From: Acidimicrobiaceae bacterium
GTDB taxonomy: Bacteria > Actinomycetota > Acidimicrobiia > Acidimicrobiales > RAAP-2
DNA: 64,000 nucleotides
Assembly: GCA_947456245.1 (NCBI GenBank)
Contig: CANGPS010000001.1
Location: 1 to 64,000 of the forward strand
Direction of reading: 5' to 3'
Shown: in pieces, positions 1-64,000 of the stretch
Layout of the letters: each line of letters opens with the position of its first letter
How positions within the stretch are numbered: position 1 is the first letter of the stretch
Position numbers and translations under genes: made by a program
The notes under the pieces: model-generated
The model's database searches: none
What the model saw: the letters and a program-made list of their open reading frames with translations, nothing else
Told to the model about the DNA's origin: nothing

Positions 1-725
1 AAGATGCCGTTGGCCTGGCAGGCGTCGACCATGCGGGCGATCGTGTAGTGCCAGAGGTCCTGCTGGAACACGGCCCGTGGTCCGTTGATGTCGCCGTCGG
101 TCGGGTCCTCGCGGACGAGGTAGTCCGGGTGGCCGCCGCCGACGCGGGTGGTCTTCATCCGTCGGTTGGCGGCGAGGTCGGCTGGCCCGAGGGACAGGCC
201 CTGCATGCGCGGCGAGGCGGCGCAGATCTCCTCGACGTTGGCCACGCCACGCGCCGTCTCCAAGATGGCGTGGAGCAGGATCGGCCGGTCGAGGCCGGCC
301 TTGGCCTCGAGCTGGGCCACGAGGCGATCGACGTAGTGGATGTCCTCGGCGCCCTCGACCTTGGGGATCATGATCACGTCGAGCTTGTGGCCCACCTCCG
401 TGACGGCCGTGGTGAGGTCGTCGAGCCCCCAGGGCGAGTCGAGCGAGTTCACCCGGGTCCAGAACTGGGTGGAGCCGAAGTCGACCGTGCGACCGACCTC
501 GACGAGTCCGGCGCGTGCCGCCTCCTTGTCGGTGGCCGGCACGCCATCCTCGAGGTTGGCGAGGAGGACGTCGACCTTGGGTGCGAGCTCGGGGAGCTTG
601 GCCACCATCTTCGGGTTCGACGACGGGAAGAAGTGGATCATCCTCGAGGGGCGGAACGGGATCTCGCGCAGGGGCTCGGGGGCGCCGACGGCGAGCGGGC
701 GGAAGAAGTCTTTCGGGGAGCGCAC
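1..725 (-). CDS. HpcH/HpaI aldolase / citrate lyase (CitE, malyl-CoA lyase-like) family protein, C-terminus beyond window edge
   Basis: Minus-strand reading from GTG at 725: [71 protein letters not shown]...[21 protein letters not shown]...[38 protein letters not shown]...[19 protein letters not shown]. CitE-type motifs. SD-like GGAGGTCC upstream. Not in the ORF track because the ORF is open at the window edge. Confidence 0.85.
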
Positions 726-860
726 TGGACCTCCAGAGTCAGGGAACCCCCACAATCTAGGAGGTGCGGAGGATGGGTGGTCTCGAGATCCCGTCCAGGT
801 CGACCCGCCACCCCAGCGGGCCGCTGTGTCGGGGCGCCGGTCGGGCGATATCGTCCGGCG

Positions 861-1991
861 ATGGGCCTGCGAGGGATGCGCTCGGTGCTCGTGGCTCCGG
901 TGGCCGCGATGCTGCTGCTGTTGAGCGTCGCGGTCCCTGCTGAGGCGTCCTCGTCGCCCAAGGTCACGACGGTGGCGCTGTCGATGCCTAGGTCGTACAC
1001 GCCGCACGCCAAGGTCGGATCGACGGACGACTACCACTGCACCCTGATGGACCCACGCGTGGCCAGCGACGCCTTCGTCACCTCGAGCCAGTTCATTCCG
1101 GGGTCGAAGGAGGTACACCACGCAGCGCTGTTCCTGGTGCCGCCGAAGCTGGCCGCCGCTGCCCGTCGCGCCAACGTCGGGGGCCGGGGGTGGACCTGCT
1201 TCGGGGAGGCGTCACTGCCCGGCGTCCCGTTCGCCACGATCCTCAAGGACCCGATGCTCAGCGAGTGGGCCCCCGGGCACGGTGCGGACGACCTCCCGTC
1301 CGGGACCGGGGTCTACCTGCCCAAGGGCAGCCTGGTCATCATGCAGGTCCACTACAACCTCCTGGTCGGACACCGAGCCGTGCGCAACCGCCTGGTGCTG
1401 CACACTGTCCCGGCCAGCACGCCGCTGCAGCGCCTCAAGCTCAACATCGTGCTCGCACCGCCGGACATCCCCTGTCCTGCCGGGGTGACCGGTCCTCTGT
1501 GCGATCGGTCGGCATCGTTGGCCGATCAGGGGGCGCGCTTCGGCGACCATGCGGTCACCATCGTCAACTCGATCGAGACGGCGTGCCGGCGCGATGGCGT
1601 CAATCCTCCGGCGGGCGACACGACGACCTGCACCTGGCCGGTCTCCTCGGACGGCTACATCGTTCGGACCCAGGCCCACATGCACCTGCTCGGCCGGAGC
1701 CTCCAGCTGACGCTCAACGCCGGGTCGGGCTCACCCGAGACGGTCCTGAGCGTGCCCGCCTACAACTTCGACTTCCAGAAGGCCTACAACCTGCGCCATC
1801 CGATCGCTGTCCACGCCGGCGACACCCTGCAGGTCTCGTGCACCTTCGACCCGACGCTGGCGCAGAAGCTCCCCGTGCTCCGCAAGGCCCCGCCGCACTT
1901 CGTGACCTGGGGCGATGGGTCCACCGACGAGATGTGCATCGGGTTGGCCTATGTGTCGCCCAAGCTCCCGAGCTCGTCGTCTGGGGCCTGA
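861..1991 (+). CDS. Secreted copper type II ascorbate-dependent monooxygenase-like (PHM/DBM-like) protein
   Basis: ATG at 861 followed by signal peptide ([29 protein letters not shown]); motifs [35 protein letters not shown] match the copper-ligand pattern HH...H...HxH...M. The upstream part of track ORF 48..1991 is antisense to the CitE-like gene. Confidence 0.7.
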
Positions 1992-2012
1992 CTCACCAGG
2001 GTCCCGGGCGCC

Positions 2013-2756
2013 TCAGCCCTTCCGCGGGCCGCCCGCCATGCGCTCAGCCATGTCGTCAGGAAGGCCGTGGGGGAGCGTGCGCTCCCTGTGCAAAGCCTCT
2101 GAGCGCGTCATCTCGCGACGCTCGTCGACCAGGCGCTTGACGATGCGGTTGGTCCCTGGCGAGTTGGCCGCGATCTCCTGTGCGAGTGCTCGGACCGTGG
2201 CGTCGAGGTCCTCGTCGGGGACGCAGCGGTCGACGAGGCCGATGGCGAGGGCCTCTGGTCCGGTGATCCGACGGCTGGTGAACATGAGCTCCTTGGCCGT
2301 CGACCGGCCGACGCGCTCGGGGAGTCGGACCGACATGCCCCAGATGGGGGCCAGGCCCCACTGGCCGTGGGTGTCACCGAGGCGGGTCGACGCCGCCGCC
2401 ACCAGGAGGTCGCAGCCCAGGGCGAGCTCCAGCCCGCCGGTGAAGCAGTGCCCGTGGAGCCTGGCGATGGTGGGCATGGGGAGGGACTCGAGGGCGTCGA
2501 CGGTCTCGGGCTCGAAGTGGCGGGTGGGGGCGCGCTCTCCGCTGGCGATGGCTGGGAGGTCGTGGCCGGCGCAGAAGGACCGACCGGCTCCCTCGAGGAC
2601 CACGACGGCGGTGTCGCTCGAGTCGGCGAGATCGTCGAGGTGGTGCCGGAGCTCCACGAAGACCCCGGGGGTGAGGGCATTGAGCTTGTCGGGGCGATTG
2701 AGGGTGAGCGTGGTGATGCCGCCGTCGTCGGATCGGAGCACGAGGGGTTCGGTCAT
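2013..2756 (-). CDS. Enoyl-CoA hydratase/isomerase family protein
   Basis: LTLNRPDKLNALTPGV...GAGRSFCAGHDL...GHCFTGGLELALGCDLLVAA: crotonase fold; SD AGGAGG upstream. Confidence 0.9.
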   Translation of the reverse strand: MTEPLVLRSDDGGITTLTLNRPDKLNALTPGVFVELRHHLDDLADSSDTAVVVLEGAGRSFCAGHDLPAIASGERAPTRHFEPETVDALESLPMPTIARLHGHCFTGGLELALGCDLLVAAASTRLGDTHGQWGLAPIWGMSVRLPERVGRSTAKELMFTSRRITGPEALAIGLVDRCVPDEDLDATVRALAQEIAANSPGTNRIVKRLVDERREMTRSEALHRERTLPHGLPDDMAERMAGGPRKG

Positions 2757-2916
2757 GGTCGCAGGACCTCCTTGTCGAGTCCGACCATCCCTGGAGGCGG
2801 GGCGTCGACCGAGTCGATGTCGGCTGAACCTACCGCGTCGTCCTCGGTGGGCATGTGGACCGACGTCGGCTAGGCGGCTAGACCACTAGGACTGCGGACG
2901 ATCCCAAGGAGCACCC

Positions 2917-5070
2917 ATGCCCATCGCCATCACCGAAGACCACCTCGCCCTGGCCGAGACCGCGGCCGACCTCCTCGCCGCCCGAGGAGGGACGCAGGGT
3001 GCGAGAGACCTCCTCGCGGCACCGGCTGAGGAGCTCCCGGCCACCTGGGCAGAGATGGCCGAGCTCGGATGGCTCGGTCTCCACCTCCCCGAGGCCCACG
3101 GGGGGTCCGGCTTCGGCCTCGAGGAGCTCGTCATCCTGGCGGAGGCGATGGGAGCCAACCTCGCGCCCGGGCCCTTCGTCCCGACGGTCATCGCCAGCGC
3201 CGTGATCGCTGCGGCTGGGAACGATCAGGAGTCCGCTCGGCTGCTCCCGGGCTTCTCGGATGGCTCGCTGACCGGGGCGGTGGCGCTCGGCGCAAGGGTC
3301 TCGTTCGACGGGACGACGGCCTCGGGCGACGCTGGCGTCGTGCTCGGCGGCGGGCTGGCCAAGGTGCTGCTGGTCGCCTGCGGTGACGACGTGCTGGTCG
3401 TCGAGGTCGGTGCCGGGGTCTCGGTCGAGGTACCGGAGAACCTCGACCCCTCGCGTCGCTCCGCCAGGGTCGTCCTCGATGGTGCTCCCGCCACGGTCCT
3501 CGCCGGCGCCGGCCAGCTCCTCGTGGACCTCAGCCGCGTGCTGCTCGCCGCCGAGGCGGTCGGCGTCGCCTCTGCGTGCACGCAGATGGGCGCCGCCTAC
3601 GCCAAGGAGCGCCTGCAGTTCGGTCGGGTCATCGGCACCTACCAGGCCGTGAAGCACCACTGCGCCAACATGGCCGTGGCCACAGAGCTCGCCACCTCGG
3701 CCGTGTGGGACGCAGCGAAGGCGGCCTCCACCGGTGGTGACGTCTTCTCCTACACCGCCGCCGTGGCCGCCACGCTGGCCGGGCCGGCCGCCGACCTCTG
3801 CGCCAACCTCAACACCCAGGTCCACGGCGGCATCGCCATCACCTGGGAGCACGACGCGCACCTCTACATGCGACGGGCCACCACCCTGCTGTCCTTCCTC
3901 GATCCCGAGCGGGCGGCGACCGACCTCACCGAGCTCACGCGTCGGGGCGTCACCCGGGGCAAGAGCGTGGAGCTCCCGCCCGAGGCCGAGGAGATCCGTG
4001 GCGAGGTGCAGGCCTTCGTCGCCAGCATCGCGGGGCTCTCGGCCGACGAGCAGCGTGCTCGGTTGATCGAGACGGGGTACGTGATGCCGCACTGGCCGAC
4101 CCCCTACGGTCGTTCGGCGGGCGCCATCGAGCAGCTCGTGATCGAGCAGGAGTTCGGGGCCGCCGGCATCCGACGCCCGGGCTACGGGATCACCGCGTGG
4201 AACATCCTCACCATCATCCAGTTCGCCACGGAGGATCAGAAGGCCCGGTGGGTGCTTCCTGCCCTCAACCACGAGGTCATCTGGTGCCAGCTGTTCTCCG
4301 AGCCGAACGCCGGCTCGGATGCCGCCGGTGTCCAGACCAAGGCCACCAGGGTCGACGGCGGTTGGCTGGTGAACGGCCAGAAGGTGTGGACGTCAGGTGC
4401 TCACGTCGCCGGCATGGGGTTCGCCACGGTGCGGACCAACCCCGATGTCCCCAAGCACGACGGCATCACCATGATGGCGATCGACATGCACGCTCCCGGT
4501 GTGGAGGTGCGCCCGCTCAAGCAGGCGTCCGGAGCATCGGACTTCAACGAGGTCTTCTTCTCCGACGTGTTCGTGCCCGATGACGATGTGGTGGGACCCG
4601 TGGACGGCGGGTGGACGGTCGCTCGGGCCACGCTCGGCAATGAGAGCGTGAGCATCGGCTCCGGTGACGGCGGCCTTTCGCTGCCGGGTTCCGCCCTGGT
4701 CGAGGCCTTCGACAAGAACGACGGCCGCCTCGATGGCGGTGAGGCGCGCATCGGCCGCTACATCGCCCAGCACCAGGCCATGGGGCTGCTCAACCTCCGC
4801 GCCGCCAACCGAGCGGTGGCCGGTTCGGAGCCCGGGCCCGAGGGAGCGATGACCAAGCTGGTCCTCTCCGAGATCGGCCACGAGGCCGCCGCCATCCTGA
4901 CCGATGCCTACGGCCCTCAGTCGGTCTTCATGGACGGGGACACGGCCATGAGCAACGTCCTGGTCCTGATGCACCGTGGGATGTCGATCGCCGGAGGCAC
5001 CTCGGAGATCAAGCGCAACCAGATCGGTGAGCGGATCCTCGGTCTCCCTCGGGACCCACTGATCAAGTAG
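2917..5070 (+). CDS. Two-domain acyl-CoA dehydrogenase (tandem ACAD fusion, FadE34-like size)
   Basis: 717 aa with two ACAD-like halves; C-terminal half has WCQLFSEPNAGSDAAGVQTKA and SIAGGTSEIKRNQIGERILGLPRDP. Confidence 0.9.
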   Translation: MPIAITEDHLALAETAADLLAARGGTQGARDLLAAPAEELPATWAEMAELGWLGLHLPEAHGGSGFGLEELVILAEAMGANLAPGPFVPTVIASAVIAAAGNDQESARLLPGFSDGSLTGAVALGARVSFDGTTASGDAGVVLGGGLAKVLLVACGDDVLVVEVGAGVSVEVPENLDPSRRSARVVLDGAPATVLAGAGQLLVDLSRVLLAAEAVGVASACTQMGAAYAKERLQFGRVIGTYQAVKHHCANMAVATELATSAVWDAAKAASTGGDVFSYTAAVAATLAGPAADLCANLNTQVHGGIAITWEHDAHLYMRRATTLLSFLDPERAATDLTELTRRGVTRGKSVELPPEAEEIRGEVQAFVASIAGLSADEQRARLIETGYVMPHWPTPYGRSAGAIEQLVIEQEFGAAGIRRPGYGITAWNILTIIQFATEDQKARWVLPALNHEVIWCQLFSEPNAGSDAAGVQTKATRVDGGWLVNGQKVWTSGAHVAGMGFATVRTNPDVPKHDGITMMAIDMHAPGVEVRPLKQASGASDFNEVFFSDVFVPDDDVVGPVDGGWTVARATLGNESVSIGSGDGGLSLPGSALVEAFDKNDGRLDGGEARIGRYIAQHQAMGLLNLRAANRAVAGSEPGPEGAMTKLVLSEIGHEAAAILTDAYGPQSVFMDGDTAMSNVLVLMHRGMSIAGGTSEIKRNQIGERILGLPRDPLIK

Positions 5071-5148
5071 CCGCCCCGGGCGGCCGACCGGGGCGACTGC
5101 TACCGTCCGGCGACAGGCCCGGGACGGGTCCGAGCAGGGGAGGGTTCC

Positions 5149-6204
5149 ATGGCGTACCGCGTCATCCAGTGGGCGACCGGAGGGGTCGGCCGGGCGGCGA
5201 TCGAGGGCATCCTCGACCATCCTGAGCTCGAGCTCGCCGGGGCGTGGGTGCACAGCGAGTCCAAGGTGGGGGTCGATCTCGGAGAGCTCGTGGGGCGCGC
5301 CGCCATCGGCGTGGAGGCCACGGACGATGTCGACGCCCTGCTCGACCTCGAGGCCGACTGCGTGCTGTACGCCCCGGTCATGCCCGATCCGGGACTCGTG
5401 GCGAGGATCCTGCGGTCGGGGCACAACGTGGTCACGCCGCTCGGCTGGTTCTATCCACCTCAGGCCGATCGGGAGGTCATGGACGAGGCAGCGGTGGCTG
5501 GCGGTGTGACCCTCCACGGCACGGGGATCCACCCGGGCGGGATCACCGAGCGCTTCCCGCTCATGATCTCGGCGCTGTCGGGATCGATCACGCACGTCAG
5601 GGCCGAGGAGTTCTCCGACATCCGGACCTACGGGGCGCCTGACGTGATCCGGGACTGGATGCTCTTCGGCGCCACCCCGGAGGTCGCTGCGACGTCGATC
5701 ATGGCCGAGGCACTCGGTGCGGGCTTCCGCCAGTCGGTCCAGATGGTGGCGGACGTCCTCGGCTTCCGACTGGACCCGGTGATGCAGACCACGCACGAGA
5801 CGGCGGTGGCGACGGCGCCGATCGACTCGCCGATCGGGCCGATCGCGCCCGGACTTGTGGCGGCCCAGCGATTCCGGTGGGTGGCGACGGTCGACGGGGA
5901 GCCGGTCGTGACCGCCGCGGTGAACTGGCTGATGGGTGAGGAGCACCTCGAGCCCGCCTGGACGTTCGGACCCAAGGGCGAGCGCTTCGAGGTGGAGGTG
6001 ACGGGGGACCCCTCGAGCCTGACGACCTTCTCCAAGCTCCACCCTGAGTCGGTGGCGGCCGGCCTCGAGCGGAACCCCGGCATCGTGGCCACGGCCATGC
6101 ACTGCGTCAACGCCGTCCCGGCGGTCTGTCGTGCCGAACCCGGCCTCAAGACCTATCTCGACCTCCCGCTGGTGGCGGGGACCGCGGCGAGGGCGCTCCG
6201 ATAG
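5149..6204 (+). CDS. NAD(P)-binding dihydrodipicolinate reductase-like / 2,4-diaminopentanoate dehydrogenase-like protein
   Basis: MAYRVIQWATGGVGRAAIEGILDHPELELAGAWVHSESKVGVDLGEL typical N-terminal NAD(P)-binding region of this family. Confidence 0.8.
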   Translation: MAYRVIQWATGGVGRAAIEGILDHPELELAGAWVHSESKVGVDLGELVGRAAIGVEATDDVDALLDLEADCVLYAPVMPDPGLVARILRSGHNVVTPLGWFYPPQADREVMDEAAVAGGVTLHGTGIHPGGITERFPLMISALSGSITHVRAEEFSDIRTYGAPDVIRDWMLFGATPEVAATSIMAEALGAGFRQSVQMVADVLGFRLDPVMQTTHETAVATAPIDSPIGPIAPGLVAAQRFRWVATVDGEPVVTAAVNWLMGEEHLEPAWTFGPKGERFEVEVTGDPSSLTTFSKLHPESVAAGLERNPGIVATAMHCVNAVPAVCRAEPGLKTYLDLPLVAGTAARALR

Positions 6205-6248
6205 CCTCAGGCCTGATGCGCCACCTGGCGCCGGGAGGGGTGAGTTCG

Positions 6249-7244
<996 letters not shown>

Positions 7245-7365
7245 GCTCCGCAGGGTGCGAACTCCGCACGCCAAGGAAACCGCTGGTCCTGACCAGATTC
7301 TGAGCGCCGGCGGTGCAAGACTCGGCCATCGGCTCGCTGGAGGGGAGGCAGGCGGATTCTGAGAC

Positions 7366-7386
7366 GTACCAGAAGCCCTCTGGTAC
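7366..7386. promoter_or_regulatory. Perfect 8-bp inverted repeat GTACCAGA-AGCCC-TCTGGTAC just upstream of the 7403 gene
   Basis: Read directly; 5-nt loop, ends 16 nt before ATG 7403. Confidence 0.5.
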
Positions 7387-7402
7387 CATCAAGCCAATCG
7401 CT

Positions 7403-8521
7403 ATGACCTCCGCCACCCTCTACCGTCGCAGTGTCCCGTGGCTAATCGCGACGTCCGTCGTGCTCCTCGTCTCGAGCTTCCTCGTCAACACGTCTTCAGG
7501 CGGTGCTGGCGGGTATCCCGGACCGATCGCCCGTCCGGACATCCCCGGTGGGGGGTTCGACCAGATCGTCCCGATCGGCGGCTCGACGACGACGGTCTAT
7601 TTCTGCGGCTTCCTGATCGGCACCCCGGTGACCTTCGAGGTCAATGGCACCGCCGTCTCCGGCGCGGCGAGCCCTGACAACAACGGCTGCGTGCAGTTCC
7701 TGATCACCGTCGGCGGCGGGCCGACGCAGACCTTCCAGACCTACGGGCCGAACGGGCCCATCACCCTCGGTCCGGTGAACTCCACCTTCGGCCGGAACAC
7801 GGTGACGGCAAGGGGAACCGGTGGCCCAGGCCCGTACCGCGGCAAGCGCGTCGGCCTCAGCGGGTACGTGACGACTCCGGAGTCGCCGCCACCTCCGCCG
7901 CCTCCGCCCACGACGACCCCACCTCCGACCTCGACCCCCGTGGGTCCGACCTCGTCCACCACCACGTCGACCACCCAGCCAGGCCCGACGTCCACCACGA
8001 CGACCCGCCCGTCGACGACCACGACGACCCGCCCGTCGAGCAACACCACCACCACGCTTCGGCCGTTCGTCCCGTCGCAGCACCACATCAACCACCATGA
8101 CGCAGCCAGCATCGGCCTGGCCGCCGGTGCGGCCGCAGCCGCCGCCGCTGGTGCGGCAGCCGCCGCCGCTGCTGGCGCAGCCGCTGCAGGTGTGGCCGGC
8201 GCCGCCTCGGCCGCGGCAGCTGGAGCGAGCGCAGCCGGTGTTGCGGGCGCAGCGGGCACGGCTGGTGCCGCTGGTGCAGCAGGGACCGCAGGAGCGGCTT
8301 CTTCGGCCGGAACCGCTGGGGCCGCTTCGGCTGACGCCGCCGCAGCCTCGGGGACGGGTAGTGCAAGCAGCTCCGCAGCCGCTGGGGGCCGCTCGGGTCG
8401 TTCGGGTGCGGCTGGAGCCGCCGAGAAGGACACCCAGGAGGGCACCAAGGACGAGGAGTCCGAGGAGGACGAGTCCGAGGGCAACTCCTTCACCAAGGAC
8501 ACGGACGGAGACCAGCCATGA
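7403..8521 (+). CDS. Secreted/membrane-anchored low-complexity protein: signal/TM, ~100-aa beta-like domain with two Cys, Thr/Pro-rich linker, Ala-rich tract, acidic tail
   Basis: MTSATLYRRSVPWLIATSVVLLVSSFLV... GGSTTTVYFCGFLIGTPVTFEVNGTAVSGAASPDNNGCVQFLI ... PPPPPPPPTTTPPPTSTP...TTTTTRPSS ... AAAAAGAAAAAAAGAAAAGVAG... EKDTQEGTKDEESEEDESEG. Start chosen at ATG 7403 within track ORF 7313..8521. Confidence 0.65.
   Translation: MTSATLYRRSVPWLIATSVVLLVSSFLVNTSSGGAGGYPGPIARPDIPGGGFDQIVPIGGSTTTVYFCGFLIGTPVTFEVNGTAVSGAASPDNNGCVQFLITVGGGPTQTFQTYGPNGPITLGPVNSTFGRNTVTARGTGGPGPYRGKRVGLSGYVTTPESPPPPPPPPTTTPPPTSTPVGPTSSTTTSTTQPGPTSTTTTRPSTTTTTRPSSNTTTTLRPFVPSQHHINHHDAASIGLAAGAAAAAAAGAAAAAAAGAAAAGVAGAASAAAAGASAAGVAGAAGTAGAAGAAGTAGAASSAGTAGAASADAAAASGTGSASSSAAAGGRSGRSGAAGAAEKDTQEGTKDEESEEDESEGNSFTKDTDGDQP
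7994..8039 (+). repeat. Two exact 22-nt copies (ACCACGACGACCCGCCCGTCGA) at 24-nt period inside the Thr/Pro linker
   Basis: Copies at 7994-8015 and 8018-8039 read directly. Confidence 0.8.
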
Positions 8522-9726
8522 CCCAGGAGGAGGGGAGCGCCGTGGCGATCGAGACCGAGACGCAGGCTCCCGCGGCGCCCATCGTGAGCCAGGACAGGGT
8601 CAAGAGCTGGACGTGGTTCGGCACGGGTGCCGCCGACTGGGTCGGCGTCCGCATCCCTGAGATCCTCGGCAAGGTCACCTTCATCCCCAAGCGGACGCTC
8701 AGCGACTCGACCTACCTGCGCGCCTCGCTCGGCGACCTCTGGTTGGCGCTCCCCATGGTCGCCTTCGTCTTCGGCGTCATGTCGGCCCACACCACCGGTG
8801 GTGTCGCCATCCCGCCGACCACGACGCAGTTCCTGATCCTCATGGTGATCGGCATCATCGACGCCTTCTCTGGGCTGATCGGGTTCCTGCCCTTCTTCGT
8901 CTGGACGATCCTGACCGGCCACCTCGACTCGCTCCACGCCATCGGCGGGACCTTCGGGCTAGCCATCATGTGGTGGGCAGGGGCGCAGACCGGTCACTAC
9001 TTCCGCCCCGTCGGGCGCTGGGACAACGAGCCTTCGGCCTGGCAGCGGGCCTGGCGCATCGGTGGTGACATGATCATCCTCCCGGCGATCGGCGGCCTGG
9101 TCCTCGGCTCCCTCGTCCTCGTCATGCCGTGGATGACCGGCCTCCAGGTCCCCATCGCCAACCAGTCGAACCTGGTCAAGATCGTCGCCATCTCGGCCTT
9201 CTTCGTCCGGGCGGTGGCGGGGGCCGTGGTCATCTACAACTACCGAGACCGCCTGGCCAGCCTGCCGTGGCCGGTCGTCGAGCCCCGCAACAAGATCGTG
9301 GACGCGGTCATCAAGCTCCTCGGGGTCTTCGTCGCCTTCGTCGCCATCTGGTGCATGTTCGGATGGACCCTGCCGACGCTGCTGATCGTGATCGTCTACA
9401 TCGTGATGGGACCGATCGTCCTGCTCGGCCAGAAGTTCCCGGAGTCCACCTGGATCTACCGCCTCACCCCACGGCGGGCCAACCAGCTGATCGTGATCAT
9501 CCTGGTGGCCGAGCTGATCCTCCGCCTGGTGAGCCCCCACATCGCTGACCAGCAGACGGCGCTCGCCTGGACCTTCGTCGGTCTCGGCGCCCTCGTGCTG
9601 GTGCTGATCACCCTGATGCAGTTCAAGGGCAGGGACTGGCCGGAGACCTGGGTCTTCCGGGTCCTCGGAGCGGCCTCGATCGTGCTCTTCGTCCTCGTCG
9701 TCCAGGGGTTCGTCACCCTCAGCTGA
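8518..9726 (+). CDS. Polytopic membrane protein (about 8-9 hydrophobic segments), unknown function
   Basis: Hydrophobic segments e.g. LWLALPMVAFVFGVMSA, FLILMVIGIIDAFSGLIGFLPFFVWTILTG, LLIVIVYIVMGPIVLLG, LVLVLITLMQF; ATGA overlap with upstream gene at 8518-8521. Confidence 0.75.
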   Translation: MTQEEGSAVAIETETQAPAAPIVSQDRVKSWTWFGTGAADWVGVRIPEILGKVTFIPKRTLSDSTYLRASLGDLWLALPMVAFVFGVMSAHTTGGVAIPPTTTQFLILMVIGIIDAFSGLIGFLPFFVWTILTGHLDSLHAIGGTFGLAIMWWAGAQTGHYFRPVGRWDNEPSAWQRAWRIGGDMIILPAIGGLVLGSLVLVMPWMTGLQVPIANQSNLVKIVAISAFFVRAVAGAVVIYNYRDRLASLPWPVVEPRNKIVDAVIKLLGVFVAFVAIWCMFGWTLPTLLIVIVYIVMGPIVLLGQKFPESTWIYRLTPRRANQLIVIILVAELILRLVSPHIADQQTALAWTFVGLGALVLVLITLMQFKGRDWPETWVFRVLGAASIVLFVLVVQGFVTLS

Positions 9727-9768
9727 TCCGCAGGCCCGCCTGTGCGTGCAGTGTGGAGGAGGGGACGA

Positions 9769-10452
9769 TCAGGCCGTGATGGCCGGTGGTGACGGTCGTC
9801 GTGCATCGATGGCCGCCAACGAGGACTTGAGGCTCTCGATGAACTGCGCCTGATCTCCTCGCCAGATCGCCAGCGCGAGATCGACGTTGAACCCCACCCA
9901 CCCGGCGACGCCGGAGCCGTAGGTGATCACCGTGGGCTTCTGGCGGTTGCTCACCGCCACGGTCAGCGTCCCGGTGTCGTCGTCCCGGTTCATCGCCACC
10001 ACCTTGGCGAAGGCGCACTCACGGGTCTGCGTGGGACCGGTGAAGACGATCCGCTGGTCGGTGATGAACATGGTGCCGGTGGCGACGACGCTCGGAGCCA
10101 TGGGGCCCTGCTCGAAGTGACCCCGCTGGGCGGAGACGTGGTAGCGGACCGTGCGACCGCCGAGGGAGCCGATGGGGATGGAGAAGCCCTGCGAGCCGCC
10201 CACATAGTGCCCCTGTCCCCGGCGCTCCTCGACGAGGCCGCAGTTGGTCAGCATCCCCACGCCCCGCTCGCCCTTGTGGAGGACGAGGCCCTCGGTGGCG
10301 CCGTTGGGGTTCGACGCCGCCTCGATCAGGGCCAGCTCGGCGTCGTGCTCTGCCTGCCAGGAGGCCAGCCTCTTGGCATAGTCCTCGCCGGCGACCTTGG
10401 CCTGATGGGCCGCATGGGCCGCGGCGCGCTTCTTGCGGAACTGCTCGAACAT
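9769..10452 (-). CDS. Hypothetical protein, possible PH/GRAM-like domain
   Basis: 227 aa; MFEQFRKKRAAAHAAHQ...; TGTMFITDQRIVFTGPTQTRECAFAKV resembles bacterial PH-like domains; SD GAGGAGG upstream. Confidence 0.6.
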   Translation of the reverse strand: MFEQFRKKRAAAHAAHQAKVAGEDYAKRLASWQAEHDAELALIEAASNPNGATEGLVLHKGERGVGMLTNCGLVEERRGQGHYVGGSQGFSIPIGSLGGRTVRYHVSAQRGHFEQGPMAPSVVATGTMFITDQRIVFTGPTQTRECAFAKVVAMNRDDDTGTLTVAVSNRQKPTVITYGSGVAGWVGFNVDLALAIWRGDQAQFIESLKSSLAAIDARRPSPPAITA

Positions 10453-10494
10453 CGGTTGCCTCCTCGAGCCCGAAGGCTAGCGGCGAGGTGTCTC

Positions 10495-12216
10495 CTATGC
10501 CGTGGTGACCGAGGTGGTGTCGGCGCCCGAGCGAATGACGGAGCCGGGGAGCGCCCCGGTGGGGGTGCCGTCCACGATGATCTCCGTGCCGCCGACGAGC
10601 ACCCGGACCACGCCGATCGAGGCGGCGAAGAGTCGGGGGGATCCGCCGGGCAGGTCCTCGACGAGGCGGGCGGGCTCGGAGGCGATCGTGGTCGGATCGA
10701 AGATCACGAGGTCGGCGTGGGCGCCCTCGCGCACCACGCCGCGATCGGTCAGCCCGAAGAGCTCCGCCGGGTCTGAGGTCATCATGCGGACGGCCTCCTC
10801 GACGGGGATCAGCTTGCGACCGTGGAGGCAGTCGCCGAGGAAGGAGGTGGGGTAGTTGGTGCCGCACATGCGGTCGAGGTGCGCACCTGCGTCGGAGCCG
10901 CCGATCATCACCCGCGGGTCCCGCCAGACCTTCACCCGGGCCTGCCAGGTGGCGTCGTCGGTATCGGTGGCCTTGGGCCACAGCACCGTGCGCAGGTCGT
11001 CGGCGATGACGATGTCGAGCAGGGTGTCGAAGTCGGACTTGCCGAGCTCGGAGGCGATCGAGGCGACGTCGCGCCACTCGTACTGGGCGTTCTCCTCGCA
11101 GAAGGTGTCGCCGATGATGTAACTGCCCCATCGGGCCACGTGGCGGAAGACGCCGGCGTCCTTCGAGTTGCCCAGCTCGAGCAACTCGGCGCGCACCGCG
11201 GGGTCCTTGAGCTTCTCGATGCGCTCCTCGACCGGGAGGTTCATCACGTCGCCGTAGCCCGGGATCAGGAAGATGGCGCAGAAGTTCCGGAAGCTCATGT
11301 TCATCGGGACCACGGTGGGCATCGTGAGGGCCACGATGCGGCCGCCCTTCTCTGCGGCCGCATCGGCGGCGGCGAGCTGGTGGGCGATCTTGTCCTCGTC
11401 GCGCTGGTTGACGGTCAGCACGTTCCAGTTCAGCGGGCGGTTGGCAGCGGCCGACATGTCGGCCATGAGGTCCACCTCCTCATCGGAGAAGTTGTCGAGG
11501 CAGCCCGAGGTGATGTACTCGAGCGTGGTTCCCTCGTGTCGGGAGACCTCCTCGCAGAAGGCCAGCATCTCCCGGCGGTCGGCGAACTTCGAGTTGATGG
11601 GTCGACCCTCGCCGTCGGAGTGGGTCCGAGACTGGCTGGACGAGAACCCGAGGCCGCCGGCCGCGATCGACTCGGCCAGCAGGGCCCGCATCGCCTCGAT
11701 CTCCTCGTCGGTGGCGACCTCAGCATGCCGATCGTCGCCCATCACCTTCCGCCGCAGCGCGCAGTGGCCGACCAGGAACCCGGCATTGACGCCGAGCTTG
11801 CCCTCGAGGCGGTCCAGGTACTCGCCGAAGGACTCCCAGTTCCACGGGACGCCCTCCTCGAGGGCGATCAGCGGCATGCCCTCGACCTTGGCCATCATCC
11901 GGCTGATGTAGCCGGCATCCTCGGGTGCCACGGGGGCGAGGGTGAAGCCGCAGTTGCCGCCGATGATGGTGGTCACGCCGTGGAGGTTTGAGGGCGAGGC
12001 CGTCGGGTCCCAGAACAGCTGGGCGTCGTAGTGGGTGTGCGGGTCGATGACACCGGGCATCACCATCAGGCCGGTCGCGTCGATCTCCTGAGCCCCCTGG
12101 TCCTCGACGACCCCGAGGGCGACGATGCGGCCGTCGGCCACACCGACATCGGCGACGAAGCCGGCTGCACCGGTCCCGTCGATCACCGTGGCGTTCCTGA
12201 TCACGTAGTCGAGCAT
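10495..12216 (-). CDS. Amidohydrolase family / N-acyl-D-amino-acid deacylase-like
   Basis: MLDYVIRNATVIDGTGAAGFVADVGVADGRIVALG...VMPGVIDPHTHYDAQLFWDP...GGSDAGAHLDRMCGTNYPTSFL. Confidence 0.88.
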   Translation of the reverse strand: MLDYVIRNATVIDGTGAAGFVADVGVADGRIVALGVVEDQGAQEIDATGLMVMPGVIDPHTHYDAQLFWDPTASPSNLHGVTTIIGGNCGFTLAPVAPEDAGYISRMMAKVEGMPLIALEEGVPWNWESFGEYLDRLEGKLGVNAGFLVGHCALRRKVMGDDRHAEVATDEEIEAMRALLAESIAAGGLGFSSSQSRTHSDGEGRPINSKFADRREMLAFCEEVSRHEGTTLEYITSGCLDNFSDEEVDLMADMSAAANRPLNWNVLTVNQRDEDKIAHQLAAADAAAEKGGRIVALTMPTVVPMNMSFRNFCAIFLIPGYGDVMNLPVEERIEKLKDPAVRAELLELGNSKDAGVFRHVARWGSYIIGDTFCEENAQYEWRDVASIASELGKSDFDTLLDIVIADDLRTVLWPKATDTDDATWQARVKVWRDPRVMIGGSDAGAHLDRMCGTNYPTSFLGDCLHGRKLIPVEEAVRMMTSDPAELFGLTDRGVVREGAHADLVIFDPTTIASEPARLVEDLPGGSPRLFAASIGVVRVLVGGTEIIVDGTPTGALPGSVIRSGADTTSVTTA

Positions 12217-12250
12217 CTCGGTCCTCGTTCCTCAGCTGTGTCGGAAAGAT

Positions 12251-12265
12251 CTGACGGACCGTCAG
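12251..12265. promoter_or_regulatory. Operator-like palindrome CTGACGG-A-CCGTCAG in the divergent intergenic region
   Basis: Perfect 7-bp arms; overlaps minus-strand TAAACT (possible -10, 12264-12269) upstream of the amidohydrolase gene. Confidence 0.55.
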
Positions 12266-12378
12266 TTTAGTGACCTGCCGGCACCTGCGGAGGAGGAGGC
12301 GGACTCCGCCTCCGCCGCTGGCGGGTGGGCCACCGCTCTGCGAGGCTCGGGGGAGTCGTCGACCCGAGGAGCCAGACC

Positions 12379-13389
12379 GTGACCACCCCCAACCGCCAGG
12401 TCGTCCTGGCCAACCGCCCCACGGCGAACGTGGATGCCGAGACCTGTGCGCTCGTGACCGCAGAGGTCCCCGAGCTGGCCGAGGGGCAGGCGCTGATCAA
12501 AGTGTCGCATCTGTCGATCGACCCGACCATCCGGACGTGGATGGACGACGCACCGGGGTACCTGCCTCCGATCGGCATCGGCGAGGTCATCCGCTCCGGC
12601 GGTGGTGGCGTGGTGGTCGAGTCTCGCTCCGACCGCTACCAGGTCGGCGACGTGGTGACCGGCATGGTCGGCTGGCAGGAGTACGCCATCGCCGACGAGG
12701 GGATGGGGGCGATGGCCAAGGCACCTGTCGGCATCGACCTGCCGGTGAGCCTCAACGTGCTCGGCATCACGGGCATGACCGCCTACTTCGGCCTGCTCGA
12801 GGTGGGACGGCTCAAGGAGGGCGACACCGTCGTCGTCTCAGGCGCCGCCGGAGCCACGGGCTCCTCGGTGGGCCAGATCGCAAAGATCAAGGGTGCGGGA
12901 GCGGTCGTGGGCATCGCCGGGGGCCCGGCCAAGTGCGCCCAGCTGGTCGAGGAGCTCGGCTTCGACGCCGCCATCGACTACCGGGAGGGAAACGTGTCGC
13001 GGCGCCTTCGCGAGCTGTGCCCGAAGGGTGTCGACCTCTACTTCGACAACGTCGGTGGGGCGATCCTCGACGCGGCGCTGGCCAACCTCGCGATGCGCGG
13101 TCGGGTGGTGCTCTGCGGTGCCATCGCCGGCTACAACGACAAGTCAGCCGCCCCCGGGCCGGCGAACCTCACGTCGCTGATCATCAGGCGGGGATCGATG
13201 GAGGGCTTCATCATCCTCGACTACCTCGGTCGCTGGCCTGAGGCACAGGCCGAGATGGCCGGGTGGCTGGCCGAGGGTCGGCTGGCCCACGCCGAGCACA
13301 TCGTCGACGGCCTCGAGCATGCGCCAGACGCGCTCAATCTGCTCTTCACGGGCGGCAACACCGGCAAGGTGCTGGTCAAGGTCTCGTGA
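12379..13389 (+). CDS. NADP-dependent medium-chain oxidoreductase (zinc-independent MDR, CurA/prostaglandin-reductase-like)
   Basis: TPNRQVVLANRPTANV...HLSIDPTIRTWMDDAPGYLPPIGIGEVIRSGGGGVVVES...VVSGAAGATGSSVGQIAKIKGAGAVVGIAGG. GTG start at 12379 chosen. Confidence 0.88.
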   Translation: MTTPNRQVVLANRPTANVDAETCALVTAEVPELAEGQALIKVSHLSIDPTIRTWMDDAPGYLPPIGIGEVIRSGGGGVVVESRSDRYQVGDVVTGMVGWQEYAIADEGMGAMAKAPVGIDLPVSLNVLGITGMTAYFGLLEVGRLKEGDTVVVSGAAGATGSSVGQIAKIKGAGAVVGIAGGPAKCAQLVEELGFDAAIDYREGNVSRRLRELCPKGVDLYFDNVGGAILDAALANLAMRGRVVLCGAIAGYNDKSAAPGPANLTSLIIRRGSMEGFIILDYLGRWPEAQAEMAGWLAEGRLAHAEHIVDGLEHAPDALNLLFTGGNTGKVLVKVS

Positions 13390-13446
13390 CCGTGGGTGGT
13401 GGGCGCCGACCCACCACCGCACCCGGATCCAGAGGATGATGGACCG

Positions 13447-14685
13447 ATGAGGCGCCTCCAGGGGATCACCGGGACCGTGATCGCCGTGGCCGTCGTCGCC
13501 ATGGCGGCCGGCTACGGGCAGTTCGGTGCCGTGTCGGCACTGGGCCAGGTGGCCACCGCCTTCGGGCACCCGGTCCACGCCGGGACGGTCGCCGAGGAGG
13601 CCGGCCTCTCGGGAGCCGCTCTCGGCGCCGGCCTCGCCATCCTCCGCCTCGCCTCGATGCTCGGGCAGCCCCTGGCCGCCGCCGCCGATCGGCTCGGCCG
13701 CCGCCGCACGCTCATCGGGTGGTCGCTGGTGGGCCTGGGAGTCACCCTGCTGGCGGCGCTCAGCCCCTCGTACTGGTGGTTCGTGGCCATCTTCGCCGTC
13801 GGCCGACCCTTCCTGTCGGCCGCCGCTGCCCTCGGCCACGTCGTGACCGCAGAGCTCACCGCGCCTGAGAACCGGGCCAGGGCGCTGAGCGTCGTGGCCG
13901 CCGGCTACGGGCTCGGAGCGGGGCTCAACGCCCTGCTCCACTCGGCGCTGCGAGGGGTGGCGGGCTTCCGCGTCCTGTTCCTGACCTGTGCCGTCCCCTT
14001 CGCGGTCGTGGTGGTCCTCGCCCGCAGGGTCCCGGAGCCCACCTCGCTCACCCGGGACTCGACCGAGGAGCGGCCGAGGTTCGGCTGGGTCGAGCGGGGG
14101 TCGACCGGCCGGCTGCTCGTGGTGATGGGCCTGATCTTCGCCACCTCGCTGACCTCGGCGCCGGCGTCGAGCTTCGTGTTCGTCTACGCCGAGAACGTCA
14201 CGCACCTCCCCAAGGGGGTCGAGAGCGCCATGATCGTGGCGGCGGCCATCACCGGGCTGCTGGGCCTCGTCCTAGGCCGTCGATCGGCGGACCACCTCGG
14301 ACGCCGTCCCTCTGTGGCCATCGGGGCGACGGGTGTTGGCCTCGCAGCCATCCTGCTCTACTCTGGCAGCCAGGCAGCCGTGGTCCTCGGCTACCTGCTC
14401 GCCGTCCTCGCCACCGGCTTCGTGGCACCCGCAGGCACGGCGCTGCCCAACGAGCTGTTCCCGACGTCCGTCCGGGCATCGGTGGCGGGGTGGGTCATCG
14501 TGGCCTCGGTGCTCGGGGCGATCGTCGGCCTCCTCGTGTTCGGGCTGATCGCCGACTCGACCGGCTCGTTCGAGACCGCCGCGCTGGTCGTGGCGGCCCC
14601 CATCGTCGCCGTGCTCGCCCTGGTCGGTCGGGTGCCTGAGACCAAGGGCACCTCGCTGGTCGGCACGATGGGTGCCGGCGCGTGA
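13447..14685 (+). CDS. MFS transporter
   Basis: Multiple TM segments; PLAAAADRLGRRRTLIGWSL and GRRSADHLGRRPSVAIGA loops; C-terminal VPETKG. Confidence 0.88.
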   Translation: MRRLQGITGTVIAVAVVAMAAGYGQFGAVSALGQVATAFGHPVHAGTVAEEAGLSGAALGAGLAILRLASMLGQPLAAAADRLGRRRTLIGWSLVGLGVTLLAALSPSYWWFVAIFAVGRPFLSAAAALGHVVTAELTAPENRARALSVVAAGYGLGAGLNALLHSALRGVAGFRVLFLTCAVPFAVVVVLARRVPEPTSLTRDSTEERPRFGWVERGSTGRLLVVMGLIFATSLTSAPASSFVFVYAENVTHLPKGVESAMIVAAAITGLLGLVLGRRSADHLGRRPSVAIGATGVGLAAILLYSGSQAAVVLGYLLAVLATGFVAPAGTALPNELFPTSVRASVAGWVIVASVLGAIVGLLVFGLIADSTGSFETAALVVAAPIVAVLALVGRVPETKGTSLVGTMGAGA

Positions 14686-14695
14686 GACTGGAGCC

Positions 14696-15055
14696 ATGAC
14701 GATCCACGAGATGCACCCTCCGGCCAAGGCCCGCCAGGTCGACCTCAGCGCTCCGGTCACCGCGCCGTCGACGGACGCCAGCCGCTCGATCGGCTCGATC
14801 GACTCCTATCGCTCGATCGGCTCGATCGACTCCTATCGCTCGATCGGCTCGGTCGGCAGCGTCCTGAGCATCGGCTCGGTGGGCAGCGCCCTGTCCATCG
14901 GTTCGGTCGGCTCCTTCTGCTCGATCGGCTCCGTCGGCAGCGCCTTCTCCATCGGGTCGCTGGGTGCCTTCGCCTCGCTGCTGTCGGTGGGCGGCACGTT
15001 CGGCATCCTGGCGATCGGTGGGCGACGCCTTCTGGCGGCTCAGCGCCGACGCTGA
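14696..15055 (+). CDS. Small protein of tandem nonapeptide SIGS[I/V][D/G]Sxx repeats with C-terminal hydrophobic segment and basic tail
   Basis: MTIHEMHPPAKARQVDLSAPVTAPSTDASR-SIGSIDSYR-SIGSIDSYR-SIGSVGSVL-SIGSVGSALS-type repeats-...-SIGSLGAFASLLSVGGTFGILAIGGRRLLAAQRRR; ATG 14696 with GGAG upstream. Confidence 0.75.
   Translation: MTIHEMHPPAKARQVDLSAPVTAPSTDASRSIGSIDSYRSIGSIDSYRSIGSVGSVLSIGSVGSALSIGSVGSFCSIGSVGSAFSIGSLGAFASLLSVGGTFGILAIGGRRLLAAQRRR
14783..14836 (+). repeat. Two exact tandem 27-nt copies (CGCTCGATCGGCTCGATCGACTCCTAT) beginning a longer degenerate 27-nt array to ~14970
   Basis: Read directly at 14783-14809 and 14810-14836. Confidence 0.9.
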
Positions 15056-16587
15056 AGGCGACGGAACATCGGCCCCTGGGTCTTGATGAGCTTCGGGAAC
15101 TCGGCGTAGAGGCGGTCGTAGACGGCTGCGGTCTCGGGATCCGGGTCGAAGCGCTCAGCGATCTCGACGAGGCCGGGGATTGACGCATCGTCGACGACGC
15201 CCAGGGTGCGCCCGGCGAGCAGGGCCGCCCCGCGCAGCTGGGCGACCATCGGTTCGGCCACCTGCTCGATGGGTCGGCCCATCACGTCGGCGTGGATCTG
15301 GCACCACAGCCGTGACCGTGCTCCGCCACCGATGATCCGGAGGGGGGTGAGCGTGCGTCCGGCGAAGCGGTCCACGTACTCGGCGAGCCACCGGCTGTTG
15401 TAGGCGACCCCCTCGAGGACGGAGCGGATCAGGTCGGCTCGGGTGGTGGTGAGCGAGACGTTGTGGAACCCGCCGCGGGCGGAGTGGCTCTCGACCGGGG
15501 AGCGCTCTCCGGCGAGCCATGGCGTGAAGATGACCGACCCCGAGCCCGCCGGCGCCGAGGCGGCCTCGGCGCACAGGGCGTCGAAGTCGATCGGGGCGGG
15601 GAGACCAAGACCACCGGCGAACCACTCGAGGGCCTTGGCCCCGATCTCGTGGTTGTTGACGATCAGGTAGGAGGTCTGATCGAGGCCCGGCATCGTGGCG
15701 ATGGAGTGGAGGATGTCGGTCTTCTTCGCCGCGTGGGGGGCGGAGATCCACGAGGTGGTCGACAGGGCCAGGTGTCCGGGTCCGCCGAGCTCGGTGGTGC
15801 CGGTCCCGAGGGCGGCCGCGTGGAGGTCGGGGACCCCTGCGAGGACCGGCGTGCCCTCGGGGACGCCGGTGGCCCGGGCGGCGGCGGTGGTCACGCCGCC
15901 GATGATCGAGCCGAAGGCCACGAGCTCAGGCAGCAGGTGGTCGTCGATCCCGAGCACCTTGAGCAGCGCCGGGTCGTAGGACATCCGGTCGAGTGCACGG
16001 TTGTCGGTCAGCCAGGACCCGAACATCGAGGCATGGGTGGCCCTCGCCTCGCCGCAGAAGCGCATGGCGAGGTAGTCGACCGGCTCGAGCAGGTGCGAGG
16101 CGGCAGCGACGACCTCCGACCGGTCGTGCAGCAGGTGGAGGAGGCCCCCCGCCCCATCGGCGCCCGACGGGCTGGGCGCACCACCGGTGGTGCGCACGAA
16201 CCGGAGCACGGCACTGGGCCGATAGCCAGCCACCCGGCCGCCGATGAGCCGCCGGGTGTGCTTCCCGCCGCGCATGTCGCTCCACAGGATGCACTCGGCA
16301 ACCGGGCTGCCTTCGGCGTCCACCGGCACGATCGAGGCGTACTGCCCGCTGACGACGACCGCAGCGATGGTCTCGGCGCCGATCTCGTTGAGCAGGGTCG
16401 AGGACATCCCGGCGATGAGATCCCACCAGAGCTGGGCATCCTGGGTGGCGGCGCCACCGGCACCGTGATGGGTTGTGAGCTGAGCCTGGCGGCTGGCGAG
16501 GAGCCGGCCACCGAGCGAGGCGATGCCGACCTTGAGACCGGTCGTCCCGAGGTCGACGACCAGGCAGAGGTCCTCAGCCGTGGCCAT
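15040..16587 (-). CDS. FGGY-family carbohydrate kinase (xylulokinase-like)
   Basis: MATAEDLCLVVDLGTTGLKVGIASLGGRLL...VVVSGQYASIVPVD...ILWSDMRGGKHTRRLIGG...RIIGGGARSRLWCQIHADVMGRPIEQVAEP. Start ATG at 16587 shares one nt with the upstream stop. Confidence 0.88.
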   Translation of the reverse strand: MATAEDLCLVVDLGTTGLKVGIASLGGRLLASRQAQLTTHHGAGGAATQDAQLWWDLIAGMSSTLLNEIGAETIAAVVVSGQYASIVPVDAEGSPVAECILWSDMRGGKHTRRLIGGRVAGYRPSAVLRFVRTTGGAPSPSGADGAGGLLHLLHDRSEVVAAASHLLEPVDYLAMRFCGEARATHASMFGSWLTDNRALDRMSYDPALLKVLGIDDHLLPELVAFGSIIGGVTTAAARATGVPEGTPVLAGVPDLHAAALGTGTTELGGPGHLALSTTSWISAPHAAKKTDILHSIATMPGLDQTSYLIVNNHEIGAKALEWFAGGLGLPAPIDFDALCAEAASAPAGSGSVIFTPWLAGERSPVESHSARGGFHNVSLTTTRADLIRSVLEGVAYNSRWLAEYVDRFAGRTLTPLRIIGGGARSRLWCQIHADVMGRPIEQVAEPMVAQLRGAALLAGRTLGVVDDASIPGLVEIAERFDPDPETAAVYDRLYAEFPKLIKTQGPMFRRLQRRR

Positions 16588-17975
16588 CAGCCTGCGGCAC
16601 CGAGCGACTGCTGGGAATCCATCATGTCGGCCATCATCATCCGGATGAACTCGTCGGCCTCGTCCGTCATCCCGCCGGACACCCCGCCGTAGACGGCGGA
16701 TGACTGGGCTGGCTCGCCTGCATGCTCGCGGGCATAGGCGACGGCGTCGTCGAGGTCGGCGTCGAAGGCCTCGGCTACGCCGGGCTGGGTCTGGGGTCGG
16801 GTGACCGCCATGTGGAGGGCGTTGGGATACTGCTGGCCGTTCAGCCGCCATCCCCTCGTCCGGAGGAAGTCGTTGACGTGGTAGACGTCGAAGTCGTCCG
16901 ACGTGAACGAGAACAGGAACGTCGGGCTCCCGAGGATGCGCAGCTCAGGGTGCCGGCCGACCGAGGCCCGCATGGCGGCGGCGGTGCGGAAGATGGCCTC
17001 GGCGTACCTCAGGTAGCCCGATCGACCGAGGCTGACCATCGAGGCCCAGGTGGCGGCCAGCAGGCCGCCTGACCGGCTGCCCTCGATGCCCGGGGAGCAG
17101 TACTTCCCGCCCGACCAGTCGGTGAGGTAGAAGTACTGGGCGTTGCGCAGGGCCTTGTCGCGGAAGGCGAGGACCGAGGTCCCTTTGAAGGCGTAGCCGT
17201 ACTTGTGGGTGTCGGCCGAGATCGTGGTCACGCCGGGGACGCTGAAGTCGAAGGCCGGGATCGGCTCGCCGAGCTCGCGGCCGAACGGCAGGATGAACCC
17301 CCCGAGGCAGCCGTCGACGTGGAGACCCACCCCGGCTGAGAGCGCCACCTGGCCGAGCTCGGAGATGGGGTCGACGGTCCCGTAGCCGTAGTTGCAGGCT
17401 GAGCCGATGATGGCGATCGTCTCCGCGTCGATGGCGGCGGCGACGTCCTCGGGCCGCACGGTCGTCGTGACCGGATCGACAGGGACGGTGACGACCTCGA
17501 GGTCGTAGAGGTGGCAGGCCTTGTTGAAGGCCGGGTGGGCGGTCTCGGGCTTGATCACCTTGAGCCGACCAGACCGCCCCTCCGCCCGCGCCGCTTCGCG
17601 GTAGGCGAGCATGGCGTGGCTGATCGAGCCGCTGCCGCCGGTGGTGATGAGGCCGACGGGCTCGGTCTCGGTGACGGCACCCGCACCGAGCATGTCGAGC
17701 GTCATGGCGATGACCTCAGCCTCCATCTTCGTGGCGCTCGGGCACATGTCGCGCTGGAGGATGTTGACGTGGGCGAACCTCGAGAAGGCCTCGGCCATGA
17801 AGTCGTAGTGGTCGTGATCGCCGCAGTACATGGTCCCGGAGCACTTGCCGACCTCCCAGGTGGGGTCCTCGGCCTCCGCCATGGCGGCGAGCTCGGCGAG
17901 CACCTCGCTGCGGTCCCGCCCCTCGGCGGGGAGGGTCCGGTTGACGGCGAATCGGTCGCTGTAGGGGACGGCCAT
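16587..17975 (-). CDS. PLP-dependent decarboxylase, sphingosine-1-phosphate-lyase-like
   Basis: GLHVDGCLGGFILPFGRELG and SADTHKYGYAFKGTSVLAFR (PLP-lysine motif of the S1P lyase family); start MAVPYSDRF at 17975. Confidence 0.82.
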   Translation of the reverse strand: MAVPYSDRFAVNRTLPAEGRDRSEVLAELAAMAEAEDPTWEVGKCSGTMYCGDHDHYDFMAEAFSRFAHVNILQRDMCPSATKMEAEVIAMTLDMLGAGAVTETEPVGLITTGGSGSISHAMLAYREAARAEGRSGRLKVIKPETAHPAFNKACHLYDLEVVTVPVDPVTTTVRPEDVAAAIDAETIAIIGSACNYGYGTVDPISELGQVALSAGVGLHVDGCLGGFILPFGRELGEPIPAFDFSVPGVTTISADTHKYGYAFKGTSVLAFRDKALRNAQYFYLTDWSGGKYCSPGIEGSRSGGLLAATWASMVSLGRSGYLRYAEAIFRTAAAMRASVGRHPELRILGSPTFLFSFTSDDFDVYHVNDFLRTRGWRLNGQQYPNALHMAVTRPQTQPGVAEAFDADLDDAVAYAREHAGEPAQSSAVYGGVSGGMTDEADEFIRMMMADMMDSQQSLGAAG

Positions 17976-18061
17976 GGGGCTCCTTGCTCTGTGGTCACCC
18001 GGAACGCCGGGCACGCAGATGATCGTAGGCGTGTCGGTGGCCGCAAGGCCGGGCGAGCCGG

Positions 18062-18880
18062 TCAGCGAAGAGCGAGGGTGGCCACGACGGGGAGGTGGTC
18101 GCTGGCCTGGGCCTGGGCGATCGTGCCGTCGAGGACGCGGAGCCGGTGCCCCACGAGGAGGTGGTCGAGCTGGCTGTGCGGTCGCCAGGTGGGCCAGGTG
18201 GGCCCGATCGCCGCTCGCTGCCAGCCGGGGAGCAGGGCGCGCAGAGGCGGAGACCAGCAGTTCATGTCGCCGCCGAGGACGGTGGCGCCCCGTGCGGCGG
18301 CACGCCCCCCGAGCGTGCGCCCAAGGAGTCGGATCTGACCCGGAGAGCCATGGATCAGGTGCGACATGTGGACGCAGGCGATCTCGACCTCGCCGCCCGG
18401 GGCGGCGATCTGGACCACGAGGACCCGTCGGTGGGCCCGATCACGCCGTCGCCGACCGAGGTCGAGGACGCGGACGGCCCTCACCTCGAGCCGGCTCACG
18501 ATGGCGATGCCCCACGACCCCTCCTCGGCATCGGCGAACCGATCCGAGGCAGCGAGGCGACCGCGGAGCGGGAGCTCGGAGTCCACGTACAGGGCGTGGT
18601 CTCCGTCGAGGAAGGCGCGATGGCGGTGCCAGTCGGACCCGGCCTCCGGGTGCGGCAGCCCGCGTCGGCCGTGGGCCAGGGCCACCTCGTGCACGCTCCC
18701 GCCGACCAGGGTGCCGAGCGATCTCGCCACCGACGAGCCCTCGGCGTCGACCCAGTTCTCCTGGAGCAGGGTGACATCCGCTCCGAGTGAGGCGGCATCG
18801 CCCGCCGCGTCGACGGGGCGGCCCCATGAGTCGACGCCCCCGTGGACGTTGTAGGTCGCTACTGTGAACGCATCGTGCAC
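18062..18880 (-). CDS. Endonuclease/exonuclease/phosphatase family protein
   Basis: VHDAFTVATYNVHGG...DVTLLQENW...GGDMNCWSP...SDHLPVVATLAL. Confidence 0.88.
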   Translation of the reverse strand: MHDAFTVATYNVHGGVDSWGRPVDAAGDAASLGADVTLLQENWVDAEGSSVARSLGTLVGGSVHEVALAHGRRGLPHPEAGSDWHRHRAFLDGDHALYVDSELPLRGRLAASDRFADAEEGSWGIAIVSRLEVRAVRVLDLGRRRRDRAHRRVLVVQIAAPGGEVEIACVHMSHLIHGSPGQIRLLGRTLGGRAAARGATVLGGDMNCWSPPLRALLPGWQRAAIGPTWPTWRPHSQLDHLLVGHRLRVLDGTIAQAQASDHLPVVATLALR

Positions 18881-18948
18881 ACCTCGACGCTACGCCCCTG
18901 CCGACGCCGCATCGCACCACGGAGCCCGCGGCCCGGGACGGCAGCGGC

Positions 18949-19620
18949 GTGAGCGACCTGCTCGGCGGCGACACGCCGCTGACGCGGCTGCGCCGGCTGC
19001 CCGAGAAGGCGGCCTACGACGCCCCGACCATCCACGCCATCCTCGACGCCACATCGGTCTGCCACGTCGCCACCGTCGACGACGGCCAGCCCATCGTCCT
19101 GCCGAGCCTCCACGTCCGCGACGGTGGGAACCTCCTGCTCCACGGGTCTCGGTCGAGCCGGCTCCTGCGGGCCATGGTGGCGGCGGAGTCGGTGTGCTTG
19201 GCGGTGACGCTGGTCGATGGCCTCGTGGTGGCCCGCTCGACCTTCGAGTCGTCGGTGGCCTTCCGGTCCGCCGTGGTGTTCGGTCCCGCTGAGCTGATCG
19301 AGGACCCCGACGAGCGATCGGTGGCGCTCGACCGGCTGATCGACGGCCTCATCCCCGGCCGCTCGGCCGAGGTCCGGGCGTCGAGGCCCGACGAGCTGCG
19401 ACGCACGTCGGTGGTGCGGGTGCGCATCGTCGAGGCATCGGCCAAGATCAGCGCCGGACCTCCCGACGACGACCCGGAGGACGTCCTCGGGGACGCCTGG
19501 GCCGGCGTGGTGCCACTCGAGACCCGCTGGGGTGCTCCGCAGGATGCTCCGGACGGGGCGGTGGGCCGAGGAGAGATCCCGGTGCCCGCCTCGGTTCGCA
19601 ACCTCGAGGGCCGCCTGTGA
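18949..19620 (+). CDS. Pyridoxamine 5'-phosphate oxidase family (flavin-nucleotide-binding) protein
   Basis: AILDATSVCHVATVDDGQPIVLPSLHVRDGGNLLLHGSRSSRLLRAM; start GTG. Confidence 0.82.
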   Translation: MSDLLGGDTPLTRLRRLPEKAAYDAPTIHAILDATSVCHVATVDDGQPIVLPSLHVRDGGNLLLHGSRSSRLLRAMVAAESVCLAVTLVDGLVVARSTFESSVAFRSAVVFGPAELIEDPDERSVALDRLIDGLIPGRSAEVRASRPDELRRTSVVRVRIVEASAKISAGPPDDDPEDVLGDAWAGVVPLETRWGAPQDAPDGAVGRGEIPVPASVRNLEGRL

Positions 19621-20216
19621 GCTCCGGTGCCCTCCAGCAGGTGCTCGAGGAGATCGGCCGCATCGAGCCGGTCGACGAGCGCGAGGCCGCGTCCATCGCT
19701 CGCATCGTCACCGAGGCCCCCCGTCTGGCCGACCCCTTCAGCGAGGAGGCCGATCCGGTCCACCTGACCGCCTCCGCCTTCGTGGTCTCCTCGAGGGGCA
19801 CGATCCTCCACCTGCATCGCAAGCTCGGCATCTGGGTGCAGCCGGGTGGGCATGTGGACGCCGGTGAGTCGCCGCTGGTTGCGGCCATCCGAGAGACCGA
19901 GGAGGAGACGGGCCTCATCGTCGAGTCCGCCACTCCCGAGGGCCTGCTCTTCCACGTCGATGTCCACCCTGGTCCCCGAGGCCACACGCACTTCGACCTG
20001 CGCTACGTGCTGCTCTCGGCTGGCGATGACCCCACCCCGCCTCCCGACGAGAGCCAGGACGTCCGGTGGTGTGCCTTCTCCGACGTGGCGGGCCTGGCAG
20101 AGCCGGCCCTGGTCCCAGCCCTGGCGAAGCTCGGCGAGGCCTGGGCCGGCCCGGCGACCGGCTGGCGTGAGAAGGTGGAGCAGATGCAGGAACGACGACG
20201 AGAGATGACCACGTGA
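19617..20216 (+). CDS. NUDIX hydrolase
   Basis: Nudix box GGHVDAGESPLVAAIRETEEETGL; ATGA-type overlaps with neighbours. Confidence 0.92.
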   Translation: MSSGALQQVLEEIGRIEPVDEREAASIARIVTEAPRLADPFSEEADPVHLTASAFVVSSRGTILHLHRKLGIWVQPGGHVDAGESPLVAAIRETEEETGLIVESATPEGLLFHVDVHPGPRGHTHFDLRYVLLSAGDDPTPPPDESQDVRWCAFSDVAGLAEPALVPALAKLGEAWAGPATGWREKVEQMQERRREMTT

Positions 20217-20941
20217 CCGATCACCCCGCCCTCGACACCCTCGCCACCCTGGATGCCGACCTGCTCCGCCTCGAGCGGTCTCGAGCCTCCCTGCCCGCCC
20301 GGCTCGCGCTGGGCGAGCTCGCAGCGAGTGCGACCGAGCACGCCGGGTCCCTCGCCGCCATCGACGCGGAGCTCGGACCCTTGGCGGCCTCGTTGGCCGA
20401 GCTCGAGGCCGAGGTGGGCAAGGTGGCGGAGCGCCGGGCGGTGGTCGAGGCCCGCCTCGCCTCGTCCACGGGGGCCAGCCGTGACCTCGTGGCCATGGAC
20501 GCGGAGCGCCAGCACCTCGCGGAGCGCCAGGCCACCCTCGAGGACCAGGAGATCTCGCTGATGGAGCAGGTCGAGCCCCTCGAAGCTCGTCGGGCCGAGG
20601 TCCTCGGGCTCCTCGCTCCGATCGAGGTCTCGGCCGTCGAGCGTCGCTCCGAGCTCGTCGAGCAGGAGGCATCGCTCGACGCCGAGATCGCGCAGCGCAC
20701 CGCAGAGAGGACCGCCGTCGCCGGCGAGATCGGCGACGGCCTCCTGCGTCGCTATGAGTCGATCTCCCGGTCGGTGGGAGGGGTCGGAGCAGCCCGCCTC
20801 GTCGATGGTCGCTGCGGGGGCTGCCACCTGGCCTTGGCCGCAGCCGAGCTCGAGGCGGTCAAGAAGCTCGATCCTGACGCGGTGGGGACGTGTGAGCAGT
20901 GCGGCCGGATCCTCATCCGGCCCGGGCAGTTCGCCGAGTAG
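20213..20941 (+). CDS. Coiled-coil protein with C4 zinc ribbon (DUF164-type)
   Basis: Glu/Ala-rich coiled coil then GRCGGCHLALAAAELEAVKKLDPDAVGTCEQCGRILI. Confidence 0.88.
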   Translation: MTDHPALDTLATLDADLLRLERSRASLPARLALGELAASATEHAGSLAAIDAELGPLAASLAELEAEVGKVAERRAVVEARLASSTGASRDLVAMDAERQHLAERQATLEDQEISLMEQVEPLEARRAEVLGLLAPIEVSAVERRSELVEQEASLDAEIAQRTAERTAVAGEIGDGLLRRYESISRSVGGVGAARLVDGRCGGCHLALAAAELEAVKKLDPDAVGTCEQCGRILIRPGQFAE

Positions 20942-20943
20942 CG

Positions 20944-21540
20944 ATGCTGGTCCTCGTGCGCCACGGTGAGTCGACGCTCAACGCGGAGGGCCGCCTCGTC
21001 GGCCGGCTCGATCCATCGCTGACCGCCCAGGGCGAGGCGCAGGCCGCCGCGGCAGGACGGCTCCTGTCGGCACCGGCCATCGAGCTGCGCCACAGCCCCC
21101 TGACGAGGACCACGCAGACCGCCGGCCTGCTCGGCCTCGAGGTCGCTCCGACGGTCGAGGACCGTGCGATCGAGCTCGACTACGGATCGCTCGACGGCGA
21201 GCGCCTGGTCGACGTCGATCCGGTCCTCTGGCAGCGGTGGCTGACCGACCCCACCTTCGCTCCAGAGGGAGGCGAGAGCCTGGCCGACCTCGGTCGTCGT
21301 GTCGAAGGCCTGCTCGACGAGCTGTTCGCCACCAAGGGCGAGGGCGCCCGGAGCCGTGAGGGCGATGTGGTGGTGGTGAGCCACGTCTCGCCGATCAAGG
21401 CGGCCGTCGCATGGGCGCTCGGTGCCGACGAGCTTGTGGCGTGGCGGCTCCGGCTCTCCACGGGATCGGTGACGAGGATCGACATGGGCCCTCACGGCCC
21501 CCAGGTCGTCTCGTTCAACGAGACGCCGTCTGGCCTCTAG
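20944..21540 (+). CDS. Histidine phosphatase family protein
   Basis: MLVLVRHGESTLNAEGRLVGRLDPSLTAQGEAQA: RHG motif. Confidence 0.9.
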   Translation: MLVLVRHGESTLNAEGRLVGRLDPSLTAQGEAQAAAAGRLLSAPAIELRHSPLTRTTQTAGLLGLEVAPTVEDRAIELDYGSLDGERLVDVDPVLWQRWLTDPTFAPEGGESLADLGRRVEGLLDELFATKGEGARSREGDVVVVSHVSPIKAAVAWALGADELVAWRLRLSTGSVTRIDMGPHGPQVVSFNETPSGL

Positions 21541-21542
21541 GC

Positions 21543-22193
21543 ATGCCCACCGGTCACACTGGGGCGGTGGATGACGAGGTGACCTGGCTGGCGGACGGAC
21601 CTGACCCCGATCCGGTGCACGTGCGGACCATCGAGATCCGGGTCTTCGAGGACGGCGCGGCCTTCGAGCTCAACGGCCGGCTGCGCGACGAGCGGCCCTG
21701 GGCCGACGGAGACGCCAAGCCGCGCCGGATCCACGACATGGAGCTCCGGATCAAGGTGGATCGGGCGACCCTGACCATCACCGCCGTCAAGACGACGATG
21801 CACGCCTTCCCGCACGCCGAGTGCCCTACGATCGAGCCGGCGTTCGACGATCTGGTTGGACTGTCCATCGCCCGGGGCTACACCAAGGCGGTCCAGGAGC
21901 GGTTCGGCCGCCAGGCCGGCTGCAGCCACCTCGAGTTCCTCGCCCGGGCCCTCGGTCCGGCGGTCATCCAGGCCATGCCGAGCTCGGCGTCACGACTGCC
22001 CGACTCGACCGCCGTCGGCCGGGTGGTCAACGGGGGAGGCTGGCTCACGAACACCTGCCACTTCTGGTCAGAGGGTGGCATCGGCATGGCCAAGCTCGAG
22101 GAGGGATGGCGGCCGGGGATGGGGGAGTACCCCGCACCGTCGCTGGTCGAGATCCGTGCCCGGAAGGCTGCGCCGGAGGCGGGCAGCAACTAG
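21543..22193 (+). CDS. DUF2889 domain protein
   Basis: RRIHDMELRIKVDRATLTITAVKTTMHAFPHAECPTIEPAFDDLVGLSIARGYTKAVQERFGRQAGCSHLEFLARALGPAVIQ. Confidence 0.8.
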   Translation: MPTGHTGAVDDEVTWLADGPDPDPVHVRTIEIRVFEDGAAFELNGRLRDERPWADGDAKPRRIHDMELRIKVDRATLTITAVKTTMHAFPHAECPTIEPAFDDLVGLSIARGYTKAVQERFGRQAGCSHLEFLARALGPAVIQAMPSSASRLPDSTAVGRVVNGGGWLTNTCHFWSEGGIGMAKLEEGWRPGMGEYPAPSLVEIRARKAAPEAGSN

Positions 22194-22204
22194 GTGCACC
22201 CCGG

Positions 22205-22236
22205 GGCCCGCCTGGAGCAGAGCTCACAGGCGGGCC
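22205..22236. terminator. Strong hairpin between convergent genes (bidirectional terminator candidate)
   Basis: GGCCCGCCTG-GAGC-AGA-GCTC-A-CAGGCGGGCC: 10-bp plus 4-bp stems with one bulged A; no clear U-tract. Confidence 0.7.
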
Positions 22237-22313
22237 ACCGAAGTGCCTGGCCCCCCCTGCCAGTGAGGCAGAACCTAGACAGGACCGTGCATCGCGTGCA
22301 AGACGACGGACGG

Positions 22314-24008
22314 TCAAGCGAGGTCGGCGACCTCGGCGGCGGTCAGGGAGCGGATCCGACCCCCGGAGAGCCACGCCACGCGCTCGCACCGCCTCGCCTC
22401 GGCGATGTCGTGGGTGATGAGCAGCACGGTGGCGTCTTGGGCGACCTCGAGGGCGAGGTCGAGCACCTCGCCCGCCTGCACCGGGTCGAGCCCCACCGTC
22501 GGCTCGTCCAGGATCAGTAGGCGCGGTCGACGCAGGAGGGCCCGGGCCAGGGCCAGGCGCTGCTGCTGGCCACCCGAGAGCGAGCCCCCATGCTCGGCGA
22601 TGATCAGATCGAGCCCATTAGGTGGTGAGAGCAGGTCGGTGAGCTGGCAGGCCGTGAGCACGGCGGCCATCTCAGCGTCGTCTGCGTCAGGGGCGCCGAG
22701 ACGGAGCGTGTCGCGCAGGGTGCCACCGAAGATGGCGGACGACTGGTCGAGCAGGGCGACGTGGGCGAGCACCGTGGCGCCGGGAAGGTCGTCGAGGTCC
22801 ACGTCCCCGATCCACACGTGTCCGCCAGAGGGTCGGATGAACCGCAGGAGCACGTCGGCCAGGGTCGACTTGCCTGCGCCGCTGGCACCGAGGAGGGCGA
22901 TGCGTGAGCCCGGAGGGAGCTCGAGGCTGGCCCCGTCGAGCACCGGACTGCGGCGACCCACGGGGCTGGCCTGGACGTCCTCGACGCGGATGGTCACCGG
23001 TGCCGCCGGCCACGCTGCCGAGGACGAGGGCGCATCGCCCCGCAGTGGTGATGCCTCGACCGACTCGAGCCTCCGGGCGGACTCGGCGACCTCGGGGGCT
23101 CGCATGGCTGCGGCGATGAGGCTGGCGAGCGGCTCGAGCCCGGCCACGGCCAGCAGGATGATGCCGGCCGCAGCGGCACCGCTGATCTCGCCTCGGCCCA
23201 CCGAGCGCCCGGCCAGGATGGCGACCCCGACGATCCCGGCGCCGATGACCAGGGTCTCGACCGACCCGCCGATGCCTCGGACCCACGCCAGGCGCCCCGC
23301 GATCCTCGACCGGACCGCGGCGGCGGCCTCGACGTCGCGCAGTCCGGCGGAGGTGCCGTCGACCATGGCGAGCTCGGCCATGCCCGCCACGAGGTCGGCG
23401 GTCGCCCGGGCCTGCGAGCTGCGAGCCTGGGCTCCTGAGCACTCGAGCCCGTCGGCCCTGCGGGCGGTGCCCACCGCGACGAGAAGGCCGACCGCGACGG
23501 CGCCGACCAGCACGAGGCCGGCGGCCGGAAGGACCACGCCGATCCAGATGGCCGCCACCAGGCCCGCAGCGCCGACCGAGAGCACCGGGAGCGCCAGGCG
23601 GACGTAGAGGTCCTGGAGGGCGTCGACGTCCTCGATCGAGCGATCGAGGAGCTCCCCGGACGAGAGCACGAGTCCACCCGGCGTTCGTTCGGCGATGCGG
23701 TCGTAGAGCCAGATCCGCCAGCGGACCATGGAGCCGAGCGCGACGCGATGGGCGGTCAGGCGCTCGCGCAGGCGCAGGGGCGCCCGGAGGAACGCCATCA
23801 GCTCGATGGCGATGAGGAGGCCGCCGAGGGCTGCGAGGCCGCCGCCGCCGGTCGCCCGGACCACGAGGACGCCTGAGCCGCCGAGCAGCGCTAGGGCGCT
23901 GATGGCGGCCACGAGGGCCAGGGCGACGGCGGTGGCGAGGCTCGTGGTCGACGGCCTCGAGCGCCCGGCCCACCGGCGGAGCACGGCGAAGGTGGCGTCA
24001 GACCTCAT
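22314..24008 (-). CDS. cydC: ABC exporter subunit CydC-like (ATP-binding/permease)
   Basis: MRSDATFAVLRRWAGRSRPST...; LPPGSRIALLGASGAGKSTLADVLL, LSGGQQQRLALARALLRRPRLLILDEPT. Confidence 0.82.
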   Translation of the reverse strand: MRSDATFAVLRRWAGRSRPSTTSLATAVALALVAAISALALLGGSGVLVVRATGGGGLAALGGLLIAIELMAFLRAPLRLRERLTAHRVALGSMVRWRIWLYDRIAERTPGGLVLSSGELLDRSIEDVDALQDLYVRLALPVLSVGAAGLVAAIWIGVVLPAAGLVLVGAVAVGLLVAVGTARRADGLECSGAQARSSQARATADLVAGMAELAMVDGTSAGLRDVEAAAAVRSRIAGRLAWVRGIGGSVETLVIGAGIVGVAILAGRSVGRGEISGAAAAGIILLAVAGLEPLASLIAAAMRAPEVAESARRLESVEASPLRGDAPSSSAAWPAAPVTIRVEDVQASPVGRRSPVLDGASLELPPGSRIALLGASGAGKSTLADVLLRFIRPSGGHVWIGDVDLDDLPGATVLAHVALLDQSSAIFGGTLRDTLRLGAPDADDAEMAAVLTACQLTDLLSPPNGLDLIIAEHGGSLSGGQQQRLALARALLRRPRLLILDEPTVGLDPVQAGEVLDLALEVAQDATVLLITHDIAEARRCERVAWLSGGRIRSLTAAEVADLA

Positions 24009-25687
24009 CGCTGCCCTCCGCCGAGCTCGAGGGTGGCCGCATCGCGACGCGCCACGCCGGGCCGGTGGCCGACCTCGATCACGGTGCGCTGGTCGAGCCA
24101 TCCGGCGAGCGCTCGCCGCAGGTGCGCCACTGTCTCGGCGTCGAGGTGGCTGGTGGACTCGTCGAGGAGCAAGATCGGCCGGTCGAGCAGGAGCGCTCGG
24201 GCGAGACCGAGGCGCTGGCGCTCGCCGGCGCTGATCGTCGTCCCGCCCTCTCCGAGCACGCGGTCGAGTCCGGCAGGGTCATCGCGGGTCAGCCCGCTCA
24301 GGCCGACGTGCTCGAGCGCACGGTGCAGGTCGGCCTCAGACGCCTGGCCGCCGAGGAGCAGGTTCTGGCGGAGGGTGGCGGCGAAGACGTGGGGTCGCTG
24401 TGGAACGAGCGCCACCTGCTGGTGCCACCAGGTGGGGTCGATCGCGTCGAGGTCGACACCGCCGATCGACAGCTCCCCCTCGACGGCCGGCAGGAACCCG
24501 GCGAGCACGGCGAGCAGGGTGGACTTCCCCGATCCGGATGGTCCGGAGATCCGGAGGTGCTCGTGCTCCCCGAGGCTGAAGCTGACCTCGGAGAGGGCCA
24601 GGGTCGGGGCGTCGGAATAGCGGGCGGCGATGGCCCGGGCGACCACTGGCGTCGATGCCGTCGGGACAGACGCGCCTGAGGGTCGCTTGGGGGCTCCATC
24701 GAGGTCGTCGAGGACCGCGTAGAGCGACTCGGCGGCGGCTCGGCCCTCCTGGCTGGCATGGAACTCGGCGCCGGCGCGTCGCAGGGGGAGGAAGACCTCC
24801 GGGGTCACCAGGATGACGGCGAAGGCGGTGGTCAGGCTGAGGTCGCCGGCGAGCAGGCGCAGGCCGGCGAGCATCGCCACGAGGCCGACGCCGACGCCGG
24901 CGACGAACTCGAGGGCGGCGCCCGACGAGAGAGACGCGGTGAGGGTGGCATCGATGCTCTCGGCGACGGCCTCGCTGGCCGCGGAGAGCTCGGTCCGGCC
25001 GTGGTCGACGCGCCCGAGGGCTCGGAGGGTCGGCAGCCCGCGGAGCAGCTCGAGCGAACGGGTGGACAGCGACGAGAGCCGGCTCCACTCGCGGGTCGAG
25101 GCTGCGGCAGCCCTGCGGCCGAGCCGGATCATCACGAAGGGCACGAGCACCACGAGCGCCAGGGCCACCAGCGCGCTCGGCCAGTCGGAGACGGCCAGCA
25201 CGCCGAGGGCGATGATCGGTGCCACGGCGGCAGACATGGCTGCTGGGATGTAGCGGCTGATGTAGGTCTCGAGCGATCGCAGGCCCCGTGTGGCGGTCAG
25301 GACGAGCGCTCCCGACCGTCGGCTCGACACGGCGACCGGTCCCTCCTCGACCACGGCGGACAGCAGGCGCTGGCGCAGCGCGGTGGCGACCCGGGTCGCC
25401 GATCGACCGGTGAGGCCCTCGCCGATCAGGCCGAGCATCGCTCGTGCGGCGATGGCGGCACCGAGGGCGATGAGGGTGGCGAGGGGGATCCGCTGGTCGT
25501 TTGGGTGGACGGCCCAGGCGAGGAGGTCGGCGAGAGCGAAGGCCTGGACGATGACGGTCGCCGTCAGCAGCGTCCCGACCAGGGCGCTGACGGCAAGGGC
25601 GGAGCGGACCGGGGCGAGCTCGGAGCGGAGGCGTCGATCGACGTTCGATCGGCCTCGTTGCGCTGCCGGGGTTCGCTGCGTCGCCAT
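24005..25687 (-). CDS. cydD: ABC exporter subunit CydD-like (ATP-binding/permease)
   Basis: MATQRTPAAQRGRSNVDRRL...; ISGPSGSGKSTLLAVLAGFLP; SAGERQRLGLARALLLDRPILLLDESTSHLD; ATGA overlap with cydC. The track ORF extended to 28252 is artefactual upstream of 25687. Confidence 0.82.
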   Translation of the reverse strand: MATQRTPAAQRGRSNVDRRLRSELAPVRSALAVSALVGTLLTATVIVQAFALADLLAWAVHPNDQRIPLATLIALGAAIAARAMLGLIGEGLTGRSATRVATALRQRLLSAVVEEGPVAVSSRRSGALVLTATRGLRSLETYISRYIPAAMSAAVAPIIALGVLAVSDWPSALVALALVVLVPFVMIRLGRRAAAASTREWSRLSSLSTRSLELLRGLPTLRALGRVDHGRTELSAASEAVAESIDATLTASLSSGAALEFVAGVGVGLVAMLAGLRLLAGDLSLTTAFAVILVTPEVFLPLRRAGAEFHASQEGRAAAESLYAVLDDLDGAPKRPSGASVPTASTPVVARAIAARYSDAPTLALSEVSFSLGEHEHLRISGPSGSGKSTLLAVLAGFLPAVEGELSIGGVDLDAIDPTWWHQQVALVPQRPHVFAATLRQNLLLGGQASEADLHRALEHVGLSGLTRDDPAGLDRVLGEGGTTISAGERQRLGLARALLLDRPILLLDESTSHLDAETVAHLRRALAGWLDQRTVIEVGHRPGVARRDAATLELGGGQR

Positions 25688-25728
25688 GGGATCGACCCTA
25701 GCGAGGCTCCCGGAGGGCTCGGTGGTGC

Positions 25729-27126
25729 TCAGAGCCGCTCGCCGATGCAGCTCGAGGCGCAGAAGCGATCGAAGGACGCGGCATCGTGGAGCAGGGCGAG
25801 GTGGCGAGCCCCCTCGTCGTCGCGGCCGAGGACGGCTGCGGTGGTCGTGTCGCCGTCGGCCCACGCCGTCGAGGTCTCGACCGTGAGCCCACGGTCGTCG
25901 GGGAGCATCGTGCACGGCACGCGGGCCGTGCGTCGGCCAGCCTCGGGTCCGAGATCGTCTACGAGTGCCGCCACCCCCGGATCGTCGGCACCCCAGACGC
26001 AGAGCCCGGGCTTGGTCAGCAGACCGCTGACCGTCGTGACGAGGCCCGTGCTCCCCGTGGTCGTCCGCAGGCGCTCGGCCATCGTCGCCGTCGCGCCGAT
26101 CACGTAGTTGTTGAAGGGTCCGCCACCGAAGGTCATCCCACCGGTCACCGTCAGGGGTCGGCCGAGGGACAGCCCGAGCTCCTCGGCCTGCATCCTGACG
26201 GCCACGGGGAAGCACGAGTAGAGGTCGAGCAGGTCGACCTCGCTGAGAGGACGTCCGATCCGACGGGCCGCCACCTCGCCGAGCAGGCCCATGGCCGGCC
26301 AGCGGTCGAGCGCAGCCCGGTGGATGACCGGTACCGAGTCGGTGGACTCGAGCGCCACCAAAGGGTGGACGGCGGCCGAGGGCTCCACCCCAGCGGCGCG
26401 TGCGGTGCCATGGTCCATGATCAGCAGTGCCGCGGCCTGGTCCACCGTCCACTGGCTGGCGTGGGTCCGCAGGTAGGGAGCGGAGAGCAGACGATTCGAC
26501 GAGGTGACCGTCGCGATCTCGGCTGCGGGCACGGGAGCCGAGGCCATGGTGCCCTGCAGGCCTGCCGCGACCGTGCTCATCGCCGACCAGAGCTCGGCGT
26601 TCACCTGGCCGGCCGCCTGGTCGTCGAGGCCGAGGCGAGCGTCGAGGGCCCGCTCGAGCAGGGCATAGCTGCGCACGGCGGGGAACACGAGGCCTGAGGT
26701 GATCTCGAGGTCGTCGATGAAGTGCTCGGGGCGCTCGAGGACGAGGTCCGGTACGCCCGGAAGCTCGCTCATGGTCCCGGTGGCGGCCCATCGGCGAGAC
26801 TCGCCGCCGACGATGAGTACCGAGCTCGCCGTGCCGCTCACCACCCGCTCGATGGCGATGTTGATGAGCTCCTGCTGGGAGATCCCGAGCTGACCCAGGA
26901 TGCTCTGCGCCTGGGGGCAGCCGAGTCGACGGCCGAGCTCGCGGCCGGGGTCGCCATAGGGCCAGGTGCCGGCCGGCACGATGATCGCATCGATGGTCGG
27001 ACGTCCGGGAGCCACGCCGCTGCCGGCGAGGGCCTGGCGGGCGGCGAGCTCCATGAGGTCGATGGCCTCGGCCGACGCAGACGCCATCGCCGACCCGGCC
27101 AGGAGGGCTCGACGCCGTTCGCTCAT
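25729..27126 (-). CDS. Thiolase-like / acetyl-CoA acetyltransferase-related protein
   Basis: MSERRRALLAGSAMASASAEAIDLMELAARQAL...VSGTASSVLIVGGESRRWAATG...TVTGGMTFGGGPFNNYVIGATATMAERLR. Confidence 0.78.
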   Translation of the reverse strand: MSERRRALLAGSAMASASAEAIDLMELAARQALAGSGVAPGRPTIDAIIVPAGTWPYGDPGRELGRRLGCPQAQSILGQLGISQQELINIAIERVVSGTASSVLIVGGESRRWAATGTMSELPGVPDLVLERPEHFIDDLEITSGLVFPAVRSYALLERALDARLGLDDQAAGQVNAELWSAMSTVAAGLQGTMASAPVPAAEIATVTSSNRLLSAPYLRTHASQWTVDQAAALLIMDHGTARAAGVEPSAAVHPLVALESTDSVPVIHRAALDRWPAMGLLGEVAARRIGRPLSEVDLLDLYSCFPVAVRMQAEELGLSLGRPLTVTGGMTFGGGPFNNYVIGATATMAERLRTTTGSTGLVTTVSGLLTKPGLCVWGADDPGVAALVDDLGPEAGRRTARVPCTMLPDDRGLTVETSTAWADGDTTTAAVLGRDDEGARHLALLHDAASFDRFCASSCIGERL

Positions 27127-28970
27127 CGGGCCTCGATGGTGTCGTCGAGGTGGGGGAGGCCTCGGGCCGGGCCGTCGAGCCACGAGCGGAGCGCGCGGGT
27201 GGCCAGCACGTCGTCCTCGTTGTACTCGAGGAGGCGCCGCCGTGCCGAGTCGTCGCCGGCGGCGGCCTCCTCGTACCAGGCCATCGACGCCTCGCCGCTC
27301 GGGTCCTCGTCGCGCCAGGTGAAGCCGGCACGGGTGGCGAGGACCTTGAGGCCGAGCGGGCCCTCGGTGAGGATCTGGTCGGCCACGATCTGATGGAGGT
27401 CGACCCACTCCTCCGAGGCGAAGAACCGCTCGAGGGCGCGTGGCGAGGGGAGGTCCGCATCGTCGGGTCGCAGCGCTCGGCGCATCTGGCCCTCCTCGGC
27501 GGAGCGCCAGAAGCAGTAGACGCGCACGGTGCGACCCTGGCGCTTGACCTCGGTCCGAAGGGCGCTGAGCCAGCTCCAGAGCGATCGGAACAGCTCGGTC
27601 TCGACGTCGGCGTCGAGCCGGTCGAACTCGACGAACGCCCGGTAGCCCTCCTTGATCCCCTCGACGGGCGTGCGGCAGGTGACGAAGGCACCCCACAGGT
27701 AGGTGGCGTGGTCGTAGCTCTCCATGTCGATGTCGACCTCGACGTCGCCACGGGCCGCGTCGATCTCGTGGGCATGCACGGTGCGCACCGCACCTCCCGC
27801 CTGCCAGGCTCGCGCCCGCCTGATGAGGCGGTCGAGATCGTGAAGGTCGAGCACCGATCGCGTCGTCTGGTCCCGGCTCGTGAGGTCGCCCACCGTCTCG
27901 AGTCCGGCGGCCTCGAGACGCCGACGGACCCCGAGTCGCGATCCGACAAGGTCGGCGAGGAGTGTCTCGTCGGGCTGGCCCTCGGCCATGGTGAGGATCT
28001 CGGGGAGCGGGAGCGTGGTGTCGGCGAGCCTCCGGGCCAGCGTGACCAGCTCGAGGTCGAGTCGGGCGAGGTCTCGACGGGTGGCGACCCCGGCCGACCG
28101 AAGGCGATCGAGGGCTTGCGGCGTCGACCACCGCACCAGGCTGACGTCGTCGATCGCCTCGAGCTCATCCCGGCAGGGCTGCTCGAACTCGCAGCCCTCG
28201 CACTCCTTGTGCCACCAGGGGTCCACCGCACGCGGCAGGGTCCGGTCGGCATTCCTGGCCATGGCGAGATCGACGAGGTCCAGGCGCTGGGCGAAGGCCT
28301 CGTCGTAGGTCTCGAGCAGGTTTCGGCGGCGACCGCGCCGCAGGTCGACCGGGATCCACCAGAGCGACCCCGAACCGTCGATGACCCCTCCGAGCAGGCC
28401 GGCGTCGGAGCTCGAGGCCCCCAGGGCCTCGAGCATGCGCCGCAGGTGGGCCAGCTGCAGGCCGTCGGACTCCACCGCCCGTCCCCTCCGGAACTTCCGG
28501 CCGTGGACCTCTTCGGCGACCTCGGGCAGCGGTGAGTCGGGGGGCGAGCACGGCAGCGACCCGTGGCCGTCGGTGGTCAGCAGGTGGAGCTTGATCACCA
28601 CGGGCAGGTAGCCGCCCTCATGGCGGACGAGCAGGTCGGGTCGTCCGACTCGCCGTCCGTCGATGTCGGCTGGCAGCCAGGGCCCGAGGATGATGCGCCG
28701 GCCGGCGGCGATGGCCGCCAGGGTGGCGGCTCGTCCGTCGCCGACCTCGACCTGTCGGATGTCGACGAGATCGTCTGGGGCGCCCTCGAGGATCCGGCGC
28801 ACGATGAGCTGCTCGTGCTCCGACCCGGCGTCGATGCGGCGCTGGAGCGACGAGGACCGCTCGGTGGAGCCGGTGATCGCGTCGTCGATTCGGTTCTGGA
28901 GCTTCACCGGGCACCGCAGGGTGGCGTGGGCGTCGAGCATCGGTCGTTGGTCGGTCCTCTGGGCGTCCAC
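27123..28970 (-). CDS. TM0106-family RecB-like putative nuclease with C-terminal RNase-H-like domain
   Basis: Cys cluster WWHKECEGCEFEQPCRDEL; EVDIDMESYDHATYLWGAFVT; LEYNEDDVLATRALRSWL. GTG start at 28970. Confidence 0.8.
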   Translation of the reverse strand: MDAQRTDQRPMLDAHATLRCPVKLQNRIDDAITGSTERSSSLQRRIDAGSEHEQLIVRRILEGAPDDLVDIRQVEVGDGRAATLAAIAAGRRIILGPWLPADIDGRRVGRPDLLVRHEGGYLPVVIKLHLLTTDGHGSLPCSPPDSPLPEVAEEVHGRKFRRGRAVESDGLQLAHLRRMLEALGASSSDAGLLGGVIDGSGSLWWIPVDLRRGRRRNLLETYDEAFAQRLDLVDLAMARNADRTLPRAVDPWWHKECEGCEFEQPCRDELEAIDDVSLVRWSTPQALDRLRSAGVATRRDLARLDLELVTLARRLADTTLPLPEILTMAEGQPDETLLADLVGSRLGVRRRLEAAGLETVGDLTSRDQTTRSVLDLHDLDRLIRRARAWQAGGAVRTVHAHEIDAARGDVEVDIDMESYDHATYLWGAFVTCRTPVEGIKEGYRAFVEFDRLDADVETELFRSLWSWLSALRTEVKRQGRTVRVYCFWRSAEEGQMRRALRPDDADLPSPRALERFFASEEWVDLHQIVADQILTEGPLGLKVLATRAGFTWRDEDPSGEASMAWYEEAAAGDDSARRRLLEYNEDDVLATRALRSWLDGPARGLPHLDDTIEAR

Positions 28971-29037
28971 GCCGCAATGCTACGGAGCGCGGGCACCCTC
29001 GTGATCCGCCACCGGTCTCGTCGGCCGGTGAGGTGGT

Positions 29038-29408
<371 letters not shown>

Positions 29409-29482
29409 GCCTCCAGTCTTGCACCCCGCCTGCCCGCCTGTCACCGGGACCTCGTCGTCCCTCGGGTCGGTAGCCTTGCGAC

Positions 29483-30763
29483 GTGGACTCTGAGTACGAC
29501 CTCCTCGCCGCACGGCGGCCGACGCTCTCGATCTCCGAGCTCTACGACGAGGTGACCGACGTCCTCGACACCGCCTTCCCGAGGAGCCGGCCGATCTGGA
29601 TCCGCGGAGAGGTCCAGAAGGTCTACGAGTCCTCGGGCCACGCCTACATCGACATGGTCGATGCGGAGGCCGGAGGCGGTCGCGGTGCGCCGGTGCTCAA
29701 GGTGAAGTGCTGGCGCTCGACCTGGGGACCGCTCAAGGCATCGCTCGCCGCCGACGGAGTGGCCCTGACGGCGGGCATGAGCGTGGTGCTCAGGGGTCGG
29801 CTGGACTTCTACAAGGTCCGGGCTGAGGTGGGCTTCATCCTCGATGAGGTGGACGTGGAGGCCCTGCTCGGTCGACTGGCCCAGGAGCGGGCCGCCCTGG
29901 TGGCCGCGCTCGCCGCCGAGGGCCTGCTCGACGCCAACCGCCAGCGGACCCTCCCGACCGTGGCGCTTCGGGTGGGTCTCGTGGGGAGCCCCGGCACCGA
30001 GGGCTTCAGCGACTTCCTCGGTCAGCTCGAGCGCTCGGGCCTCGCCTTCGATGTCACGGTGGCGAGAGCGTCGGTGCAGGGGGCGCAGGCCCCGGCCGAG
30101 GTGGCGCGGGCCATCGCCGGCCTCGAGGCGGCCGGCGTCGACCTGATCTGCGTGGTCCGTGGTGGCGGTTCGAAGGGCGATCTGGCCGCCTTCGACGCAG
30201 AGCCGGTGGCCCGGGCGATCGCCACCGCCCGGGTTCCGGTGTGGACCGGCATCGGGCACACGGGCGACGAGTCGGTGGCCGATCTCGTGGCGCACACCCG
30301 ACACATCACCCCCACCGCCTGCGGCCAGGCGGTTGCGGCTCGGACGCTGTTGTGGTGGCAGGACGTGGCCGAGAGCGCCGACAGGATCGCCGAGCAGTCT
30401 CGGCGTCGAGTCGCCGAGACGGCCAGGGAGCTCGCCGCGCTGCGGAGCCGGCTCGTCGTGGGGCCGTCGGCGGCGATCGCTCGAGCCGAGGCCTCCGTGC
30501 AGGCACGGGCGGCCCGACTCGGGCCCATGGCGCAGGCCGTGCTCGAGCGCGAGCAGACGTCGATCGCCGCCCGTCGGCGCCTCCTCTCGGCCTTCGACCC
30601 CGCCCGGCTGCTCGAGCGAGGGTGGTCCATGACCACCGACGACACCGGACGGGCCATCCGATCGGTGGAGGACCTCCACGAGGGTGCAACAATCGTGACG
30701 CGGCTGCGCGACGGGGTCGTCGCTTCCGTCGTGGCGTCGACGAGCAAGGGAGATGAGGGCTGA
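29483..30763 (+). CDS. xseA: Exodeoxyribonuclease VII large subunit
   Basis: LSISELYDEVTDVLDTAFPRSRPIWIRGEVQKVYESSGHAYIDMVD...VRGGGSKGDLAAFDAEPVARAIATARVPVWTGIGHTGDESVAD...TPTACGQ. Confidence 0.95.
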   Translation: MDSEYDLLAARRPTLSISELYDEVTDVLDTAFPRSRPIWIRGEVQKVYESSGHAYIDMVDAEAGGGRGAPVLKVKCWRSTWGPLKASLAADGVALTAGMSVVLRGRLDFYKVRAEVGFILDEVDVEALLGRLAQERAALVAALAAEGLLDANRQRTLPTVALRVGLVGSPGTEGFSDFLGQLERSGLAFDVTVARASVQGAQAPAEVARAIAGLEAAGVDLICVVRGGGSKGDLAAFDAEPVARAIATARVPVWTGIGHTGDESVADLVAHTRHITPTACGQAVAARTLLWWQDVAESADRIAEQSRRRVAETARELAALRSRLVVGPSAAIARAEASVQARAARLGPMAQAVLEREQTSIAARRRLLSAFDPARLLERGWSMTTDDTGRAIRSVEDLHEGATIVTRLRDGVVASVVASTSKGDEG

Positions 30764-30765
30764 CC

Positions 30766-31038
30766 ATGGCCAAGAGCACACCGACCGAGGCGGGGGACCT
30801 CAGCTACGAGCAGGCCTCCGCCGAGCTCGACCGGATCGTCGAGTTCTTCGAGTCCTCCGATGTTGACGTCGACGACCTGGTGGCCCAGCTCGAGCGAGCG
30901 ACGGTCCTCGTCGAGGAGCTCGAGCGTCGCCTGGTCGCCACCCGGATGCAGGTCGACGAGCTGAGCCCGAAGCTGGCGGCGGCGGCTTCGCGGGCAGCGT
31001 CGGTGGATCCGGAGACCGGGGAGATCGTCGATGCCTGA
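30766..31038 (+). CDS. xseB: Exodeoxyribonuclease VII small subunit
   Basis: LSYEQASAELDRIVEFFESSDVDVDDLVAQLERATVLVEELERRL directly after xseA. Confidence 0.92.
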   Translation: MAKSTPTEAGDLSYEQASAELDRIVEFFESSDVDVDDLVAQLERATVLVEELERRLVATRMQVDELSPKLAAAASRAASVDPETGEIVDA

Positions 31039-31747
31039 GACCACCGACCGCCTGTACTTCCGCCAGCTGCTGGCCGGCCGGGACTTCGCCCGCAACGACC
31101 CGGTGGCGCGCTCGATGGTGAACTTCGCCTACGCCATCGGCGACCGCCAGACGGGCGAGGCCCTCCTGGTCGACCCGGCCTACGCCACCGCAGAGCTCCT
31201 GGCGGTGCTCGATGCCGACGAGATGGCGCCGGTCGGCGTGCTGGCCACGCACTATCACCCGGACCACGTCGGCGGCGAGATGATGGGGCACGCCATCGAG
31301 GGGATCGCTGCGCTGCTCGAGCGGGTCGACATCCCGGTCCACGTCCAGTCAGCGGAGGTCCCCTGGGTCGAGCGGACCACCGGGGTGACCGGGTCGCTGA
31401 TGGCGCACGAGCCCGGCGACGTCGTTCGCGTCGGCGAGGTCGACGTCACCCTGGTCCACACCCCCGGCCACACCCCCGGGAGCCAGTGCTTCCTCGTGGA
31501 GGGGTGCCTGGTGTCCGGCGACACGCTGTTCCTCGATGGCTGCGGCCGCACGGATCTGCCAGGCTCGGACCCACTGGCCATGTACGAGACGCTCACGCAG
31601 CGCCTGCGCCACATCCCCGACGAGACCATCTTGTACCCCGGCCACCTCTACTCGGCCGCCCCCAGCCAGTCCATGGCGGAGACCCGCCGTGACAACTGGG
31701 TGCTCGCTCCTCGGACCCCCGAGGAGTGGCTGGCCATCTTCGGCTGA
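31031..31747 (+). CDS. MBL-fold metallo-hydrolase
   Basis: THYHPDHVGGEMMGHA and VHTPGHTPGSQCFLVEGCLVSGDTLFLDGCGRTDLPGSDP. Confidence 0.92.
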   Translation: MPETTDRLYFRQLLAGRDFARNDPVARSMVNFAYAIGDRQTGEALLVDPAYATAELLAVLDADEMAPVGVLATHYHPDHVGGEMMGHAIEGIAALLERVDIPVHVQSAEVPWVERTTGVTGSLMAHEPGDVVRVGEVDVTLVHTPGHTPGSQCFLVEGCLVSGDTLFLDGCGRTDLPGSDPLAMYETLTQRLRHIPDETILYPGHLYSAAPSQSMAETRRDNWVLAPRTPEEWLAIFG

Positions 31748-31775
31748 CGCCCACCCACCTCCTGAGGAGCGATCC

Positions 31776-33014
31776 ATGACCCATGCACTGACCCCTGACG
31801 CCACGGTCACGATCGTCGGGGCCTCCCTGGCGGGCCTCCGCTGCGCCGAGGCGCTCAGGGCCGACGGGTTCGCCGGGACGATCACGCTGGTGGGCGACGA
31901 GCGGCACCGGCCCTATGACCGGCCGCCGCTGAGCAAGCAGTTCCTCACGGGTGCGTGGGACGAGGACCGCATCTCGCTGGTCAAGGCAGAGAAGCACGAC
32001 CCGATGGGACTCGACCTGCGGCTCGGGGTCCGGGCCACCCGCCTCGACGTCGAGGGCCGTCGGGTCGAGCTGGCCGACGGCACGGTCCTCGATTCCGACG
32101 CTGTCGTCATCGCCACAGGAGCGGCACTCCGACGGCTGCCCGGCACCGAGGACCGACTGCACGTCCACGGCGTGCGGACCCTCGATGACGCGGCAGCCCT
32201 GCGCGATGACCTCGCCAGCCTCCCGCCGGCCAGCCGTGTGGTCCTCATCGGTGCGGGATTCATCGGCCAGGAGGTGGCCACGGCGGCCGCCGCGGCGGGG
32301 CACCGGGTGACGATCCTGGAGGGAGCGGATCTCCCGCTGCGACCGATCGTGGGTGAGCAGGTGGCACGACTGCTCCTCGACCTCCACGTCGCGTCCGGTG
32401 CCGAGCTGCGGTGCGGGGTCACCGTGACGGGCATCGCTCCGCCCGCCGGTGACGCCCGGGCCGGGTCCGTCGAGATCGACGGTGCCGATCCCGTCCCCGC
32501 CGACCTCATCGTCGTGGGCATCGGCGTGACCCCATCGACCGGATGGCTGGAGGGATCGTCGCTGACCATCGACAACGGCGTGGTGACCGACGAGCGGCTG
32601 ATCGCCGCTCCGGGCATCCTGGCCATCGGCGACGTTGCGCGCTTCCGCTGGCTCGGGGCGGGCCACGACGAGCGGGTGCGGATCGAGCACTGGCAGACGG
32701 CGGCGGACCATGGGTCCCATGCGGCGAAGGTCCTGCTCGCGGGAGGCCCGCTCGCCCCGGTCTTCGCGGCGGTGCCCTACTTCTGGAGCGACCAGTGGGG
32801 CAAGAAGATCCAGGTCCTCGGGCATCCCGGTGCCGACGACGACGTGGCCGTCCTAATGGCCCCAGACGAGGAGGGGCGATTCCTCGTGGCCTTCCACTCG
32901 GGGGCGTTCCTCACCGGGGTGCTCGCCGTCTCGAGGCCCCGGCAGCTCATGGCGTTCCGGACGATGCTCGGCGAAGGGGCCACCATCGACCAGGCCCTCG
33001 CCGTCGAGCTCTAG
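31776..33014 (+). CDS. FAD-dependent oxidoreductase (ferredoxin/rubredoxin reductase-like)
   Basis: TVTIVGASLAGLRCAEALRADGFAGTITLVGDERHRPYDRPPLSKQFL...AIGDVARF. Confidence 0.92.
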   Translation: MTHALTPDATVTIVGASLAGLRCAEALRADGFAGTITLVGDERHRPYDRPPLSKQFLTGAWDEDRISLVKAEKHDPMGLDLRLGVRATRLDVEGRRVELADGTVLDSDAVVIATGAALRRLPGTEDRLHVHGVRTLDDAAALRDDLASLPPASRVVLIGAGFIGQEVATAAAAAGHRVTILEGADLPLRPIVGEQVARLLLDLHVASGAELRCGVTVTGIAPPAGDARAGSVEIDGADPVPADLIVVGIGVTPSTGWLEGSSLTIDNGVVTDERLIAAPGILAIGDVARFRWLGAGHDERVRIEHWQTAADHGSHAAKVLLAGGPLAPVFAAVPYFWSDQWGKKIQVLGHPGADDDVAVLMAPDEEGRFLVAFHSGAFLTGVLAVSRPRQLMAFRTMLGEGATIDQALAVEL

Positions 33015-33027
33015 TCGACCAGCTGGC

Positions 33028-34500
33028 TCAGAACTCCACCCCGGACAGGTCCGGGATGGTCCGCTCGGCGCGACGACGAGCCTCGAGGAACCGTTCGCGC
33101 CGCATCGACCGGGTCGCGTCGTCGGCCGTCGGCTCGACCACAGACCTCGGCGACCACGAGGCTGCCACGTCATCCTCGCTGCCCCACAGGCCGGTGGCGA
33201 GGCCCGCGAGGTAGCCGGCACCGAGCGTGGTCGCCTCGAGGATGGGCGACACCTCGACCGGTCGGCCGAGGGTGTCGGCGAGGATCCCGAGGAAGACCTC
33301 GTTGGAGGTCATGCCTCCATCGACCCGCAGCGACGAGAGCGTCACCCCGCCGTCGGCCTCCGCAGCCTCCACGAGGTCGAGGCCGCGCTGGGCCACGCCC
33401 TCGAGCACGGCCCTCGTGATCTCCGACCTCCCGGTGCCCCGAGTGATGCCGAGCAGGAGGCCTCGGGCTCCGAAGTCCCACGAGGGGGTGCCGAGGCCGA
33501 GGAGCGCGGGGACGAACACCACGCCGTCGTCGCCGGTCGCCTGGGCGGCCACGGCCGCCGACTCCTCGGCGCTCGTCAGGATCCCGAGATCGTCGCGTAG
33601 CCACTCCACGCAGGAGCCGGCGGACAGCATGATCGCCTCGAGGCCCCAGACGGGAGCGTCGTCTCGCTGGCGGGCGATGATCGGGAACGTGCCGCCGGCT
33701 GAGCGCTGAGGCGACTCCGGTGCGTCGGGGCCGGTCACCATGTCGAGCATCCCTCCGGTCCCGAATGTGATCTTGGCCTGGCCGGGCGCCACGCAGCCCT
33801 GACCGATCAGGGAAGCCTGCTGGTCGCCGGCGATCCCACAGATCTCAGGCGCCCCCTCGAGGGCTGTGGCCAGACCGACGGCACCGGTCGAGTCGACGAT
33901 GCCGGGCATCATCGTGGCGGGGAGGCCCAGGACGTCGAGGGTGCGGGCGTCCCAGGAGCGAGCCGAGTGGTCCACCAGGCCGGTGACGGCCGCGTTGGTG
34001 GCATCGGTGACGTGCAGGCTGCCCTCCGAGAGGGTCCAGGCGATCCAGGTGTCCATGGTCCCGAATCGCAGGTGCTCCGCCCCACTGCGCTCGGGATCGA
34101 AGGTGTCGAGGAGCCACTGGGCCTTGGAGGCCGAGACGTTGGGGGCCAGCCGGAGGCCCTCCGCCTGGAGCAGGAGGCAGTTGATGACCGTGCGCAGGTC
34201 CTGCCAGCCGATGGCCGGGCCGATGGGGAGGCCGGTCCTCGCGTCCCAGACGACGGTGGTGGCGCGCTGGTTGGCGATGCCGACCCCGTCGACCGGTCCG
34301 GCGGAGAGAGCGGCGCGGGCGGTCTCGAGCACGGCCGCCTGGATGGCGAGGGCATCGAACTCGACCTGCCCGGGCTCGGGCGACGAGGGGAGCACGGGGA
34401 CCTGGACGACATCGGTGACCGTGGCGTCCGCCTGGACGATGCCGGAGCGCACCGACGAGGTGCCAACGTCGACCACGAGGATCCGGCCGGTGCTCACCAT
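33028..34500 (-). CDS. glpK: FGGY kinase, glycerol kinase-like
   Basis: ILVVDVGTSSVRSGIVQ...GIANQRATTVVWDARTGLPIGPAIGWQDLRT...LRVDGGMTSNEVFLGILADTLGRPVEVSPILEATTLGAGYLAGLATGLW; next to glpD. Symbol inferred partly from context. Confidence 0.75.
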   Translation of the reverse strand: MVSTGRILVVDVGTSSVRSGIVQADATVTDVVQVPVLPSSPEPGQVEFDALAIQAAVLETARAALSAGPVDGVGIANQRATTVVWDARTGLPIGPAIGWQDLRTVINCLLLQAEGLRLAPNVSASKAQWLLDTFDPERSGAEHLRFGTMDTWIAWTLSEGSLHVTDATNAAVTGLVDHSARSWDARTLDVLGLPATMMPGIVDSTGAVGLATALEGAPEICGIAGDQQASLIGQGCVAPGQAKITFGTGGMLDMVTGPDAPESPQRSAGGTFPIIARQRDDAPVWGLEAIMLSAGSCVEWLRDDLGILTSAEESAAVAAQATGDDGVVFVPALLGLGTPSWDFGARGLLLGITRGTGRSEITRAVLEGVAQRGLDLVEAAEADGGVTLSSLRVDGGMTSNEVFLGILADTLGRPVEVSPILEATTLGAGYLAGLATGLWGSEDDVAASWSPRSVVEPTADDATRSMRRERFLEARRRAERTIPDLSGVEF

Positions 34501-35996
34501 GCCTCCGTGGCGCCGAGGCCCAGCTTGCCCGGGTTCAAGATGCCCGTCGGGTCGAGGGCGGCCTTGACGGCGGAGAGGACGGGGAAGGCCGACCCGAGGG
34601 CGCTGGCCATGAACCGGCTGCGGTTGAGGCCGATGCCGTGGTGGTGGCTGATGGCCGAGCCAGATCGGTCGATGACGCCGGTGGCGGCCTCCCAGCAGGA
34701 GCGGTAGTACGCGTCGTCGGCATCCTGGGCGAGCGCGGGATCCTCGGGGCGCTCGGGTGCCCGGCCGGCGAAGGTGAAGTAGAGGCAGGCACCGTCGAGG
34801 TAGGCGTGGCTCTGGTGGACCGACGCCACCATGGTCCCGGGGACGGCCTTGAGGGCCCCGATGATGGCCTCGGTTACCGCAGGGAGCGAGGCCCAGGACC
34901 CGGCCATCTCGATGGTGTCGACCACCACGCCCGACTCCCACAGGGGCCGCAGCGCGCTCACGTCGTTGCGGTGACCCATCCAGCGCTCGACGAGCGCCGC
35001 GTCGAGCGGGGTCGCGGCGGCGCACTCCTCGGCCACGATGCCCATCGTGACCTCGACGATGGCGGGGTCTGCCTCGTCGAGCACGATCAGCACGTTGCTC
35101 TCGACATCGAAGTTGCGCTTCGACTCAGGGACGTCGTAGAGGCGCAGCACGGCGGGGGTGGCTCCTCGGCGCAGGATGCGCCGGCAGGCGTCGAGGCCCT
35201 CGTCGAAGGTGTCGAAGCTGAACGCCGACCGCTGCTCGGCGGCGGCGATGGGGTGGATGGCGAGGGTGGCCCGGGTGATGATGCCGAGCGTTCCCTCTGA
35301 GCCCACGAAGAGCTGGGTCAGGTTCGGCCCCGTGGCCGCCCGTGGACCCGTGCCCTCGGTCTCGATCACGGTGCCGTCGGCGAGGACCACGGTCAGGCCG
35401 CGGACCATGTCCTCGATCTTCCCGTAGCGCGTCGAGTACTGGCCTGCGCCACGACAGGCGAGCCAGCCACCGACGGTCGACAGGTCCATCGACTGGGGCC
35501 AGTGCCCGAGGGTGTAGCCGGAGCCGACGCCGGCGAGGTGGCGCTCGAGGTCCGGACCGAAGACGCCGGCCTGCACGTCGAGGGTCAGCGAGGTCTCGTC
35601 GACGCCCTCGATCGCGTCGAGGCCCGTGAGGTCGAGGGAGACGCCGCCGGCCAGCGGGATCGACCCCCCGCACACCCCGCTGCGACCTGCGGCCGGCGTG
35701 ACCGGCACGCCGGCAGCGTGGCAGAGGCGCAGCACAGCGGCCACCTCTGCGGTGGAGCTGGGACGCACCACGGCGCTGGCGAGGGCGCCGACGGTCCCGG
35801 TGGTCGCCCAGCCGATCGTCACGGGCCACCAGTCCCGAGAGCTCTCGGCTCGGGCGGACACATCGGTGGTCACGGCGATGCCCGCGCTGCGAAGGTCGTC
35901 GAGCAGCTCGGCGCTGACGGGGACCCGGGTGCCGGGGAGTCGCTCGGCAGGGGAGCCGGAGCCCCCGAGCGGTGAGACGAGGGTGGGGACGGTCAT
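34494..35996 (-). CDS. FAD-binding oxidase, alkylglycerone-phosphate synthase (AGPS)-like
   Basis: YTLGHWPQSMDLSTVGGWLACRGAGQYSTRYGKIEDMVRGL and ISHHHGIGLNRSRFM resemble AGPS-family signatures. Confidence 0.82.
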   Translation of the reverse strand: MTVPTLVSPLGGSGSPAERLPGTRVPVSAELLDDLRSAGIAVTTDVSARAESSRDWWPVTIGWATTGTVGALASAVVRPSSTAEVAAVLRLCHAAGVPVTPAAGRSGVCGGSIPLAGGVSLDLTGLDAIEGVDETSLTLDVQAGVFGPDLERHLAGVGSGYTLGHWPQSMDLSTVGGWLACRGAGQYSTRYGKIEDMVRGLTVVLADGTVIETEGTGPRAATGPNLTQLFVGSEGTLGIITRATLAIHPIAAAEQRSAFSFDTFDEGLDACRRILRRGATPAVLRLYDVPESKRNFDVESNVLIVLDEADPAIVEVTMGIVAEECAAATPLDAALVERWMGHRNDVSALRPLWESGVVVDTIEMAGSWASLPAVTEAIIGALKAVPGTMVASVHQSHAYLDGACLYFTFAGRAPERPEDPALAQDADDAYYRSCWEAATGVIDRSGSAISHHHGIGLNRSRFMASALGSAFPVLSAVKAALDPTGILNPGKLGLGATEAW

Positions 35997-36010
35997 GGTG
36001 CTCCTTGTGC

Positions 36011-37669
36011 TCAGCTGAATCCGGGGAGGCCGGCGCTCGAAGCCTCGGCGCTGATGATCCCGATCATGTGGTCGACCTGTGCGTCCCTGAGCGTGGCATC
36101 CCACCCGAGCTCGGCGGCCATGATCTCGGCGACGCGTGGGGCCGCCTCGACGGTCGACCGGGCGTTCTGCAGGTGGGCGCGGGTCCGGCGCGACAGGACG
36201 TCCTCGAGGGTCACGGCCATCTCGGAGCGGACAGCCCAGACGACCTCTGCGCCGATGTAGGGGAGCGTGTCGGCCACCGGCTCGGCGAGACGGGCGTCCG
36301 CCGTGATGAGGGCGGCCACGGCGGGAGCGTCGGTGCCGAAGCGGTTGGCGAGGTGCGTGGCGAGCTCGTCGGAGACGCCGGGCACCGAGACCTGCTTCTT
36401 GCCGGGCGAGCCGTGGAGCGGCAGCGAACGGGTTGGGCACTTGGCGGTCCCGGGGAGCTGTCGGCCGACCTCGTCGACGGCGTCCTCGGCCATCTTGCGG
36501 TAGGTCGTCCACTTGCCCCCGGTCACGAGGACCACGCCCTCGGCCGAGGTCTCGACCTTGTGCCGGCGAGACAGGTCAGCGGTCCTGGCCGACACCTTCT
36601 TGCCCGAGGCGGGCTTGATGAGCGGACGCAGTCCCGCCCAGACGCCGGTGACGTCGGCGCGGGTGAGCTTCGACGAGGTGAGGGCGTTGATGGCGTCGAG
36701 CAGGTAGTCGACGTCCTCCTCCTCGCAGCGTGGGTCGTCGATCGGCCCGTCATAGGAGGTGTCCGTGGTCCCGAGGAAGGTGTAGGGGCTCTCGTACCAC
36801 GGAACGACGAAGATGCTGCGCTTGTCCTTGGGGACGGGGATCACGGCGGCGATGTCGCAGGGGAGCCGGTCGGCAGGGACCGAGATGTGGACGCCCTTGG
36901 CCGGCGAGATGGTCTGCTCGGTGACGCCCTCCTCGAGCCAGGAGACCTCGTCGGCCCAGACGCCGGCGGCGTTGACGACCACGCGGGCCGAGACCTCGAA
37001 GGGAGCCGCCGCCTCGCCCGGGGCCTTCGGGGTGACCACGGCGCCGGTCACGCGGCCGGCAGCGTCGTGCAGGAAGCTCGTGGCCTCGACGTAGTTGGCG
37101 ACGATCGCCCCGTGGTCAGCCGCCGTTCTGGCGAGGGTCAGCGCCACCCGAGCGTCATCGCCGCGGGCGTCGTAGTAGACGAATCCGGCCACCAGGCCGG
37201 AGACGTCGAGGTTCGGGAAGTGCTGGACCACCTCGGCGCGGTTGACGTTGCGGTGGCGCTTGCCGATCCGCCATCCCCCCGTGATGTCGTAGAGCCACAG
37301 GGCCGTCTTGTAGGCCCGCGCCACGGTCTTGGACACCATGCCGTCCTTGCCGAACAGCGGGATCAGGAAGGGCAGCGGCGAGACGAGGTGGGGTGCGTTC
37401 CGAAGGAGGCGCTGACGCTCGTGCAGGTTCTCGTAGACGAGGCCGAACTCGTTCTGCTGCAGGTAGCGCAGGCCACCGTGGACCATCTTGGAGGACTTCG
37501 ACGAGGTGCCCGACGCGAAGTCGTCGCGCTCGATGAGGGCCACGGAGAGTCCGCGGGCGGCGGCATCGACGGCGATCCCGGTCCCGGTCATGCCCCCGCC
37601 GATGACGAGGAGGTCGAAGGCTCGGTTGGCGAGCTCGTGGATGGATGCTTCTCGGGAGAATGGCGGCAC
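36011..37669 (-). CDS. glpD: Glycerol-3-phosphate dehydrogenase (FAD-dependent)
   Basis: FDLLVIGGGMTGTGIAVDAAARGLSVALIERDDFASGTSSKSSKMVHGGLRYLQQNEFGLVYENLHERQRLLRNAPHLV. GTG start at 37669 chosen. Confidence 0.92.
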   Translation of the reverse strand: MPPFSREASIHELANRAFDLLVIGGGMTGTGIAVDAAARGLSVALIERDDFASGTSSKSSKMVHGGLRYLQQNEFGLVYENLHERQRLLRNAPHLVSPLPFLIPLFGKDGMVSKTVARAYKTALWLYDITGGWRIGKRHRNVNRAEVVQHFPNLDVSGLVAGFVYYDARGDDARVALTLARTAADHGAIVANYVEATSFLHDAAGRVTGAVVTPKAPGEAAAPFEVSARVVVNAAGVWADEVSWLEEGVTEQTISPAKGVHISVPADRLPCDIAAVIPVPKDKRSIFVVPWYESPYTFLGTTDTSYDGPIDDPRCEEEDVDYLLDAINALTSSKLTRADVTGVWAGLRPLIKPASGKKVSARTADLSRRHKVETSAEGVVLVTGGKWTTYRKMAEDAVDEVGRQLPGTAKCPTRSLPLHGSPGKKQVSVPGVSDELATHLANRFGTDAPAVAALITADARLAEPVADTLPYIGAEVVWAVRSEMAVTLEDVLSRRTRAHLQNARSTVEAAPRVAEIMAAELGWDATLRDAQVDHMIGIISAEASSAGLPGFS

Positions 37670-37826
37670 GGTTCTAGCCTGCCACAGCACGGCGGTCCGT
37701 TCCCCGGTGACCCTTTACAGGGGGCGTCCGCTGTGGGAGAATCGGAGCTCCGCTACCCCGGTGTGCACCGCACCCCGCGTCGGTGGTGGAGATCGCCCCC
37801 CCGATCGCCAGTACAAGGAACACATC

Positions 37827-38063
37827 ATGAAGCCCACGTGGCGCAGCCGTGCAGCCTGCACGGGAATCGACTCCGACATCTTCTACCCCTCCAGCGAGGA
37901 CGAGGCGGACGCCGACGAGGCGAAGGCCATCTGCGCCGTCTGTCCGGTGAGCACCGTCTGCCTCGAGCACGCGCTCAGCGTTCGGGAGAAGGAGGGCGTC
38001 TGGGGCGGCGCCACCGAGAAGGAGCGTCGTCGCATGCTCCGCCAGCGCCGCCAGTCCGCCTGA
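37827..38063 (+). CDS. WhiB-family iron-sulfur transcriptional regulator
   Basis: RAACTGIDSDIFYP...ICAVCPVSTVCLEHAL...GVWGGATEKERRRMLR; SD AAGGA. Confidence 0.93.
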   Translation: MKPTWRSRAACTGIDSDIFYPSSEDEADADEAKAICAVCPVSTVCLEHALSVREKEGVWGGATEKERRRMLRQRRQSA

Positions 38064-38123
38064 GCGACCCGTTCGGCCATCGCCGTCCACTGGCGGTGGC
38101 GGCACCGGTGTGAGGGTGATGAT

Positions 38124-38137
38124 CGGGAGGCCTCCCG
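38124..38137. promoter_or_regulatory. Perfect 14-bp palindrome CGGGAGGCCTCCCG upstream of acyl-CoA dehydrogenase
   Basis: Read directly; lies 2 bp upstream of a TAGGTT-N6-ATG promoter-like arrangement. Confidence 0.4.
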
Positions 38138-38151
38138 GCTAGGTTTGCCCT

Positions 38152-39327
38152 ATGAACTTCGACCTCCCCGATGAGATTCTCGAGCTCCAGGCCTCGGTCC
38201 GGCGGCTCTCGCAGGAAAAGATCAAGCCCCGTGCACGTGAGATCGATGCCACGGGCGAGTACCCGCAGGACGTGTTCGAGGCGTTCCGGGACGCGGGGCT
38301 GACCGGTCTGTGCATCCCCGAGGCCTACGGCGGTGCCGGTGCGGGGATCCTCGGCCTCACCGTGGCCATCGAGGAGGTCACCAAGTACTCCAACGTCACC
38401 GGCCTGATGCTGCTGCTGACGCGACTGCCGACCGGGCCGATCATGATCGCCGGCACCGAGGAGCAGAAGCAGCGCTACCTGCCGGGGATCGCCGAGGGAA
38501 CGACCCGGTGCGGATTCGGCCTCTCCGAGCCCCAGGCCGGCAGCGACGTGGCAGGGATGCGCACCCGGGCCACGCCGGACCCTGACGTCGAGGGCGGCTG
38601 GATCCTCAATGGCCTCAAGTGCTGGATGTCGGGCGTCGTGCAGGCTGACTGGTACACCGTGTTCGCCAAGACGGGGGACCCGTCGTCGAGGGCGCACGAC
38701 TCCATCACCTGCTTCGTGATCGATCGCGACACGCCCGGGGTCAGCGTCCCGCGCACCGACCGCAAGATGGGCGTCAGGGGCGTCGACACCGGAGAGCTCC
38801 TGCTCGAGGACGTCAAGGTCGGTCCGCAGAACGTGGTCGGCGGTGTCGGTGGCTTCCGCCTCGCCATGTTCGGCCTCAACGCCATGCGGCCGATCGTGGC
38901 GGCTCGCGGGATCGGTCTCGCCGAGGGGGCGATCATGTACGCCACCGAGTACGTCAAGGAGCGTGCCGCCTTCGGGCAGAGGATCTCCGACTTCCAGGGC
39001 ATCCAGTGGAAGCTCGCCGAGATCGCCACCGAGATCGAGGCCGCCCGACTCCTGACCTATCGGGCCGCATGGCTCGCCGACCAGGGCAAGTTCACCAAGG
39101 AGTGGGTGCCGCACCTGTCGATGGCCAAGATGTACGCCACCGAGGTGGCGGTCAAGGCATCGGGCATCGCCGTGCAGATGCTCGGTGCGGCTGGCTACAT
39201 GGAGGACCACCCGACCGAGCTGTGGTACCGGGATGCCAAGCAGCTCACCATCGTCGAGGGCACCAGCCAGGTCCAGCTCGGCCTCATCGCCCGCGGCCTG
39301 CTGAACCACGACCTCTGGTGGGACTGA
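38152..39327 (+). CDS. Acyl-CoA dehydrogenase
   Basis: CGFGLSEPQAGSDVAGMRTRA...YMEDHPTELWYRDAKQLTIVEGTSQVQLGLIARGLL. Confidence 0.92.
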   Translation: MNFDLPDEILELQASVRRLSQEKIKPRAREIDATGEYPQDVFEAFRDAGLTGLCIPEAYGGAGAGILGLTVAIEEVTKYSNVTGLMLLLTRLPTGPIMIAGTEEQKQRYLPGIAEGTTRCGFGLSEPQAGSDVAGMRTRATPDPDVEGGWILNGLKCWMSGVVQADWYTVFAKTGDPSSRAHDSITCFVIDRDTPGVSVPRTDRKMGVRGVDTGELLLEDVKVGPQNVVGGVGGFRLAMFGLNAMRPIVAARGIGLAEGAIMYATEYVKERAAFGQRISDFQGIQWKLAEIATEIEAARLLTYRAAWLADQGKFTKEWVPHLSMAKMYATEVAVKASGIAVQMLGAAGYMEDHPTELWYRDAKQLTIVEGTSQVQLGLIARGLLNHDLWWD

Positions 39328-40379
39328 GCCCGGAGGAGCGGCTCGCTCCCATCGGAGGGATCGCCGGGGCGCTCGATGCGCTGGCCGGCGGCCGGGACCT
39401 CAGCCTCGACGAGGCGGAGGCGGTCATGGACCTGATCTTCGACGGCACCCTCGACCCTGTGGTGGTGGCCGGCGTCCTCGTGGCGCTGCGCACCAAGGGC
39501 GAGTCGGTCGATGAGCTGACGGGCATGGTCCGCTCGATGGTCGGCCACGCCACCCCGGTGCCACTCGGCCACCGGGCGATGGACATCGTCGGCACGGGCG
39601 GGGACGGCCTGCGGACGATCAACGTCTCGACCATGGCGGCGCTCGTCGTGGCCGGGGCCGGGGTCAAGGTGTGCAAGCACGGCAACCGTGCCGCCTCGTC
39701 GAGCGTCGGGACAGCTGACGTGCTCGAGGAGCTCGGCGTGGCCATCGAGGCGACCCCTGAGACGGTCGCCGCCTGCGTGGAGGAGGCCGGCATGGGCTTC
39801 TGCTTCGCCCAGACCTTCCACCCGGCCATGCGCTTCGTCGGGCCCGTCCGTCGGGCGCTGGGGATCAGGACGGCCTTCAACTTCCTCGGTCCGCTCTCGA
39901 ACCCGTCGCGACCGGACCGCCTGCTGATCGGCACCGCTGACCCGTCCTCGGCCGAGCGCATGGCGGAGGTCCTCGGGGCCAACGGGGTCACCCGTGCCTG
40001 GGTCGTGCACTCCGACGATGGGTTCGACGAGCTCTCGCTGTCCGCTCCCGCCGCAGTGGTGGAGGTCGTGGGGGACGGTCGGGGTGACTACGCCCTGTCG
40101 ACCTGGACCCTCGACCCGGCATCCGCCGGATTCAGCGCCGTGCCCCTCGAGGCGGTGCGGGGCGGTGACGTGGCGGAGAACGCCGCGGTGGTCCGCTCGG
40201 TGCTGGCCGGAGAGCCCGGGGCGGCTCGCCAGATCGTCCTGCTCAACGCGGCGGCAGCACTGGTCGTCGCCGAGGTCGCCTCCTCCATCGAGGAGGGTGC
40301 CGACCTCGCCGCCGCGGCGATCGACGACGGAAGGGCTGCCGGCGTGCTCGACCGCCTGGTCACCACCAGTCGACGGTGA
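39318..40379 (+). CDS. trpD: Anthranilate phosphoribosyltransferase
   Basis: MDIVGTGGDGLRTINVSTMAALVVAGAGVKVCKHGNRAASSSVGTADVLEELGV...FNFLGPLSNPSRP; GTG start 39318 overlaps upstream gene. Confidence 0.92.
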   Translation: MGLSPEERLAPIGGIAGALDALAGGRDLSLDEAEAVMDLIFDGTLDPVVVAGVLVALRTKGESVDELTGMVRSMVGHATPVPLGHRAMDIVGTGGDGLRTINVSTMAALVVAGAGVKVCKHGNRAASSSVGTADVLEELGVAIEATPETVAACVEEAGMGFCFAQTFHPAMRFVGPVRRALGIRTAFNFLGPLSNPSRPDRLLIGTADPSSAERMAEVLGANGVTRAWVVHSDDGFDELSLSAPAAVVEVVGDGRGDYALSTWTLDPASAGFSAVPLEAVRGGDVAENAAVVRSVLAGEPGAARQIVLLNAAAALVVAEVASSIEEGADLAAAAIDDGRAAGVLDRLVTTSRR

Positions 40380-40882
40380 CCGACCACGAGGTCGTCATCT
40401 CGGACCCCGACTCGTCGGGCGACGCGCTCGACGAGCTGGCGCCGCTCTGGCGCCAGATGCAGCTCCACCAGATCGCCGTGGCGCAGCACGAGCACCTCAA
40501 CCACGACCTCGAGCGGGGTTGGGCCATCCGCCGGGAGCGCTACGTCAGAGAGCTCGGCCGGGGAGGGGCCATCCTGCGGGCGCATCGCGGTGGGCGCCTG
40601 GTGGGCTACTGCGCACTGAGCCTCCAGCCGCGCCCGAGCGAGACCTTCTCGTCGATGGCCGCGGTGATGGTGATCACGCTCACCGTGGACGAGGCGGAGC
40701 GGGGCAGAGGCGTGGGGTCGGCACTGCTCCGCGCGGCAGAGGATGCCGCGCATGGTCTCGGGGCGGACACCCTCGGCCTCGAGGTGATGCCCGGCAACGA
40801 TCGAGCGCGCGGCCTCTACGAGCGGCTGGGGTTCGAGCCGGTCGAGGTCCGCATGCACCGGCGCATCATCCGGTCGGACTGA
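40376..40882 (+). CDS. GNAT-family N-acetyltransferase
   Basis: VMVITLTVDEAERGRGVGSALLRAAEDAAHGLGADTLGLEVMPGNDRARGLYERLGFEPVEVRMHR. Confidence 0.92.
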   Translation: MTDHEVVISDPDSSGDALDELAPLWRQMQLHQIAVAQHEHLNHDLERGWAIRRERYVRELGRGGAILRAHRGGRLVGYCALSLQPRPSETFSSMAAVMVITLTVDEAERGRGVGSALLRAAEDAAHGLGADTLGLEVMPGNDRARGLYERLGFEPVEVRMHRRIIRSD

Positions 40883-41870
40883 GCGCCGCCCCGTCGGCTG
40901 GCCTGACCGTCCAGGCCCGGTCGAACGACCTCGGGTCGAGGGCGCCCCGCTCGGCGACGGCCACGATGCAGCCACCGAACCCACCTCCCGTCATGCGGGC
41001 CCCGAGCACGCCCGGGCGGTGCGCCACGTCGGCGACCAGGGCGTCGATCTGCGGGGTCGAGACCTCGAAGAGCTCGGAGAGCGAGCGGTGGCTCTCGACC
41101 ATCAGGCGTCCGGCCTCTGCCGGATCGGTGATGATCGTCCTGGCGAAGGCGGCGACCCGGGCACACTCCGCTGAGACGTGCTGGGCCCGGCGCGCCAGGA
41201 CCGGGTCGTCGATCTCGGCGAGCTGCTGCGGGGTGGCCCGTGGCAGCGGTCCGACGAGGGCCTCGGCGGCGGCCACCTCGGCGCGCCGCTCGGCATAGGC
41301 GCCGCTGGCCAGCGACCGATCCTGACCGGAGTGGACGATGACGACCTGGAGGTCGTCGGGCAACGGGAGTGGGGTCGAGGTGAGCTCGGCGAAGTCGATG
41401 AGCACCGCGTGGCCGGCGCGACCAGCGATGATGGCCATCTGGTCGAGCAGGCCGACGTCCTGTCCGGCCTGGCGCTCAGCCTCCTGGCACAGGAGGGCGA
41501 GCTCGAGGTCCTGCTGCGGCGCGCCGAGGGCCATGGCCCCGGCGACGAGCAGCGAGGCCGACGACGACAGGCCGGCACCGAGGGGGAGCGTGGAGTCGAC
41601 CTCGAGCAGTCCCGCACGGGGGCCGAGGACGGCGAGCAGTCCGGCGACCATGGCGGCGAAGCTGCCTGGCTCGTGGTCGTCGCCGGCACGCAGGATCGTG
41701 CGGTCGCCCGTGGTGGTCGACCGGATCTCGAGCCGTTCCCCTCCGGCCGTGTAGGTGACGGTGGTCCCGAGATCGATGGCCATGGGGAGTGCGGTGCCGC
41801 CTGCGTAGTCGGTGTGGTCGCCGATCAGGTTGACCCGGCCCGGCGCCACCGCGGTGACCGCCCGGGTCAT
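40866..41870 (-). CDS. galK: Galactokinase (GHMP kinase)
   Basis: APGRVNLIGDHTDYAGGTALPMAIDLGTTV...LPLGAGLSSSASLLVAGAMAL...ARMTGGGFGGCIVAVA. Confidence 0.9.
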   Translation of the reverse strand: MTRAVTAVAPGRVNLIGDHTDYAGGTALPMAIDLGTTVTYTAGGERLEIRSTTTGDRTILRAGDDHEPGSFAAMVAGLLAVLGPRAGLLEVDSTLPLGAGLSSSASLLVAGAMALGAPQQDLELALLCQEAERQAGQDVGLLDQMAIIAGRAGHAVLIDFAELTSTPLPLPDDLQVVIVHSGQDRSLASGAYAERRAEVAAAEALVGPLPRATPQQLAEIDDPVLARRAQHVSAECARVAAFARTIITDPAEAGRLMVESHRSLSELFEVSTPQIDALVADVAHRPGVLGARMTGGGFGGCIVAVAERGALDPRSFDRAWTVRPADGAALSPTG

Positions 41871-43306
41871 CGGCGGCTCGGCCGGCTGATCACCGTGTCA
41901 TCACCGCGTCGGAGCCCCTCGATGATGGAGCGGAAGGCTCCGGCGGAGTCGTCGCCGTAGTCGTCGGTGTCCTTGATGGCGTTGTCCCGCTCGCGGTCGA
42001 GGCCGAAGAGCCCGAAGCGGGGTTCGTAGCTGCCCCATTCGTAGTTGTCGATGAGGGTCCAGTGCCAGAAGCCACCCACGTCGACGCCGGACTCCACGGC
42101 GGCGACCACGGCGCCCACGTGGTCGGCGAGGTAGGCCGGGCGGCGCACGCCGTCGAGGCGTGGGTAGGCGCGTCCCCGCAGGGTCCGGTTGCACATGCCG
42201 TTCTCGAGGACCCACACGGGTCGGCCGTACTGTCCCGCCTCCTCGAGGACGGTGAGGAAGAAGGCCGGGTCGGGGGCGTCGTCCCAGAGGGCTCGGCCGG
42301 GCTTCCACCAGCGACCACCGGCGGTCGGGGTGCCGGGGATCCACAGGTGGCTGGCGGCGATCGGGGCGTAGTGGTCGACGGCGATCACGTCGAGGTGCCG
42401 GGGAGACTCGCTGGCCGCCAAGGCCGCTCGGGTGGCGGGCAGCGAGTCGGCGACCGGCGACTGGCTCGCAGCGAAGCGGCGGAGGAACCGCTCGATCGTC
42501 CCCCGGGGTCCCGTGCCGCCGTCGCCGATGCGGCGATAGTGGGCGCGCCGTCGCTCGAGCAGGTCGGCGCTCGTGTCAGCGTCGGCCACGCCTCGAGGAC
42601 GGGAGGTCAGCAGGTCGGTGGCGACCTGGTCGAGCTCGTAGATCGAGAAGGTGTAGGGGTTGGTGGTCACCACCGCATCGGGCTGGAGCTCGTGGATGGC
42701 GTCATAGCCGGCCACGTGGGCGGAGAGCAGCGTGTCGAAGGTGGCGAACATCCCCTTGCCGTCGAGCAGGTGGCCGGGAGGGAAGATGCCGGTCAGGAAG
42801 CTGTTGACGGCCAGGATGTTGGGCTCGTTGATGGTGACCCACCTCGTGCAGTGCTCGCCGAGCTCGGCCACGGCCCGTCGCATCCAGCCGACGAGGGCTG
42901 GGGCATGGGTCGGGTCGGTCCACGGCTGGTCGCCCAGCCAGGCAGGGTGGGTGAAGTGCTGGAGGGTGACGACGGGCTCCATGCCTGCGGCCCGGATGGC
43001 GGCGAGGATGCGCCCGTAGCCGGCGAGGGCCTCGGCATCGATCCGGCCTGGGGTCGGCTCCACCCGGCTCCACTCGACGGAGAGGCGGAAGCTGGTGAGC
43101 CCGACCGAGGCGGCGAGCTCGATCTGGTCGAGGTGCCGGGTCCAGAAGCTGTTTGCCGCACCGGAGCGCTCGACGCGGCCCTCGCGTTCCCAGGTGGCCC
43201 AGTTGTTCGTCGGTTCGCCCTGGCCGTTGAAGCCGCCCTCGATCTGGAAGCCGGCGGTGGCCACGCCGAAGAGGAAGTCGTCGGGGAGCAGTGCTGGAGT
43301 CGTCAC
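41867..43306 (-). CDS. Glycoside hydrolase family 1 (beta-glucosidase/galactosidase-like)
   Basis: FLFGVATAGFQIEGGFNGQGEPTNNWATWE...WVTINEPNILA...VWVLENGMCN...GGFWHWTLIDNYEWGSYEPRFGLF; ATGA overlap with galK. Confidence 0.92.
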   Translation of the reverse strand: MTTPALLPDDFLFGVATAGFQIEGGFNGQGEPTNNWATWEREGRVERSGAANSFWTRHLDQIELAASVGLTSFRLSVEWSRVEPTPGRIDAEALAGYGRILAAIRAAGMEPVVTLQHFTHPAWLGDQPWTDPTHAPALVGWMRRAVAELGEHCTRWVTINEPNILAVNSFLTGIFPPGHLLDGKGMFATFDTLLSAHVAGYDAIHELQPDAVVTTNPYTFSIYELDQVATDLLTSRPRGVADADTSADLLERRRAHYRRIGDGGTGPRGTIERFLRRFAASQSPVADSLPATRAALAASESPRHLDVIAVDHYAPIAASHLWIPGTPTAGGRWWKPGRALWDDAPDPAFFLTVLEEAGQYGRPVWVLENGMCNRTLRGRAYPRLDGVRRPAYLADHVGAVVAAVESGVDVGGFWHWTLIDNYEWGSYEPRFGLFGLDRERDNAIKDTDDYGDDSAGAFRSIIEGLRRGDDTVISRPSRR

Positions 43307-43404
43307 AGCGAGAAGTGTGGCACGCCCCGCACTTGACCGCCCGATGGATGCGGGGCGACGATGCAGGCGCTGCCGACGACGGCGGCACGAGCTGGGAGGG
43401 CACC

Positions 43405-44547
43405 GTGGCAGGTCCGTTGAGTGGCATCAAGATCATCGAGCTGGCCGGGATCGGTCCCTCGCCCTATGCCTGCATGCTGCTGGCGGACGCTGGGGCGGAC
43501 ATCCTGCGCTTCGAGCGCACGAGCGGCGGGATGATCCCCGAGGGCCTCCCGAACTGGGACCTGCTCAACCGATCGAGGCGCAGCGTCGGGATCGACCTGA
43601 AGAACCCTGAGGCGGTGGCGCTGCTGCTCGAGCTGGTGGCGGACGCCGACGTGGTGATCGAGGGCTTCCGTCCCGGGGTGGCCGAGCGGCTCGGGGTGGG
43701 ACCGGACGAGTGCCTCGCCGCCAACCCGGCCATCGTCTACGGACGCATGACGGGCTGGGGACAGGACGGTGCGCTGGCCGACCGCGCCGGACACGACATC
43801 AACTACATCGCCATCTCGGGAGCCCTCTGGCCGATGGGGCGGTCCGGTGACATCCCGGTCCCACCGCTCAACCTCGTGGGCGACTTCGGCGGTGGCGGGA
43901 TGATGCTGGCCTTCGGTGTGACCTCGGCGCTGCTCTCCGCCCGCGCCACGGGGGTCGGACAGGTGGTCGACGCCGCCATGACCGACGGCTCAGCTTCGCT
44001 GATGACGATGGTCCACGCCTTCCGCTTCGCCGGCCTCTGGGAGGACGAGCGCGGTGCCAACATGCTCGACACGGGGGCCCACTTCTACGAGGTCTACGAG
44101 ACCAGCGATGGCAAGTACATGTCCGTCGGCGCCATCGAGCGCAAGTTCTATGCCGAGCTCATGGCGGGACTCGGACTCGAGGTCTCTGACTACCCCGACC
44201 AGATGGACCGGTCGAGCTGGGTCGACATGAAGGCGCTCTTCGCCGAGCGGTTCAAGACCAAGACCCGCGACGAGTGGTCGGCCATCTTCGAGGGCGTCGA
44301 CGCCTGCACGCTTCCCGTGCTGTCTCCGGCGGAGGCGCCGGACCACCCGCACAACCGCGACCGCGGGACCTTCGTCGAGGTCGAGGGCGTGGTGCAGCCG
44401 GGACCGGCCCCCCGCTTCAGCGCCACCCCGTCGGAGATCTCCAAGCCGCCGTCCTATGCCGGGGCCGACACCGACGAGGCGCTCGCCTCGTGGGGGATCG
44501 ACGCCTCGCGCGTCGCCGCCCTGCGCTCGGCGGGAGCGATCGGCTAG
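43405..44547 (+). CDS. CaiB/BaiF family CoA-transferase (alpha-methylacyl-CoA racemase-like)
   Basis: AGPLSGIKIIELAGIGPSPYACMLLADAGADILRFERTSGG...NRSRRSVGIDLKNPEAVALLLELVADADVVIEGFRPGVAERLGVGPD. Confidence 0.92.
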   Translation: MAGPLSGIKIIELAGIGPSPYACMLLADAGADILRFERTSGGMIPEGLPNWDLLNRSRRSVGIDLKNPEAVALLLELVADADVVIEGFRPGVAERLGVGPDECLAANPAIVYGRMTGWGQDGALADRAGHDINYIAISGALWPMGRSGDIPVPPLNLVGDFGGGGMMLAFGVTSALLSARATGVGQVVDAAMTDGSASLMTMVHAFRFAGLWEDERGANMLDTGAHFYEVYETSDGKYMSVGAIERKFYAELMAGLGLEVSDYPDQMDRSSWVDMKALFAERFKTKTRDEWSAIFEGVDACTLPVLSPAEAPDHPHNRDRGTFVEVEGVVQPGPAPRFSATPSEISKPPSYAGADTDEALASWGIDASRVAALRSAGAIG

Positions 44548-44780
44548 AGGTTCACGACCGGGCAGGTCACCGTCCTGGTGATCCCGCCGATCGTCTGGAT
44601 CTGCCCGACCACGAGCCGTCCGAGCTCGTCGACGCTCCGTGCGGTCGCCTTGGCGATGACGTCATAGGGGCCGGTCACGTCGTTGGCCTCGTCGACACCG
44701 TCGATGCTGCGGATGGAGGCGGTGACCCCCTGGGCGGCACCGATCTCGGTCTGGATCAGGATGTAGGCGCTGACGGCCAT
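44544..44780 (-). CDS. Stand-alone Lrp/AsnC ligand-binding (RAM-like) domain protein
   Basis: VSAYILIQTEIGAAQGVTASIRSIDGVDEANDVTGPYDVIAKATARSVDELGRLVVGQIQTIGGITRTVTCPVV. Confidence 0.85.
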   Translation of the reverse strand: MAVSAYILIQTEIGAAQGVTASIRSIDGVDEANDVTGPYDVIAKATARSVDELGRLVVGQIQTIGGITRTVTCPVVNL

Positions 44781-44805
44781 GGGCACCTCCTCGACTGGGC
44801 TGAGG

Positions 44806-45447
44806 CTAACCGGAGCGCTTCGCGACCGGGCCGGCGCCGCAGCCGATCAGCCCGTGCGTCAGGAGCCCGACGATCTCGGCCGCCGCCGCGTCGGCGGGCC
44901 CGGTCGGACCCGTGGCCGAGCGCACCGCGAGCGCACCGTAGATCTGCTGCCCGATGAGGATCGAGGTCCGGGTCGGGTCGTCGACCCTCCAGGCTTCGGA
45001 GGTGGTGCCCTCCTCGAGCAGGGCGATGACGCGGGCGGCGACCTCCTCGCCGATCCCGCCGATCTGGGCTGACACCGCCGCACCCGCCGGGCTCGGTGCG
45101 CTCTGCACGGCCATGACCAGTCGGAAGAAGATCGGATCCTCGTCGATGGTCGTCAGCAGTGCCGTGATCAGGCGCTCGAGTGCCTCGGAGGGCGACCGCC
45201 CCGTGTCGAGGGCGAGCGCATCGGTCATCTGGGCGTACATCGACGCCACGCAGCCAACGAGCAGCTCGGTCCGGTTGGGGAAGTAGACGTACAGGGTCGA
45301 CCGGACCACTCCCGCCCCCGCTGCGATCTCGTCCATCGAGACCTCGAGCGACCCGCGCTGGCCGAACAGCCGGCGCGCCACGTCGATGATCTCGCTCCGG
45401 CGCCGATCCGTCCGATCGGGGGCGATGGCGCTGGCCAGGCCGGCCAC
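44806..45447 (-). CDS. TetR-family transcriptional regulator
   Basis: RRSEIIDVARRLFGQRGSLEVSMDEIAAGAGVVRSTLYVYFPNRTELLVG. Confidence 0.92.
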   Translation of the reverse strand: MAGLASAIAPDRTDRRRSEIIDVARRLFGQRGSLEVSMDEIAAGAGVVRSTLYVYFPNRTELLVGCVASMYAQMTDALALDTGRSPSEALERLITALLTTIDEDPIFFRLVMAVQSAPSPAGAAVSAQIGGIGEEVAARVIALLEEGTTSEAWRVDDPTRTSILIGQQIYGALAVRSATGPTGPADAAAAEIVGLLTHGLIGCGAGPVAKRSG

Positions 45448-46671
45448 CTAGCTGACGACCCTCGGTCCCGGGGTGAAGGAGACCGGCAGGTGCTTGATCC
45501 CGGAGATGAACGGGCTGCGAAGCCGCTGGGTCGGGCCGGTCTGGGTGATGTCGGGCATGCGGTCGAGGAGGTGCTCGAACATGACCTTGATCTCCATGCG
45601 GGCGAGGTTGGCCCCGAGGCAGAAGTGCGGGCCGCCACCGCCGAAGGCCATGTGGGGGTTCGGGTTCCGCCCGATGTCGAAGACCTCGGGGTTCTCGAAG
45701 ATCTTCTCGTCCCGGTTGGCCGAGATGTGGAAGAAGATGACCTTGTCACCCTGCTTGATCTCCGCGCCCTCGAGCGTGACGTCGGTCATGGCCGTGCGGC
45801 GGAAGTTCATCACCGGGGTGACGTAGCGCAGCATCTCCTCGACGGCGGAGTCCATGAGCGAGCGGTCGTCGCGCAGGCGGGCCCACTGGTCGGGGTTCTG
45901 GAAGAAGGTGTTCATGGCGCCGGCGATGAGGTTCCTGGTCGTCTCGTTGCCGGCGACGGCGAGGAGGAGGAAGAACAGCTCGAGCTCGAGGTCGCTCAGG
46001 TGCTCGTTCTCGACCTCCACCTGGGTCAGCACGCTCATCAGGTCCTGGTGGGGGTTCGAGCGCTTCGACGCGAACAGCTGGCTGGCGTAGGAGTAGAGCT
46101 CCATGGCGGCCTCGGCTGCCACCTCGGGGGTGATGTTGTACTCGGGGTCCTGGCTGCCGATCATCTTGTTCGACCAGTCGAACATCTTGTGGCGGTCCTC
46201 GAAGGGGACGCCCATGAGCTCGGCGATCACGATGAGCGGGAGCTCGGCCGCGATGTCGACGACGAAGTCGGCCTCTCCCTTCTCGATCACGTGGTCGATG
46301 AGCTCGTCGGTGACGGTGTGGAGTCGGGCCTCGAGGTCGCGGACCATGCGCGGGGTGAAGCCCTTGTTGACGAGGCGGCGGTAGCGGGTGTGCAGCGGCG
46401 GATCCATGTTGAGCATCATCAGCTGCTGCTGGACGACCTCCTCCTCGGGCACGTCGAAGGGCAGCGAGGTCATCGCCGAGCTCGAGTACTCCTCCCACTC
46501 CCGGTTCACCCGGACGCAGGCGTCATACGAGGTCACCGCCCAGTAGGGGACGACGTCGGGCTCCTCGCGCCATGAGACCGGTGCGGTGGCGCGCAGGTGA
46601 GAGAAGTACTCGTGGGGGACCGCGTCGACATAGGTGCCGGGGTCGGAGAGGATCAGGTCGTTCGGTGCCAT
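45448..46671 (-). CDS. Cytochrome P450
   Basis: LLAVAGNETTRNLI (I-helix), EEMLRYVTPVMNFRRTA (ExxR), MAFGGGGPHFCLGANLARMEI (heme Cys loop). Confidence 0.95.
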   Translation of the reverse strand: MAPNDLILSDPGTYVDAVPHEYFSHLRATAPVSWREEPDVVPYWAVTSYDACVRVNREWEEYSSSAMTSLPFDVPEEEVVQQQLMMLNMDPPLHTRYRRLVNKGFTPRMVRDLEARLHTVTDELIDHVIEKGEADFVVDIAAELPLIVIAELMGVPFEDRHKMFDWSNKMIGSQDPEYNITPEVAAEAAMELYSYASQLFASKRSNPHQDLMSVLTQVEVENEHLSDLELELFFLLLAVAGNETTRNLIAGAMNTFFQNPDQWARLRDDRSLMDSAVEEMLRYVTPVMNFRRTAMTDVTLEGAEIKQGDKVIFFHISANRDEKIFENPEVFDIGRNPNPHMAFGGGGPHFCLGANLARMEIKVMFEHLLDRMPDITQTGPTQRLRSPFISGIKHLPVSFTPGPRVVS

Positions 46672-46691
46672 GGCTGGTGCTCCCTCGTCGT

Positions 46692-46711
46692 GATCGGACA
46701 CCTGTCCGATC
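46692..46711. promoter_or_regulatory. TetR-type operator: perfect inverted repeat GATCGGACA-CC-TGTCCGATC upstream of P450-tetR
   Basis: 9-bp perfect arms, 2-nt spacer, 20 bp upstream of P450 ATG; minus-strand -10-like TATCGT at 46721-46726. Confidence 0.7.
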
Positions 46712-46757
46712 CGTGGGAGCACGATAGCAGGGCCGTCGGAGGTGACAGGGGCGTGGC

Positions 46758-46976
46758 TCAGTCCGCGAAGGGCTTGCCCATGTGCCATCCGTTGCAGAAC
46801 TCGCACAGGTACACGTTGAGCTCGACCCGGTCCTCGACCCAGCGCAGCTGGGCGGCGTCCTGGGCGTCGCGCTGCGAGGGGAAGCGGGTCTTGGCGGCAC
46901 CGTCGGCCCGCCAGTGGGTGCCGCCGAGCGAGAGGGGCCGGTGCGACGGGCGCGGGGACCTGCGACGGCGAGCCAT
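46758..46976 (-). CDS. Small basic protein with CxxC-GWH motif, unknown function
   Basis: [72 protein letters not shown]. Confidence 0.65.
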   Translation of the reverse strand: MARRRRSPRPSHRPLSLGGTHWRADGAAKTRFPSQRDAQDAAQLRWVEDRVELNVYLCEFCNGWHMGKPFAD

Positions 46977-47032
46977 GGCAAGAGTCTGGCCCATGGTCGG
47001 CCCCGGTCAGAGCGACTCGGTAGGTTGGAGCC

Positions 47033-47320
47033 ATGACCGACATCGCTCCGGTGATCGAGCCGACCACGACCGACCCCATCCTCGACGAGGGGGATCACGA
47101 GCGCTTCACGCACATCGTCCTCGAGGGCTACACGCCGAAGGGCACCAAGGACGTGGTGCCCATCGGTAACTCGGTGGTCGAGGGCATGATCAACGGCACC
47201 GCCGTCACCGCCCTGTGCGGCAAGGTCTGGGTGCCGGGCCGCGACCCGGGGAAGTTCCCGGTCTGCAAGACCTGCGTCGAGGTGGCCGAGTCGATGGGGT
47301 GGAAGGTTCCGGGGGCCTGA
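47033..47320 (+). CDS. DUF3039 domain protein
   Basis: ERFTHIVLEGYTPKGTKDVVPIGNSVVEGMINGTAVTALCGKVWVPGRDPGKFPVCKTCVEVAE. Confidence 0.85.
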   Translation: MTDIAPVIEPTTTDPILDEGDHERFTHIVLEGYTPKGTKDVVPIGNSVVEGMINGTAVTALCGKVWVPGRDPGKFPVCKTCVEVAESMGWKVPGA

Positions 47321-47363
47321 GCCCAGGGCGCCACCGGGAACGGGTCGGCAGCTGGCTCGCCGA

Positions 47364-48170
47364 CTAGGAGGTGACCCCGAGTCGCTCGGTGAAGAAGTCG
47401 AGCACCTGGGCGAGCGCCTGCTGGGTCGGAGAGCCCTCGGTGTCGGAGTAGTGCTCGGTGAGCACGGAGTGCGCTCCCTTGGGGTAGCCCCAGGGGTTGC
47501 CCTCGCTCGAGTCGATCTCCACGCCGATGAAGCCGTCGCCGAGCTCCTGGCGAAGTCGGGCGAAGCGCTGCTCGGGCACGGCCGGGTCGCAGGTGAAGCG
47601 CAGCCCGATCACCGGGGTGCCGTCTGCCACGCGCTGGCGGACGGCGGCGAGGTCGACGTCGGAGACCCCGAGCGACCCCTTGCGCTCAGCGCCGACGGGG
47701 AAGGGGAGCGAGGGCTGGCTGAGCACCGGCGCCACCACCACGGGATCCACCATCATGCCGAGGGCGAAGCCGCCGGTCAGGCACATGCCGACCGCACCGA
47801 CGCCCGGGCCACCGCAGCGGTCGTGCCACTCGCGGCTCAGCGCCCGCAGCCAGGAGATGACCGGGCTGGTCTTGTTCATGGCCATGACGGTGAACTCCTT
47901 CGAGATGCACGCCTTGGCCATCGAGGAGGCGATGTAGCCCTGCGAGGGAGCCCTCCCGGGCGTGCCGAAGAGGTCCGGGAGCACGGCCGTCATCCCGGCA
48001 GCGGCCACCTTGCGACCGAACTCGGCCACGAGGGGCGTGATCCCCGGGATCTCGTGGATCACGATGACGGCGGGTCCCTGGCCCAGCGAGTAGACCGTCC
48101 GAGCCTCGCCGTCGTGCTCGAAGCGCCCCACGGCGAAGTCGGCGAGGACCTGTGCAGCTGGTGTGTCCAT
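47364..48170 (-). CDS. Dienelactone hydrolase family protein
   Basis: GPAVIVIHEIPGITPLVAEFGRKVAAAGMTAVLPDLFG...GVGAVGMCLTGGFALGMM. Confidence 0.88.
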   Translation of the reverse strand: MDTPAAQVLADFAVGRFEHDGEARTVYSLGQGPAVIVIHEIPGITPLVAEFGRKVAAAGMTAVLPDLFGTPGRAPSQGYIASSMAKACISKEFTVMAMNKTSPVISWLRALSREWHDRCGGPGVGAVGMCLTGGFALGMMVDPVVVAPVLSQPSLPFPVGAERKGSLGVSDVDLAAVRQRVADGTPVIGLRFTCDPAVPEQRFARLRQELGDGFIGVEIDSSEGNPWGYPKGAHSVLTEHYSDTEGSPTQQALAQVLDFFTERLGVTS

Positions 48171-48275
48171 GGCCGAACCCTAGGACCACGTCTCGTGCGC
48201 GTCCATCACCGCTGCATCGTGCGGCTCATCGAACCTCCGTAGGATGGCGACCGTCGGACGACGGACGGGGGGATC

Positions 48276-49907
48276 ATGGGGCGACGCACAACCACGTGGA
48301 TGGGGTCGGTGGCGATGACCCGCCGCCAGCTCCTGGCGGCCGGTGCGGTGGGGGCGGCCTCGGCGATGGTCGTCACGCGGCCCGCTGGTGCCGCCTCGCT
48401 TCCCTTCGCCCTGACCAGCCCGGCCGGCCCCGCGCCGCACCCGAGGCTCAAGGTCGGCAAGCCCGTGGCGGCCTACGACAGGATCGAGCACATCATCATC
48501 GTGATGATGGAGAACCACTCCTTCGACAACATCCTCGGTTCGTGCGGCCGAGGCGACGGCCTGACCTTCGCCGGCGGCGACACGTCGACGAGGGCGCTCA
48601 ACACCAACCCCAACCGCCCCGACGACCTCAACTACGCCACCAACAAGACCATCCGGGCGTTCGAGATGCCGACGACGGTGCAGATGGCCGAGAAGCCGTC
48701 CCAGGCCTGGGGTGCCTCGTGGACGCAGTTCTACGGCACCGACTCCCCGACGTCCGAGTACCTCGGCGACGGCTCGTACCCGGCCGAGCGGAACTCCGGC
48801 TTCGTCCTGTCGGACTCCGGTCCGGTGGGCATGGGCTACTACACCGAGGAGCACGTGCCCTTCATCCGGTCGATGGCTCGGAACTTCCCCATCGCCGACC
48901 GCTGGTTCGGCTCCTGCATGGCGCAGACCTATCCGAACCGCCGGTTCATGATGGCCGGGACGTCCCTCGGGCAGACCTGGAACGACCTCAGCATGTCGGA
49001 CCTGCCGCGCAACGGCACGATCCTCCAGGCGATGTCCGAGCACAACATCTCGTGGAAGAACTACTTCGGGAGCCTCCCGAGCACGCTCATCTGGCCCGGC
49101 CAGGGCCGTGACGTCTCGTTCTTCGACCACCTGCGCGGCATCGAGAACTACTTCATCGACGCCAAGAACGGCACCCTTCCGAGCGTGAGCATCGTGGACC
49201 CGAACTTCGACCAGGCCTCAGGGGAGAACGCCGAGGACGTCCAGCACCACGACGCCTTCCTCCAGAAGGTCGTGACCGCCGCGGTCAAGGGGAAGCACTG
49301 GGATCGCACCCTGCTCGTGTTCACCTATGACGAGCACGGCGGCTACTACGACCACGTGCCGCCGCCCACGGCGCCCGTCCCGGACGCCTCCGTCCCCCAG
49401 GTCGTGGTCAAGCCGGGGGATGTCTGGGCCGGGGGCTCGGAGTACGTCGGCTTCGGCCGCCTCGGCTTCCGGGTCCCCGCCATCGTGGTCAGCCCCTACG
49501 CCAAGCCCGGGTATGTCACCTCGACCGTGTTCGACCACACGGCGGTGATGAAGCTGATCCAGAAGAAGTGGAACCTGCCCTCGTTCACGCCGCGCGACGC
49601 CGCCTCGAACGACCCGTGGGAGATGGTCGATCTCGAGGCACCTCCGGCCTTCCCCACCTTCAGGTCGACCGGCCTGGCCGGTCCCACGATCGAGTTCGGT
49701 GGATCTCGTCCCGTGTCACCTGCCATCGGCAGCTACCGCCCCACGCATGAGGAGACGGCTGTCTACCCCGATGGCGGTCCGAAGGTGCCGGGCTTCGGGA
49801 TCCCTCGTCGCAAGCAGTACTACGAGAAGAAGAACGGGACCCCGCTGCCGGCCAAGGGCGAGACGCCGTTCTACACAGCGTTGCGTCAGGCGTGGGAGCA
49901 GAGCTGA
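48276..49907 (+). CDS. Phospholipase C / acid phosphatase-type phosphoesterase, Tat-secreted
   Basis: Tat-like MTRRQLLAAGAVGAASAMVVTRPAGA; HIIIVMMENHSFDNILG; VFTYDEHGGYYDHVPPP. Confidence 0.9.
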   Translation: MGRRTTTWMGSVAMTRRQLLAAGAVGAASAMVVTRPAGAASLPFALTSPAGPAPHPRLKVGKPVAAYDRIEHIIIVMMENHSFDNILGSCGRGDGLTFAGGDTSTRALNTNPNRPDDLNYATNKTIRAFEMPTTVQMAEKPSQAWGASWTQFYGTDSPTSEYLGDGSYPAERNSGFVLSDSGPVGMGYYTEEHVPFIRSMARNFPIADRWFGSCMAQTYPNRRFMMAGTSLGQTWNDLSMSDLPRNGTILQAMSEHNISWKNYFGSLPSTLIWPGQGRDVSFFDHLRGIENYFIDAKNGTLPSVSIVDPNFDQASGENAEDVQHHDAFLQKVVTAAVKGKHWDRTLLVFTYDEHGGYYDHVPPPTAPVPDASVPQVVVKPGDVWAGGSEYVGFGRLGFRVPAIVVSPYAKPGYVTSTVFDHTAVMKLIQKKWNLPSFTPRDAASNDPWEMVDLEAPPAFPTFRSTGLAGPTIEFGGSRPVSPAIGSYRPTHEETAVYPDGGPKVPGFGIPRRKQYYEKKNGTPLPAKGETPFYTALRQAWEQS

Positions 49908-50146
49908 TGGCCATCGTCGACCCTCCCTGGTTCGTCAGGAAGAGGATCGGCTGGGGACTGTCCCCGGGGACGTGGCAGGGGTGGGCGGCCATCGGGATCC
50001 TCGCCAACGCGGTGCTGATCTGCGCCATCGTGCTGGCCCACGATGCGGTGGCGCTCGGGATCGCCGTCGGGCTCCTGCTCGTCGCCTTCTGCGTGGTGGC
50101 GGTGCTCACGGGTGAGGCTCCCGGCAAGCGCGCTCGTCGTCGCTGA
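49907..50146 (+). CDS. Small membrane protein, unknown function
   Basis: MAIVDPPWFVRKRIGWGLSPGTWQGWAAIGILANAVLICAIVLAHDAVALGIAVGLLLVAFCVVAVLTGEAPGKRARRR: two TM segments; ATG overlaps upstream stop. Confidence 0.7.
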   Translation: MAIVDPPWFVRKRIGWGLSPGTWQGWAAIGILANAVLICAIVLAHDAVALGIAVGLLLVAFCVVAVLTGEAPGKRARRR

Positions 50147-50151
50147 GCGCG

Positions 50152-50976
50152 GTGGACGTCCTGCTCCTCACGGAGCCCAAGCACCCGCCGAGGACCGGAC
50201 CGGCGTCGGCGCGCTATGAGGCCGGGCGCGGCAACCTGCTCGCCGAGGCGCTGCTCGACGCCGGCCACCAGCCGGTGATGTGGTGGGACCACCCGCTCGG
50301 GCCGATGGTCGAGGCCGACCCGTCGGTGGTCCTCCTGCGCTCCGGCGCCCCCATCCAGCTCGATCGCGCGGAGCGCCTGGCGCTGGCGGGCCTGGCCGTC
50401 GTAAACGACCCGGCGGCCCATCGCCGGGCTCAGGACAAGCTCGACCAGGCCGCCGCGTTCCTGCGTGCCGGGGTCCCGCACCCGGCGACGGCAGGCATCG
50501 GCGAGGGGGTCGACCTTGCCGCATCGACGTCGCTCGTGGCCAAGCCGCGACGGGGCTCGTCGGGTGACCAGGTCCGACTGGTGTCCGGCCAGGAGGCACG
50601 AGATGCGCTGTCGGCCGGCGACCTCGTCCAAGAGCGCGTCGTCGACGCCGTCGAGTACCGGGTGACCGTGGTGGGGGGAGTCGCCGTGGCCTGGGCGCGG
50701 AAGATCCTGGCCGAGGGGGAGTTCCGGGCGAACCTCGACCGAGGGGCGCGGATGGTCGCGACCGAGCGGCCTGAGGGGGACGCAGCATCGGTGGCATGCG
50801 CTGCCGTGGAGGCGCTGGGCCTCGACATCGGCGGGGTGGACCTGATGGTCACCCGGTCCGGACCGGTGGTGCTGGAGGTCAATGCCGCCACCACGCTGCA
50901 CGGTGCGGATGCAGGCTCCACGTCGGAGATCCTGCGTGCGGTGGTCGCCCTGTGCGCCGCCGCGGGTGGTCGCTGA
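50152..50976 (+). CDS. ATP-grasp (RimK-like) ligase family protein
   Basis: VVNDPAAHRRAQDKLDQAAAFLRAGVPHPATAGI...SLVAKPRRGSSGDQVRLV...LDIGGVDLMVTRSGPVVLEVNAATTLHG. Confidence 0.85.
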   Translation: MDVLLLTEPKHPPRTGPASARYEAGRGNLLAEALLDAGHQPVMWWDHPLGPMVEADPSVVLLRSGAPIQLDRAERLALAGLAVVNDPAAHRRAQDKLDQAAAFLRAGVPHPATAGIGEGVDLAASTSLVAKPRRGSSGDQVRLVSGQEARDALSAGDLVQERVVDAVEYRVTVVGGVAVAWARKILAEGEFRANLDRGARMVATERPEGDAASVACAAVEALGLDIGGVDLMVTRSGPVVLEVNAATTLHGADAGSTSEILRAVVALCAAAGGR

Positions 50977-50998
50977 GGACGACCGGAGATCACCCCGA

Positions 50999-51037
50999 CC
51001 AGCCGGCCTGCCATCCCGGTGGGGGCAGGCCGGCTGG
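50999..51037. terminator. 14-bp perfect hairpin between convergent ATP-grasp and csp genes
   Basis: CCAGCCGGCCTGCC-[11 nt]-GGCAGGCCGGCTGG read directly; no clear U-tract. Confidence 0.7.
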
Positions 51038-51049
51038 CGGAGCTGAGGA

Positions 51050-51250
51050 TCAGATGGCGCGGACGGCCTTGGCCTCTTCGCCCTTGCGACCCTCGCCGAC
51101 CTCGAACTCGACGGCCTGGCCCTCCTCGAGGGAGCGGTAGCCGTCACCCTCGATGTTCGAGTAGTGGACGAAGACGTCCTCGCCGTCGGGACGCGAGATG
51201 AAGCCGTAGCCCTTCTCGTTGTTGAAAAACTTCACGGTGCCGGTAGGCAT
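51050..51250 (-). CDS. Cold-shock protein (CspA family)
   Basis: [66 protein letters not shown]. Confidence 0.95.
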
Positions 51251-51492
51251 GACTGCATTCCTTCTTTCTTTGGATTCCCGCATGGTGCGGTGGTGGGCAG
51301 GCCGGGGCCCGTCGCCGTCAGGCGAGGAGCGTGGCTGCGGAGTGGAGAGGAGAGGTGGTCGATGGACCGATCTGTGCGTCGCTGTCTGACAGGCGACGAT
51401 TGCTGTGCGTCCCCAACCGTAGCCGTGATGACGGCCGGGTGCTCCTGCAGGGCCGCCGAGACGTGAAAATCATTCAGGTAACATGGCGGCCG

Positions 51493-52149
51493 ATGACCAT
51501 GGCCAAGCCGATCCCAAGGCTCGAGAAGCGCTCGGCGCTCATCGACGCAACCCTCGACGAGGTCCGCATCCACGGCCCCATCAACGTCCACCCGTCGGAG
51601 ATCTGCGAGGCGCTCGGGCTCTCGAAGGCGCTGGTGAACTATCACTTCGGCGGTCGCGACGGTCTCGTGGCCGAGGCCATGGAGCGGGGGTACGCCCTCT
51701 ACGTCGACGGGCTCATGGCGGCTGCCGACGCCGCCGGCGACGATCCGGTCGAGCGACTGTTCGCCTGGTTCGAGGCCCAGGTGCGCTGGACCATCGCCAA
51801 CCCGGGACTGGCGGCGGCCCTCAACTTCCCGACCGAGGCCGGCGGCATGACCGAGGAGACCAGCTCAGTGATCGCCTCTCGGATGACCGAGCATGGTGCG
51901 AGGAACTTCGCCAACCTGACGGCTCTGGTCGTGGCCGCCCGGGTGGAGCTCTCGGACTCCGATCCCGAGGATGCCGTCGGGATGGCCCTCGACGCGGGCG
52001 TGGTCGGCTGGCTCTGCCTGGGCTCGTCCGTCTGGTTCTCCGGCCGCCACCTGCCGACCCGGGAGATGGGTCTGGCGCAGTACCTCGATCTGGCCTTGGC
52101 GCACATGCGGACCTTGATCGTCGCCATGCTCAGCCGCCCGGCCGCCTGA
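51493..52149 (+). CDS. TetR-family transcriptional regulator
   Basis: RSALIDATLDEVRIHGPINVHPSEICEALGLSKALVNYHFGGRDGLVAEAM. Confidence 0.85.
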   Translation: MTMAKPIPRLEKRSALIDATLDEVRIHGPINVHPSEICEALGLSKALVNYHFGGRDGLVAEAMERGYALYVDGLMAAADAAGDDPVERLFAWFEAQVRWTIANPGLAAALNFPTEAGGMTEETSSVIASRMTEHGARNFANLTALVVAARVELSDSDPEDAVGMALDAGVVGWLCLGSSVWFSGRHLPTREMGLAQYLDLALAHMRTLIVAMLSRPAA

Positions 52150-52151
52150 GG

Positions 52152-52556
52152 TCAGTCCTCGCCGCGGAACTGCCGCTGGCGCTTGGTCTCCGATCTGCGC
52201 GCCTTCTCCTCGAGCCGCTTCCTCGTCGCCGACCGCTTCGGCCGCGTGGCGACGCGTCGGGCCTTCGGTGCAGCGGCCGCATCGAGGGCGGCGAGCGCCC
52301 GGGCCTGGGCGAGCTGGCGGTTGCGCCACTGGCTCCGACTCTCCTCGCAGGTGACGGTGAGCTGATCGCCGATGGTCTGGCGGACCCTGGCGCGCACGAC
52401 GTCGCTCATGGTGCAGGCGTCGAGGTCGATGGTCAGGTGGACCTTCGAGCTGGTGGTGTTGACGTGCTGGCCACCCGGGCCTCCCGATCGGGCGAAGCGC
52501 GTCGAGATGGCGGACTCAGGGACGACGATCCCTCGGGCGGTGCGGAGCTCCTCCAT
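52152..52556 (-). CDS. arfB: Peptide-chain-release-factor-like aminoacyl-tRNA hydrolase
   Basis: ISTRFARSGGPGGQHVNTTSSKVHLTIDL (GGQ motif); basic C-terminal tail RPKRSATRKRLEEKARRSETKRQR. Confidence 0.9.
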   Translation of the reverse strand: MEELRTARGIVVPESAISTRFARSGGPGGQHVNTTSSKVHLTIDLDACTMSDVVRARVRQTIGDQLTVTCEESRSQWRNRQLAQARALAALDAAAAPKARRVATRPKRSATRKRLEEKARRSETKRQRQFRGED

Positions 52557-52666
52557 GGCCCCGAGTCTTGTCGGTGCGAGGACGTCGGGTGGAGCGAGTG
52601 CCGGGATCCCGGGCACGTGGGTAGCGTCGGACAGGTCTGGTGCGCGCTGACAGGAGGAGGATGATC

Positions 52667-53515
52667 ATGGCTCGACGAGCGTTCTCGGTGGTCGACGTGT
52701 TCTCGGCCGATGCCTTCCGTGGGAACCCGGTCGCCGTGGTGCTCGAGGCCGAGGGGCTGGCCGACGACGAGATGGCGCAGATCAGCGCGTGGACCAACCT
52801 GTCCGAGACGACCTTCCTCACGAGGGCGACCGATCCAGCGGCCGACTACGCCCTGCGGATCTTCACCCCGTCGGTCGAGCTCCCCTTCGCCGGCCATCCC
52901 ACCCTGGGCTCGTGCCGGGCGTGGCTCGACGCTGGTGGCATCCCAGGGCGAGGGGACGTCGTGGTCCAGGAGTGCGGGGTGGGGCTGGTCGAGGTGCGGA
53001 TCTGCGATGACGGCCGCCTCGCCTTCGCCGCACCGCCGCTCGTGAGGTCGGGCCCGCTCGACGACATGCTCCTGTCCGAGGTGGTGGCGGCGCTCGGCAT
53101 CGCTCCCACGCAGGTCGTGGCGGCGGCGCACGTGGACAACGGGCCGGGCTGGGTGGGCGTGCTGCTCGCCACGGCCGACGAGGTCCTGGCCCTCGAGCCG
53201 GTCGACTCACCGCTCAAGATCGGTGTGGCCGGGTTCCATGCACCGGGATCGGCCGAGGCCTATGAGGTGCGAGCGTTCTTCCCCGACGGGGCCCGCAGCA
53301 TCGAGGACCCCGTCACCGGGAGTCTGAACGCCTCGCTGGCCCAGTGGCTGCTCGCCGAGGGTCGTCTCACGACCCCCTATGTCGCCACCCAGGGGACGCG
53401 CCTCGGGCGAACGGGCAGGGTGACCATCGACCGCGATGCCGCCGGTCGGGTCTGGGTCGGCGGCGCCAGCACGGTGCGCGTCTCGGGGGCCGTCATCCTC
53501 CCGGACCCGACGTGA
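52667..53515 (+). CDS. PhzF-family epimerase/isomerase
   Basis: FSVVDVFSADAFRGNPVAVVLEAEGLADDEMAQISAWTNLSETTFL...PFAGHPTLGSCRAWL...EDPVTGSLNASLAQWL. Confidence 0.93.
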   Translation: MARRAFSVVDVFSADAFRGNPVAVVLEAEGLADDEMAQISAWTNLSETTFLTRATDPAADYALRIFTPSVELPFAGHPTLGSCRAWLDAGGIPGRGDVVVQECGVGLVEVRICDDGRLAFAAPPLVRSGPLDDMLLSEVVAALGIAPTQVVAAAHVDNGPGWVGVLLATADEVLALEPVDSPLKIGVAGFHAPGSAEAYEVRAFFPDGARSIEDPVTGSLNASLAQWLLAEGRLTTPYVATQGTRLGRTGRVTIDRDAAGRVWVGGASTVRVSGAVILPDPT

Positions 53516-53527
53516 GTCCGGCTGGGC

Positions 53528-55897
53528 CTACTGCTGGGTCATGAGGCGAGTCATCTCCGCCTCCGGGTTGATGATGAGCTCGCCGGTGATGTCGACGACC
53601 ACCTTGTCGAGGTCACCGGTGAAGGTGAACGGTGCCTCGTAGATCGCCGGGTCGATCGTGTCAAAGAAGGCCTCGCCGCAGCTGACGCCGGTGGTCGAGA
53701 ACGTCACCGGCACCGTCAGCGGCAGCTCGCCCATCCCGACGACCTCGCCGTCGAAGTAGAGCCGAACCTCGGCCGGGGTGCCCTTGCCCTCGAGGAAGGA
53801 GGCGGGCCCGGTCGGGGCGAACTCCATGCGCAGCTCGACGTCGCCCCTCGGCAGCGTGGCGTCCGAGACGATGGTGAACCGCTCGAGCGAGAGGAAGTTG
53901 TAGACGAACTTGAGCCGGTCGTCGTGCACGATCAGGGCGTAGCCACCATGTCGGCTTCCCTGGGAGAACAGGACCCCCTCCGCCCCCTGCTCGGGGATGG
54001 TGGCGTGGGCCACGATGGCGTGCGCACGATTCGGCACCCGCGGCGCGGCGGTGAAGGGCGTCGGGGAGCCGCCGGGGAAGAACTCGAAGACCCGCCGGCT
54101 TCCACCCACGGTCGGGCGCTTGGCGATGAGGCGGTCGATGCCGCTGGCCGCGAGCGGGAGCACACCGTGGCGCTCCGCCTCGGCCCACCAGAGGGCACGG
54201 AGCTCCTCGACCTTCTCGGGATGGTCGGCGGCGACGTTGTGGCACTCGGCCGGGTCGTTGATGAGGTCGTAGACCTCCCAGTGGTTGGCATCGAGATCGT
54301 CGAGGATCTCCTCGGACAGCGGCGTGCCGAACGGCCGGCCGAGCTCTGCACCCTCGGCCAGGCTCGGTCCGGGGTAGGGACAGACGCCCCGCCAGCCCTC
54401 GTGGTAGATCGACCGGTGGCCGAACATCTCGAAGTACTGCGTGGTGTGGGCGTCGGGGGCGTCCTCGGATCGGAGGGCGGCGGCGAAGCTGGTCCCAGCC
54501 ATCTCCGACTGCGGCACGCCGCGCACGGTGGCGGGCGGTTCGATGTCGAGCACCTCGAGGATGGTCGGGGCGACGTCGATGGCGTGGAGGTACTGCGTGC
54601 GCACGCCGCCCGGTCCGGCGATCCCCGCCGGCCACGACACGATGCACGGGTCGGTCACGCCGCCGCGGTAGGTCTCGCGCTTCCATCGGCGGAACGGCGT
54701 GTCGCCGGCCCAGGTCCAGCCCCACGAGTAGTGGTTGAAGGTGTCCTCGCTGCCCCAGATGTCGATGACCTCGAGGTTGTCCTCGAGTCGCTCGGGGGTG
54801 AGGTTGAAGAAGAGCGCCTCGTTGCGGCTGCCGTGCTCGCCACCCTCGGCGCTCGCCCCGTTGTCCGAGACGCAGATCACGATCGTGTTGTCGAGCTCGC
54901 CGAGCCGGTCGATGAAGTCGATGACCCGGCCGATGTGGTGGTCGGTCTGGGTCATGAACCCGGCGAAGACCTCCATCTGGTGGGCGTAGACGCGCTTGGC
55001 CTCGTCGCTGAGGCCGTCCCAGGGCTCGACGTCCGGGTCGCGCTCGGACAGCTCCGTGCCCGCCGGCATGAGGCCCAGCTCGAGCTGCCGGGCGAAGACG
55101 GTCCTGCGATACTCGTCCCAACCGGCGTCGAAGCGCCCCTTGTACGGGGTGACCCACTCGGGCTCGACCTGGTGCGGGGCGTGTCCGGCACCGGTGGCGA
55201 ACCACAGGAAGAACGGCTTCTCAGGGGCGGCCACGTGCGCGTCCTGGATGAAGCCGATGGCGCGGTCGGCGAGGTCGGCGTTGAGGTGGTAGCCCTCGGC
55301 CACCGTCTTGGGCTGGCGGACCGAGTGGTTGTCCGAGATGAGGTCCGGGTGGAACTGGTCGGTGTCACCGCCGAGGAACCCGTAGAAGCGCTCGAAGCCA
55401 CGACCGAGGGGCCAGCGGTTGAACGGACCGGCTGGCGTGGTCTCCTGCGGCGGGGTGAGGTGCCACTTGCCCACGCAGAAGGTGTTGTAGCCGTTCTCCA
55501 CGAGGATCTCGGGGAGCATGGCGTGCTCGAAGCCCATGGTGGCGTTGAGCGAGGGGAAGCCGAGGGACATCTCGGTGATGGCGGCGAGGCCAGTGGTGTG
55601 ATGGTTCCGACCGGTGAGCAGGCAGGCCCGGGTGGGGGAGCAGAGCGCCGTCGTGTGGAAGTTCGAGAACTTGAGGCCCCGCGCTGCGAGCCGCTCGAAG
55701 TTCGGCATGTCGATGAGCCCTCCGAAGGGGGAGAGCTGCCCGTAGCCGACGTCGTCGAGGACCACGACCACCACGTTTGGGGCGCCGGCCGGGGGCGTCG
55801 GACGCGCCGGCCACGCTGGGGTGGAGGACGCCACGGTTCGACCGATGGTGCCGGGGAACGGCTCGTCGGGGCGGTAGGTGATGAAGGGCTCTGCCAT
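53528..55897 (-). CDS. Arylsulfatase (Cys-type)
   Basis: NVVVVVLDDVGYGQLSPFGG; TTALCSPTRACLLTGRNHHTTG (CxPxR formylglycine motif); VGKWHLTP. Confidence 0.94.
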   Translation of the reverse strand: MAEPFITYRPDEPFPGTIGRTVASSTPAWPARPTPPAGAPNVVVVVLDDVGYGQLSPFGGLIDMPNFERLAARGLKFSNFHTTALCSPTRACLLTGRNHHTTGLAAITEMSLGFPSLNATMGFEHAMLPEILVENGYNTFCVGKWHLTPPQETTPAGPFNRWPLGRGFERFYGFLGGDTDQFHPDLISDNHSVRQPKTVAEGYHLNADLADRAIGFIQDAHVAAPEKPFFLWFATGAGHAPHQVEPEWVTPYKGRFDAGWDEYRRTVFARQLELGLMPAGTELSERDPDVEPWDGLSDEAKRVYAHQMEVFAGFMTQTDHHIGRVIDFIDRLGELDNTIVICVSDNGASAEGGEHGSRNEALFFNLTPERLEDNLEVIDIWGSEDTFNHYSWGWTWAGDTPFRRWKRETYRGGVTDPCIVSWPAGIAGPGGVRTQYLHAIDVAPTILEVLDIEPPATVRGVPQSEMAGTSFAAALRSEDAPDAHTTQYFEMFGHRSIYHEGWRGVCPYPGPSLAEGAELGRPFGTPLSEEILDDLDANHWEVYDLINDPAECHNVAADHPEKVEELRALWWAEAERHGVLPLAASGIDRLIAKRPTVGGSRRVFEFFPGGSPTPFTAAPRVPNRAHAIVAHATIPEQGAEGVLFSQGSRHGGYALIVHDDRLKFVYNFLSLERFTIVSDATLPRGDVELRMEFAPTGPASFLEGKGTPAEVRLYFDGEVVGMGELPLTVPVTFSTTGVSCGEAFFDTIDPAIYEAPFTFTGDLDKVVVDITGELIINPEAEMTRLMTQQ

Positions 55898-56000
55898 GGC
55901 CACAACCTAGGTCGGTCGAGGAATGGTCACAACCGCAGACAGAACACGTCGGACCCCGGCGGAAGCCGGGACGTCACGGGCATCGCCGAACGGATCGCCC

Positions 56001-56936
56001 TCAGGCGGGGACCTCGCCGATGATGCTGGCGCGCTCCATGACCCGGCGCTGGGGCCAGTAGTCGCTGAGGGCGAGGTGCTGGACCGCCCGGTTGTCCCAG
56101 AAGGCCACCGAGTCGGTCTCCCAGTGGAACCGGCACTGGTACTCGGCGGTCTCGGCCTGGCGGCAGAGCAGATCCATCAGCTCGAGGTTCTCCGCCTCGT
56201 CGAGGCCCACGATGTTGAGGGTAAAGAAGCGGTTGACGTAGAGCAGCTTGCGTCCCGTCTCGCCGTGGGTGCGCACGACCGGGTGCTCGACGAGGGGGAA
56301 CTGCTCGCGCATCTTCGCCCGGCCCGCCTCGTCGAGGGTGAGGCCGAAGACGCGGGAGAAGTCATGGACGGCGACCATCGAGTCGATGCGCTCCTTCACC
56401 TCGTCCTCGAGGCCGTCGTAGGCGGCGTACATGTCGCTGAACGAGGTGTCGCCGCCGATGGCGGGGACCTCGACGGCGTGGAGGACGGCGGCGGCGGAGG
56501 GGACCTGGCGCCAGGAGACGTCGGAGTGCCAGCCGTTCTCGAAGCCTCCGACCACGGCCTCCTTCTCGAAGCGGACAAGCTCCGGCTGGTCGGTGTTCGA
56601 GGGGATGAAGGGGTGGATCTCGAGGTCGCCGAACCGGCGGGCGAAGGCCACGTGCCGCTCGGCGGTCAGCGGCTGGTCACGGAAGAAGATGACCTTGAAG
56701 TCGAGCAGGCAGCGACGCAGCTCGGCCACGAGGGCGTCGGAGAGGTCGCCGGTGATGTCGACGCCCGAGACGATGCCGCCGATGGTCGCTCCGAGCTGCT
56801 GGACCTCGAAGCCGTCGTAGCGGAGGTCGGCGAGGCGCTCGCGCTCCTCGGCGAGGTGCGTCATCGGCCCGACCACCGTCTGGGACGGTCCGAACCGCAC
56901 GCGCTGGGGGGCGACGCCGCTCAGGTGGTTTTTCAT
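56001..56936 (-). CDS. TauD/TfdA-family 2-oxoglutarate-dependent dioxygenase
   Basis: ATIGGIVSGVDITGDLSD...VIFFRDQPLTAERHVAFARRFGDLEIHPF...NGWHSDVSWRQVPSAAAVLHAVEVPAIGGDTSFSDMYAAYDGL...DSVAFWDNRAVQHLALSDY. Confidence 0.92.
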   Translation of the reverse strand: MKNHLSGVAPQRVRFGPSQTVVGPMTHLAEERERLADLRYDGFEVQQLGATIGGIVSGVDITGDLSDALVAELRRCLLDFKVIFFRDQPLTAERHVAFARRFGDLEIHPFIPSNTDQPELVRFEKEAVVGGFENGWHSDVSWRQVPSAAAVLHAVEVPAIGGDTSFSDMYAAYDGLEDEVKERIDSMVAVHDFSRVFGLTLDEAGRAKMREQFPLVEHPVVRTHGETGRKLLYVNRFFTLNIVGLDEAENLELMDLLCRQAETAEYQCRFHWETDSVAFWDNRAVQHLALSDYWPQRRVMERASIIGEVPA

Positions 56937-56965
56937 GGGGTGTCCTCTCTCGGTCGGCGCCGATG

Positions 56966-56982
56966 CGACGGAAGGTCCGTCG
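56966..56982. promoter_or_regulatory. Palindrome CGACGGA-AGG-TCCGTCG upstream of the TauD-family gene
   Basis: Perfect 7-bp arms in the divergent intergenic region. Confidence 0.45.
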
Positions 56983-57087
56983 ACCTCAGTCTGGCTGACG
57001 ATGCCGTCACGTCACGTCAAGCACTGTCACTGTGTCTGCCACTAACGTAGCCATCGATCGACCGGGACACGACGAGGAGCACCGACC

Positions 57088-57723
57088 ATGAGCACGAGCA
57101 GCGCAGAGCGACTCATCACCGACCACCGGGGCACCCGCTACGGCGAGGTCCTGGCGGTCTTCGCCGAGGGCGAGACCTTCCACGCCCACGTCTACGGCAC
57201 GCAGCTGCTCAACGACTGCCCTCCCGAGCTCTGGGACACGCTCGACGCGACGGCGATCACGGCCGAGCTCGGGGCCCTGATGGTGAAGCTCAACGGTCCG
57301 CGCCACTGGGTCCTCGACGGCCTCGGGTCGAAGGGCGAGCCCCTCGAGCCGGTCCTGCGCGAGTTCGGCGGCCTCCTCATGCGGAGGATCGCCGTGCTCG
57401 AGCTCGGGACCAACCCGGCCCAGGTGCCCTACACCGTGCGCCACGTCGACCGGAAGGCGGTCTTCTTCTTCGACGCCGGCAAGGAGATCCACGAGCTCAT
57501 CGATCCCGACGGGCTCGCGTACGTGATGCAGGCCTACTGCGTCAGCGTCGACCCGTCCCTCACCGAGGAGAACCTGTCCGAGGTCGGCGGAAAGCTCGCC
57601 CTCCCTGAGGGATGGTCCTTCCGCAGCCGGATCCTCGACGAGGAGCTCGTGGTCGACACCTCGGAGACGATCGCCACCGTGATCCAGGACGAGCTCGAGA
57701 ACACCTACACCCTCCCGAGCTGA
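57088..57723 (+). CDS. Hypothetical protein
   Basis: 211 aa, MSTSSAERLITDHRGTRYGEVLAVFAEGETFHAHVYGTQLLNDCPPELWDTLDATAITAELGAL...; SD GAGGAG; no family recognised. Confidence 0.7.
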   Translation: MSTSSAERLITDHRGTRYGEVLAVFAEGETFHAHVYGTQLLNDCPPELWDTLDATAITAELGALMVKLNGPRHWVLDGLGSKGEPLEPVLREFGGLLMRRIAVLELGTNPAQVPYTVRHVDRKAVFFFDAGKEIHELIDPDGLAYVMQAYCVSVDPSLTEENLSEVGGKLALPEGWSFRSRILDEELVVDTSETIATVIQDELENTYTLPS

Positions 57724-57883
57724 CCGACGCCGACACCGTCGGCCCGGCGAGGGGATGTCGTCGGAGCCACCCCGTGACCAGCGGCGATACATTCATGCCA
57801 CGCCCCGCCGCCGGCGAGGGCTGAAGACGCAGGCGATCGGGAGGGCACGTGAAGGTTCTGGCAGCTGGTGAGGTCGAGCCGTC

Positions 57884-59806
57884 ATGACGCCGCTGGCGCT
57901 GTTCGGATGGGTGGTCTTCGGCATCCCGTCGATGGTGGCGGTGACCTTCGTCGCCTCACGCCTGCTCGGGGCCAAGCGCGGCTGGTGGTCGCTGCTGTTC
58001 GCCGGTCTGGCGGGGTGGACCTTCGGCGTGGTCATCGCAGGGCAGATCACCCGTTGGCGCTGGGCCAGCTTCGACATGGTCGTGGTCACCCTCATCGTCG
58101 GCACGCTCTCCACCATGATGCTGGCGCTGGCCATCGATCTGATCCGGCCAGAGGGGTCTCTGCCGAGCGGTGACGAGGCCGGTCTGATCTCGCTCAAGAA
58201 CCCGCTCGACGGCATCCGGCTCCGACGGGCGCGGGCGGCGCGCTACCGCGAGATCATCCACCTCGCCCGGGTCAACGGCGTGATCGGGGGACGCAGCGAG
58301 AACGACCTCCCCTCGTCGGTCCGGGCCACGCTCGAGCAGGCCGGTGGCATCTTCGTCAAGCTGGGCCAGGTTGCGTCGACGCGCACCGACTCCCTCTCCG
58401 ACGAGTGGTGCTCTGAGCTCGCCAAGCTCCAGAGCCACGCCGAGCCGGCGCCGCGCGAGCTGGTCGAGCCGTTGATCGAGGCAGAGCTCGGCCGGCCGGT
58501 CTCCGAGGCCTTCGCCTCCTTCGACTGGGAGCCCATCGCCAGCGCCTCGATCGCCCAGATCTACGGAGCCGAGCTGCTCGATGGGACCTCGGTGGTGGTC
58601 AAGGTGCAGCGGCCGGGCCTCGAGGAGCTGATGGCGACGGACCGCAGCGCGATCCTGACCATCGCCGAGCTCCTCGAGCACCGGACGACCCTCGGCCTCA
58701 ACGCCCGGCCGCTCGACCTCGCCCGCGAGTTCCTCGACAACGTGGCCGAGGAGCTCGACTTCGAGATCGAGTCCGCCAACGCCGTGGACCTCGCGGCCGG
58801 GCTGTCCTCGCTCCAGGGCATTCGCGTGGCGGAGGTCATCACCGAGATGAGCACGCACCGCGTCCTCGTCGAGGAGCGCGTCGAGGGCATCTCGATCGCA
58901 GAGTTCGCCGGCCTCGACGGCCAGGACCCCACGGCCATCGCCGAGCGGCTGATCGAGAGCTTCATGTTCCAGATCTTCGACGTCGGGATCTTCCACGCCG
59001 ATCCGCACCCCGGCAACATCCTCGTGCAGCCCGACGGCGAGATCGTGCTGATCGACCTCGGCGCCGTCGGCCGGATGAGCTCGAGCCAGCGCAGTGCCAC
59101 GACCGACCTGCTGCTCGCAGCGTCGTTGGCCGACGCCACAGCGCTGCGCCAGGCCCTGTCGCAGATCGTGGTCTTCGACGACCGTGCCGACCTACGTGCC
59201 CTCGACCGTGCCCTCGACCGGTTCCTGGCCCGGAACTTCCGACCGAACGGCGGCATCTCGGCGCGGGCCTTCGAGGACCTCTCCAGCGTCATCGGACAGT
59301 TCGGGATCCACTTCCCTCAGTGGTTGGCGACCCTGGTACGCACCATGGTGACCCTCGAGGGGACGCTGACGACCATCGACCCGGACTTCTCGCTGGTCGA
59401 TGCGGCGCAGCGCTATGCCGCCGGCGAGTCCCCCCTCGGAGAGGGCAGCCTCTCCGAGACCATCAAGACCATGGCCATGCGGGAGGTCCCGCGACTTCGA
59501 CGGATCCCCGAGCGGGTCGACTCGATCCTCGGGCAGGCGGCCGAGGGGCGCCTCACCGCCCGCATCTCGATGTTCGGCGACGAGCGCAACGAGCAGGTCA
59601 TCACGAAGCTCATCAACCGGGTGGTGATGGCGTTGATCGCCTCGTCCCTCGGCGTGGGATCGGTCCTGCTCATCGGGACCCACGCCGGGCCGCACCTCGG
59701 CTCGTCGCTGTCGATCCTCTCGGTGCTCGGCTACGTCGGGCTGGCCTCGGCATCGATCCTCGCCATGCGCGTGATCGCCAGCGTCGTGCGCGACGGTCCG
59801 ACCTGA
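57884..59806 (+). CDS. ABC1/UbiB-family atypical kinase with C-terminal TM segments
   Basis: EQAGGIFVKLGQVASTRTDSLSDEWCSELAKLQ; ASIAQIYGAELLDGTSVVVKVQRPGLEEL; FHADPHPGNILVQPDGEIVLIDLGAVGRM. Confidence 0.93.
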   Translation: MTPLALFGWVVFGIPSMVAVTFVASRLLGAKRGWWSLLFAGLAGWTFGVVIAGQITRWRWASFDMVVVTLIVGTLSTMMLALAIDLIRPEGSLPSGDEAGLISLKNPLDGIRLRRARAARYREIIHLARVNGVIGGRSENDLPSSVRATLEQAGGIFVKLGQVASTRTDSLSDEWCSELAKLQSHAEPAPRELVEPLIEAELGRPVSEAFASFDWEPIASASIAQIYGAELLDGTSVVVKVQRPGLEELMATDRSAILTIAELLEHRTTLGLNARPLDLAREFLDNVAEELDFEIESANAVDLAAGLSSLQGIRVAEVITEMSTHRVLVEERVEGISIAEFAGLDGQDPTAIAERLIESFMFQIFDVGIFHADPHPGNILVQPDGEIVLIDLGAVGRMSSSQRSATTDLLLAASLADATALRQALSQIVVFDDRADLRALDRALDRFLARNFRPNGGISARAFEDLSSVIGQFGIHFPQWLATLVRTMVTLEGTLTTIDPDFSLVDAAQRYAAGESPLGEGSLSETIKTMAMREVPRLRRIPERVDSILGQAAEGRLTARISMFGDERNEQVITKLINRVVMALIASSLGVGSVLLIGTHAGPHLGSSLSILSVLGYVGLASASILAMRVIASVVRDGPT

Positions 59807-59816
59807 TCGACGTGGC

Positions 59817-62003
59817 TCAGGGGAGCGACGGCTGATCCTCGAGGCCGGCACCCTCGAGGTCGGCGTGCGGGAGCACCCGGTCGAGCCATCGGGGGAACCA
59901 CCAGGCCGTGCGGCCGAGGAGTGCCATCGCAGCCGGCACCAGCGTCATCCTGACCACGAAGGCATCGAGGAGCACCCCGGCGGCGAGGGCGAATCCGATC
60001 TCCTTGGTCACCAGCGTCTTGGAGATGACGAAGCTGGCGAAGACCGAGAACATGATGATCCCAGCGGCTGTCACGACGGGTCCTGATTCGAGGAACCCTC
60101 CCTCGATCGCCTGGTCCGGCTCCAGCCCCTGGACGTGACCCTCGCGCATGCGGCTGACGAGGAACATCTCGTAGTCCATGGCCAGGCCGAACAGGATCCC
60201 CACCAGCAAGATGGGGAGGAAGCTCACGACGGGACTGGTGGCGGGGAGCACCACCAGTCCACCGAGGTGGCCCTCCTGGAAGATCCAGACGACGGCCCCG
60301 AGGGTCGCGCCGATGGAGAGCAGGAACCCGAGCACGGCCTTGAGCGGGACCAGCACCGACCGGAAGACGATGGCCAAGATCAGCGCGGCGAGGCCCACGA
60401 CGACGAGCAGGTACAGCGGCAGGGCGGCACCGAGCTTGGCGGAGACGTCGATGTTCACCGCCGTTGGGCCCGTCACGTAGACCTTGGCACCGTAGGGGGC
60501 CGCCACCGCGGTGGCCCGACTGCGGATCTCGGCCACGAGTGACTCTGTCGCCGGCGAGCTCGGGCCGGACGTCGGGGTGACGATGACGACGGTTACCGTC
60601 TTGTCGGCGTTCTGCTCGGGCGGGCTCACGGAGGCGACGCCCCGCACGGCGCTGAGGTCCTTCACTGCGCTCGAGGCGACGGCCACCGGGTTGAGCCTCG
60701 GTGGTGCGTCGACCACCACGAGCAGGGGACCGTTGACACCAGGACCGAAGCCCCGGGCCATGAGCGAGTAGGCCGTCCGGGTCGGCGAGCCGACAGGGTC
60801 GGTTCCGGCCGACGGCAGACCGAGGCGCATCCCGAGGAGCGGGGAGGCGAGCAGCACCAGCAGCCCGACACCGACGAGGAGGACGAGCACCGGGTGGCTG
60901 GTGGAGGTCCCCACCCAGCGTCGGAAGAATCCCGGACGCCCGCCCTGTGATCGCACCCTCGGTGGCCGGATCCACCGTTGGGTCAGGCCGAGGAGGGCGG
61001 GGACCAGCGTGATGCCGATGAGGGCGGCCATGGCCACAGCGCCGGCAGCACAGAGGCCCATGATGGTCAGGAACGGGATGCCCGCCACCGAGAGCCCGAC
61101 GAGGGCGATGATGACCGTGGTCCCGGCGAAGACCACCGCGGTGCCGGCGGTCCCGGTGGCCCGCGCCGCAGCCGCCTCAGGGGCAAGCCCGCGGCCGAGC
61201 TCCTCCCGGTAGCGGTGCACGATGAAGAGCGCGTAGTCGATGGCCACCGCAAGGCCGATCATCGTGGCGAGGATCGGCGCGGTGGCCGAGAGCGGGATGA
61301 TGCCGCTGAGCGCGTTGATCGAGGTGAGGGCGATCGACACGCTGATGATCGCCGTCACCAGGGGCAGGCCGGCGAGGAGGAGGGAGCCGAAGCTGACCAG
61401 CAGGACGAGGTAGGCGACGAGCAGGCCGATGCCGTCCGATGGCTTCTCGGTCGGCTGCGGCACGATGCCACCCCCGTAGGCCACGACGACCCCGGCACGG
61501 TGCGCTGGGCCGGCGGCTGCGGCCAGGGCGGCACGGGCGTGCTCGGTGATGAGGTTGGCCGGCTCGGTGAAGGCGACGGTGGCGTAGCCGATCCGGCCAT
61601 CGGTGGAGATCGTCCGGTCGAGGTAGGGGTTCGAGGTGTAGACGACCTGGGGGGCGGTGCAGCGGAGCGACGGCACGGTGCCTCCGGTTCTGCCCTCGCC
61701 GTAGCAGGCGGCCGAGAGCGATGCCAGCACCCCGGCCCGGATCTTCGGGTCGGTCAACGTGGTCCCGGCTGGAGCCTGGAAGACCATTTGCGCTGATGCC
61801 CCTGAGGCCTGCGGGAACTTCTTGGTGAGCAGGTCCATGGCGACCTGCGACTGGGTGCCGGGGATCGTGAAGGTCGTGGACTCCGGCTTGGCGATGAGCC
61901 CTGAGAGGATCGAGACTCCGACGAGGATCGAGAGCCAGACGCCGATGACGAGCGTGCGGTGTCGGAAGCTCGCGCGGCCGATGCGAGAGATGAACGTCGC
62001 CAT
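59817..62003 (-). CDS. MMPL/RND-family transporter
   Basis: MATFISRIGRASFRHRTLVIGVWLSILVGVSILSG...; DYALFIVHRYREELGRG; MDYEMFLVSRMREGHVQG. Confidence 0.9.
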   Translation of the reverse strand: MATFISRIGRASFRHRTLVIGVWLSILVGVSILSGLIAKPESTTFTIPGTQSQVAMDLLTKKFPQASGASAQMVFQAPAGTTLTDPKIRAGVLASLSAACYGEGRTGGTVPSLRCTAPQVVYTSNPYLDRTISTDGRIGYATVAFTEPANLITEHARAALAAAAGPAHRAGVVVAYGGGIVPQPTEKPSDGIGLLVAYLVLLVSFGSLLLAGLPLVTAIISVSIALTSINALSGIIPLSATAPILATMIGLAVAIDYALFIVHRYREELGRGLAPEAAAARATGTAGTAVVFAGTTVIIALVGLSVAGIPFLTIMGLCAAGAVAMAALIGITLVPALLGLTQRWIRPPRVRSQGGRPGFFRRWVGTSTSHPVLVLLVGVGLLVLLASPLLGMRLGLPSAGTDPVGSPTRTAYSLMARGFGPGVNGPLLVVVDAPPRLNPVAVASSAVKDLSAVRGVASVSPPEQNADKTVTVVIVTPTSGPSSPATESLVAEIRSRATAVAAPYGAKVYVTGPTAVNIDVSAKLGAALPLYLLVVVGLAALILAIVFRSVLVPLKAVLGFLLSIGATLGAVVWIFQEGHLGGLVVLPATSPVVSFLPILLVGILFGLAMDYEMFLVSRMREGHVQGLEPDQAIEGGFLESGPVVTAAGIIMFSVFASFVISKTLVTKEIGFALAAGVLLDAFVVRMTLVPAAMALLGRTAWWFPRWLDRVLPHADLEGAGLEDQPSLP

Positions 62004-62309
62004 GGCGAGAGTGTAAGCACCGTCTTCGGCTTGAGGAAGATGGGACGGAAGGTGAACCGGGGTCGGCCCGTGCAGCAGAACCTCGGAAGCGTCCGCGCCC
62101 GGCCGGGCTCGAACCGGTGCGAGTGAAGCCGCTGATCGACGTGCTCGCCGGAGGTGAAGAGTCTGGCGCCCTCGCCGGTGAAAGTTCGAACCGGAGCGGG
62201 CGAACAAGCTGGCGTCCACCAGATGGCCACCTTGGTGACGGCATGCAGTCGCGGCGTCGTGTACGGTTCCGAATAACAAAATTCCAATCCACCAGATGAA
62301 GGAATAGTC

Positions 62310-64000
62310 ATGCAGGCAACAGCCACATTGAAGAAGGCGGGAACGACGCTCTGGGTGGTCCCAGTCGCCGTCCTGCTCGCGATCGTCTTCGGAACGTTCG
62401 GACACGCCCCGGCCGGTTCGGCTACGACCAAGTCGTCGCCGCACGTGACGCACCACGCGGTCTCCCCGCGCACGGTGGTCGTCGTCCCGCCGGACATGAA
62501 GTGCAAGCCCGGCATCTCGCTCTGGCTGTCAGGCCACAAGAAGTACGTGGCTGGCCTCAACTACGACCCTCGGACGATCGCAAAGCGCATCAAGTCCGAG
62601 CTGCCGCAGTGCGTCGGCAAGCAGCTGGTGCAGAACGGCACCGCTGATCACCCGGACGCCGGCGAGAAGTTCGGCGTGGGCTTCACCTACGACGCGGTCT
62701 CCTGCTCGAGCGCTGTGCCGTGCAACGGCGGACGCGGTGGCGAGATCCTCGGAAACGGTGGTGACGGCTACAACGGTGGCGACGGTGGCGACGCCGGCCA
62801 GTACGGCAATGGTGGCAACGGTGGCGTCGGCATCGCCGGCGCACCTGGCCTCGCAGGTGTCAACGGTGCCCTCCCGGGTGAGAACGGCGCCGATGGCACG
62901 ATGGGGTCGTGCGGTGACCGCGGTGGCGCTGGTGGCGCCAGCGGCTACCTGCTCGGCAACGGTGGAAACGGAGCGGACGGTGGCGCTGGTGGCGCTGGTG
63001 GCGCTGGTGGCGCGGGTGCGGTCGGGACGAACGGGGTCTTCCCTGACTCTGATGGTGGTGCTGGTGGCAACGGTGGCGTCGGTGGAGACGGTGGCGTCGG
63101 TGGAGACGGTGGTCTCGGCGGCGTCGTGCGCAACTCGACGGGTACGGCTGGCTATGACGGCCTCAGCGGCGCTGGTGGCGCCGGTGGTAACGGTGGAGAC
63201 GCTGGGTTCGGTGGTGCTGGTGCAGCTGCGCCCGCAGGCGCCAACGCGGTGAACTCGTTCACGAATGGTGCTGACGCAGCCGCTGGTGGCAACGGTGGCC
63301 CTGGTGGCAACGGTGGCGCCGGTGGCGCCGGTGGCCCGGGTGCCACGACCGGCATCGACGGCAACGGTGGCGCTGGTGGCGTCGGCGGACCTGGCGGCAA
63401 CGGCGGAAATGGTGGCCTGGCATGGGTCGGCGCCGACGGCGCGACCCCAGGTACGAACGGTCAGAATGGAACCAACGGCGGCTCTGGCGGCTCTGGCGGA
63501 GTTGGCGGTCCTGGTGGTCTCGGCGGTATCGCTGGTGGTCCGACGGGCACGGCAGGTGCTGACGCGATGGGCGGCGACGGCGGCAACGGCGGCGTGGCAG
63601 CAAACGGTGGCGCCGGCGGTAATGGCGCCGCAGGCGCTGACGGCACCGGTGGCTTCGGCGCCAGCATCGCTCGCGTTCCTCAGGGCGCCGCAAGCGTGAG
63701 CCTCCCGCCCGTCAACGTCGACGGCGGTAACGGTGGGACCGGTGGAAACGGTGGTCTCGCCGGCTACGGCGGCTACGGCGGCGCCGGTGGCACCGGTGCT
63801 GGCAGCGCCTCGAACGGCGATGATGGCAATGGTGCCGCTGGTGGAACCGGCGGCGCTGGCGGCAACGGCGGCTACGGCGGCGCTGGCTTCAGCCCGCTGG
63901 ACGGCACTGACGGCGGAAACGGCGGAAACGGCGGGGCCTCGGGCTTCGGCGGCGCCGGCGGTGGCGGTGGTGGGGCCGGTGGCCCTTCGGCCTCAGCCGG
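62310..64000 (+). CDS. Secreted Gly-Gly-X repeat protein (PE_PGRS-like composition), 3' end beyond window
   Basis: ATG 62310, SD GAAGGA; in-frame through 64000 with no stop: [40 protein letters not shown]...[41 protein letters not shown]...[43 protein letters not shown]...[32 protein letters not shown]. Absent from the ORF track because no stop lies in the window. Confidence 0.85.
62730..64000 (+). repeat. GGX codon-level repeat domain (GGNGG, GGAGG, GGDGG units)
   Basis: Continuous ggtggc/ggcggt-NNN pattern in the frame of the 62310 CDS. Confidence 0.9.

What the first reader, a model, noticed from the sequence alone, without database searches (positions are those of the whole stretch)
62310..64000. 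PE_PGRS-like GGX secreted protein missed by the ORF track
From ATG 62310 the frame stays open to the window end (563 codons). It has a signal peptide, a ~100-aa Cys-containing N-terminal domain (CKPG...LPQC...SCSSAVPC) and then >400 residues dominated by [12 protein letters not shown] units. PE_PGRS proteins are a mycobacterial hallmark with a PE domain and ESX secretion; here the N-terminus has no PE motif and there is no ESX locus in view. This suggests independent evolution of a polyglycine-II-type surface protein. The supplied track lists only out-of-frame ORFs here.
Basis: partly seen in the sequence, partly recalled or inferred. Interest (0 to 1): 0.62.

Follow-up and report, generated by a model that had tools for sequence, protein, structure and literature searches.

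The report
Cysteine-capped PGRS protein outside mycobacteria
A free-living relative of Microthrix (order Acidimicrobiales) has an intact gene for a 1305-residue exported glycine-rich protein whose head piece it shares with environmental mycobacteria, so PGRS-type proteins are not confined to mycobacteria and can do without the PE domain and ESX secretion.

Summary
The ORF is real and longer than the window: 62310-66227 of the contig, 1305 codons, with a Shine-Dalgarno site and Sec signal peptide. About 140 non-repetitive residues are followed by about 1165 residues of GGX repeats (47% Gly). There is no anchor; the stop follows ...GPVGEPG.

'Independent evolution' is not supported. After the signal peptide comes a helical mini-domain between two cysteines, then a ~70-residue 'cap' (NGTAxHPDAGxLxGNGFSYDAxTCxGxxxCNGGxGG...[13 protein letters not shown]) with an invariant cysteine pair. 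The cap recurs, always leading into GGX repeats, in Ca. Microthrix, Acidimicrobiales mtb01, lake MAGs and many environmental Mycobacterium/Mycolicibacterium species (60 of 249 genomes of one genus, up to 15 copies each), but in only 4 of 395 genomes of the window's class. Those I inspected carry export signals, not PE. Pfam's PGRS model hits weakly just past the cap, and the mtb01 protein also contains a classical PGRS head.

So this is a Cys-capped, PE-less variant of PGRS proteins. A 2025 review noticed PGRS proteins with 'questionable' N-termini in non-pathogenic mycobacteria. Function is inferred: an exported polyglycine-II surface scaffold. My structure models did not settle the repeat fold.

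The parts
62298..62303 (+). Shine-Dalgarno-like GAAGGA
   Evidence: sequence upstream of ATG 62310
62310..64000 (+). Cys-capped PGRS protein gene; 5' 563 of 1305 codons (continues to the stop at contig position 66225-66227)
62310..62423 (+). Sec signal peptide (aa 1 to about 35-38, APA or GSA cleavage site)
   Evidence: n-, h- and c-regions in the sequence; not run through a signal-peptide predictor
62493..62618 (+). helical mini-domain between Cys65 and Cys101 (aa 62-103), shared with mtb01, Microthrix and lake MAG homologues
   Evidence: helices at pLDDT about 60-75 in both models
62619..62831 (+). PGRS cap with invariant Cys pair (Cys132, Cys138), leading into the first [10 protein letters not shown] turns
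   Evidence: pLDDT about 78-88; PF21526 partial hit at aa 133-187
62727..64000 (+). GGX (PGRS-type) repeat region, aa 140-563 in the window, to aa 1305 beyond it
   Evidence: 47% Gly, 189 GGX, 37 runs
59817..62009 (-). divergent neighbour: MMPL-family transporter (not MmpL3 by curated cut-off); context only
   Evidence: PF03176 E 9e-91; NCBIfam MmpL3 236 bits against a cut-off of 1400

Best explanation
The gene encodes an exported, Sec-dependent PGRS-type surface protein. Shown from sequence: an intact 1305-codon gene; a signal peptide; a helical mini-domain framed by two cysteines; a conserved cap with a second cysteine pair; a very long GGX domain; no PE domain and no detectable ESX core in the genome; and homology of the cap with PE-less PGRS proteins of environmental mycobacteria and other Acidimicrobiales. 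Inferred: the chain crosses the membrane unfolded through Sec and the signal peptide is removed (Microthrix relatives have a lipobox instead). Outside the cell the two cysteine pairs close as disulfides, so that the mini-domain and cap form a rigid starter that sets the register for the first polyglycine-II helices. The GGX triplets then pack as a polyglycine-II sandwich, Gly inward, giving a flat acidic scaffold on the cell surface or in the matrix. In relatives the same cap-plus-repeat unit carries enzymes such as a GH64 glucanase, which points to a display or spacer role. The gene is a variant of the PGRS family in which the PE/ESX export head is replaced by a Sec signal and a Cys cap.
For: Intact ORF and coding evidence. 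N-terminal homology window/mtb01: BLASTP 2e-15, 34% over 86 aa, four Cys aligned. Twenty loci found by the two-sequence profile, including Microthrix, mtb01, lake MAGs and many Mycobacterium/Mycolicibacterium. In all 20 the cap leads into GGX repeats, and an export signal is recognisable in most. All 44 distinct full-length caps have exactly two Cys. PF21526 hits the window protein weakly (16.7 bits, cut-off 27). mtb01's protein has an internal head that scores over the cut-off in the genome search (31 bits). A third Acidimicrobiales genome has a signal-peptide PGRS protein at 42.8 bits without the Cys loop. No PE or EccB in three Acidimicrobiales genomes, both present in two mycobacterial controls. 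GH64 fusion. PG-II model for PGRS from the literature (PMC9436101).
Against: The repeat fold is not shown: AlphaFold confidence in the repeats was low. The only PDB matches, springtail polyproline-II-bundle antifreeze chains 7jjv, were not significant (E 1.2 and 1.4). Surface location, disulfides and function rest on inference. The regular short/long loop alternation expected of a 'sail' was not significant (P 0.23). The cap profile was built from Cys-bearing sequences, so Cys invariance is partly ascertainment. One copy in this genome and none found in five genus relatives means that it is dispensable.
Confidence: 0.66

Rival explanations
1. Independent (convergent) origin of a glycine-rich surface protein that merely resembles PGRS.
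For: GGX repeats arise easily; Pfam and NCBIfam give no family above cut-off for this protein; no PE or ESX.
Against: The non-repetitive cap with its Cys pair and NGTAxHPDAG motif is shared at 49-73% identity with Mycobacteriaceae, Microthrix and mtb01 proteins that all continue into GGX repeats. The window cap groups with Microthrix (100/94) next to a Mycolicibacterium cap (97/84).
Confidence: 0.05
2. The Acidimicrobiales copies were acquired from mycobacteria by horizontal transfer, rather than being inherited from a common actinobacterial ancestor (a question of origin, compatible with the main explanation).
For: Patchy: 4 of 395 class genomes against 60 of 249 genomes of a genus inferred to be Mycobacterium, often multi-copy. 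The window and Microthrix caps sit inside the mycobacterial part of the tree. In Microthrix the gene lies 0.2-1.4 kb from ssrA and in the window genome about 10 kb, a common insertion site.
Against: Only 70 columns; one clade of all non-mycobacterial caps is not rejected (p-AU 0.32). GC3 of the N-terminus matches the neighbouring genes, so any transfer is old. Apart from ssrA-smpB no neighbouring gene is shared with Microthrix.
Confidence: 0.5
3. The protein is a secreted ice-binding or desiccation-protective glycine-rich protein rather than a surface scaffold.
For: The only PDB structural matches of the model are springtail polyproline-II-bundle antifreeze chains, at non-significant E 1.2-1.4.
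Against: Match not significant and expected for any GGX sequence; very long chain with irregular loops; relatives fuse the module to a glucanase.
Confidence: 0.06

Closest known systems
PE-less PGRS proteins of environmental Mycobacterium/Mycolicibacterium (e.g. L045 M. vinylchloridicum, L050 M. pinniadriaticum); the review PMC11939664 reports PGRS proteins with 'questionable' N-termini in M. smegmatis and Mycolicibacterium
   Same: Cys cap, leading straight into GGX repeats; secretion signal in those inspected; no PE at the N-terminus
   Different: Mycobacterial ones have a long Ser/Pro/Ala-rich linker where the window protein has the C-C helical mini-domain; some carry C-terminal enzymes; their genomes also hold PE and ESX. 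I did not check that the M. smegmatis proteins of the review carry the cap.
PE_PGRS proteins of pathogenic mycobacteria (PF00934 + PF21526)
   Same: Long GGX domain entered through an L-x-G-N-G... head; helical segment before the repeats (literature)
   Different: No PE domain, no ESX in the genome, Sec signal peptide, Cys-bearing cap; PF21526 below cut-off in this protein
Acidimicrobiales mtb01 (L046/G210) and Ca. Microthrix (L041, L042) homologues
   Same: Mini-domain with two Cys, Cys cap, GGX domain
   Different: mtb01 is about 2000 aa and has a second, classical PGRS head; Microthrix proteins carry a lipobox (VSAC) instead of a cleavable signal (by inspection)
Springtail polyproline-II-bundle antifreeze protein (PDB 7jjv)
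   Same: Possible fold class, polyglycine/polyproline-II bundle (E 1.2)
   Different: No sequence relationship (no PDB sequence hit); arthropod; short

Membership tests
PE_PGRS | N-terminal PE domain (PF00934) | tested here: not met
   no Pfam hit at E<=1 in the N-terminus; no PF00934 in the genome, with positive controls; hhalign of the mini-domain against PE, probability 0.13%
PE_PGRS | ESX/type VII secretion available (EccB core) | tested here: not met
   no PF05108 in G000, G210 or G092; present in two mycobacterial controls; the genome is 92% complete
PGRS domain (Pfam PF21526) | Score above the curated cut-off | tested here: not met
   16.7 bits in the protein, 22.9 in the genome search; cut-off 27
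PGRS domain (Pfam PF21526) | Long GGX triplet domain following an L-x-(G)NG head | tested here: met
   189 GGX units, 37 runs; LVQNGTA head
Cys-capped PE-less PGRS proteins (set defined here) | ~70-aa cap with two Cys leading into GGX repeats | tested here: met
Cys-capped PE-less PGRS proteins (set defined here) | Sec or lipoprotein signal peptide | tested here: met
   by inspection of N-termini; no predictor available
Polyglycine-II fold proteins | Experimental or confident predicted PG-II sandwich | tested here: inconclusive
   repeat pLDDT low; 7jjv only at E 1.2

The most novel reading that the evidence does not exclude
Cys-capped, Sec-exported PGRS proteins are the older, general actinobacterial form of PGRS surface scaffolds, and the PE_PGRS proteins of pathogenic mycobacteria arose from them when the export head was exchanged for a PE domain; PGRS scaffolds therefore need neither ESX nor a mycomembrane.
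Probability: 0.22. Interest if true: 0.72.

Novelty: new variant of a known kind. Interest (0 to 1): 0.5.

Why it matters
PGRS domains are discussed almost entirely as part of PE_PGRS proteins of pathogenic mycobacteria, exported by ESX-5 and proposed to 'sail' on the mycomembrane (PMC9436101). Here the same kind of domain occurs with a Sec signal and a cysteine cap in Acidimicrobiales, whose genome shows no PE and no EccB and which are not known to make mycolic acids (background knowledge, not tested). That separates the PGRS domain from PE, ESX and pathogenicity. It gives a Sec-exported, disulfide-capped and possibly easier protein for the long-missing experimental PGRS structure, and it may explain PGRS proteins with odd N-termini in non-pathogenic mycobacteria.

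Tried and rejected
The first genome-contig scan with the single N-terminus found nothing. Weak N-terminus hits in G002 and G006 were proline/serine-rich exported proteins without GGX repeats and were rejected. A plasmid tblastn search gave no match. No PDB sequence match. Viral structure library: no match. The second, longer AlphaFold job was poor (pLDDT 46). Synteny: MMPL is 66-68% conserved in a genus relative (G003) and FUSC about 48% in two relatives, but none of these loci carries a PGRS gene. hhalign of the mini-domain against PE domains found nothing (the first of these used two wrongly framed PE rows, the second did not). Literature: no paper in the held library joins PGRS with Acidimicrobiia or Microthrix, and none uses 'PGRS-like'.

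Full report
OBSERVATION. The frame from ATG 62310 is open to the window end. The window is the first 64 kb of a 190.6-kb contig of a 2.34-Mb, 92% complete genome. There the frame runs on to a stop at 66225-66227, giving 1305 aa that end ...GPVGEPG without any anchor. Second-order Markov sequences with the gene's own statistics gave a longest stop-free frame of 328 codons on average and 740 at most. GAAGGA precedes the ATG, and GC3 of the N-terminal part is 0.885. The repeats are 47% Gly and 17% Ala, with 189 GGX units; the whole protein has 65 acidic against 18 basic residues and Cys at 65, 101, 132, 138 and 201. The gene is single-copy in the genome by its N-terminus.

RELATIVES. Pfam and NCBIfam name no N-terminal domain; only PF21526 (PGRS) rings, below its cut-off, at aa 133-187. 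Searching relatives with PF21526 found two more Acidimicrobiales proteins. One, in G210, has an N-terminus clearly homologous to the window's (BLASTP 2e-15). G210 is the same genome as Acidimicrobiales bacterium mtb01, since its contig has the same length, 195213, as NBNI01000004. A profile of the two found 20 loci in the named genome collection: two Microthrix-type MAGs (one mislabelled Bifidobacterium breve, but placed by the genome tool in the window's order, in the same family as the other; compare frames of 726 and 750 aa), mtb01, lake MAGs, and many environmental Mycobacterium and Mycolicibacterium species. In all of them the cap NGTAxHPDAGxLxGNGFSYDAxTCxGxxxCNGGxGG leads into GGX repeats. 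Most show a signal peptide upstream by inspection (a few loci were not shown far enough), and none shows a PE domain by inspection. All 44 distinct full-length caps have exactly two Cys. Because G210 and the Microthrix genomes are of the window's order, the window genome belongs to the order Acidimicrobiales; its family and genus remain unnamed.

TWO HEADS. In the Acidimicrobiales members (window, mtb01, Microthrix) and in the lake MAGs of unnamed taxonomy, a mini-domain of about 40 residues framed by two further Cys lies between the signal peptide and the cap. AlphaFold makes it a helical hairpin (pLDDT about 60-75) and gives the cap the best confidence of the model, 78-88. Mycobacterial members have a Ser/Pro/Ala-rich linker there instead. 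Microthrix proteins carry a lipobox (LVVVSAC), by inspection. G092 has a signal-peptide PGRS protein whose head lacks the Cys loop, and the mtb01 protein has a classical PGRS head further inside. These connect the Cys cap to Pfam's PGRS head.

PE AND ESX. PF00934 and PF05108 (EccB) are absent from G000, G210 and G092. They are strong in the genomes of M. vinylchloridicum and M. pinniadriaticum that also hold Cys-capped PGRS genes. hhalign finds no relation between the mini-domain and PE domains.

DISTRIBUTION. The cap occurs in 4 of 395 genomes of the class. In a phylum-wide draw of 397 it occurs in the window genome, G210 and two genomes of one other genus, with 7 copies each. In that genus, which I infer to be Mycobacterium because its caps interleave with named Mycobacteriaceae rows, it occurs in 60 of 249 genomes at E<=1e-15, with up to 15 copies. 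A 70-column tree joins the window with Microthrix (100/94) and both with a Mycolicibacterium cap (97/84), but a single clade of all non-mycobacterial caps is not rejected (p-AU 0.32). Transfer against descent stays open.

MECHANISM. Shown: intact coding sequence, export signal by inspection, conserved cysteine pairs, homology, absence of PE and EccB. Inferred: Sec export, disulfide closure of mini-domain and cap, the cap as register-setter for the first polyglycine-II helices, a PG-II sandwich as surface scaffold. The GH64 fusion (L049; L052 has a similar C-terminus by inspection) supports a display role. Not shown: the fold. Both models have low confidence in the repeats, the best PDB match is a polyproline-II-bundle antifreeze protein at E 1.2, and the short/long loop alternation was not significant.

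KNOWN WORK. PGRS domains are described as polyglycine-II sandwiches on the mycomembrane in PE_PGRS proteins (PMC9436101). A 2025 review notes clear PGRS proteins in M. smegmatis and Mycolicibacterium whose N-termini are 'questionable', and says that no PE/PPE domain is reported outside Mycobacterium (PMC11939664). I found no paper in the held library on PGRS in Acidimicrobiia. The library lacks most subscription papers, so novelty is stated only as a new variant of a known kind.

Noticed in passing
L008:16232-16577 (contig C1 about 76231-76576, beyond the window), L041, L042: ssrA (tmRNA) and smpB lie about 10 kb downstream of the PGRS gene; in two Microthrix-type MAGs the PGRS gene ends 0.2 and 1.4 kb from ssrA. 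No other neighbour is shared, so this may be chance or a shared insertion site.
   Followed up: partly
L041:5412-6455, L042:6479-7558, L044:4428-5465: A methyltransferase gene lies directly upstream of the Cys-capped PGRS gene in Microthrix and in a lake MAG; no such gene flanks the window's copy.
   Followed up: partly
L049, L052: In two Actinomycetes MAGs the Cys cap and a short GGX stretch precede a large protein; in L049 this carries Big_9/cadherin-like domains and a GH64 beta-1,3-glucanase, and L052 has a similar C-terminus by inspection.
   Followed up: no
L008:9851-13467 (beyond the window): Probable DabB-DabA inorganic carbon transporter pair (PF00361, PF10070) downstream of the PGRS gene.
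   Followed up: no
L041: Public record CAMAYJ010000059 is titled Bifidobacterium breve but the genome search places a matching genome (same 750-aa frame) in the window's order, in the same family as Microthrix.
   Followed up: partly
L044:5540-13364 and around 15397: The Loclat lake MAG has at least three Cys-capped PGRS heads within 10 kb, a local expansion.
   Followed up: no
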